Positions 1-40,764 of a stretch of 40,764 nucleotides of DNA are shown one piece after another. A program made the translations under genes and the position numbers. The notes below the pieces were generated by a model. The model was not told the DNA's origin. It was given only the letters and a program-made list of their open reading frames with translations, and did not search any database. Every line of letters begins with the position of its first letter. Within the stretch, counting starts at the first letter, position 1. Source of the DNA: Lentisphaerae bacterium RIFOXYC12_FULL_60_16 (GTDB lineage Bacteria; Verrucomicrobiota; Kiritimatiellia; UBA8416; YA12-FULL-60-10); assembly GCA_001803315.1 (NCBI GenBank), contig MHBQ01000108.1:1-40764 (forward strand), written 5' to 3'.

Positions 1-1
1 G

Positions 2-463
2 CTGGGAACCGGTTTTCTGTCGATGGTTGTGATGATGGGTGTGGGGATCCCCTTGTATGTCTGTGCCACGGCTTCGGTGCCGATTGCCGTGATGATGATC
101 GCCAAGGGCATCTCGCCCGGCGCGGCGCTGGTTTTCCTGATGACCGGGCCGGCCACCAATGCCGCGGCGATTGCCATGGTGGTGACCATGTTCGGACGGC
201 GGGGCGCCGGCATGTACCTGTTGGCGGTCGGGGGTACGGCGCTGCTGTCAGGATGGCTGCTGGACCTGCTGGTGATCAAGGTGCCGTCCGTGATGGCGCA
301 TATCCATCATGAAGGCGGGTCGGGACCGGTGGGGGTGGTGTCCGCCATTATCCTGATCGTGGTTCTGGTGGTGGCGTTGTGGCCGCAGCGCCGGCATGAT
401 CATCATGCGGGCTGTGATTGCGAGCCGGATGACGATTGTAGGGATCAACCGCAGGCGTTATAA
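2..463 (+). CDS. Permease, C-terminal part (ArsP/DUF318, SO_0444-like metal efflux permease family)
   Basis: Open frame runs in from the window edge; hydrophobic with 'GPATNAAAIAMVVTMFGRR' typical of this permease family; His/Asp/Cys-rich C-terminus (HDHHAGCDCEPDDDC). Confidence 0.7.
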   Translation: MGTGFLSMVVMMGVGIPLYVCATASVPIAVMMIAKGISPGAALVFLMTGPATNAAAIAMVVTMFGRRGAGMYLLAVGGTALLSGWLLDLLVIKVPSVMAHIHHEGGSGPVGVVSAIILIVVLVVALWPQRRHDHHAGCDCEPDDDCRDQPQAL

Positions 464-539
464 TTTCCACCGCATGAGATCGGAATTTCCAAAGATGGAC
501 AGGATGTGACGGTCAGTAATAATAAAGGGGAAAACCTAG

Positions 540-983
540 ATGAAGACACTGGTGTGCAAGGGTTGTGGTCATATCGAATTCAATGAAGCGCCTGAGAAAT
601 GCCTGGTGTGCCGCTCCCCGAAGACGGCCTATGAAGAGAAGTCGGATGCCATCCAGAAGCCTGCCAACCCGGCGGCTTTGACCGAAGGCGACAAGAAACA
701 TATTCCGCAGATCGTGGTGGTCAAGGAATGCGGCCTGATTCCCGGCGGCTGCTGCACGGACGTGCATGCGCGGGTGGGCGAAATCGAGCACGTGATGCAG
801 GACAAGCACTACATCCGTTGCCTGGATTATTATGTGGACTACAAGTTCATCTCGCGCGTCTGGTTGTCGCCGAACGTGTGTCATCCCGCCGCCGCGTTGC
901 ACTTGAACGTCAAGGGCGGCACGGTGACCGTGATCGAGAACTGCAACGTACATGGCAACTGGATGGCGGAAGCCAAGCTCTGA
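540..983 (+). CDS. Superoxide reductase (desulfoferrodoxin-like) with N-terminal rubredoxin-like zinc ribbon
   Basis: N-terminal CxxC...CxxC (CKGCG/CLVC); SOR-like 'EHVMQDKHYI' histidines and C-terminal 'NCNVHGNW' (Cys-x2-His iron ligands). Confidence 0.85.
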   Translation: MKTLVCKGCGHIEFNEAPEKCLVCRSPKTAYEEKSDAIQKPANPAALTEGDKKHIPQIVVVKECGLIPGGCCTDVHARVGEIEHVMQDKHYIRCLDYYVDYKFISRVWLSPNVCHPAAALHLNVKGGTVTVIENCNVHGNWMAEAKL

Positions 984-1052
984 TCCGAAGGTTCAACGCA
1001 AGATGGTGCCGCGCGCTACGAGCGCATCCGGAAAAGGCGCGTAGTGTGCCCC

Positions 1053-1511
1053 TTATGTCAGTTCCAGGAAGCGGGCGAGGTGTTCCGGAGTGATGGCGAA
1101 CGGGGCGCCGTGGCCGCCGTAGAAGCCGTGGTCCTTGATCAGGTGTATGGTCAGGTCCGTGACGGTGATGGTTTCGCCTGATGCCAGGTTCCGGATGGTG
1201 GTGTTCAGCTTGCCGACCGTCACCCCGTGCATGAAGGGGCAGGGCAGGCGGCCGCGTACGCTGTCCGCGGTGACTTCAAAATGCGGTTCCACGCGCACGG
1301 GTTGACCAAGCCCCTGGACCCCTGCATCCCGCAGTTCCGCCAGACGCGCGGCAATCTGTTCGTGCGTGAGGCCCAGCCGCTGGATCTCGGCATCCTGCTC
1401 CTGGAGCATGTCGTTCAGGTGGCGGGAATCGTCGCCGAGAAACCCGTTCTGGGTAATGATCCCCGGATGCATCTCCTGCTGAATCCGGTCCATTTCAGGT
1501 GTTTGTTTCAT
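1053..1511 (-). CDS. Hypothetical protein, last gene of the nqr-like operon
   Basis: 152-aa ORF 19 nt downstream of nqrF on the same strand; no recognised family. Confidence 0.7.
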   Translation of the reverse strand: MKQTPEMDRIQQEMHPGIITQNGFLGDDSRHLNDMLQEQDAEIQRLGLTHEQIAARLAELRDAGVQGLGQPVRVEPHFEVTADSVRGRLPCPFMHGVTVGKLNTTIRNLASGETITVTDLTIHLIKDHGFYGGHGAPFAITPEHLARFLELT

Positions 1512-1530
1512 AATGATATCCTAACCTTCG

Positions 1531-2640
1531 TCATGCGAACTTGTCGTAGAAGATCCGGTCTTCCGGCAGGCCCTTTTTCTTGAGAAGCGCCACGCAGGCG
1601 TCAATCATCAACGGGCTTCCGCATAAATACGCTTCCAGGTTGTCCAGGTTGGTAACCGTACGGTCGACCACTTCGGTTACCAGCCCCCGTTCGCCGTTCC
1701 AGACGTCGGCGGTATCGGGTGCCGACAGGCAGGGGATAAACTTGAAATCGGGCAGTTGCTTTTCAATGGCACGCATCTCATCAACCAGGAAGAGGTCGCG
1801 GATGGCCTTGGCGCCGAAGCAATAGCGGGTCCGGCGCGGATTCTTGGTGTGGACCATGTCGGACAGGATCGACTTGATGGGCGCCATGCCGGATCCGCCG
1901 GCGATAAACAGGATGTCGCGATTGGTGTCGCGCAGGAAGAAGTCGCCATAGGGCCCGTTGATCGTTGCCGTGTTGCCGACCTTGAGATGCTGGTGGACAT
2001 AGGTTGTGCAGATGCCGTTGGGGACGTAACGTATTTCCAGTTCGACTTCGCCGTGCTGATCGGGTCCCGAGGCGACGGAATAGGCCCGGTAGATGGGCTC
2101 GTCGGTGAGTTCGTAGGCTGGGACTTCGAATTGGATATACTGGCCGGGCTTGAAGTCGATGGCCGGAGGATCCAGCAACTGGAGCCGGACCTCCTTGATA
2201 TCATAGGTCAGGTCACGCAGGCCGGCCACCCGTGCCTGGTACTGGTGGACGTTGAACAGTTCTTCGGGAATGCGGATGGAAAGGTCCCGTTTCACGCGGA
2301 CCTGGCAGGACAGCCGGATCTGGCGTTTCTGTTCATCGGGGGTCAGCCAGGGCAGTTCCGTGGGAAGGATTGCGCCTGCGCCGGACAGCACCTCGACCTT
2401 GCACAACCCGCAGGAACCCCGCCCGCCGCAGGCAGACGGGATGAAGATCTGCTCGTTCTTCAGGGTGCTGAGCAGGGACTGTCCGCCCTCAACCTCGAGA
2501 TCGCGGGAGTCGTTGATCCGGATCCGGCAGGGGCCATAGCGGCCGATGGTGGCGTCGGCGATGACCATCAACAGGGCCAGTCCGCCGGACAGGGCGGTCA
2601 TGACCCCGATTGCCGTCAAAATGGATAACACCATGTCCAC
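1531..2640 (-). CDS. nqrF: Na+-translocating NADH:quinone reductase subunit F (2Fe-2S ferredoxin plus FAD/NADH reductase)
   Basis: N-terminal TM; 'CGGRGSCGLCKV...LSCQV' 2Fe-2S site; 'RAYSVAS' FAD site; 'GGSGMAPI' NAD site; C-terminal 'FYDKFA'. Confidence 0.9.
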   Translation of the reverse strand: MDMVLSILTAIGVMTALSGGLALLMVIADATIGRYGPCRIRINDSRDLEVEGGQSLLSTLKNEQIFIPSACGGRGSCGLCKVEVLSGAGAILPTELPWLTPDEQKRQIRLSCQVRVKRDLSIRIPEELFNVHQYQARVAGLRDLTYDIKEVRLQLLDPPAIDFKPGQYIQFEVPAYELTDEPIYRAYSVASGPDQHGEVELEIRYVPNGICTTYVHQHLKVGNTATINGPYGDFFLRDTNRDILFIAGGSGMAPIKSILSDMVHTKNPRRTRYCFGAKAIRDLFLVDEMRAIEKQLPDFKFIPCLSAPDTADVWNGERGLVTEVVDRTVTNLDNLEAYLCGSPLMIDACVALLKKKGLPEDRIFYDKFA

Positions 2641-2654
2641 CGGTGACTGGTCCC

Positions 2655-3239
2655 CTACAGGATGCCGTTAAAGCCCATGAAAGCCAGCGCCATGACGCCG
2701 GCGATGATCAGCGTGATGCCGGCTCCCTCAAGCCCCCGGGGTATGCGGGATCGTTTCATTTTCTGGCGGATGCCGGCCATGGCCAGGATAGCGACCATCC
2801 ATCCTATCCCGCTGCCCAGTCCGTACATGACGGATTGGGTGAACGAATAGTCGCGGATGATCATGAACAGGGACACGCCGAGGATGGCGCAGTTAACCGT
2901 GATCAGGGGCAGAAAGATGCCCAACGCCGTGTAGAGGGTTTCCGATACCCGGTCGATGATCAGTTCGACCAGTTGGACGAAGGCGGCGATCACGATGATG
3001 AATACGATCACGTTGAGGTATACGAGGTTCAGGGGGACCAGGACATGATGGTACACGAACCAGTTGAGGGCCGTGGTGGCGGTCATGACAAACACCACGG
3101 CGGACCCGAGCCCGAAGGAGGTCTTGATCTCCTTCGAGACCGCGAGGAAGGAGCACATGCCCAGGTAGTTGGCGAGGAGGATGTTGTTGGTGAAGATGGC
3201 GGCGAACAGGATGGTCCAGAGGCTGGCCGGTTCGTTCAT
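2655..3239 (-). CDS. nqrE: NQR/RNF membrane subunit NqrE/RnfA-like
   Basis: '[19 protein letters not shown]' and 'TVNCAILG' signatures; ATG at 3239 overlaps the nqrD stop. Confidence 0.9.
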
Positions 3240-3871
3240 GACGGTTTCCCTCCCGTTCCCGGCACGGGCGCGTCGGCGGGTTTCAGGAAGCAGGCCTTGA
3301 CGATCCAGACGAACACCGCCAGGGCGAAGAAGGCGCCCGGCGCCATGGCGAGGATCGTCCAGTTGGTCCACCAGGAGCCCATGACCGGAATGCCCCAGAG
3401 CGTACCGGACCCCATCAGTTCCCGCACCACGGCAATGATCAGGAGCACATAGGAATACCCCAGTCCGGCCGCCAGGCCATCCACCAAAGCGAGCCGGGGC
3501 GGGTTGGTCAGGGCGAAGGCCTCGGCACGTCCCATGACAATGCAGTTGGTGATGATCAGGCCGACATAGGGGCCCAGTTCGCGCGAGATGTCCGGGAGGT
3601 ACGCCTTGAGCAGGATGTCGACCACAATCACGTAGGTGGCGATGATCAGCACTTCCACCATCATCCGGACTCGTCCGGGAATCCAGCGGCGAAGCGCCGA
3701 GACGGTCACGTTTGATAGGGTGAGCGTGAAGCAGAGCCCGATACACATCACCACCGTGTTGCGCAGCACGTTGGTGACCGCGAGGGTCGAACAGATGCCG
3801 AGAATCTGAACGAATACCGGGTTATCCCTGCCGATTCCCGCGAGGAATTGTTTGCGTTCACGGGAGCTCAC
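3236..3871 (-). CDS. nqrD: NQR/RNF membrane subunit NqrD/RnfE-like
   Basis: '[18 protein letters not shown]' and '[22 protein letters not shown]' signatures; 4-nt overlap with nqrC. Confidence 0.9.
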
Positions 3872-4464
3872 GGCTGCTCCTTGGCGTCTGTGGACAGGAC
3901 GGCGTTGAGGATGTCCCGGACGGCGGTGGAGGTGATGGTGGCGCCGGTGATGCCGTCGAGTTCGTCCGGGGCGGTGGAACGCGTGCCTTCCGGAACCAGG
4001 CGGAAGGGGCCGGATTTGCCGCGGACCTGTTCCCCGAACCAGGGTTCGGCGATGCGTGCGCCCAGCCCGGGGGTTTCGTTCTGTTCGGTAAAGGTCATGC
4101 CGGTAATGCGCCCTTCGGCATCCAGGCCGATGGCGGCGGTGATGCGGCCCCAGAGGCCCGGCCCGCTGTGCAGGATTACCCGTTTCGGTTCGGTGGTGTC
4201 GGGGTCACGGACTTGGAATGCCGTTGCGTTGTCCATCGGCGTGACGCTGGACGTGAACCATTCGGCCAGTGCGGCAGCGGATTCCATGGGCGGCAGACCG
4301 GCGGCCGTGCGGACCGCCCGGCGGACAAACAGATCGGCGTTGTCATGGACCCGCTGGAGGGTGGTGACATGCAGGACCGAAACCGCACCGACACATACGA
4401 TGGTGATGCCGATCATGAACCCGATCGTTCGGATCCCCTGGGCAAATCGGCCGGGTGGGCTCAT
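3868..4464 (-). CDS. nqrC: NQR subunit C-like (short, RnfG-sized), FMN-binding
   Basis: Single N-terminal TM and 'GITGATITSTAV' covalent-FMN motif; 4-nt overlap with nqrB. Confidence 0.85.
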   Translation of the reverse strand: MSPPGRFAQGIRTIGFMIGITIVCVGAVSVLHVTTLQRVHDNADLFVRRAVRTAAGLPPMESAAALAEWFTSSVTPMDNATAFQVRDPDTTEPKRVILHSGPGLWGRITAAIGLDAEGRITGMTFTEQNETPGLGARIAEPWFGEQVRGKSGPFRLVPEGTRSTAPDELDGITGATITSTAVRDILNAVLSTDAKEQP

Positions 4465-5414
4465 GACGCGGCCTCCCCGTTGCGGGTTTCAAGGCGGCGT
4501 ATGCCGATATCCATCAGGGGGGCGAACATGTTGGCCAGCAGGATGGCGAACATGGTGCCGGCGGGCCAGGCGGAAAAGGTCCCGATGACCGACGACAGGG
4601 CTCCCACGAATGCCCCGTAGATCCACCGGCCGGTGTTGGTCTGGGAGGCGGAGACCGGATCGGTGGCATAGAAGAAGATGCCGACCAGGAAACTGCCGGC
4701 CAACATGCCGCGCAGGGGATCCATCGAGCCCGGAGCGCCTGCCAGCCAGAAGGTCAACCCCGCAATTAGATAGCCCAGTAAACCGCCGATGACGATCCGG
4801 AAATTGGCGGTCCGTGTGAAAACGATATACAATCCACCCAGCAGAACGGCCCAGGCATAGGTGCCGCCGATCGTGCCGGGCAGATGTCCAAATGCAAGAT
4901 CCATGATCGCGAACGATTCGCCCGTCTTGAGCAGCATGCCCGGGGTGGCGGTGGTCACGGCATCCGGCATGGATGGTGCATACGCCAGGAATCCGCCCCA
5001 CCCGTGGTTGAACGGCAGGGTCCATTGTGAGGTCATGGGCCCGGCAAAACTCACGTAGATGAAGGCGCGACCGGTCAGGGCCGGGTTGAAGATGTTCTTG
5101 CCGAATCCCCCGAATACCATCTTGCCGAAGATCACGGCGAACAGGATGCCGACCACCGCCATCCAGTACGGGAGGGCGGGCGGGAGGGAGAGGACGAACA
5201 GGGTGGAAGTGACGAGTACGGCGGAACTGACCGGTTCGTGATAGGGGCGGAGGAACAGCCATTCGGTGAACACGGCGACAGCCCCGGCAATCGCCAGGAG
5301 TGCCATCACGCGCCATCCGTAGGCGTATACCGCCATGATTATGATGGGCACCAGGCCGATCAGCACCCGGCGCATGGGTTGTTGCCAACGTAGAAAAGGT
5401 TGTGTGGCTGTCAT
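4461..5414 (-). CDS. nqrB: NQR subunit B-like (short, RnfD-sized)
   Basis: Polytopic; '[17 protein letters not shown]' and 'DAVTTATPG' FMN-site region; '[13 protein letters not shown]'. Confidence 0.85.
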
Positions 5415-5501
5415 GGTCGTTTACAAGGTCACACTGTACCGGTTTGTCCGGCAACATTCACCTTTTTTTGCATGGGTTGTCCGGGGTCGCGTCCGGTCTG
5501 G

Positions 5502-5570
5502 CTGGAGCCGGGGCGACCCCGCCCCGGTCTGGTCTGGTCCGGCTGGAGTCGGGGCAACGGATTCGCCCCA
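5502..5570. repeat. GC-rich intergenic repeat, copy 1 (contains hairpin CCGGGGCG-ACCC-CGCCCCGG, 5508-5527)
   Basis: Shares CTGGAGCCGG..CGACCCCG and GGTCTGG words, plus terminal GC hairpins, with the reverse complement of 29944-30018; 40747-40764 matches that copy exactly over 18 nt. Confidence 0.6.
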
Positions 5571-5612
5571 TTGCCGCGATCGAAATGTTGCGTTGGTTTC
5601 GAGTGGTTGAGT

Positions 5613-5642
5613 TTGACGGTGGGATTGTCGGCAGGGTATGAT
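5613..5642 (+). promoter_or_regulatory. Predicted sigma70-type promoter of rubredoxin (TTGACG-N18-TATGAT)
   Basis: -35 TTGACG at 5613-5618 and -10 TATGAT at 5637-5642, about 64 nt before the rubredoxin ATG. Confidence 0.6.
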
Positions 5643-5705
5643 GGCGGCCAACTTGTGTTCTGGACGTTAGCCCCGTGCTTGCACGGAGATGTGTGGAGGC
5701 GACCC

Positions 5706-5864
5706 ATGAAGCGTTACGTGTGCAATGCGTGCGGATATATTTATGACCCCGCCAAGGGAGATCCGGATAACGGCGTAGCGCCGGGGACGCCCTTTGAGTC
5801 GGTACCGGACAGCTGGGTGTGTCCGGATTGCGGAGTCGGTAAAGACGAGTTTTCTCCGGAATGA
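5706..5864 (+). CDS. Rubredoxin
   Basis: 52 aa with '[46 protein letters not shown]'; SD GGAGG upstream. Confidence 0.97.
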
Positions 5865-5868
5865 TTCC

Positions 5869-6648
5869 GTGCGGCTGACCCGTACCGGCCTGGACATCCT
5901 GTATGACCGCACCAACCGTCAGGAACTGATTCACCCGGATCCCCTGGAGTTCCTTTCGGATTATCCGGAACTTCCAGACCGTGAATTGGCAGGTTTCATT
6001 GCCGCGAGCCTGGCTTTCGGCCGGGTGGCGCAGATCCTGAACCGTTTGACCGTGGTCTTCGGCCTGATGGGGCCATCGCCCCGACGGTTTATTGATTCTG
6101 CTTCCGATGACTGCCTGCGCGATTTGTTCGGGACGTTCCGGCATCGGTTTGTGGATGGTCCTGCGTTCGTCTGTTTCTTAAAGGGCATCCGTCGCCTGCT
6201 CGAACGGCATGGTTCGCTTGAATCGGTCTTTCGGGACGGACAATCGGTGCAGGACGAGACCGTGATCCCGGGCCTGGTGCATCTTTTCCGGGAGTTGGGA
6301 GTCAAGGGGTCCTACCTGGTGCCCGACCCGTCTGCCGGGGCCGCCAAACGGCTGCATTTGTTCATGCGTTGGATGGTGCGGTCGGATGCGGTGGATCCCG
6401 GGGGGTGGCGCGGGGTTTCACCTGCCCGTCTGGTCGTGCCGCTGGATACGCACATGGCCCATGTCGGCCGGCGTTACCGGTTGACGCGCCGGCGAACCGC
6501 CGGGCTGGGGATGGCGCTGGACATTACCCGGGCGTTTCGCAAACTCAATCCCGACGACCCGGTGCGGTATGACTTTTCCCTGACCCGGTTTGGCATACGC
6601 GGGGAACTGGACTGGCCGGACCTAGACCGCCTGATGGTCTGCCCGTAA
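5869..6648 (+). CDS. TIGR02757 (DUF2400) family protein
   Basis: 'ELAGFIAASLAFGRVAQILN', 'RLHLFMRWMVR...DPGGW', 'PLDTHMAHVGR', 'YDFSLTRFGIR'. GTG start at 5869 in frame, just after the rubredoxin stop. Confidence 0.85.
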   Translation: MRLTRTGLDILYDRTNRQELIHPDPLEFLSDYPELPDRELAGFIAASLAFGRVAQILNRLTVVFGLMGPSPRRFIDSASDDCLRDLFGTFRHRFVDGPAFVCFLKGIRRLLERHGSLESVFRDGQSVQDETVIPGLVHLFRELGVKGSYLVPDPSAGAAKRLHLFMRWMVRSDAVDPGGWRGVSPARLVVPLDTHMAHVGRRYRLTRRRTAGLGMALDITRAFRKLNPDDPVRYDFSLTRFGIRGELDWPDLDRLMVCP

Positions 6649-6685
6649 CGGATCCCTCCGGCGATGGTGATGCGGAGCATTCATC

Positions 6686-7642
6686 TCATGTCCTGTCCTG
6701 AATGGCAGCGGCGAGTTCGCTGGAGGCGAGGGCATCCGCCAGGGTGGCGGTTTCAAATGGCCGGCGGGCGATGACCGCCTCGATGAATCCGGCGTTTTCC
6801 GCGTACGCTCCGCTGGTGATGAATCCGGGTTCGTTGTCGGGGGACCGGTGAAGGAGTACTTCACGCATCGAATGGACGATACGGACCCGTCCCGGGGGCA
6901 GGGTGCCGGTATGAACATCTACTTGGTATCCGTTTCCCAGGAAGCGGATGTGTTCCTCCCATTCACCGGCAGTCGGGGCCAATTCCAGGGTGACCCGCGT
7001 CCGGTTGCGCCCCTGGAACACGGCTTGCCGCCAGTTGTCGTGTCCGGGATGGGGGCAGATTGCCGGGGTGGACAGGGCCAGTGAGCCGATGGCGAACGAG
7101 AGGGCATCGATGAGGTGGAGACCGGTACCCCAGGGGAAGTCGGGTTCGGTTCGTTCGGCGCGTAGCATGGCGCCGTGGACCAGCCGGGGCGGTTCCTGCG
7201 TACGGAGCCATTCCAGGGCAAGCCGCAGCGCCGGATCAAAACGCCGGTTGAACGAGACCATCGTGCGGTCCATGGCGCCGGTTCGGCGGGCTTCGTCGAG
7301 CAACTGGCGGGCTTCCGCCAGGTTGTTGCCCAGCGGTTTCTCGATCAGCAGGGGAATACCGAGCCGGAAAAGTTCCGGGGTCACGCGGAGCATGGCGGGA
7401 ATCGGGAGGATGGCGACCAGGGCATCAGGCGGTCCGATGGGATGGCACATCAGATCCTGCAGACTGGTGCAGGCATGTTCGAACCCGTATTTGCGGGCAC
7501 AGGCGTCCGCCCTGGCGTGGTCCAGATCGCATACCGCTGAAAGCGTGATGCGGCCGGGGTGGAGTTTTGCGTAGTGCTGTAACGGCAGGGCGTGTGCGGT
7601 GCGACTGTGAGCGCCCGCACCGAGCAAGGCAATGCGGATCAT
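6686..7642 (-). CDS. Gfo/Idh/MocA family oxidoreductase
   Basis: N-terminal Rossmann 'IRIALLGAGAHSRTAHALPL' and 'LLIEKPLGNNLAEARQLL' (EKP motif); ATG overlaps the upstream gcvT-like stop. Confidence 0.85.
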   Translation of the reverse strand: MIRIALLGAGAHSRTAHALPLQHYAKLHPGRITLSAVCDLDHARADACARKYGFEHACTSLQDLMCHPIGPPDALVAILPIPAMLRVTPELFRLGIPLLIEKPLGNNLAEARQLLDEARRTGAMDRTMVSFNRRFDPALRLALEWLRTQEPPRLVHGAMLRAERTEPDFPWGTGLHLIDALSFAIGSLALSTPAICPHPGHDNWRQAVFQGRNRTRVTLELAPTAGEWEEHIRFLGNGYQVDVHTGTLPPGRVRIVHSMREVLLHRSPDNEPGFITSGAYAENAGFIEAVIARRPFETATLADALASSELAAAIQDRT

Positions 7643-8766
7643 GTGGTGGACACTCCGAGGAAGTCGGCCATCGGCCGGCGTGCGGTGGCGCCGGTATGGA
7701 AGGGGAGTGTGACCACCTGGCCGGGGAGATCGGCCCGCTCGGTATGGATCTGCAAGGGGGTTCCGGCGGTTGCCTGGGCGGAATCGACATAGGCCAGTGC
7801 GATGGCGCATCCCAGCGAGGGGGCAAAACTGCCGCTGGTCACACAACCGATGGTCTGTCCGGCTGCCGTGATCACCGTGTCCCCGTGGCGGGCGGCCCGG
7901 CGTCCGCCCAGGCGGATGCCGCACAAGCGTTGGGGAGCGGCATCCGGCCGGCGAATGGCATAGGCGCCGGAAAAGGTCTTGGCGGAAGCGATGGCGCGGG
8001 TAAAGCCGGTCTGGGCAGCGTTGCGGGTGGGGCACAATTCATGCCCATAAAGCGGCATGCCCATTTCCAGGCGGAGTGTATCCCGGGCGCCGAGCCCGGC
8101 GGCCACGGCGCCGAGTGCCTGGGCCTCGCGCCAGAACCGGCGTGCGGAAGCCGGGGTGAGATACAATTCAAAACCGATTTCGCCGGTGTAGCCGGTACGG
8201 CTGATCCGGACCTCCTCGCCGTGGTAACGGACGGACGTGAATCCGTAGTAGCCCGGGTCGGTGAGTCCTTCCACCAGCCGGTTCATGATCCTGGGGGATG
8301 CCGGCCCCTGCAGGTCGAGCTTGGCCACCTTGCTAAAACAGTCCTCAACCTGGGTGGAGGGGGACTGGTGGGCCTTGATCCAGGCGGCATCCTGGCGCCG
8401 GGTGGAGGCGTTGACGACCAGGAGGAATTCATCATCGCCCAGCCGGTAGACCAGCAGGTCGTCGAGAACACCGCCTTCCTCGTTGCACATCAGGCCGTAG
8501 CGGCAGCGGCCGGCCGGGAGCGAGGCGACATCACAGGAAACCAGGAGTTCAAGATCGCCTAGTGCATCCGGTCCGCTGATCCGGAACGATCCCATGTGGC
8601 AGGTGTCGAACAGGGCGGCCCCGGTGCGGGCGGCCAGGTGTTCCGGGATGATTCCGGTGTATTGGATGGGCATGTCGAACCCGCCGAATGCCGCCATGCG
8701 GGCGCCTTGCTCGAGGTGCAGGTTGTGCAGGCAGGTTTGCTGCAGCGGCTTGTCGGAAGCGGTCAC
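7639..8766 (-). CDS. gcvT: Aminomethyltransferase (GcvT)-like folate-dependent protein
   Basis: 'RMAAFGGFDMPIQYTGIIPEHLAARTGAALFDTCHMGSFRISGPDA', 'ISRTGYTGEIGFELY', 'GARDTLRLEMGMPLYGHEL'. Confidence 0.9.
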   Translation of the reverse strand: MTASDKPLQQTCLHNLHLEQGARMAAFGGFDMPIQYTGIIPEHLAARTGAALFDTCHMGSFRISGPDALGDLELLVSCDVASLPAGRCRYGLMCNEEGGVLDDLLVYRLGDDEFLLVVNASTRRQDAAWIKAHQSPSTQVEDCFSKVAKLDLQGPASPRIMNRLVEGLTDPGYYGFTSVRYHGEEVRISRTGYTGEIGFELYLTPASARRFWREAQALGAVAAGLGARDTLRLEMGMPLYGHELCPTRNAAQTGFTRAIASAKTFSGAYAIRRPDAAPQRLCGIRLGGRRAARHGDTVITAAGQTIGCVTSGSFAPSLGCAIALAYVDSAQATAGTPLQIHTERADLPGQVVTLPFHTGATARRPMADFLGVSTT

Positions 8767-9383
8767 GTGATCATCCGGTCTTCGAGATGCGCGACACAGT
8801 TCCCCAGCCTGAGGACGGCGTTGCCGGATGCATAGACTTCCATGATGGAGACGGCGGTATGGTTGATGTCGATCAACAGCGACTCGTGGGGATTGCGGCC
8901 TCCGAACAGCGGCATGATGGTCCGGATCACGTTTCCATGGCAGACCAGCAACACCCGTTCACCCGGCGAATGGTTGCGCCGGATTTGCGCCACGACCCGG
9001 TCCAGGGCCGCGCGTTCGGTGCCGATCCGGGGGAGATCCGGATGATCCGGCGGGGGTGGGTCCGCGAAATGATAATTCATCACTTCCTGCAGATCGGCCG
9101 TGACGGTTACCGGGGTGGAGGGGTGAAAACGGGCGATGACCCGTGCCGTGTCGTTGGCGCGTTGAAGATTGCTGGCGTAGAGGTGATGGATCCGCTGGCC
9201 GGACAATCGGCGCGCAACCCGTTCGGCCTGTTTCCATCCAAGATCCGATAACGGCGGATCGATGTCCGGGTTGGCCACATCCACCTGTTGCTGGCCATGG
9301 CGGACAAGGATGACGGTCAGGGGCGCCTGCGAAACCGGTTTGGGTTCACGCGGCAATTTGATTTTCACCATGCGATCCGGCAT
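8763..9383 (-). CDS. Histidine phosphatase (phosphoglycerate mutase-like) family protein
   Basis: 'VILVRHGQQQVDV' RHG motif and 'VLLVCHGNVIR'. Upstream ATG at 9395 is possible; 9383 chosen because of promoter spacing. Confidence 0.85.
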   Translation of the reverse strand: MPDRMVKIKLPREPKPVSQAPLTVILVRHGQQQVDVANPDIDPPLSDLGWKQAERVARRLSGQRIHHLYASNLQRANDTARVIARFHPSTPVTVTADLQEVMNYHFADPPPPDHPDLPRIGTERAALDRVVAQIRRNHSPGERVLLVCHGNVIRTIMPLFGGRNPHESLLIDINHTAVSIMEVYASGNAVLRLGNCVAHLEDRMIT

Positions 9384-9418
9384 GTCCCGTACCATAACGA
9401 AATCGTTACCGGGGTCAA
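9381..9418 (-). promoter_or_regulatory. Predicted promoter TTGACC-N16-TATGGT-N7-ATG with palindrome TAACGA-AA-TCGTTA in the spacer
   Basis: On the minus strand: -35 at 9418-9413, -10 at 9396-9391, ATG at 9383. Perfect inverted repeat at 9395-9408. Confidence 0.5.
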
Positions 9419-9471
9419 GTGCGGAGCGACCCCGTGCCGGCTCCTAAGGATTCGCTGGGTCGGTCGGGTCG

Positions 9472-11424
9472 TCAGGCGCCGGTGATCGGGGTATCTCCCC
9501 GGAACGGGTGGATCGTGATGCCTGCGCGGGAACCTGAAATTGGCAGGTGAACGGTTTCCTCACGTGCAGACACCGTAATCCCGATGCTGGGCGGTGCTTT
9601 TACGCTGGAGGGGTAGGCTTGGATTTCCGTTACGCACAGATGTCGTACGGCGGCCCCGGGGGTTGTCAGGCGCAGGAGGTTCATGGTTCCTTGTGGTGTC
9701 CGGGATGTGTGGAGGAGGGGCTGTTCTTCCAGGGTTGCAACAACGGTTGCCGGTGCATGGATCCGGATCTGGCAGGCGGCCGTTGTGCCATGTCCTGAAA
9801 ATGTCTGGACGCCATCAGCGGCAACCGGGAAGCCGGTATGGAACAACTGGGTCAGCGTGACAGGCCGGGCACTCTCCATCGCATCGATGATGATCCACGT
9901 GTCGGGCCGGAGGTAGAACACGAAGCGGCGGAGCGCGGTCAGGCCGGATTGGTCCGGGTAGGCGTTGGTCATGTCCGCCATGCAATAATCCCAGGCGCCA
10001 TGGTGTTCCGCCCGCCCCATGAAGGGGTATTTACGTTGCCGCCGATACGGCAGATCCTCCAACCATTCCGATTGGTCGCCCAGTTGTCCGGTCCCGTTGA
10101 TGAGGATGGTGTTGTGGTAGGAGGTGTCTTTCCAGACATAGCCGGGATGTGCCAGGATCCACGCATCATGGGCGAAAATCTGCACGTCACCGTTGTTCGG
10201 ATGCATGTGCCCGCCGCCAAGGGGATGGGTGAATCGCCGGGCTGCGTGGTGTCCGACATTCGGCCCGCATTTCACGGCACACGCCGATTCCGTGCCACTC
10301 CAGTCGCTGCGCATGATCACGATGCCGTAATCCTCCAGGTAGTCGAAGGGGGGACGGGTGGTCGGGGCGACGGGTTTTACCTCCGGGTCGTGGAGCAGGA
10401 ACGAGAAGGGGGAGGTTCCCATCTTGCCGCTCTCCAGGAATTCATCGGCAAACCACTGGGCCGTTTCGTCCTTCAGGCGGCTGGCGATGATCCGGAGGAT
10501 GCTTTCGTGCCCGAATGCATGGCCGTGTGCGTCGCCCTGGTTGAAGAAAACGTTATCCGACCGCCAGGATGTCCGCGCCACGGTTTGTGCGTGGAGCGAC
10601 CGGGCGTGCCGGGCCAGCCAGGGAGTTGTCTCGAACAGGTCGAACCCCATCAGGTCTTCCGCCAGGAGAAAACTGATGATCAGGTAGCTGGTATAATATC
10701 CGCCGTACATGATGCCTTCCGGCGATACCCCGTCCGGGCCGAGCGCCAGGCTCTGCAGGCGCATCTTTTCCCACGCCAGGTTCATGATGGGCGCGATGTC
10801 GGGCCGTTCCCCGTACAGGCAGGCGGCAGTGGCCGCCACGCCGCCGAGCACCACGGCGGAAATGTTCCAGGTATAGCCGAACGGTTCGCCGGAACGGTAG
10901 GTTGCCCAGGCGTCAAACACCTGCCGGGTGCGTGTATAAAGTGTTTCCACGTGGGCGTTGCGCGTGGCCGCATCGAGATCATGCCACATCCAGTCGAGGG
11001 CGAATGCGAATCCGCGCGCCCAGTGCCCGTAGATGAGTGAATGGCCCCAATCCTTCTCGTCGGTGAGCCGTTGCATGAGGTAAGCGAGCCGGGTGCGGCA
11101 GGATGCATCATCCGTCAACCGGGCCAGCAACGCCAGGAGGATCATTTGCTCGCCGAGATGGCGGACATCGAACTGATGGGGAGGGGTCCCCATCAGGGTT
11201 GCGGGGAGTTCCTGTGCCAGGAGCGACTGGCCCTGCTTGACGAGTTCGGCGAACCAGCCTTTCCACGGATCGGTACCCAGATGGGCGCGTAACCGGGTGA
11301 AGGGGTGTTTGATACACAGCATACGCGGGTGGATACCCAACAAATCCGTTTCGATGGGAGTGGCGCTGTTGATGACATCCGCCGCCGCGATGGCGGTGGG
11401 TGAGGCAGGGGAAGTGGTTGTCAT
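9472..11424 (-). CDS. Heparinase II/III-like polysaccharide lyase family protein
   Basis: 650 aa; alpha-toroid N-terminal half; 'HMHPNNGDVQIFAHDAWILAHPGYVWKDTSYHNTILINGTGQ' resembles the heparinase II/III catalytic region. Confidence 0.8.
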   Translation of the reverse strand: MTTTSPASPTAIAAADVINSATPIETDLLGIHPRMLCIKHPFTRLRAHLGTDPWKGWFAELVKQGQSLLAQELPATLMGTPPHQFDVRHLGEQMILLALLARLTDDASCRTRLAYLMQRLTDEKDWGHSLIYGHWARGFAFALDWMWHDLDAATRNAHVETLYTRTRQVFDAWATYRSGEPFGYTWNISAVVLGGVAATAACLYGERPDIAPIMNLAWEKMRLQSLALGPDGVSPEGIMYGGYYTSYLIISFLLAEDLMGFDLFETTPWLARHARSLHAQTVARTSWRSDNVFFNQGDAHGHAFGHESILRIIASRLKDETAQWFADEFLESGKMGTSPFSFLLHDPEVKPVAPTTRPPFDYLEDYGIVIMRSDWSGTESACAVKCGPNVGHHAARRFTHPLGGGHMHPNNGDVQIFAHDAWILAHPGYVWKDTSYHNTILINGTGQLGDQSEWLEDLPYRRQRKYPFMGRAEHHGAWDYCMADMTNAYPDQSGLTALRRFVFYLRPDTWIIIDAMESARPVTLTQLFHTGFPVAADGVQTFSGHGTTAACQIRIHAPATVVATLEEQPLLHTSRTPQGTMNLLRLTTPGAAVRHLCVTEIQAYPSSVKAPPSIGITVSAREETVHLPISGSRAGITIHPFRGDTPITGA

Positions 11425-11549
11425 GGTTTTGGTTTCCTGAGTTTACGTGGTACGACGATCACCGGAAAGGTGGCAGATCCGTACCGGTTGGTCAATCCGG
11501 CATCCTGGCCTGGCACAGATTCCGGAAAGACGCGCGACGTGGAAGGCCG

Positions 11550-13850
11550 TCATGTTTTGTGTTTCGACCGTGCGATGATGTGGTCCTGCAGTTCGCGGCT
11601 GATGAGCTTGAACATCTGCGAGTAGCCGGCCACGCGGACCGGGATGTTGCCGTAATGTTCGGGATCCTGCCGTGCCTGTTCCAGGCGTTCCGCAGTGGTG
11701 ACGTTCATCTGGAGCTGGCCAACCCCCATGGAGATGGCCGATTGCAGGACCTTTGCGAGAAGTGTGACGCCTGCTTCCCCGGCCACGAACGAGGGATCCA
11801 CGTCGATGATGGCGGCGGAAGCGCCGGCGGCCCGTTTGTGTGGCATCCGGGCCAGCGAGTTGATCATGGCGGTCAATCCTTCGAGGTCACGGCCCTGGTG
11901 GGCCGACAGGGAATAGGCAACTGGTTCACCGGCCCGCCGCCCGTCCGGCGTGGCGCCCAGCGATTTGCCAAAATCGATGTTGAGCAGGAAGGTGAACAGG
12001 TGGACCACGTACCGCCCGCCGAGCGGGCTGCGCATGCCGTCCATGAGATCAATGAAGTGGTTGGTGATGCGGCCGGCAAACTGGTCCACATCGGCCTGGT
12101 CGTTGCCATATTTGGGTGCGCCGTTGAGCAGGAGTTGCCGGACAGGTTCATGGCCCTCGAAATTTGCACGCAGGGCATCGAGCAGGGTGGCGGCGGAGAG
12201 TTTCTTTTGGTCGAACACCAACTGCTGGATCGCGCACAACGAGTCCGCGGTATTGGCGGTGCCGAGGAAACAGATGGAGTGGTAGTTGTAGATGGCGCCG
12301 CCGTCGGTGATGTCGCGTCCGCGGGCAACGCAGTCGTCCGTCAACAGCGACCAGCAGGGGAGGGGTCCCCGTTCCCGCTGGCGCAATTCGCCCAGGTTGC
12401 AGTTATACACCATTCGTTCGGCGAAGCATTCAACCTGCCGCTGGTAGGCATCCCATAGCTGGTCGAAGTTGGTGAAGTCGGTCAGCAGACCGGTTTCGGG
12501 GCCCAGTTGTTCGCCGGTACGCGGGTCCTTGCCGTTGAACAGGGCGAGTTCCAGGCATTTGGTAGCGTGGAACCAGCCGGATACGGCATGGGGATTGGCT
12601 TTGCCGGGGATGGTCAGCTCGATACAACCGATCGGCGCATAGTCGCGGGCGTCTTCCAGGACGATGCCGTGGTCCACCAGGGCCGGAATGAAGCAATCGT
12701 CGTTGAACAGGAAGGGGATGCCGCCGCCCCGGACAATCATGGACGCACAGGTTTCATAAAACGCGGGAGGGGTTTCGCGGTTTACCCGGACCGACAGGTC
12801 ACGTATGAAATCCACGGTACGGGTGGCTTCGAGGATGATACCGGTCATTTCGTTGATGGCCGATTTTCCGGTGCGGTCAACACCTCCCAGCACAATGGCC
12901 TGCACGTCATATTCGAGGTAGAGCTTGCAGGCCAGCTCCGCCATGAGTTCGACGGCAGCCTGACGGGTTGTGCGGCCGGCCTGGAGGTCGGCTTCATAGT
13001 AGGGCTGCAGCAATTGATCGAGTCGTCCAATCGAGTTGGCGTTGATGCCGTCTTCCCCGCAGGTGAGGATATGGGCCAGCCACAGTGCCTGTGTGGCTTC
13101 GAACAGGGTGCGGGCGCCGCGAGCAGGAACCTGCTCACAGGTTTCCGCCATGTGCAGCAAGCGTGCCTTTTCTGTCGGGTCGGTCACCGTGTCCGCGAGT
13201 CGGCGGGCCGTTTCGGCGTACCGTTTGCCGAGCAGGATTCCGGCATCACAGATGTCGCGGGCGGCAAGCAGGAAGTTTTCAGATTGCACGCGATTGGGAT
13301 CCGTGATGGCGATATGCCCCAGGCGTTCTTCGACCTGCTCCCGCAAGCCTCCGAAACCGAGGCGAAGGACGCGTGCATAATCGCGTACCGAATGATTTTC
13401 CATCCATCCCATGGACATGTAGACATTTTGTCCCCATGAGCCGCGTCCGCGCTGGGTGTCGGGATCGATCTGGCCGACTGCCTGGTAGGGGTAACCATTG
13501 ATGTATCCCGTGACGCACTGGCGGATCGTCTCAACCTGGCCGGGATCAATCCCAAGTTCTGCCAGGTGTGCCGGCTCAGGTGGACGGTTGGGATCGCGCA
13601 ATCCGAAATAGTGACCGGGCAGGTGTTCGCCGGCGAGGGACCAGAGGGGCGGGAACTCCACCGGGGGCAGGGCGACCAAATCCTTCAGCAGTGCGCCCCG
13701 CACCTGGACCGTTGAAAGCGAGTTTGAAAACACCCGCCATAAGGCAACATCCCGCGCGTAAGGGGTTGGATTTGTCGGGAAGGAACCCTTGCGCGCCATG
13801 ATCTGGGTGCGCAATTGCTTCAGTCGTTCCGGAAGCGGTGAGTCGTTCAT
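11550..13850 (-). CDS. Glycyl radical enzyme (PFL2/dehydratase-type), GRE1
   Basis: 766 aa; radical-site loop 'VRVAGYS' (11619-11636) near the C-terminus; active-site 'IGCIEL' (Cys codon 12624-12626, C-x-E type). Confidence 0.9.
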   Translation of the reverse strand: MNDSPLPERLKQLRTQIMARKGSFPTNPTPYARDVALWRVFSNSLSTVQVRGALLKDLVALPPVEFPPLWSLAGEHLPGHYFGLRDPNRPPEPAHLAELGIDPGQVETIRQCVTGYINGYPYQAVGQIDPDTQRGRGSWGQNVYMSMGWMENHSVRDYARVLRLGFGGLREQVEERLGHIAITDPNRVQSENFLLAARDICDAGILLGKRYAETARRLADTVTDPTEKARLLHMAETCEQVPARGARTLFEATQALWLAHILTCGEDGINANSIGRLDQLLQPYYEADLQAGRTTRQAAVELMAELACKLYLEYDVQAIVLGGVDRTGKSAINEMTGIILEATRTVDFIRDLSVRVNRETPPAFYETCASMIVRGGGIPFLFNDDCFIPALVDHGIVLEDARDYAPIGCIELTIPGKANPHAVSGWFHATKCLELALFNGKDPRTGEQLGPETGLLTDFTNFDQLWDAYQRQVECFAERMVYNCNLGELRQRERGPLPCWSLLTDDCVARGRDITDGGAIYNYHSICFLGTANTADSLCAIQQLVFDQKKLSAATLLDALRANFEGHEPVRQLLLNGAPKYGNDQADVDQFAGRITNHFIDLMDGMRSPLGGRYVVHLFTFLLNIDFGKSLGATPDGRRAGEPVAYSLSAHQGRDLEGLTAMINSLARMPHKRAAGASAAIIDVDPSFVAGEAGVTLLAKVLQSAISMGVGQLQMNVTTAERLEQARQDPEHYGNIPVRVAGYSQMFKLISRELQDHIIARSKHKT

Positions 13851-13872
13851 GCGTGTTTACTCCAGGGATTTC

Positions 13873-13917
13873 GTGTAGGGTTACACCCCATAGCGAAACC
13901 TCGATTGTCGGTTTAGC
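13873..13917. promoter_or_regulatory. Candidate operators between divergent genes: GTGTA-GGGT-TACAC and GCGAAACC-N9-GGTTTAGC
   Basis: Two inverted repeats in the 198-nt divergent intergenic region upstream of GRE1. Confidence 0.4.
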
Positions 13918-14048
13918 ATTTCAATCGTAAAAGGAAGAACACCACTGGCCCGGCCCGAAAGGAGGCACAGTCACTGGAAAGCATGAATCTAAACGATTGC
14001 ATCCTTGAATAGCGAATGATTCTTAACTGAAAGTCGAAGGTAAGCAGA

Positions 14049-14705
14049 ATGAAGAATGAAAGCAAGAAAGCAGGCATAGCACAGAAGTATCTGTGTTATC
14101 TCGTCATCATGTCACTGATGAGCTGGTCGATGGGTGCCGCGATAGCGGACGACCCGGTTCCGACACCGGACCCGACGCCGACTCCCGCCGTCGAACCGGA
14201 AGTCGTTGAACCGGAAGCTGTTGAACCGGATGTCCCCGGCACAGTGAACAAACCCGCGATGGATGCCGAAAGGGCCAAAGAACTGGCCACGACATACGGA
14301 TTCTCGGAACAGCAGATCCTGACCATGCGCCAGACCCAGCATATGGGCTGGGGCGAGATCAAGAACCTGTTGTTGATTGCGCAACGCGTCTCGGACTCGG
14401 CGGATCCCACGATCCCGATCACGAAAGACGATGCCCTGACCCAGGCGCTGAAGCAGAGAGCGTCCGGCCTGGGGATTGGTCAGATTGCAGACAGCTACAA
14501 ACTGAAACTCGGCGATCTACAGAGCGCAGACAAACTCAACAAGCCGGCCAAAGTTGAACGCGCCGAGAAACCCGAAAAACCGGACAAGATCGCCAGACCG
14601 GAAAAGCCGGAGAAACCGGAAAAACCCGAGAAGCCTGAGAAGCCCGAGAAGCCCGAGAAACCGGAAAAACCTGAGAAACCCGAGAAGCCCGGCAAAGGGA
14701 ACTGA
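14049..14705 (+). CDS. Secreted/envelope hypothetical protein with C-terminal (EKP)n tail
   Basis: Signal-peptide-like N-terminus, Pro/Glu-rich linker, central soluble domain and ten uninterrupted EKP triplets before the stop. Confidence 0.75.
   Translation: MKNESKKAGIAQKYLCYLVIMSLMSWSMGAAIADDPVPTPDPTPTPAVEPEVVEPEAVEPDVPGTVNKPAMDAERAKELATTYGFSEQQILTMRQTQHMGWGEIKNLLLIAQRVSDSADPTIPITKDDALTQALKQRASGLGIGQIADSYKLKLGDLQSADKLNKPAKVERAEKPEKPDKIARPEKPEKPEKPEKPEKPEKPEKPEKPEKPEKPGKGN
14601..14690 (+). repeat. In-frame 9-nt tandem repeat encoding (EKP)x10
   Basis: GARAARCCN units read directly: 10 x 9 nt with silent third-base variation. Confidence 0.95.
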
Positions 14706-14762
14706 TAGGTGAAAGAGACGCATGGATCAGAAAACTGCGTCATTCGGACCGCGCGCATCCTT

Positions 14763-15506
14763 ATGCGCGCGGTCCTCTTTTTGGCCATGACGGGCATCGC
14801 CATGGCACAGGATTATACGTGGCAGGTCGAATCGTCTGTCACGTACCAGACCGGCAGCTATGGCTCGGATCAGAACACCCGATTCTTCTACTGGCCCGTG
14901 ACGGTCAAGCGATTCCTGCGTAAAGGGGACGTGTCCTTGACGGTTCCTTACAGCGACATCACGACGGATGGCGGCGTAACGGTGGTTGACGGCGCCGTGC
15001 TGGAAGGTGCCGGCAGCGGCGGGTCTGGACTGGGCGATATCAGCATAAAAGGGCGCTACAACTGGATGGAGCAAAGCGGCCGCCTGCCGTTCATCGATCT
15101 CATTGTCCGGCTGAAACTTCCGACAGCAAACGAAAGCAAAGGCCTCGGTACCGGTGAAGCCGACATGGGGTTGGGCGTGGAGCTGGCGCGCCGTTTCGAA
15201 AATAACTACCTCGGATTTTCAGACCTGACCTACACCATGATTGGAGACCCGGAAGGCGTAAACTACCGCAATCGCCTGGATGCCGATGTGGGTGTGGGCA
15301 ACCAGTTCACGCCGAAATTATTGGGTTGTGTCTCTTATGATTACCGATCCGCCATCAGCGACAGCAGCAGCGACTCGCATTCCTTGACGTTTCTGGCCAA
15401 CTACAAAGTCGTTCCGCAGGTCAAGACCTATGGGATGCTGGAAGTAGGCCTGTCGGACGGAGCCCCGGATTTCGGCATCACCGTTGGCGCCTCGTACCGC
15501 TTCTGA
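14763..15506 (+). CDS. Putative outer-membrane beta-barrel protein
   Basis: Signal peptide (MRAVLFLAMTGIAMAQ); alternating beta pattern; terminal aromatic 'GITVGASYRF'. GTG 14709 is an alternative start. Confidence 0.7.
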   Translation: MRAVLFLAMTGIAMAQDYTWQVESSVTYQTGSYGSDQNTRFFYWPVTVKRFLRKGDVSLTVPYSDITTDGGVTVVDGAVLEGAGSGGSGLGDISIKGRYNWMEQSGRLPFIDLIVRLKLPTANESKGLGTGEADMGLGVELARRFENNYLGFSDLTYTMIGDPEGVNYRNRLDADVGVGNQFTPKLLGCVSYDYRSAISDSSSDSHSLTFLANYKVVPQVKTYGMLEVGLSDGAPDFGITVGASYRF

Positions 15507-15531
15507 CACCTGCCCCACTTTACAAGATGTA

Positions 15532-15636
15532 GCCGCCCGCCTCCTGCAATGTCACCAACCCATTCCGGGTTACAGGTTAAAACACCAGGTGCAATTTCCG
15601 CCCATTTCTGCAAGTATTTCGTCTGTCCTCGGGGGT
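15532..15636. repeat. Dispersed repeat, copy A
   Basis: Core AACACCAGGTGCAATTTCCGCCCATTTCTGCAAGTATTTC matches copy B (17771-17875) with about 3 mismatches in 40 nt; similarity extends about 105 nt with small indels. Confidence 0.8.
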
Positions 15637-15680
15637 CTCGTAGACGGCGTATATGTTGCAGGCTGTTCCTCGGCGGGAGA

Positions 15681-16526
15681 ATGAAAATGGCAGCGGAACG
15701 CTATATAGCCGGTATTTATAATTACTGCGATTATTGGTGTGAACGGTGCCCGTTTACCCGGCGGTGCCGCAATTTTGTATCCGGTCGCGCGGAGCAGCGG
15801 CAATTCCGGTCCGGCGATGTTGGATCACTCCCTGACGCCGATGCCACCAATGCGGCTTTCTGGGATACCCTGGCGGAGCAGATTCGAGAGGTTTCGATCT
15901 TCGGCAAGTCCGAACCCGAAATGCATGACATTGCGGCCAGCGGTCGTGACGCGGCGGACGGCCCGGATGACCCCTGGTTGGCGAGGGAAGAGACGCGCCG
16001 GAAGGAGCAGTTGTGTCATCCGCTCGTCCTTCTCTCGCGCGACTACATGAGGCAGGTGCATCAATGGCTCAAAGCGGCCGACGGCGATATGAAAGCCGTT
16101 GCCCGCAGTCTGCTTGAAGATGCTGGAAATCGTTTCGTCACGGATGATGTTGAGGAGAATGCCCGTGAAATCGGCGAAATGATCGAGGTTGTGGCCTGGT
16201 ATCACACCTTGATTCCCGCCAAACTGGGACGGGCCGTCAACGGGCTTCTGGAACGCGACGGTGATGAAGGTGCGGTACCTGTGATCATCGCCCAATCGCG
16301 TCATTCGGACGCCAATGGTTCGGGCAAGATTGCGCTGGTCGGTATTGAGCGTTCCATCGCCGCCTGGTTGAAATTGCGTGCCATTCTGCCCGCGAAGGAG
16401 GACATGATCCTTGCCATGTGCTCGTTGCTGGACCGCATGCGTCGCCGTATTCGCATTGACCTGCCGGACAGCGTGACCTTTCGCCGCCCGGGGTTTGACG
16501 GCGAAGATGTTGGGTTGTTTGATTGA
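15681..16526 (+). CDS. Conserved hypothetical protein with N-terminal Cys cluster (CDYWCERCPFTRRC)
   Basis: ATG with upstream GGGAG SD; Cx3Cx2Cx5C cluster at the N-terminus. Confidence 0.75.
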   Translation: MKMAAERYIAGIYNYCDYWCERCPFTRRCRNFVSGRAEQRQFRSGDVGSLPDADATNAAFWDTLAEQIREVSIFGKSEPEMHDIAASGRDAADGPDDPWLAREETRRKEQLCHPLVLLSRDYMRQVHQWLKAADGDMKAVARSLLEDAGNRFVTDDVEENAREIGEMIEVVAWYHTLIPAKLGRAVNGLLERDGDEGAVPVIIAQSRHSDANGSGKIALVGIERSIAAWLKLRAILPAKEDMILAMCSLLDRMRRRIRIDLPDSVTFRRPGFDGEDVGLFD

Positions 16527-16554
16527 TTGCCTTGGGAGGAAAGATGGTGACGAA

Positions 16555-17043
16555 ATGAGTAACCCCCTGTGGAGTCCCGCCAATAAGACCGCTTCCATTC
16601 TCAAGTGGGCCGATCACTTGCACAAGGAAGCCAAGAACGTGTTCGCGAAGGACGGCACGCATGCCGGGATACTGTTCGCGTTCTCGGCCCTCGAAGGGCT
16701 CGTTTCGGTCACGCCCATTCCCGGGAACACCGGGTCCGCCCAGGTAAATGCGGCTATCCGGCGGGCCATACGGGATCATCATCTCTACGGGATGATTCTG
16801 ATCGGTGAAGCGTGGACCTATTTCACGAACCCCGACGACCATATCGCTTTCCAGATCCTGGATGGCGAAATGAAAGTGAGCGACCTGAAGGACTCGGAAA
16901 AGACCGAATGCCTCTACCTGAAGATGGAATCGCTCGACGGGGATTCCGTGGTGTTTCTCGACCGGATAATCCGGGATGGGGACCGGGCCCGGCTCGGCGC
17001 CGGCCAAAGGATTGACGGGGATGTATTGGCGTGGTTCGAGTAA
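16555..17043 (+). CDS. Hypothetical protein
   Basis: 162 aa; SD GGGAGG upstream; 28 nt after the preceding CDS on the same strand. Confidence 0.65.
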   Translation: MSNPLWSPANKTASILKWADHLHKEAKNVFAKDGTHAGILFAFSALEGLVSVTPIPGNTGSAQVNAAIRRAIRDHHLYGMILIGEAWTYFTNPDDHIAFQILDGEMKVSDLKDSEKTECLYLKMESLDGDSVVFLDRIIRDGDRARLGAGQRIDGDVLAWFE

Positions 17044-17061
17044 GACCATCCGGAGACAGAC

Positions 17062-17583
17062 CTATCCCGTTGGCTTTTCATGTTCATTGAACGGGAGCAA
17101 TGAGGTGAGGAATTTCATCAACAGGTCCTTATCCTTCTTGAATGTGGCAACCTTGTTGCCGTCAGATTCGTAACCCTGAACAAGCTGCTGGTAGATTGAA
17201 CTCAAATAGCCCTGCAGCCACATGTGGGCCCCGATGACGGCGCCATGTTCCCGGAGCTGCCATACAGACCACTGCCAGGTGCCTTTGGGATTCTCGCGGG
17301 TGTCAATATCGTCAACGCACGCCTCCACGCCGGCGGGTACTGATGGCAGAACGGCAATGAGGCCAAACCCCAGTCCTCGCCACCAGGAGGACTTGAAGCA
17401 GGATGCCATCCGGGCCCGGACAATTTCCGGGATCTTCGCGTATTGCGCGGGGGCCTTCTCCGGCTGCCAGACCAGGACGACGCGATGCATGTTGAACGTC
17501 TTGTGCTCCCACGCCGTCCATTCGTGATCGGATACATCCGGCCGTTTCTTCAGTTTCAATTTCAGTATGTCATCTATTTGCAT
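17062..17583 (-). CDS. Hypothetical protein
   Basis: ATG at 17583 preceded by GGGAGG SD (minus strand); 173 aa; convergent with 16555-17043. Confidence 0.65.
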   Translation of the reverse strand: MQIDDILKLKLKKRPDVSDHEWTAWEHKTFNMHRVVLVWQPEKAPAQYAKIPEIVRARMASCFKSSWWRGLGFGLIAVLPSVPAGVEACVDDIDTRENPKGTWQWSVWQLREHGAVIGAHMWLQGYLSSIYQQLVQGYESDGNKVATFKKDKDLLMKFLTSLLPFNEHEKPTG

Positions 17584-17770
17584 GGCCCTGTTTCCTCCCT
17601 GCCGAACCGGTTTTGGTGAAACCCATCGAGGATGCCAGTATAAGGACCCGTAAATGGAAATCAAGGACGGGAGTGTGATCGGCCAGGGCGACGAAGAGAC
17701 GGGTGTGTCAGCCGGGGGTGGCTGACGAATTTCAGGGAGGAAAATCCGTGGACAGACAAACTGTCTCTCT

Positions 17771-17875
17771 GCCGCCTCCAGCAGTGTCACCAATCCCTCC
17801 CGGGTTGCGGTTAAAGAAAACACCAGGTGCAATATCCACCCATTTCTGCAAATATTTCTGCAGTCCCTGAGGTTC
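17771..17875. repeat. Dispersed repeat, copy B
   Basis: See copy A at 15532-15636; same orientation. Confidence 0.8.
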
Positions 17876-17897
17876 ATTAGGAAGTTGGGAGCCAAGC

Positions 17898-18727
17898 ATG
17901 AGCAAAAGCAAGAAAATCCAGATTCGCAACAGCACCGCCGAGTTCCTCGTCTTCACCTCGCAGGCCGGGGAAAAGGGCATTGAAGTCCGCGTAGAGGACG
18001 AAACTGTCTGGCTCACGCAGAAGCTCATCGGCGTGCTGTTTGAGGTGGATGTCCGCACCGTCAGCGAACACCTCCAGAACATCTTCGCCGGTGCTGAACT
18101 GGCTGAGGAGGCAGTTATCCGGAAATTCCGGAATACTGCCAGTGATGGAAAAACCTACCTTACCGCCTTCTACAACCTTGATGCCATCATCGCCGTCGGT
18201 TTCCGTGTGAATTCCGTCCGTGCCACCCAGTTTCGCCAGTGGGCCATCGGCGTTCTGCGCGATTTCGCCATTCGCGGATATGTGCTGGACAAGGAACGGC
18301 TGAAAAACGGCGTCTTCATGAGCAGGGAGTATTTCGACACCCTCCTCGCCGAGATCCGTGAGATCCGCGCCAGCGAACGCCGTTTCTACCAGAAGATCAC
18401 CGACATCTACGCCACCGCGATGGACTACAACCCGGAAGCGGATGTCACGCAGGCCTTTTTCGCCACGGTGTAGAACAAGCTCCACTTCGCCATTCACGGC
18501 CACACCGCCGCCGAATTGATAGTGGAACGTGCCGACAGCACGAAGGACAAAATGGGCCTCACCACCTGGCGCAACGCCCCCAAGGGAAAAATCCTCAAGC
18601 CCGATGTCGTCGTCGCCAAGAACTACCTCACCGAGAAAGAGATCAAGGCGCTCGACCGGATCGTCACTTTGAGTCCGACTTCGACCGCCTGATCAAGCAA
18701 CTGCCCAGACAGGGAGACGCGCCTTGA
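17898..18727 (+). pseudogene. RhuM-family (virulence protein RhuM-like) pseudogene
   Basis: ORF 17898-18473 reads as RhuM N-terminus; in-frame TAG at 18471; same-frame homology resumes 'NKLHFAIHGHTAAELIVERADSTKDKMGLTTWRNAPKGKILKPDVVVAKNYLTEKEIKALDRIVT', then a frame change to 'FESDFDRLIKQLP' ending at TGA 18725-18727. Confidence 0.85.
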
Positions 18728-18816
18728 TTTCGTCGAAAGGCTGTCACCGCCGTCTGGATGGGGTGGCTGAGGGACCACTCGTAGAGCGGGGCCACATTTT
18801 CCACGATGTAGCCCAC

Positions 18817-18866
18817 GCCTGTCCTGAGCTTCGCCTGTGGTGAGCCTGTCGAACCGTCGAAGGGCT
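18817..18866. repeat. Short intergenic repeat-like element (GCCTGTCCTGAGCTTCGCCTGTGGTGAGCCTGTCGAACCGTCGAAGGGCT)
   Basis: Resembles the widespread CCCTTCGACAGGCTCAGGAC-type intergenic motif; contains internal near-duplications. Confidence 0.45.
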
Positions 18867-18952
18867 ATGAGCGCATACGGTCAGAATAGGTTGTCTTCTC
18901 CGGGGTTCTGGTTCGCAATTGGAGAACGCAACCATTGGATGCAGGAGAAGTG

Positions 18953-19291
18953 ATGACGGCAGAGGTGGAGCGGCATAATGATGCGATCCTAAGCCAACTC
19001 GACTTCGCGACGACGCTTGCGGAGTACCAGCGGGGGGAACGCATCACCGGTCGGGGGAACGTGTTTATCAATCTCATCTGCCTTCTTCTCTATCTCCGGA
19101 AGACCGAAGAGCGGGAATGGCCGCATGCGTGGATTATCAAGGAGATTGGCGAGCCGGATAGAACGGATGAAACCGCCGGGTGGATGGAGATGCACTACCG
19201 AATGAAGTACCCGGAGTGCACGTGTGAACGTGAGCATTGGGCAGAACTCCGGCTGAAGGACGGCCATCTCGTTGGCATGGCGACATATTGA
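18953..19291 (+). CDS. Hypothetical protein
   Basis: 112 aa; ATG preceded by AGGAGAAG SD; no recognised domain. Confidence 0.6.
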   Translation: MTAEVERHNDAILSQLDFATTLAEYQRGERITGRGNVFINLICLLLYLRKTEEREWPHAWIIKEIGEPDRTDETAGWMEMHYRMKYPECTCEREHWAELRLKDGHLVGMATY

Positions 19292-19410
19292 AAAACATTC
19301 GACCAGGGGAATTCCGGGGACATAGAGATTAGCACACGCTTTCCCCGCGCTGTCCCGCCGCATCCGCGGTCATCGGCCGCGGCTATAGGTGGATACTTCC
19401 ACGCTGTTTG

Positions 19411-21660
19411 TCAGGGGGAGGAACGTCCTGACCATTGTTCAAATTCGGTGCGCAACAGCACCTCATCCTGCATCTCCGGGGAAAGGCGTGTGAAGTAATC
19501 CGTGTACCCCCCGATCCGGACCACTAGGTCGCGGTAGGCTTCGGGGTGGGCCTTGGCTTCCTGCAGGGTGGCCCGGTCCACGACATTGACCTGGATCTCA
19601 AACCCGCCGCGGCGGAGAAAGGAGACTACCAGGTCCTTGAGACGGTTCACGGACGATAGGTTGGTCAACAGTTGGCGGTTGAATTTTATATTGTAGGCCA
19701 CCCCGCCGATAAAGGGTGACGCATCCCAGCAGGTGGAGGAAAGGATGGCGGAGGTGGGTCCCTGGTGTTCCCGGCCCTGGGCGGGACCGCCGCCATCCGC
19801 AAAGGGCAGACCTGCGCGACGACCATCCGGCGTGGCGCCGCACTGGCGGCCCAACTGCTCGTGCATGATCCAACAGAACGCGCCGGGAATGAAATGGCTG
19901 TTGTCGGGATCCACGCGGTACCGGGCGCATTCCTGTGCAATCCGGTGTACCAGGAGTTTCATCAGGTCGTCGACCGCGGGGTCGGCATTGCCGAATTTGG
20001 GATGCCGGTTGAGAAACTGAAGACGGGTTGCCTCGTGGCCCTGAAAGTCCGTGTCGAGGACGGCCTTCATTCCGGGAAAGGTCATGGTCCGGGATTCGAA
20101 AACCTGGCGTCGGATCACCTCCAGCGAGTCCACCAGGTTGGCCAGACCGACAAAGGAACATTCGATCCAGTTATAGCGGGCGCCGCCTTCGTCGATGTCC
20201 CGGCCCCGTTTCAGGCAATCCCGGGTGAATATGCTCTGCAGCGGTTTGCCGCCGTTCAGCCGGCGGTGTTCCCGGTAATCGTTCTGGACCTTGAACCCCT
20301 CGTCGCGGATGTGCGAGGAGAGGCGGTCGAGGTAGGCATCCAGGAAGGCGTCAAATGTCGGGGCCGGTGATGGACCTGCTGCCTGGTGGCTGATTTCCTC
20401 GAGGAGGAACCAACACGTGCTGAAATAGGGGGAGGCTACCCAGACATTGCTGGATCCGGAAGGGGTGATCTCGACACAGGTTGAATTGATATAGCGATGG
20501 GATTCCCGGGCTGGAACCCCGTAACGGCGCAGTCCGCGCTGGATGGTCTCATCGCCGAACAAGGCGGGTGTGGAATATCCCTTTGAGATCAGGTCCACGG
20601 CCAGGGCGGTCAGGTCATCCGGCGTGCCTTCATGCCAGGCGATGCCGACCGTCGGGTAGACCAACCGGGTCCGGCGCAAGGCTTCCAGGCACAGGTAGGA
20701 GAGGCGGTTGGTGGTATCCCGCCCATGCCGGTCACGGCCTCCCACCATGACCGGGATGGCCAGACCGTTGGGGATCACTGCATTAATGTGAAAATAGAGC
20801 GCCTCGATCAATTGCAAGGCTCCGTTGTCGTCGAGGATTCCGGAATCAATGTCATGCCGGTAATACGGGAGCAGGGTCCGGTCCAAGCGCCCGGGAGCCG
20901 TCAATATCGCCTGGTCGGTGACCTGGACTCCCCAATCGATAAACCAGACCAGGTGGATGGCGTCCAACAAGGTTTCCGGCGGCGCCTGCATGATGTGCCG
21001 GCAGGATCGGGCGATCCGGTCCAATTCGGCCCGGCGGGCGGGTGCGGCAAGGGGGATGGCGGATTCAACCGCTTGTGCGGCATGTCCGATCATACCGATC
21101 AAGCCGGCCACGCCGGAAGCAAAAGCCGCATACGTCTCGCGGCGTTCCCCCGTGGAATTCGACGCACGCTGTTCAATGATACGGTTCAACCTGGCCAGAC
21201 CGAACCGGAAAGCCAGGGAACGATCCAATTCGCAATGGCCGGTCTGGCCGGGTTCCGGGCCGAACGTTCCCAGGTAGGCGGTCATGGCGTCATGTTCGGC
21301 ATCGGGGATGGTCCCGCCCTGGCAAGCGGGAAGGTTTTCCGCGGAAAACGACGGGAGTCCGGCCAGCAGATCCGGTTCGTGCATGGTAAACGGGATGGAT
21401 TCCAGGCGGGCACGGGTCCGGAGTCCCCGCCGGATCCGTCGCGGCAAACCCTCGGATGCCTTCAGGGACTGGTATCCTGTCCGGAGCAGGTGGGCGCTCT
21501 GCCATTGCCATCCGGTGTCGGTTTTTGTAGCGAGGATCCTGGACCGGATGGCGTCACACCGTGCGTCAGATGAAATGGAGTCGAACCGAAACCGGATTTC
21601 CGGTTCCGGGTTATTCCGGGTTGTTTCGTTATAATGCAGGGTAGCGTCGGATCGTTTCAT
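19411..21660 (-). CDS. Glycyl radical enzyme (PFL-like, C-x-E type), GRE2
   Basis: 749 aa; 'VVRIGGYTDYF' radical loop (19501-19518) and 'INSTCVEITPSGSSN' active site (Cys codon 20476-20478). Confidence 0.9.
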   Translation of the reverse strand: MKRSDATLHYNETTRNNPEPEIRFRFDSISSDARCDAIRSRILATKTDTGWQWQSAHLLRTGYQSLKASEGLPRRIRRGLRTRARLESIPFTMHEPDLLAGLPSFSAENLPACQGGTIPDAEHDAMTAYLGTFGPEPGQTGHCELDRSLAFRFGLARLNRIIEQRASNSTGERRETYAAFASGVAGLIGMIGHAAQAVESAIPLAAPARRAELDRIARSCRHIMQAPPETLLDAIHLVWFIDWGVQVTDQAILTAPGRLDRTLLPYYRHDIDSGILDDNGALQLIEALYFHINAVIPNGLAIPVMVGGRDRHGRDTTNRLSYLCLEALRRTRLVYPTVGIAWHEGTPDDLTALAVDLISKGYSTPALFGDETIQRGLRRYGVPARESHRYINSTCVEITPSGSSNVWVASPYFSTCWFLLEEISHQAAGPSPAPTFDAFLDAYLDRLSSHIRDEGFKVQNDYREHRRLNGGKPLQSIFTRDCLKRGRDIDEGGARYNWIECSFVGLANLVDSLEVIRRQVFESRTMTFPGMKAVLDTDFQGHEATRLQFLNRHPKFGNADPAVDDLMKLLVHRIAQECARYRVDPDNSHFIPGAFCWIMHEQLGRQCGATPDGRRAGLPFADGGGPAQGREHQGPTSAILSSTCWDASPFIGGVAYNIKFNRQLLTNLSSVNRLKDLVVSFLRRGGFEIQVNVVDRATLQEAKAHPEAYRDLVVRIGGYTDYFTRLSPEMQDEVLLRTEFEQWSGRSSP

Positions 21661-21663
21661 GGC

Positions 21664-24537
21664 TTATGGGATAGGTTTAATTTCCTGGATGGCATCCTGC
21701 GAAAAACCGGAGTCGGTTTTAGCGATGAAGGAAGATTCGATATCGGTTTTCAGATGGCGGATGTTTTCCATGAAATGCTTAACATTGGGATCGTGTTCTT
21801 CGCGTCCATGTCCCGCGAGGCAGAGCGCATCGTAAACGGGGGACCACTGGTCCTCGTTGGTTTCGATCTCGATGCAGGGATTGAGCACATACTTTCCCGT
21901 GCGGATGCGCACGAACAGTTTGCGGTTGGCGGAATAATTTCCCGCGATCTCGTTTCGGGCCAGGACGGAAGATAGATAGGCGCGAACCCGCCGGCGTTCC
22001 GGGATGACTGGTTCGGGGAAATGTTGGAGCGGTGCGACGAAGTCGCCGGTTTGGAAGAGGGGTTCCCGGAAACGTTCCGCCTTGCCCAGCACGGCTTCGA
22101 AGCGGGCGAACATGGAGTGGACTAGGAAGAATTCCATTTGATGACGATCGAGTTTAACGAGGCGGCCATGAACCCGCAAGCGGAGTGAGGAGGGTGCCAG
22201 GGTTTCGTACACGGGAGCAAACTTGTCGCGGGCAAACGATGGGTTTTCGTAAGCTTCGCGCAGGGCCATTTGAAACGCGATCAGGCCGGTATTGTCGCGG
22301 GCTCGCGGATCGGCGCCATCGGCGATCAACTGTTTGACCAGGTCGATCTGGCCCAGACGGGCGGCCAACATCAGGGGCGTCTGGTTGAGCGGATTCCGGA
22401 AGTTGACGCCGTATTGGTTGATTTTCCGGCGGAGGGAACTCCAGCCCTTCTCGTGATAATCGCGGGTGTATTTGGCCTCCTCGTTGGCGCGATGAACCTC
22501 CGGGGTGTGGGCGGGGTTGAAGCCAAGTTCGCGCAATTGCCGGAATATATGGCGCAGGGAATAGGCCAGGGCATAGTCGAACAGCAACAGTTTGGCCTGG
22601 CGATTGAAGCGATTCGGATCCAGCGCTTCCTTCAGCAGGTCGGGGTAGGTGGCGGTCGTCAGGACGCGCCATGGCACGGTCTGGGTCCCCAGGATTACCC
22701 GTCGGATCTCGTCGGCCTGGTCGCGTTTGCCCTGCTGTTCGAGTTTGTTGGCTTCCGCCTTCCATTCGTCGAGGGACGAGGTCTGGTCGGCGACACGAAT
22801 CTCCCGCTTTTCGACGTGAAGATCGAGCAGATGGAAGAGGCGGTGATGGGTCTGGCTTTCGATAAGGTAGAGGTTGCGGATCGAACGCGTCGCGGCGACG
22901 TAAAGCGCGTTGATGAAAAATTTGTAGGCTTCCAGCGATTTGTCCGTTTTATCCTTGTTCCGGGCGTAGGCCAGTTCATTCCGCTGAAGATCGTCGGGGG
23001 TTACGTCCCGGGTGATTTCCTGGAATTCGGCGGGGTGGCCGGAAACGAAGTCGAGCAGAATCACGTTCTCGTATTCGAGTCCCTTGGCGTCCTGTACGGA
23101 GAAGATCAGCGGTGTTTGGAAGAAGGCGCGGGCGGCGGGTTTGTCCTCGGGGCGGAGCACCATGACGGCGAACCGCGTGGAACGGTTGGTGCGGCGGTTG
23201 AGTTCCTGTTTGGTCCGGGGCGTATCTTCGAGCAATTCGATCGTGCCGGGTTTGTCGGCGACGGACCGTACCAGATAGTTGCTTTCCCGGTCGATCGAGC
23301 CGAAACGGGTGTGTTTGATCAACAAGAGTCGATTGGCAAGTCGGGTGATTTCGGGGGAGTTCCGGTAGTTGGCGTTCAAGACCCGGATGATCTCTCCGTG
23401 GCCGGAGAGCCGTTCCTCGTAGAAGAGGGTCTTAACGGCGGCCCAGGAGAAGAAGTTGGGATGCACGATCTGGTTGGAATCGCCGCACAAGACGAAACGG
23501 GTGGGGTGACGCAGGGACTTCAGGATGAGCGCCAGTTGGACGGCCGTCAGATCCTGGACTTCATCCGCGACGATCCAATCGTATGCCGGCTGGCAACGGG
23601 GAAGGTGTCCGTGGCAGATCAGATTCAGGTCGTAATAGCCGGTGGACTTCAGGACGGCGAGGTATCTGACAAACAAGTCGTAGACGGCGGGGCGTTCTTC
23701 GCCGGTGAAGATCGAGCGACGGACGCCAAGCGAGAGATAATCGTCGCGTGAAAGGTGGGGCCGGTCGATGGAAGCGCCCGTGATGACGCCGTTGAATTCC
23801 TCGAACAAACGGTGGGAGTCCCGGATCGGTCCGCCATGGCAATGCCGCCGGAACCAATCGGCGAAAGCCGTGTAGTCCATCGGTTTCCCGGGTGGTACGG
23901 CGATGGTTTCGAGATATTCGCGGAAGGAGAGAAATTCGACGTTCTGGCCGTCGTTTTCGTAATGATGGCCGTAGTACAGGGAGCGGGCATTTTCCACGAG
24001 GAACGGCGAATGGGTCACGTAGAGGATGTCACCGGAGAATTGGCGCAGCTTGGCCAGGGTGAGAACGGTCTTTCCACTTCCGGCGGATCCGATCAGGATC
24101 AGCGGCGGGGCTTGGATGAGCGCCTGATCCTGGAGATCGTCGAAGGAAAGGATTTTGTCGAGCAGATGGAACTTCCCGGATTTCGGGTTGATGTAATGCA
24201 GGCGTTCGAGGTCGGCGGGTTGAACGGCGTCGGGGTGCGCCAGTGGGGCCAATTTGGATTCGTCGATGGTCGCGCCATTCAGAAAGCGGGACTTTTCATA
24301 AGCATGGTTGCGGATGATTTCCAGCAACAGCAAATGCCGCGCGTCGCCGCAAACGCCAAAACGGAAAATGAGACGGTCGCTGTCGTTCAGCTTGGCGCGG
24401 TAATAGGAGGATCCGGTGAGCTTTTTCGCATCCGCGGCCCGGAAGTCGCCTTTGCGGAGGTGTTCGACAACGCGGTCGTAAGAAGGTTTCAAGCCGGACG
24501 TGTCGAGGTCGTGATGCGTTAAAATCGGAATATCCAT
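21664..24537 (-). CDS. SF1 (UvrD-like) helicase/ATPase with N-terminal RelE/ParE-like domain and C-terminal ankyrin repeats
   Basis: Walker A 'LIGSAGSGKTVL'; Walker B 'DWIVADEVQDLTAVQ'; 'LCGDSNQIVHP'; 'SVQDAKGLEYENVILLD'; 'YVAATRS'. Ankyrin-like 'NPLNQTPLMLAARLGQIDLVKQLIADGADPRARDNTG'. N-terminal 'KLTGSSYYRAKLNDSDRLIFRF...LLLLEIIRNHAYEKSRFL' is RelE-like. ATG 24576 is an alternative start. Confidence 0.85.
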   Translation of the reverse strand: MDIPILTHHDLDTSGLKPSYDRVVEHLRKGDFRAADAKKLTGSSYYRAKLNDSDRLIFRFGVCGDARHLLLLEIIRNHAYEKSRFLNGATIDESKLAPLAHPDAVQPADLERLHYINPKSGKFHLLDKILSFDDLQDQALIQAPPLILIGSAGSGKTVLTLAKLRQFSGDILYVTHSPFLVENARSLYYGHHYENDGQNVEFLSFREYLETIAVPPGKPMDYTAFADWFRRHCHGGPIRDSHRLFEEFNGVITGASIDRPHLSRDDYLSLGVRRSIFTGEERPAVYDLFVRYLAVLKSTGYYDLNLICHGHLPRCQPAYDWIVADEVQDLTAVQLALILKSLRHPTRFVLCGDSNQIVHPNFFSWAAVKTLFYEERLSGHGEIIRVLNANYRNSPEITRLANRLLLIKHTRFGSIDRESNYLVRSVADKPGTIELLEDTPRTKQELNRRTNRSTRFAVMVLRPEDKPAARAFFQTPLIFSVQDAKGLEYENVILLDFVSGHPAEFQEITRDVTPDDLQRNELAYARNKDKTDKSLEAYKFFINALYVAATRSIRNLYLIESQTHHRLFHLLDLHVEKREIRVADQTSSLDEWKAEANKLEQQGKRDQADEIRRVILGTQTVPWRVLTTATYPDLLKEALDPNRFNRQAKLLLFDYALAYSLRHIFRQLRELGFNPAHTPEVHRANEEAKYTRDYHEKGWSSLRRKINQYGVNFRNPLNQTPLMLAARLGQIDLVKQLIADGADPRARDNTGLIAFQMALREAYENPSFARDKFAPVYETLAPSSLRLRVHGRLVKLDRHQMEFFLVHSMFARFEAVLGKAERFREPLFQTGDFVAPLQHFPEPVIPERRRVRAYLSSVLARNEIAGNYSANRKLFVRIRTGKYVLNPCIEIETNEDQWSPVYDALCLAGHGREEHDPNVKHFMENIRHLKTDIESSFIAKTDSGFSQDAIQEIKPIP

Positions 24538-24620
24538 GCGCTTTTTCCACCCTAACCGGAAACGAAATCGAACCATAACGAACGGATGGTTTGGTTGGGA
24601 GAAAAATCGTCACAATCCCC

Positions 24621-24650
24621 TTGAATCGGCAAAGTGAAACCCGCTACATA
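24621..24650 (+). promoter_or_regulatory. Weak candidate promoter TTGAAT-N18-TACATA close to the ATG at 24656
   Basis: -10-like hexamer lies 5 nt before the ATG; overlaps perfect inverted repeat CCGCT-ACAT-AGCGG (24641-24654). Confidence 0.3.
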
Positions 24651-24655
24651 GCGGT

Positions 24656-27600
24656 ATGGGTAGCCACTCGATTCAGGAAATGGGTTGGATGCACGGTGTG
24701 CAGGAACCGATATGGCGTGAACCGGGGCAGGCCAAGGACACGGCTTACCTGGAGGCGGCTACCCTTCGATATTCGGCAGAAGGCCGGGAGGTCGTCGGCC
24801 GGAATCGCAGCTGCTTCAACAACCGGCCGCTGTATTGTCCATCCCGGGAACGGGGTGTTGTGCTGGCGGGTGATCGACCGTTTCTGCGTTTGTTGGATGA
24901 TCACCGGGTTGCCGGATCCATGGCGTGGGGATTCATGCGCGGTGATTCCAGTGCATGGATGCATGCATTCAATTCCGTCGAGATGAGGTACCGGTGCGGG
25001 CGGATTACCTGGACGCTTTCCGATCCGGCTTTTGCCGGGGTGGTTATCATTCTGACCGTGGTTCCACTCGACACCGTGGCGGGGTTTGCCTTTCAGCTTG
25101 TGGGGCAGGGGTTGCGTCCCCACGATCATTTGGTTTGGACATTTGGTGGAGCCTATGCCGGCGGTACGCCGGGGTCTCTGAAAGGGAATCCACGGTGGCT
25201 GTGGGATCCGATCATGCAGGGAAATCCCGCCATTTGCCGGTCGGGGGACCCGCGGAAACCCGAACTTGGCCTTGTGTTTGAACCTGAAAAATCATGGAAC
25301 AACCGGGTGCTGATCGAACCATTCCTGGTCCGGATTCTTGCGGCACCTGACACGGCCATGGGAGCAGCTGGATGCCTGGATCGGCCCGGTCAAATCCACG
25401 TGGCTGACGGGAAATCGATCGAGTCACCTGCCAGCCTGCTGGCATCGAAAGGTGGTGACCATCCGGTTGTCTGTGCCACCCACGAGCTTGCAGTGGACAC
25501 CACCATCCTTTACGGGGCGTTTGAAATCGCTTCCGCAGATGCCCCGGCTGAATCCCTGGCATCCCGCAGGCCTCGTGAAGCATTCGAAAAGGCGCACGCC
25601 TACCTGGATTCCGTCGAGCGGGTTCGGATTGAGACTCCCGATGACCGGATCAACGCCGCCATGGCGGCGGTGTGCCATCCCATGGATGCCGCCTGTGACC
25701 ATTCGCCCACCCTTTTCCGGCATGGTTGCATGGCGTATTCCGTTCTCTTCCTGGGATGGCGGGTGATATTCGGGTCCACCATGTTGGGGTGGCATGACCG
25801 GGTGAAGGGCAATGCGCGGCATTATATCGGGCTCCAGAACCGCGATGATCCGGTGCGCGTCCGTCCGGTTGCGAAACCGGAACTCCTGCTGACCAGTCAG
25901 GCCGATTCCTCCCGTTTCTTTGGGAAAGGACGTATCCATAACCCGCCCTGGGTGATGTACGACACCCAGTCCCAGTTTTTCGACCAGACGCTGCATGACT
26001 GGCGTTGGACGGCCGATCCGGAGTTGGAAGCCATGCTCCGTCCTGCCCTGGAGCTGCATCTCGAATGGGCGTGGGAATGTTTCGATCCGGATGATGATGG
26101 CCTGTACGAAAGTTACATCAACACCCTGCCGACGGATTCCGTCTGGTACAATGGCGGTGGCAGTGTTGAAGAATCGGCCTACATCTATTATGGCCATCTG
26201 GCGGCCCGGGATATGGCTCGTCGAGCCGGAGATTCGGATGCTGCCGCCCGTCATCATGCGCGGGCCGGGAAAATACAGGCGGCCATACGATCCGTTCTCT
26301 GGCTGGAAGACCGGGGACACTATGGCCTGTATCGGGAACAAAACGGCCACCGGCGTGTCCATGTCGACGCCTGGGTCTACAGTCAGTTTCTTCCGATCGA
26401 TGTCGGCCTGAGCTCGCGATTCGAGGCATTGCAATCCCTGTACTATACGGAATGGGGGCTTGAACGTGTCCGGCTGCCCTTTGGAGGCGAATTGTGTCAG
26501 CCCTCCAACTGGGTCCCGTGGAAATGGTCTGTCCGGGACATGTTCAACGGCGACATCTGGCATCTTGCGCTGGCCTACTTCCAGACTGGACTGGGGGATG
26601 AAGGATTCAAGCTCCTGCTTGGTGCCGTGCTGGAGAGTTGTTACGCGGGTGCCGTGCCGGGCGGATTCAGCCATATCGGAGCGGGAACGGATTTCTCGGA
26701 CTGCAAGGATATGTTTGCGCGGAGCGTGGTCGAAGGGTTGTTTGGTTTCGATCCGGATTACCCCAACGAGATTGTCAGGATCCATCCCGCCTGGCCGTCT
26801 GCCTGGCCCCGGGCAGCCATTGTCACCCCGGACTTCAGCCTGGATTATCAGCAGGGGGAGACCACCGAAGCGTACCACCTGTCCCTGTCACGTCCGGCGC
26901 GGATGGAGTTTCTACTTCCCGTTCGCGCTTTAAGTATCCTGGCGCTTGAAGTCAATGGGCATCCGGTGCCATGGACGGTCGAGCCCGGATTCAATGGCTC
27001 GCTGGTCCGGTTCACGGTTCCGTCCGGCATCACGGCCGCGATCAGGATTCAAACGGCGGGACGATATGACGCCCCGGTTCCGATCCATTACCGAGCGCGG
27101 GTGGGTGAGGCGTTATCGTTGAAACCCTTGCGGGGACAACTGATTGGTTGGCATGATTTTCATCGGGTATGTAACTGTGCCACGCTTCAGTCAGGGGCAC
27201 TGGAGGGGGTCTGTGCGAACCAGGAGGGTCATCATCTGGTTTTACTTGAAACCCGGACCGGTGAATTGCCCGCCTTCGAAATATGCAAGATCGAGATTAC
27301 GGATCCGGTTGCTGAGTCGGAACACCGTCTTAAGACTCCCCGCCAAGCCTCATCGGATTCCGGTTGGGAGTGTCTGGATCTGGAAGCCGTTTTCAACGGT
27401 GATGTTCGTACTATTTTCCAGCAATCCTATCTGTCGCCCTGGGCGGAAACCTGCTCGGTACGGTTGGGCTCGGACGGTTATTCGGCGTGGACCTTCCCTT
27501 TCTGGAGTGATAAACCGCCCGCCATTGATCTGGCCCATGTGGAGGGGCTGACGCGTCCAGACGGCAGGCTGTGGACTCCCCAGCAGGTGCCGTTCACCGC

Positions 27601-28033
27601 AATCAAGGGTGACCGGAACATAGTGTTTACATCCCGTTGGGATAACTGGCCCACCATGATTCGAGTTCCGGTCCGTCGGCGGGCAAAGATGGCCTGGGCC
27701 CTGATCTGCGGATCGACCTTTCCGATGCAAACCCGGATTGCCAACGGGGTGTTACGCTTTTCCTACGCAGACGGCACGCATGAGGAGCTTGAATTGATCC
27801 CGCCCTTGAACTACTGGATGCTGTCCTCCTGGGGTGGAAACGATTATGACCTGGACCTGGATCGGTTTTGTTTTCCCGATGGTCCTCCGCCCATGGTCCA
27901 GCTGGGTAACAACTGCCGGGCCATGGTGCTCTCATGGCGCTTAAAACCCGGGGTGGTTTTAGATGCCGTTGAATTGGAGACCTTATCCGAAGATGTGGTC
28001 ATCGGCCTCATGGGCTTGAGCCTCGTTTCCTGA
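24656..28033 (+). CDS. Six-hairpin glycosidase-like protein (possibly DUF4450 family)
   Basis: 1125 aa; alpha-toroid region with 'WEWAWECFDPDDDGLYESYINTLPTDSVWYNGGGSVEESAYIYYGHLAARDMA', 'PFGGELCQPSNWVPWKWSVRDMFNGDIWHLALAYFQTGLGDEGF'; C-terminal beta-sandwich-like region. Confidence 0.7.
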   Translation: MGSHSIQEMGWMHGVQEPIWREPGQAKDTAYLEAATLRYSAEGREVVGRNRSCFNNRPLYCPSRERGVVLAGDRPFLRLLDDHRVAGSMAWGFMRGDSSAWMHAFNSVEMRYRCGRITWTLSDPAFAGVVIILTVVPLDTVAGFAFQLVGQGLRPHDHLVWTFGGAYAGGTPGSLKGNPRWLWDPIMQGNPAICRSGDPRKPELGLVFEPEKSWNNRVLIEPFLVRILAAPDTAMGAAGCLDRPGQIHVADGKSIESPASLLASKGGDHPVVCATHELAVDTTILYGAFEIASADAPAESLASRRPREAFEKAHAYLDSVERVRIETPDDRINAAMAAVCHPMDAACDHSPTLFRHGCMAYSVLFLGWRVIFGSTMLGWHDRVKGNARHYIGLQNRDDPVRVRPVAKPELLLTSQADSSRFFGKGRIHNPPWVMYDTQSQFFDQTLHDWRWTADPELEAMLRPALELHLEWAWECFDPDDDGLYESYINTLPTDSVWYNGGGSVEESAYIYYGHLAARDMARRAGDSDAAARHHARAGKIQAAIRSVLWLEDRGHYGLYREQNGHRRVHVDAWVYSQFLPIDVGLSSRFEALQSLYYTEWGLERVRLPFGGELCQPSNWVPWKWSVRDMFNGDIWHLALAYFQTGLGDEGFKLLLGAVLESCYAGAVPGGFSHIGAGTDFSDCKDMFARSVVEGLFGFDPDYPNEIVRIHPAWPSAWPRAAIVTPDFSLDYQQGETTEAYHLSLSRPARMEFLLPVRALSILALEVNGHPVPWTVEPGFNGSLVRFTVPSGITAAIRIQTAGRYDAPVPIHYRARVGEALSLKPLRGQLIGWHDFHRVCNCATLQSGALEGVCANQEGHHLVLLETRTGELPAFEICKIEITDPVAESEHRLKTPRQASSDSGWECLDLEAVFNGDVRTIFQQSYLSPWAETCSVRLGSDGYSAWTFPFWSDKPPAIDLAHVEGLTRPDGRLWTPQQVPFTAIKGDRNIVFTSRWDNWPTMIRVPVRRRAKMAWALICGSTFPMQTRIANGVLRFSYADGTHEELELIPPLNYWMLSSWGGNDYDLDLDRFCFPDGPPPMVQLGNNCRAMVLSWRLKPGVVLDAVELETLSEDVVIGLMGLSLVS

Positions 28034-28152
28034 AAGTTGTCCTCAACAGCTTACTGAACAATGCAAACCCCGCGAATATTGTATCACAAATGTGCATCTC
28101 AATCGGATGTGGCCGTTTTGGTTTTGCGATCTGCCGGCCGTTCGGCGGGACA

Positions 28153-28181
28153 TTGACAATGTGGTCACAGGTGGTTACATT
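28153..28181 (+). promoter_or_regulatory. Predicted promoter TTGACA-N17-TACATT of the toxin-antitoxin operon
   Basis: -35 28153-28158, -10 28176-28181, immediately before ATG 28182 and 6 nt before in-frame ATG 28188. Confidence 0.55.
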
Positions 28182-28469
28182 ATGGACATGAAACGCAGAA
28201 AGAAACCGTTTGTTTATCCCGTCGAGAAGGGCCGTGTTGTGTCGGTTCGGGAAGCCAAGGCGCAGTTGTCGGCCCTCATTGGTCGTGCAGGGACAGGAGA
28301 ATCAATTACCATCGCGTGGCACGGGCGGCCTCGCGCGCGACTTGTCCCGATTGATGAAACGCGTCGGAAATTCAAAGTGGATCGTGCATGGTTGAAATCC
28401 ATGAAGGTACAGGGTGCCGGCGAACGGTCGGAAGTGATGGTGAGAAACGACCGTGATGCCAGGGGGTGA
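28182..28469 (+). CDS. Type II antitoxin, Phd/YefM-like
   Basis: 'VVSVREAKAQLSALIGRAGTGESITIAWHGRPRARLVPID' matches the prevent-host-death antitoxin pattern. Start may be 28182 or 28188. Confidence 0.88.
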   Translation: MDMKRRKKPFVYPVEKGRVVSVREAKAQLSALIGRAGTGESITIAWHGRPRARLVPIDETRRKFKVDRAWLKSMKVQGAGERSEVMVRNDRDARG

Positions 28470-28472
28470 TGC

Positions 28473-28916
28473 ATGTATCTGGACAGTGCGATTCTGGTCA
28501 AGCTGGTGGTTCGGGAACCGGACAGTGAATATTATGCCGACCTGGTTGATGGGCAACGGACGGTAACTGCTTCTGAACTGGTGGTGGCGGAATGTCGGTC
28601 TGCTTTGCTCCGGAAATGCAGGCAGGGCGAGATCGATACCCGAACTTGTGACCAATCGTGGGAAAGACTTCAGGCCTATTGGGATTCCGATGCCGGGGGA
28701 TTGATATTGCATCCGGTGAGCCGGATTATTTTGGAAGAAGCGGGTGAAGTCATCAAGCGGTGTATCGCGCGTGTGTCCGTGCGCACCCTGGATGCCATTC
28801 ATCTGGCATCCTGCAGGCTGACGCGTGACTACCCACTGATTACCAACGACCACGTTATGCGGGCTGCCGCGGAATCGATGGGATTGCCGTTGGGAGATCT
28901 TCCGCATATGCCATAA
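28473..28916 (+). CDS. vapC: Type II toxin VapC-like, PIN domain
   Basis: 'MYLDSAILVKL', 'ASELVVAECRSAL', 'VRTLDAIHLASC', 'LITNDHVMRAAAESMG' give the PIN acidic quartet; 3 nt after the antitoxin stop. Confidence 0.9.
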   Translation: MYLDSAILVKLVVREPDSEYYADLVDGQRTVTASELVVAECRSALLRKCRQGEIDTRTCDQSWERLQAYWDSDAGGLILHPVSRIILEEAGEVIKRCIARVSVRTLDAIHLASCRLTRDYPLITNDHVMRAAAESMGLPLGDLPHMP

Positions 28917-28988
28917 AGTCGCGTAACGGCAGGAATAGCCTTTTGCATCGTAGAAATCAAGACACCGAACTTGGCCACGGGGATGGGT

Positions 28989-29846
28989 TTATTTGCGTTT
29001 CTGGTGGGCGCGCTCGTTCCGGGGGTTCAGGAGGGGGTTGCCGCCGGGTGTGGCTGCCGCTTCCAGGCTGAGTGCTGCCGTACTGCGCCGGACGAATGCG
29101 AGCTGGGCGGCGACTTCCGCATATTCGTTGTGTGCGCTGTGGTGTTCCACTCCGAGACAGCCGCGGTAGCCGGCATCGCGGAGGATGCGCAGGGCGGAAT
29201 CAAGCCGGGTGAACGTGGTGTTGGCATCAATGTGCGTGTGAATGGCGAGCGGGGCGAGTTGACGGTCATAATCGTCAGGCGTCCCGTCCACATCCTTGCC
29301 CATATGGAGGAGGATGCCGTAGGCGGGGGAATCGACGGCTTTTGCCAGTTTCAGCATGTTGTCAGGATAGTTTTCGGCTCCCCAGTGTGTCTCGGGACCG
29401 ATCCGGTACCCGTTGTCGCCTGCCCGTTTGGCCCATGTGCGGAACGTTGTGGCGATCAAATCGAACTGCTCGGGGGACCAGTGGCGGTCACGGCCGCCGG
29501 CATCGATGCGGACGGTTTCCGCTGACAGGAATTCGGCTGCCTGGAGGTGGCGTTCGGCCAGGGCGGCATGCTGTTTACGTACCGCGGGATCGTCTTCCCA
29601 GGGATGGCAACCGTCGGCGTGGTAGTTGACCAGGCGCAGTCCCCGCTCGCGCATGGCATCGCGCACCTTGGTCAGGAACGCCGGCTGGAGATATTGTTCC
29701 GGGTCGGGGCCGAGCATGCCGTTCCAGATATCGGCGGTGTCGAGGTGATACCGGTACCGGCAGGACTCCAGGTAACCGAAGATGTCGAGGGTGCCGTTGG
29801 CCAGCGCCCCATGGAAGGAATAACCGGCAATGCTGATTGTATTCAT
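28989..29846 (-). CDS. Sugar phosphate isomerase/epimerase (TIM barrel)
   Basis: 'MNTISIAGYSFHGAL', 'RLVNYHADGCHPW', 'GPETHWGAENYPDNMLKLAKAVDSPAYGILLHMGKD', 'CLGVEHH'. Confidence 0.82.
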   Translation of the reverse strand: MNTISIAGYSFHGALANGTLDIFGYLESCRYRYHLDTADIWNGMLGPDPEQYLQPAFLTKVRDAMRERGLRLVNYHADGCHPWEDDPAVRKQHAALAERHLQAAEFLSAETVRIDAGGRDRHWSPEQFDLIATTFRTWAKRAGDNGYRIGPETHWGAENYPDNMLKLAKAVDSPAYGILLHMGKDVDGTPDDYDRQLAPLAIHTHIDANTTFTRLDSALRILRDAGYRGCLGVEHHSAHNEYAEVAAQLAFVRRSTAALSLEAAATPGGNPLLNPRNERAHQKRK

Positions 29847-29882
29847 GGAGTGAACGGTAATCCGGGCAGAAGCCGGCGTCAA
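29844..29882 (-). promoter_or_regulatory. Predicted promoter TTGACG-N17-TACCGT-N7-ATG of the isomerase
   Basis: Minus strand: -35 29882-29877, -10 29859-29854, ATG 29846-29844; no SD visible. Confidence 0.5.
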
Positions 29883-29943
29883 GTCAGGGCATCGGTGAGT
29901 AATGGCGGATGCATGAAACGGAAGGTTTATACCTTTGTTTGGA

Positions 29944-30018
29944 GACGGGGCGACCTCGCCCCGTTCTCTTCCCGACCAACCCCGATCCAGACCAGCCCGG
30001 GGTCGGGCCGGCTCCAGC
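29944..30018. repeat. GC-rich intergenic repeat, copy 2 (inverted; hairpin ACGGGGCGA-CC-TCGCCCCGT at 29945-29964)
   Basis: 30000-30017 is the exact reverse complement of 40747-40764; shares words with 5502-5570. Confidence 0.65.
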
Positions 30019-30147
30019 GGAAATGTTTTAACTCCATGCGCCCTGTCAAGTCAGGGACGATGGAACGTGGGATGGTGTGTGGGGTGAATATGGAGAGTTA
30101 TTGGGCTTCGGATTGGATGGGGTCAGGCATCCAGCACGGTTGGCCTG

Positions 30148-31116
30148 TCACGCGGTCCAGTCGAAGACGATCCCGTTGAAATGGTTGCGGTCACCGGTGA
30201 ACAGGCGGGTGTACAGGGCGGCGGATTCCTGCCAGGGCACCAGGTGCGAAATCAGCGGGTCCATCTCCAGTTTTCCGCTCATGATCAGACGCAGAGCCCC
30301 TTCCCGGTTGGGCCGTTCGCCAATGAACGCCGGGTAGAAGCACTGCAACTGTTTGCCGTGCGGAATGCTGAAGGTGTAGGAAACCGTGTCGGGATACCAG
30401 CCTTCAAAGACGAACTTTCCGCCCTTGTTCAAGCCGCCGGCCCGTACGCACTTCATGGCGTCCTCCAGCAGACCCTGGAAACCGGTGGATTCGAGAACCA
30501 CATCCACACCGCCGGGGAATCGTTGCAGGAGCTGTTCGGAGACTGGTCCCTTCGAAGCGTCGATCACCCAGTCCGAGCAGTATTTTTGGGAGATGGCCAG
30601 GCGTTCGGGTGACAATTCGCTGGTGATCACGTAGGCGCCGCGCAGGCGGGCGAGCTGGGCGGTGCATTGGCCGATCAGACCCTGACCGACCACGAGAACC
30701 GTATTGCCCGTGTTTACATCGGCATGGGTCAATGCATGGGCGCCCACCGACGGCATGACGAACAGTGCGCAGGCCTTGGCCGCTTTGGGATTGGCCAGCT
30801 TGTGGACGTAATCCTTGTTGGCCTTGACGAACTGGGCGTGGGACGGCGAGGCGAAAGCCACCACCCGTTCACCGACTTCGAAGCCGGAAACCTGATCACC
30901 TTTCTTGACGATCTCGCCGGTAAGCTGGTAACCGGCGGCGGGAAAGGGGATGGTGCGGCCTTCCAGCCGTTTGCCGGTGGCCACCCACATTTCGGTGCCG
31001 ATACTGACACCCGAGTAATGGGTTTTGATCAGGACACTGTTGGCATCGATCTCGGGCATCGGGGTTTCCACGAGTTCGGCGCGTTTATTGACTTCGGTGA
31101 TCGTAACGACTTTCAT
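30148..31116 (-). CDS. Zinc-type (MDR) alcohol dehydrogenase-like oxidoreductase
   Basis: 'HYSGVSIGTEMWVATG', 'GEIVKKGDQVSGFEVGERVVAF', 'VLVVGQGLIGQCTAQLARLRGA'; SD CAGGAG upstream. Confidence 0.85.
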   Translation of the reverse strand: MKVVTITEVNKRAELVETPMPEIDANSVLIKTHYSGVSIGTEMWVATGKRLEGRTIPFPAAGYQLTGEIVKKGDQVSGFEVGERVVAFASPSHAQFVKANKDYVHKLANPKAAKACALFVMPSVGAHALTHADVNTGNTVLVVGQGLIGQCTAQLARLRGAYVITSELSPERLAISQKYCSDWVIDASKGPVSEQLLQRFPGGVDVVLESTGFQGLLEDAMKCVRAGGLNKGGKFVFEGWYPDTVSYTFSIPHGKQLQCFYPAFIGERPNREGALRLIMSGKLEMDPLISHLVPWQESAALYTRLFTGDRNHFNGIVFDWTA

Positions 31117-31230
31117 GATTGTCTCCTGTGCACGAATTCCATTTTCCGTGATGCGCTTTGCTTTATACGTGTTGTCGTTGGTTTACGCGAGTGGCAAAAT
31201 TTCAGGGGGAATGACCGGATGGTAGGGGTG

Positions 31231-32325
31231 TTATCGTTTCCAGGCTTCAGGGGCGAGGGGGTCCCGCTGGTTGAAGTCGGAACGGAACTGTTCCAGTGCC
31301 CGGTATTCGAATTCGGGATCGAATGCCATCACGAGCCGTTCGTAGGCATTCTTGCCGGCGGATTGAATGGTAAATTCCAGCGCACGGGCTTCCTTTTCGG
31401 ATGCGGGACCATCGGCCAGTTTACGACGGGCGACGGTCATTCGCTGGGCATAATCGCCGGCCCATTTCAGGTTGCCGGGATGGGGACCTTGGGCGGCCTC
31501 CTTGCGCTTGATGTCTCGTTCGGTCTCCAACCATTTCCGGAACCCGGTGACGCAGGTACGCCTGGCTTCAAGCGTGGTGAATACCCACCGGTTCTGGTCC
31601 AGGTCCCAGGTCAGTTTCCGCCAGTTGGAAAAAGCGCGGGGATCGGTGCTGTACCAGGTCAACATGCCGTCCGAACGCGTCGAACTGTAGGTTTTCTGCC
31701 AGCATTCGGTAATCCCTGCGTCCGAGGTGGGTAGTGAATTGCTGGGAGGGTCGTTGGAAAAGACCCATTCCCCGTTCAGCCGGTATTTGATTTGGGCGTC
31801 TTTATCTTCGGGATGGTTGTGGTTGACGTTCGTGTTGATGCCGCGGCCCAACAGGGATGCGGTCATGGCGTTCCACTTGTTGGAAGGAATGGTGCAGGCG
31901 TGGATCCACCGCTTGTGCATGAGTTCACGGATTTTCGTGCGATCTTCCGGAACCCCGGCTTTGCGTCCTGCCCGGACAATTGAATTCTCGAAACGGGCAT
32001 CGTCCAAAGGGCTGCCGACGGACGGGGTGTCGGTATTGGCCGGGAATGAGACCTCGTCTTGGGAACGGTTTCCGGTGTCCACGGTTCCTTTCCGGATTTC
32101 GGCAATGTCCGCCGCATCAATCATCCGGGTCTTGGATTCCCCGTCGGGTAGAAAGATAACCAGTGCATTGGCTTTGCCCTTGACCTGACCGGTGAGGGTC
32201 TGGCCGTTCTTAAGTACCAGGGTGTCCGCCCCGGCAAAGGTGGCGCCGATTACGGCCCATCCGGTTATTAGGATGAGTAACCTGACAGGCGCCAGGCAGG
32301 CTTGCCCTGTGGGTGACATAAGCAT
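31231..32325 (-). CDS. Secreted hypothetical protein with N-terminal SH3/Sm-like beta domain
   Basis: Signal peptide then 'DTLVLKNGQTLTGQVKGKANALVIFLPDGESKTRMIDAADIAEIRKG'; SD GGAAGGA before ATG 32325. Confidence 0.7.
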   Translation of the reverse strand: MLMSPTGQACLAPVRLLILITGWAVIGATFAGADTLVLKNGQTLTGQVKGKANALVIFLPDGESKTRMIDAADIAEIRKGTVDTGNRSQDEVSFPANTDTPSVGSPLDDARFENSIVRAGRKAGVPEDRTKIRELMHKRWIHACTIPSNKWNAMTASLLGRGINTNVNHNHPEDKDAQIKYRLNGEWVFSNDPPSNSLPTSDAGITECWQKTYSSTRSDGMLTWYSTDPRAFSNWRKLTWDLDQNRWVFTTLEARRTCVTGFRKWLETERDIKRKEAAQGPHPGNLKWAGDYAQRMTVARRKLADGPASEKEARALEFTIQSAGKNAYERLVMAFDPEFEYRALEQFRSDFNQRDPLAPEAWKR

Positions 32326-32540
32326 GTCAATATCCTTCCATATTTTGGACCAAAAGGTCAATGGTGATGGCAGGTGAATTCCTCGGGAAATTCCTGTTGG
32401 GGTCCGTTTTCGGATCCGTTTTCGCGGGCCAGGTTTCACGTTGACAATCAGCTGACCGGGTTGGGAGAATCATACGCTACAGGGAACGGCGTATCTTAAG
32501 CCTTTGGATACAAGTTGCCGATGGGGAAGGAAGCGGGATC

Positions 32541-35195
32541 ATGAGCGACATTGAAAAAATAAAACGGTTTTCCTTCGGTTGCATGGGTGTGCTGATGTTG
32601 CTGATGATGGCTCCCTACCTGTATATGGAGGTCCGGAACCGGGTGGATGAGCGGACGGCCTCCCGTCCACCCAAGACCGGGACCCCGCGTGAAGTTCAGT
32701 ATCTGCTCAACCAGAACCGGGCGGACGATGCCTTTGCCGCCTGTTTACGCAACATGCCGACCGCGCAGGATGACGAGACGAAGCGGAACTTTGCAAACGC
32801 GCTGGACCGTTGTATCCAGGAAATATACCGGAAACAGAAGGAGACCCGTGGTAAGGACCAGGTGGATTCCATCCATAGGGAACTGTCTGCCAAATTGCCG
32901 GAACCGAATAAAGTGCTGCAAGATCTCTGGCTCCATGACCGGAGTGCCATGGCCCGGGAAGCTATCCACAAGAAACAGTGGGTTGAGGCCGGTCAACAGT
33001 TGGAAATGCTTCGAACTGCCCTGGGTAATGCCACCAATGAGACCCTGGCCCGTCTGTATCGCGACTATGCCTCGCCGCAGTGGCAGGACGGGCTTTATCA
33101 CGGGCGTGTGTCCACGGCGGCTGAATTCATGCAGGGGTTGATGGCGGTGCCCGGTTATGGCCGGTCCAAGGTGCTCCGGGAGGAATACCGTCGTTTTCTT
33201 GAGGCTTGGCTTGCCCAGTGTCACAGCGTGGGTGATACGGTCAACGGGGACCCGGTGCTGGACCAATTGTTGGCTTTCTACCGCGAGGCGGGCGAGGGGT
33301 TTCCGTTCAGCCGGTTTGATAGTTACATTGTCGGCCGGCTGGATCGGTGTGTGACCCAGGGGGACGACGATTGGCCGAAAGCATTCTTCAAGACACTGGT
33401 AACGATTACGCCCCGGGATCGATTACAGTTCCAGAATCTTGCCCGGGAATACCAGGAGAAACGTTGGAAAGCGGTGGCTGCCAAGGGTGATTTTGCGCGT
33501 GTCCAGGTCCTGCTGGTGGAGTTTTCCGGCCAGGCTGACCTGCTTGGGAATGACTGGTGCCTGCAACAGTATGCCGCCAGCTTGCTGGCGGCATGGGAAT
33601 ACGAACGGAAGGCCGGAAGAATTTCCACGGCGCGACAGTGCCTTGAACAGGTGCTGGTCCATTATGCAAACGGGGCTGATTTCCATCAGCTTGCCAACGC
33701 ACTCCGCCAGGAATGGCCCGTCAACGAGTTGCTAAACCGGGTGGACTCCCTGCTCGACAAGGGTCTGATCACGGCGGCCCGGAGTGTCGTGGCGGCAGTG
33801 AGGCCGGCAGGACTCCGATCGGCGTCCCCCACGGAAACCGATCATTCGATCAATCTTGCCCTGTTGGCCTGTGCCCGGGCGGGTGCTACCGCGTGGTTGA
33901 AACAGCCGGATAAAGTCCTGCTCGACAACGTCCAGGATGATTACCGGAATCTCGTGCTGTTCAACCCGGTGTTCCGGACTCGCCGGGATGTCTGGCATGA
34001 AACCGGCGCCGAATACACACGGTTTCTGATCCGGGTTGCACAGGGATATGCGGCAAACCAGTCGTTTCGTGAGGCGAATGATGTCTTGGATGCGGTCCAG
34101 CGCAATGTGGCGACGGTCCTGTGGGAAGATACGGTTCGTCAGGCCGGTGTGGACCCCTGGCAGGGAGTGCCACCGGAGATTCTTGAAACGGTCCGAACGC
34201 GGGTGACGGGCAACGATGCGGCCCAGCGTCTGGTGGTCCTGACCGAATTGGCGCGGCAGGGCGCCTATGTGGTTCCGCAAGCCGTTGAAATTGCCGCCGT
34301 GCGGCGACAGGTGGGAGAGGCACAGGCATCCAGTCAGGCCATGCTGGCCTTGACGGAACTGGAGGCAGCCACCTGCCGGGACCAGACGCTTGCGGCGCTC
34401 CGAACGGTGTTGCGGCAGTATCCCGCCGCTCCAGCGGCAACCGAGGTGAAAAACCGGCTCCAGGGGATTATCCGAAAGGCCAGCACCGACCAGGAGAACC
34501 GTTCAGACCGGGAAATTGGAAAAGCATCCGGATTCACCCTGTTGAGCGAGGTGCTGGGCTTCTATGTGGATGAAATCGGGGTTAAAGATGCCCATGAACC
34601 TTTTGCCATCGAGCTCAAAAAGCGCTTGAAAGCCGCTGCGAATGCCAGTGGTAAACTGGCGCCGATGACGCGTGTGTTCTTTCTCAGCCTGTTGGCGGAT
34701 TCCATGCCGCCGGATGATCCCGAAGGACGCAAGGCGCACCAGCAGGCTATGGAACAGGGCCTTAAATTAATGGACCAGATGGCCGGGGCTGAACTCGTGG
34801 ATCCAGGGTCCGTCATGCCGTCGTTGCTGGAAAACCTTTCCGTCATGGCGATCGAGAACAAAACGCCGTATCACCTGATGGTCTTTGCCAAGGGTCCGGA
34901 ACAGTTCTTTGTCCGCCTCAGCCCCTATCGTCGCGGTAGTGCCGTTCTGAAGAACGGCATGTATGACTTGGCGGTCATTGCCGCCCGGGAGGATATCCAG
35001 CCGTTCCGCGGGAAGCGCAAGTACGACGGTGAATACCAGCTCAGTTCCTATATTGTGAAAATGAGCCAGGGTGGTACCGTTTGGGATGAAGCGGCGTATG
35101 CCACAGGTGATTTCCGGTTGTTGAGAATGCCGCAGGATGTCAAGGGCTACACCGTTCATCCCAAGTCCGGGATGGTCCTGCCGGGTGGAAAATGA
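32541..35195 (+). CDS. Large membrane-anchored hypothetical protein (alpha-solenoid-like)
   Basis: 884 aa; one N-terminal TM (FGCMGVLMLLMMAPYLYM); long helical Ala/Leu/Gln-rich body; SD GGAAGGAAG. Confidence 0.75.
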   Translation: MSDIEKIKRFSFGCMGVLMLLMMAPYLYMEVRNRVDERTASRPPKTGTPREVQYLLNQNRADDAFAACLRNMPTAQDDETKRNFANALDRCIQEIYRKQKETRGKDQVDSIHRELSAKLPEPNKVLQDLWLHDRSAMAREAIHKKQWVEAGQQLEMLRTALGNATNETLARLYRDYASPQWQDGLYHGRVSTAAEFMQGLMAVPGYGRSKVLREEYRRFLEAWLAQCHSVGDTVNGDPVLDQLLAFYREAGEGFPFSRFDSYIVGRLDRCVTQGDDDWPKAFFKTLVTITPRDRLQFQNLAREYQEKRWKAVAAKGDFARVQVLLVEFSGQADLLGNDWCLQQYAASLLAAWEYERKAGRISTARQCLEQVLVHYANGADFHQLANALRQEWPVNELLNRVDSLLDKGLITAARSVVAAVRPAGLRSASPTETDHSINLALLACARAGATAWLKQPDKVLLDNVQDDYRNLVLFNPVFRTRRDVWHETGAEYTRFLIRVAQGYAANQSFREANDVLDAVQRNVATVLWEDTVRQAGVDPWQGVPPEILETVRTRVTGNDAAQRLVVLTELARQGAYVVPQAVEIAAVRRQVGEAQASSQAMLALTELEAATCRDQTLAALRTVLRQYPAAPAATEVKNRLQGIIRKASTDQENRSDREIGKASGFTLLSEVLGFYVDEIGVKDAHEPFAIELKKRLKAAANASGKLAPMTRVFFLSLLADSMPPDDPEGRKAHQQAMEQGLKLMDQMAGAELVDPGSVMPSLLENLSVMAIENKTPYHLMVFAKGPEQFFVRLSPYRRGSAVLKNGMYDLAVIAAREDIQPFRGKRKYDGEYQLSSYIVKMSQGGTVWDEAAYATGDFRLLRMPQDVKGYTVHPKSGMVLPGGK

Positions 35196-36316
35196 TTCCG
35201 GTGTATTCCGCGAATAACGGAGGCGGATGCCGGGCCGACCTGTTTCGGTTGCTGGCGGGTGAACGGACGGGAGGGGTGGTCTGGACCGCGGATATCACCT
35301 ATTGGATCAGCGGTCAGAAAGCTTGCGGCAAGGCCGATCCGGCGTGGGATACCGAGGCGGGATATCTGGACCTGCACCGCAGTTTGGGGATCGTGCCGTA
35401 TTACGATTACGGGAATTTCTGGGCGGGCATGCCCCGGTACGACGCCACGGTGGAAGAAACGTGGATCCATGACGGGAACCGGTCGCTGCATCGGTTGCGG
35501 ACACCGCGGGGCATCCTGGAAGAAGAACACATCACCTTGAAGGAGAGTGCCTGTACGGGGTGCGTACGCCATTTTGTGCGGACAGGGGAGGATCTGGCCG
35601 TCTTGGAGGATTTGCTCCAACGCCGGACCATGGTGCCGGCGAACCTGGATGATTATCCGGCCCGGATGGCCCGTTGGACGGATTATGACGGGTTGCCGGC
35701 ACTCGGGTTGCCGCGTTCACCGATGGCGGCGTTCTGCTACGAATGGGCGGGCATCCAGGATGCTGTCTACCTGTTGATGGACCATGAGGAGCAGGTGCGT
35801 AGGATCCTGGAAATGATGGAGGAGCAGGAAGCGGCTGTGTTGGATGCGGTATGCAGGTTGAAACCGCCGCTGGTACATTTTCCCGACAATCTGGATAGCG
35901 AGAACCTGACCAGCTGGTACGATGAATGGCTGGGCCCCACGCATCGCCGGAGGCTGGCACGATTGCATGCGGCAGGCATTCGTGCCGCGGTGCATTTGGA
36001 TGGCGCCGTGCGCGGATTGCTGCCCAAACTGGCGGTGGTGGGTTTCGATGCCGTCGAGGCGCTGACTCCGGCTCCCTGCGGGGATTTGAACGTGGAGGAA
36101 ATGGCTGCGTTAGCCGGAGAACCGACCGTATTGTGGGGTGGGGTGCCCGGCGCCATGTTTGCGCCGCCCTATACCTGGAATGATTTACGCCGGCATGTTG
36201 AGCATGTGCTGGAGGTGTGGGGTGGGAGGCGATTCATCCTGGGAGTGGCGGATCAGGTGCCGCCGGATGGCGATATCGAGCATTGCCGCCGTATCCGCGA
36301 TTTATTGGAGGACTGA
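35192..36316 (+). CDS. Uroporphyrinogen decarboxylase (URO-D)-like family protein
   Basis: 'DYDGLPALGLPRSPMAAFCYEWAGIQDAVYLLMDHEEQVRRILEMMEE' and 'HLDGAVRGLLPKLAVVGFDAVEALTPAPCGDLNVEEMAAL...LWGGVPG'; ATG overlaps the previous stop by 4 nt. Confidence 0.78.
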   Translation: MIPVYSANNGGGCRADLFRLLAGERTGGVVWTADITYWISGQKACGKADPAWDTEAGYLDLHRSLGIVPYYDYGNFWAGMPRYDATVEETWIHDGNRSLHRLRTPRGILEEEHITLKESACTGCVRHFVRTGEDLAVLEDLLQRRTMVPANLDDYPARMARWTDYDGLPALGLPRSPMAAFCYEWAGIQDAVYLLMDHEEQVRRILEMMEEQEAAVLDAVCRLKPPLVHFPDNLDSENLTSWYDEWLGPTHRRRLARLHAAGIRAAVHLDGAVRGLLPKLAVVGFDAVEALTPAPCGDLNVEEMAALAGEPTVLWGGVPGAMFAPPYTWNDLRRHVEHVLEVWGGRRFILGVADQVPPDGDIEHCRRIRDLLED

Positions 36317-36318
36317 AC

Positions 36319-36798
36319 ATGCAGGAATTGAAAAAAGGTCTGGCGGTGGCGTTGAAGGATGGCCGGGAACGCCGGGAGGCGCTGGCGGCCTTCAAGCAAC
36401 AGGTCTGGAAATGGGGCGTGGCCATGCCGAAGGTTCTGCCGCTGGTGTTGGATTTCGGGTTGGGTGAATTCTCGAAGACGGGGTTGATCGAGTATTGGAT
36501 TGCCAACGAGCAGAAGGCCGGTTATTGCGGGAAGTACCTGTTCGTGTTCGACGGACAGACCTGTCCGGAACACCGGCATCAGCGTAAACACGAAACGTTC
36601 TTTGTGGTCAAGGGGAAGGTGCGTCTGCGTGTGGACAAGCGCACGCACGCGCTCGGTGAAGGCGGGGTACTGGTGGTGCCGCCGGGACGGCGTCATCGGT
36701 TCACCGGGGTGGGCCCGGCGTTGTTGCTGGAACTCTCCATGCCCTGTGAAATTGCGGATAATGATTTCACCAACCGGAAAATACCGATCGGACGTTGA
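36319..36798 (+). CDS. Cupin-domain protein (D-lyxose isomerase-like)
   Basis: 'GQTCPEHRHQRKHETFFVVKGKVRLRVDKRTHALGEGGVLVVPPGRRHRFTG' cupin motifs. Confidence 0.8.
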   Translation: MQELKKGLAVALKDGRERREALAAFKQQVWKWGVAMPKVLPLVLDFGLGEFSKTGLIEYWIANEQKAGYCGKYLFVFDGQTCPEHRHQRKHETFFVVKGKVRLRVDKRTHALGEGGVLVVPPGRRHRFTGVGPALLLELSMPCEIADNDFTNRKIPIGR

Positions 36799-36805
36799 GG
36801 AACCC

Positions 36806-38332
36806 ATGCCACAACCGAATGTCCTGATCTTTTGTGTGGATGAGATGCGGGCGGATCACCTGTCGCCGATGGGGAACCCGGTGGTCCGCACTCCGAACCT
36901 GGAGCGGATTGCGGCGCGGGGCACCACTTTTACGCGCGGCTATTGCAACAATCCCATCTGTATGCCGGCCCGCGCCTCGATGTTTACCGGGTTGTTGCCG
37001 CGGGATCATGGTGTCCGCGTCAACGGGCAGTCCCTGCGTGCCGATCTATCCACCCTGCCCGGGGTGTTGGCCGGAACGGGTTATCGAACCCATTCCGCGG
37101 GAAAACTGCACCTGACCCCCTGGGTGCCGAAGCCGGGGCGGCATCTGCCGGAGCATCCAGAGAGCATGGCCGCCTGGAACGAAGGGGCGATTCGAAAGTT
37201 CCCAACCCCGTACTATGGATTTCAGGGCGTCGATTTTGTGGGCGGGCATACGACCTTCATCTACGGTGAATACATCGAGTGGTTGCGTGCGCGCGGAGGG
37301 AATCCGGAATGTTTCCGCCATCCGGAACCTTGCACGAGCGGTGCGCCGTTGTGTCACCGGCTGCGTTTGCCCGAAGACTTGCACTACAACCGGTTCATTG
37401 CCGATTCCACCATACGGGTCATCGAACAACCGGATGAGAAACCGTTCTTTATCTGGTGTTCGTTTCCGGACCCGCACATGCCGGTGGCGCCACCGGAGCC
37501 CTATGGCAGTTGGTATGATCCGGCATCGATCCCGTTGCCGGCCCGGCGTTCGGGGGAACTGGACGATCTGCCGCCGGTGTACCGGCGCATTGTCAACGGC
37601 GCCATCAAGCCGAATGGCGTGAGCCCGGTCGGCGTCACCGATGACCAGTGGCGGGAAATGATTGCGCTGACCTACGGTATGATCAGCCATGTGGATGCCG
37701 AGATCGGGCGCGTGCTTGATGCGCTGGAGCGGACGGGCAAGCTCGATGATACCCTGCTGGTATTCATCGCCGACCATGGCGACATGATGGGTGACCATGG
37801 AATGATCTGGAAGGCCTTCTACACGTTCCGGGGGTGCATCCAGATCCCCTACCTGGTGGCGGTTCCGGGCTGGCCCGGCGGGCGCCGGAGCGAGGCCCTG
37901 GTGTCGCAGATCGACCTGATGCCGGGCATCCTGGACTTGTGCGGGGTGCCGATGCCGGGCGCCGATTGGGCCGACTGCAAGACGCCGTTTGAACGCGGGT
38001 CGGTGATGCCGATCCATCACTATCCCGGCCGGTCGTTTGCCGGGTTGCTGGACGGGACGGCAACGTCCATCCGGGACTCGGTGGTGATTGAGAATGATGA
38101 TCCGACCAGTGGGTTCCAGGTTCGGTCGCTGGTCACGCCGACCCATCGCCTGTCCATTTATCCGGGAACCCCGGACGGGGAATTGTTTGACCTGCAACAC
38201 GATCCGGATGAGCTTCACAACCTCTGGTATGCGCCTGCCCATGCCGGACTGCGTGCCGGGCTCGTGTCCCGCCTGCTGGATGCCTATGCCGGTGAAACGC
38301 CCTGGCATCCGGTCCCGTACTGGAATTCTTGA
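36806..38332 (+). CDS. Sulfatase (type I, formylglycine-dependent)
   Basis: 'MPQPNVLIFCVDEMRADHLSPMGN...TPNLERIAARGTTFTRGYCNNPICMPARASMFTG' (C-x-P-x-R) and 'FIADHGDMMGDHGMIWK'. Confidence 0.95.
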   Translation: MPQPNVLIFCVDEMRADHLSPMGNPVVRTPNLERIAARGTTFTRGYCNNPICMPARASMFTGLLPRDHGVRVNGQSLRADLSTLPGVLAGTGYRTHSAGKLHLTPWVPKPGRHLPEHPESMAAWNEGAIRKFPTPYYGFQGVDFVGGHTTFIYGEYIEWLRARGGNPECFRHPEPCTSGAPLCHRLRLPEDLHYNRFIADSTIRVIEQPDEKPFFIWCSFPDPHMPVAPPEPYGSWYDPASIPLPARRSGELDDLPPVYRRIVNGAIKPNGVSPVGVTDDQWREMIALTYGMISHVDAEIGRVLDALERTGKLDDTLLVFIADHGDMMGDHGMIWKAFYTFRGCIQIPYLVAVPGWPGGRRSEALVSQIDLMPGILDLCGVPMPGADWADCKTPFERGSVMPIHHYPGRSFAGLLDGTATSIRDSVVIENDDPTSGFQVRSLVTPTHRLSIYPGTPDGELFDLQHDPDELHNLWYAPAHAGLRAGLVSRLLDAYAGETPWHPVPYWNS

Positions 38333-38446
38333 TCGTCTTCCCGGGGGTTTTGCAAGAGGCTCGGGAGTATGGCACCGACGGCTCCGCCTTGCGGCTGGAG
38401 CCATCTGACGCGAAACCGTTGCCTTTTCCTAAGGGGGCGCACGTGT

Positions 38447-38467
38447 TTTTTGCGTGCGATGGGGCGG
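38447..38467 (+). terminator. Hairpin-like sequence in the sulfatase/cobA gap (CGCACG-TGTTTTTTG-CGTGCG)
   Basis: Six-base perfect arms, but the T run is in the loop, so terminator function is uncertain; coordinates approximate. Confidence 0.25.
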
Positions 38468-38488
38468 CGGGGTGGTAGGATGCGCCCT

Positions 38489-39019
38489 ATGCAAACCGCG
38501 CTCAAGCAGGGGTATGTCCAGGTCTATACGGGCAATGGCAAGGGCAAGACCACCGCCGCGATGGGGCTTGCCCTGCGTGCGGTCGGGGCCGGCCTGCGGG
38601 TCTGGGTCGGCCAGTTTCTCAAGGCGGGAAACTATTCGGAAATCAAAGGACTGCGCAAGCTGGGCAAATCCTTGACGGTCCACCAGTTCGGCGCCGGGAA
38701 ATTCGTGCGGGGAAAACCGTCGGATGCTGACCGGCGAGCGGCCAAGACCGGCTTGGAGCGGGCATTGACGGTGTTGACCGGCGGCCGGGCGGACGTGGTG
38801 ATCCTTGACGAGATCCTGGTGGCGGTTGCCGTGGGGGTGTTGAGCGTTGACGATGTGCTGGGGCTCATGGCTTTGCGTCCACCGACGGTGGAACTGGTAT
38901 TGACCGGGCGCGGCGTCGATCCGCGTATCCGGCGCGAGGCGGACCTGGTGACCGAGATGCGGCCGGTCCGTCACTATTACCAGAAGGGAGTCTGCGCCCG
39001 GCGCGGAATCGAGTGGTGA
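38489..39019 (+). CDS. cobO: Corrinoid adenosyltransferase (CobA/CobO/BtuR type)
   Basis: 'GYVQVYTGNGKGKTTAAMGLALRAVGAGLRVWVGQFLK' P-loop and 'VILDEILVAVAVGVLSVDDVLGLM...ELVLTGRG'. ATG 38480 is an alternative start. Confidence 0.92.
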   Translation: MQTALKQGYVQVYTGNGKGKTTAAMGLALRAVGAGLRVWVGQFLKAGNYSEIKGLRKLGKSLTVHQFGAGKFVRGKPSDADRRAAKTGLERALTVLTGGRADVVILDEILVAVAVGVLSVDDVLGLMALRPPTVELVLTGRGVDPRIRREADLVTEMRPVRHYYQKGVCARRGIEW

Positions 39020-39021
39020 CC

Positions 39022-39600
39022 ATGCCGGACCTTTCCTCCATATACCGGACCGAGAACGGCGTTGTGCTGATCGAGCTGAAATTGCGGAAGATCCACCAGT
39101 TGTTCAACACACTGGACCCGTCACCGTTCCTGGAAAAGGACATGGATCCCGAGGCGGAGGAATACATCGTGGATGCCATGCTCGACATTGGCCCCGGAAA
39201 ACCTGTGAAACTTTTGATTTATCTGCCCGATCCGGATGACGAGGAGGAGAATGCCGACACGCTGGCTGCAGCTATCCGGCATTATTTCGCCTATCGTCAC
39301 AAGGCGGCCCGCCAGGACCTGTCCCAGCTGTTCCAGCAGGGGCGTTGGAGCCTGGTGACGGGGTTGTTGTTCCTGGTTGCCTGTACCGTTGGCCGGGCGG
39401 CGATGGTGTGGTTGTCCGTTTCACCGCTGGTTCTGCCGGTGGTTGAGGAGGGTTTGCTGATCATGGGGTGGGTGGCCATGTGGAGGCCTTTGCAAGTGTT
39501 CTTGTATGACTGGTGGCCGATCCGGCGTCGCATCAAGATCATGCGGCAGTTGAGCGGGATTACCGTTGAGATACGATCCTCCGAGACCATGGAAGTGTAG
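39022..39600 (+). CDS. Membrane hypothetical protein (two C-terminal TM segments)
   Basis: Starts 2 nt after the cobO stop; hydrophobic 'VTGLLFLVACTVGRAAMVWLSVSPLVLPVVEEGLLIMGWVAMW'. Confidence 0.7.
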   Translation: MPDLSSIYRTENGVVLIELKLRKIHQLFNTLDPSPFLEKDMDPEAEEYIVDAMLDIGPGKPVKLLIYLPDPDDEEENADTLAAAIRHYFAYRHKAARQDLSQLFQQGRWSLVTGLLFLVACTVGRAAMVWLSVSPLVLPVVEEGLLIMGWVAMWRPLQVFLYDWWPIRRRIKIMRQLSGITVEIRSSETMEV

Positions 39601-39621
39601 TAAGTAGGAGCGGGAAACAGC

Positions 39622-40719
39622 ATGAAAAAACGTACCGTAGTTGTCGAACGACCCCGCGTGTTTTTGGTCCCCTTGCCGGAGCAGGCCGATGTGCAGGGCC
39701 TGATCGGGGCGGTGGAACAGTTGTGGGTTGCCATGAAGCTTAAAGCCATGATCCCCAAGGGGGGACTGGTGGCCATCAAGCAGCACTTCGGGGAACGTGG
39801 CGGAGCCAATGTGGTGCCGGCGCCGGTCACGCGCGCCGTGGGCGAGCAGGTGAAGGCGGCGGGCGGCAAGCCGTTTGCCACGGATTCAAATACGCTCTAC
39901 AATGGCCGTCGGGCCAATGCGGTTGACCATCTTGAACAGTCGCGCGAACATGGTTTTTCCCATGAGACGCTGGGGTTCCCCGTCATTATTGCCGATGGGC
40001 TCAAGGGCGAGGCGCAGGTCACCATCCCGATGAAGGAGGGGAACCTTAAGCATGTGTTTCTGGCCGGTGCGGGATACATGGCTGATGCGGTGGTGGTGCT
40101 GACGCACGTGACCGGACACCTGGTGGCCTGCATGGGGGCGAGCATCAAGAATGTGGCCATGGGGATGGCGGGCCGGGCCGGCAAACTGCAACAGCATCAT
40201 TCCGCGGAACCGATTTTTTCGAAATCGAAGTGTACCGCCTGCGGCCGGTGTGCCCGGCATTGTCCCACGGCTGCCATCACGGTGGAAAAATATGCGACGC
40301 TGGATGTGAAGCGGTGCATCGGGTGCGGGGAATGCTATGCGTTTTGTCCGCATGGCGCTGTGAGCTTCGAATGGAGCGAGACCAGCGAGGCGTTGCAGAA
40401 GAAGATGGCCGAGTATTGCCTCGCGTTCCACCGGGAGAAGCAGGGACGGGTGGTCTATATCAACTTCATCACCCGGATCACCAAAAACTGCGATTGCCTT
40501 GGCAAGGAGGAACCGGCGTTGCCGGATCTGGGCGTGGTGGCATCTTTCGATCCGGTTGCCGCGGATACCGCCGTGGTGGATTTGCTGACGGCGCGGCACG
40601 GGCACGATGTGTTCAAGGAATTCTGGCCGCAGTACGATGCCCGGATCCAGCTGGAGCACGGGGAACGGATCGGGCTGGGTTCCATGCAGTACGACCTGGT
40701 AACGGTGGGCAAGGGATGA
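39622..40719 (+). CDS. DUF362 domain protein with 2x[4Fe-4S] ferredoxin motif
   Basis: 'CTACGRCARHCPTAAITVEKYATLDVKRCIGCGECYAFCPHGAVSFEW' and 'AIKQHFGERGGANVVPAP...TDSNTLYNGRRANAVDHL'. Confidence 0.9.
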   Translation: MKKRTVVVERPRVFLVPLPEQADVQGLIGAVEQLWVAMKLKAMIPKGGLVAIKQHFGERGGANVVPAPVTRAVGEQVKAAGGKPFATDSNTLYNGRRANAVDHLEQSREHGFSHETLGFPVIIADGLKGEAQVTIPMKEGNLKHVFLAGAGYMADAVVVLTHVTGHLVACMGASIKNVAMGMAGRAGKLQQHHSAEPIFSKSKCTACGRCARHCPTAAITVEKYATLDVKRCIGCGECYAFCPHGAVSFEWSETSEALQKKMAEYCLAFHREKQGRVVYINFITRITKNCDCLGKEEPALPDLGVVASFDPVAADTAVVDLLTARHGHDVFKEFWPQYDARIQLEHGERIGLGSMQYDLVTVGKG

Positions 40720-40746
40720 TGGCGGTTGCGTGAGAAGTGCAAATAA

Positions 40747-40764
40747 CTGGAGCCGGCCCGACCC
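40747..40764. repeat. GC-rich intergenic repeat, copy 3 (cut by window edge)
   Basis: CTGGAGCCGGCCCGACCC is an exact reverse complement of 30000-30017. Confidence 0.55.

What the first reader, a model, noticed from the sequence alone, without database searches (positions are those of the whole stretch)
21664..24537. RelE-like domain + SF1 helicase + ankyrin repeats in one protein
The N-terminal ~90 aa has a RelE/ParE-like pattern (KKLTGSSYYRAKLNDSDRLIFRF...LLLLEIIRNHAYEKSRFL), followed by a UvrD-like ATPase core with all main motifs, and ankyrin-like repeats in the C-terminal part. The combination recalls TRANK1-type helicase/ankyrin proteins. A nuclease-fold domain on a helicase with a protein-interaction module is a plausible defence or RNA-surveillance effector, and it lies in an accessory region with a RhuM relic and a VapC pair. 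This is my leading candidate for an undescribed system.
Basis: partly seen in the sequence, partly recalled or inferred. Interest (0 to 1): 0.65.

Follow-up and report, generated by a model that had tools for sequence, protein, structure and literature searches.

The report
RelE toxin domain fused to helicase
A single, widely scattered bacterial protein joins an mRNA-cutting-toxin-like (RelE/YoeB) domain to a DNA/RNA motor and ankyrin repeats; it belongs to a large family (at least 535 loci, nine phyla, and more than 100 Shigella and E. coli plasmids) that no protein-family or defence-system library we searched names, and it may be a self-contained nucleic-acid sensor that switches off translation.

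Summary
The gene (window 21664-24537, minus strand, 957 aa) encodes an N-terminal RelE/YoeB-fold domain, an SF1 UvrD-like ATPase with every core motif intact, a TPR-like helical stretch, about two ankyrin repeats and a probable winged-helix end. The RelE call no longer rests on pattern reading: AlphaFold2 gives pLDDT 94, and Foldseek's best PDB matches are almost all RelE/YoeB/YafQ/ParE/HigB structures (best YoeB, probability 1.00). Basic/His/Tyr positions that line the RelE/YoeB active site are invariant or nearly so in 59 homologues. The architecture is a fixed unit: full-length homologues at 42-57% identity occur in at least nine phyla, on plasmids (>100 Shigella/E. coli records) and next to a Mu-like prophage. 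It is in 15 of 346 genomes of the window's class, so accessory, not core. The defence-island part is not supported: the gene is solitary, without conserved partner or antitoxin, among mostly ordinary metabolic neighbours. Best reading: an antitoxin-less RelE-type RNase held in check and triggered in cis by a nucleic-acid motor, working like Cami1 (sensor plus RelE) or SLFN11 (RNase plus SF1 helicase). Fold, fusion, conservation and distribution are shown; activity and trigger are inferred.

The parts
21664..24537 (-). whole gene, 957 aa: RelE-like domain + SF1 helicase + TPR-like helices + ankyrin repeats + C-terminal domain
   Evidence: ORF; single copy in own genome; full-length homologues; AF2 model pLDDT 88.1, pTM 0.88
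24547..24553 (-). AGGGTGG, possible ribosome-binding site
   Evidence: sequence
24280..24531 (-). RelE/YoeB-fold domain, aa 3-86; site residues K39, R47, K49, R55, E73, H78, Y80
   Evidence: AF2 pLDDT 94.2; Foldseek PDB best 7v5y YoeB prob 1.00, TM (target) 0.68; K39/R55/E73/H78/Y80 59 of 59, R47 58 of 59, K or R at 49 59 of 59
24148..24279 (-). linker, aa 87-130, with conserved G-A-x-[IV]-D-E-x-K
   Evidence: alignments; a similar IDESSL in the distant Cetobacterium relative
22813..24147 (-). SF1 UvrD-like helicase core, aa 131-575
   Evidence: Pfam; Foldseek PcrA/UvrD/Rep/FBH1/HelD, E down to 4.5e-12
24067..24090 (-). motif I (Walker A) GSAGSGKT, aa 150-157
   Evidence: 7 of 8 positions invariant in 59 homologues
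23551..23565 (-). motif II (Walker B) DEVQD, aa 325-329
   Evidence: D, E, Q and D invariant
23443..23487 (-). motif III CGDSNQ followed by the family signature VHPNFFSW, aa 351-365
   Evidence: invariant or nearly so
23359..23370 (-). motif IV NYRN, aa 390-393
23071..23085 (-). motif V KGLEY, aa 485-489
   Evidence: invariant in 59
22885..22902 (-). motif VI YVAATR, aa 546-551
   Evidence: V, T and R invariant
22690..22773 (-). TPR-like helical hairpin, aa 589-616
   Evidence: helices in AF2 model; the equivalent region of the Cetobacterium relative gives weak TPR hits; inference
22243..22422 (-). ankyrin repeats, aa 706-765
   Evidence: PF00023 E 3.7e-7 and Ank_2
21838..22197 (-). C-terminal domain, aa 781-900, helices then a beta hairpin (LFVRIRTGKYVLNP), winged-helix-like by inference
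   Evidence: AF2 secondary structure; R849, Y854, R877 and Y883 invariant

Best explanation
It is a self-contained, single-gene conflict or stress effector. A RelE/YoeB-type ribonuclease domain is kept quiet by, and triggered through, the SF1 ATPase to which it is fused, in place of a separate antitoxin. The motor, helped by the ankyrin and C-terminal modules, would recognise an abnormal nucleic acid or nucleoprotein made by phages, plasmids or damage. On ATP-driven engagement the N-terminal domain would be released to cut mRNA, probably in the ribosomal A site as RelE does, shutting down translation. Shown here: the fold, the fusion as a fixed unit, conservation of the site residues and of every helicase motif, the patchy and horizontally mixed distribution, and the lack of a conserved partner gene. 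Inferred: RNase activity, ribosome dependence, autoinhibition, the trigger, and the phage or plasmid defence role.
For: RelE fold. RelE/YoeB site pattern kept: K39, R55, E73, H78 and Y80 in 59 of 59, R47 in 58 of 59, K or R at 49 in 59 of 59; a joint alignment puts K49, R55, H78 and Y80 on the conserved R, R, H and Y of genuine YoeB/RelE toxins. ParE gyrase poisons are described as lacking the essential catalytic residues of BECR-fold RNases (PMC11980606). Helicase fully intact, so both parts are under selection together. In the phylum scan the RelE domain was met only at the head of this architecture (7 of 8 in frames of 953-1156 aa, the eighth split at a contig edge). Patchy: 15 of 346 and 8 of 289 genomes. 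The window clade mixes Verrucomicrobiota, Kiritimatiellota, Lentisphaerota, Thermodesulfobacteriota, Nitrospirota and Acidobacteriota. Found on plasmids and beside the repressor of a Mu-like prophage. Design precedents appear in the Foldseek lists: Cami1, a CARF-RelE bound to a 70S ribosome (ranks 33 and 40), and SLFN11 and GajB for the motor (ranks 39 and 45).
Against: No defence-island or operon association; a solitary gene gives no guilt-by-association. Absent from the INPHARED phage collection, and only one IMG/VR contig holds it. YoeB's catalytic Glu46 has no acidic equivalent at the aligned place (K38/K39). Foldseek E-value for RelE is modest (2.6e-3) at 18% identity. A conserved fold and conserved residues do not prove catalysis. 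The best motor matches are DNA helicases, so an RNA or ribosome role for the whole protein is inferred.
Confidence: 0.45

Rival explanations
1. RNA or ribosome surveillance factor: the motor tracks mRNA or stalled ribosomes and the RelE domain cuts A-site mRNA to free them, a stress function with no anti-phage role.
For: RelE fold and site residues; neighbours are ordinary metabolic genes, not defence genes; Upf1, Ighmbp2 and Setx also appear among the motor's structural matches.
Against: Only about 3-4% of relatives carry it, and one copy is decayed; presence on plasmids and beside a prophage; the best motor matches are DNA helicases.
Confidence: 0.22
2. The RelE-fold domain is not a nuclease but a docking module (as ParE docks on gyrase), and the protein is an accessory DNA repair, replication or plasmid-upkeep helicase.
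For: Best structural matches of the motor are PcrA, UvrD, Rep and FBH1; present on many plasmids, including invasion plasmids; no antitoxin gene; no acidic residue at the YoeB Glu46 place.
Against: The basic/His/Tyr set is invariant in 59 aligned homologues from eight phyla, more than a docking surface would be expected to keep.
Confidence: 0.22
3. An injected effector aimed at eukaryotic hosts, because ankyrin repeats are common in such effectors.
For: Homologues in Shigella/E. coli and Piscirickettsia plasmids, a Legionellales MAG, an Endozoicomonas species and animal symbionts.
Against: Most carriers are free-living sediment and water bacteria; the protein is a complete SF1 motor with no sign of a secretion partner; neighbours differ everywhere.
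Confidence: 0.03

Closest known systems
RelE/YoeB toxins (RelE/ParE superfamily, BECR fold)
   Same: Fold, order of strands, conserved R...R...H/Y positions.
   Different: Fused to a motor, no adjacent antitoxin gene, about 18% identity, no acidic residue at the YoeB Glu46 place.
Cami1 (CARF-RelE, type III CRISPR ancillary effector)
   Same: A RelE-type domain joined to a sensor in one chain; appears in the Foldseek list.
   Different: The sensor here is an SF1 ATPase with ankyrin repeats, not a CARF domain; no CRISPR link seen.
UvrD/PcrA/Rep and GajB (Gabija)
   Same: SF1A motor motifs; top structural and PADLOC matches.
   Different: Short IV-V spacing (no full 2B), RelE domain in front, ankyrin and C-terminal modules behind; no GajA-type partner.
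SLFN11 (Schlafen group 3)
   Same: One chain with an RNase domain followed by an SF1 helicase; a structural match of the motor.
   Different: Different RNase fold; weak sequence match only (SLFN-g3 E 0.037).
TRANK1-type helicase/ankyrin proteins
   Same: By recollection: UvrD-like motor plus TPR and ankyrin repeats.
   Different: Not tested here; whether TRANK1 has a RelE-like domain was not examined.
Cetobacterium somerae plasmid UvrD-helicase protein (L024)
   Same: RelE-like N-terminus, IDES-type linker and helicase.
   Different: 24% identity, TPR-like C-terminus instead of ankyrin.

Membership tests
RelE/ParE superfamily | BECR (RelE) fold | tested here: met
   AF2 pLDDT 94 and Foldseek prob 1.00 to YoeB
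RelE/ParE superfamily | RelE/YoeB catalytic-site residues | tested here: inconclusive
   Basic, His and Tyr positions invariant, but no equivalent of YoeB Glu46
Type II toxin-antitoxin module | adjacent antitoxin gene | tested here: not met
   No recurring small neighbour in 85 loci; the Phd/YefM-PIN pair lies about 3.5 kb away and has its own toxin
RelE-type mRNase | ribosome-dependent mRNA cleavage | not testable with these tools
   needs biochemistry
SF1 UvrD-like helicase | motifs I-VI | tested here: met
SF1 UvrD-like helicase | large 2B domain between motifs IV and V (UvrD/PcrA/Rep) | tested here: not met
   about 95 residues between NYRN and KGLEY
Gabija (GajB) | partner GajA nuclease next to the gene | tested here: not met
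   no OLD/TOPRIM-type neighbour recurs; PADLOC scores only generic
Known anti-phage system in PADLOC-DB 2.0 | full-length match to a system model | tested here: not met
   best 36 bits over part of the helicase
Defence-island gene | enrichment of defence genes nearby | tested here: inconclusive
   121 nearest neighbours: no PADLOC family above 2 members at 1e-15, so no enrichment is seen, but no matched background was run
TRANK1-like proteins | sequence relationship of the motor | not tested
   no TRANK1 sequence or fold was at hand

The most novel reading that the evidence does not exclude
A RelE-type, ribosome-directed mRNase controlled in cis by a nucleic-acid motor: the first RelE-family toxin that needs no antitoxin because a helicase is both its lock and its trigger, spread as a solitary immune gene through nine phyla and carried by Shigella/E. 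coli plasmids of the invasion type.
Probability: 0.33. Interest if true: 0.82.

Novelty: new variant of a known kind. Interest (0 to 1): 0.6.

Why it matters
RelE toxins are normally held by a partner antitoxin. A large family that fuses the toxin fold to a complete ATP-driven motor would give a new way of gating mRNA interferases and a one-gene system that can be tested directly. It also gives a concrete, testable domain assignment to an unannotated gene that recurs on more than 100 sequenced Shigella and E. coli plasmids.

Tried and rejected
Single-sequence scans of genome contigs and viral contigs found nothing; the 7-row alignment found 535 relatives in genome contigs but one viral contig. 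Sequence profiles of the N-terminus against PDB and Pfam gave no significant RelE hit, and hhalign was only just above shuffled controls; structure decided it. A conserved partner gene was sought by clustering 938 neighbour ORFs of 85 loci: none, except an SNF2 + SWIM pair directly downstream in four loci. An empty-site comparison in Nitrosomonas failed because the flanking desaturase lies at a contig end in the third genome. Paper searches for a described RelE-UvrD or ankyrin fusion found none; supplements could not be read, so prior mention in a table is not excluded. Rejected: core housekeeping gene (patchy), classical TA module (no antitoxin), known PADLOC system.

Full report
What is there. 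The minus-strand frame 24537-21664 encodes 957 aa, present once in its own 4.1 Mb, 188-contig genome. Pfam sees AAA_19, UvrD-helicase and ankyrin. No NCBIfam model comes near its cut-off, and PADLOC gives only generic helicase scores.

The N-terminus. Sequence methods alone leave the RelE idea open. An AF2 model of aa 1-118 from 65 homologues has pLDDT 94. Foldseek against the PDB ranks YoeB (7v5y, 7v6w, 6n90), RelJK, YafQ, H. pylori toxins, archaeal RelE, ParE2, HigB and Cami1 as its best matches, with probability 1.00 at the top. Txp40, an insecticidal protein at ranks 18 and 30, is the one other protein among the best 36. In 59 full-length homologues K39, R55, E73, H78 and Y80 never vary, R47 varies once, and position 49 is always K or R. 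A joint alignment with ten YoeB/RelE toxins puts K49, R55, H78 and Y80 on the toxins' conserved R, R, H and Y. That such residues are catalytic in RelE/YoeB is established knowledge of those toxins. YoeB's Glu46 has no acidic counterpart here.

The motor and the rest. Walker A GSAGSGKT, Walker B DEVQD, CGDSNQ, NYRN, KGLEY and YVAATR are invariant or almost so. The full-length model has pLDDT 88 and pTM 0.88. Its PDB matches are led by PcrA, FBH1, UvrD and Rep, with HelD, Upf1, SLFN11 and GajB further down. The IV-V spacing of about 95 residues is too short for a UvrD-type 2B domain (direct reading). A TPR-like hairpin, about two ankyrin repeats and a conserved C-terminal domain follow. The last looks like a winged helix (inference from secondary structure).

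The family. Full-length relatives run at 42-57% identity. 15 of 346 genomes of the class carry a match, and 8 of 289 of the phylum carry the N-terminal domain, essentially always heading the long frame. Many are MAGs, so single assignments may be wrong. Plasmid records: Methylosinus pOB3b_02, Deinococcus p_1, Polymorphobacter p29362-2 beside a Tn3 transposase, Piscirickettsia, and 101 Shigella plus 13 Escherichia records. One IMG/VR contig carries it next to Mu-type repressor, Ner, MuA and MuB genes. A decayed copy exists in G027 (L006). A tree mixes phyla within the window's clade, consistent with transfer, not proof of it. A distant Cetobacterium relative keeps the RelE-like head and helicase but has a TPR-like tail.

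Context. No neighbour family is conserved. The 121 nearest neighbours are mostly metabolic and show no recurring defence family; no matched background was run. In the window the gene ends 3 bp before a glycyl-radical-enzyme ATG and stands back to back with a DUF4450 protein. A RhuM relic and a Phd/YefM-PIN pair lie within 6 kb. So 'accessory' is right and 'defence island' is not shown.

Mechanism. The most economical reading is a sensor-effector in one chain: the motor senses a nucleic acid, the RelE domain cuts mRNA, and no separate antitoxin is needed. Cami1 and SLFN11 are precedents for such chains. Activity, autoinhibition, trigger and benefit are all inferred. Rivals are a ribosome-surveillance factor, and a non-catalytic docking domain on a repair helicase.

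Novelty. A 2025 survey of multidomain RelE/ParE proteins (PMC11980606) has 'helicase', 'UvrD' and 'ankyrin' zero times in its main text and states that many multidomain proteins without identifiable antitoxins were left out. Its supplements were not readable here. I rate it a new variant of a known kind. The homologue on Shigella/E. coli plasmids was seen only as search-result rows; its neighbourhood was deliberately not fetched. That most of those records are invasion plasmids is my reading of their hosts and sizes.

Noticed in passing
window 18111-18668 (+): RhuM (PF13310) remnant, 185 of 252 profile positions, E 7.8e-84, with one in-frame TAG; the only RhuM match in the genome.
   Followed up: partly
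window 28092-28916 (+): Phd/YefM-type antitoxin gene followed 3 bp later by a PIN-domain (VapC-like) toxin gene, a mixed pairing.
   Followed up: partly
window 19411-21660 and 11550-13850 (-): Two different glycyl-radical enzymes (PFL-like) in one window; the first starts 3 bp after the helicase stop codon, so the two may be co-transcribed.
   Followed up: no
L062, L076, L094, L098: Directly downstream of the RelE-helicase gene, on the same strand, an SNF2 helicase (DUF3670) and a SWIM zinc-finger protein (an XRE-type HTH was seen in the one scanned, L062); three are Gammaproteobacteria and one is Lentisphaerota, so the trio may be a recurrent unit.
   Followed up: partly
L115 (IMG/VR contig), 3303-10856: RelE-helicase gene lies outside the repressor end of a Mu-like prophage, where cargo genes are often found, next to a primase/AlpA-type element.
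   Followed up: partly
L024 5857-8715 (Cetobacterium somerae plasmid): RelE-like head plus helicase with a TPR-like tail, suggesting a wider RelE-helicase class with exchangeable C-termini.
   Followed up: partly
L006 (G027): Decayed copy of the gene: start and a helicase fragment joined by internal deletions in a 223-codon frame.
   Followed up: no
L074 and L081 (Nitrosomonas): A genuine YoeB-type toxin gene with a likely antitoxin gene just before it lies 2.6-5.3 kb downstream of the RelE-helicase gene.
   Followed up: no
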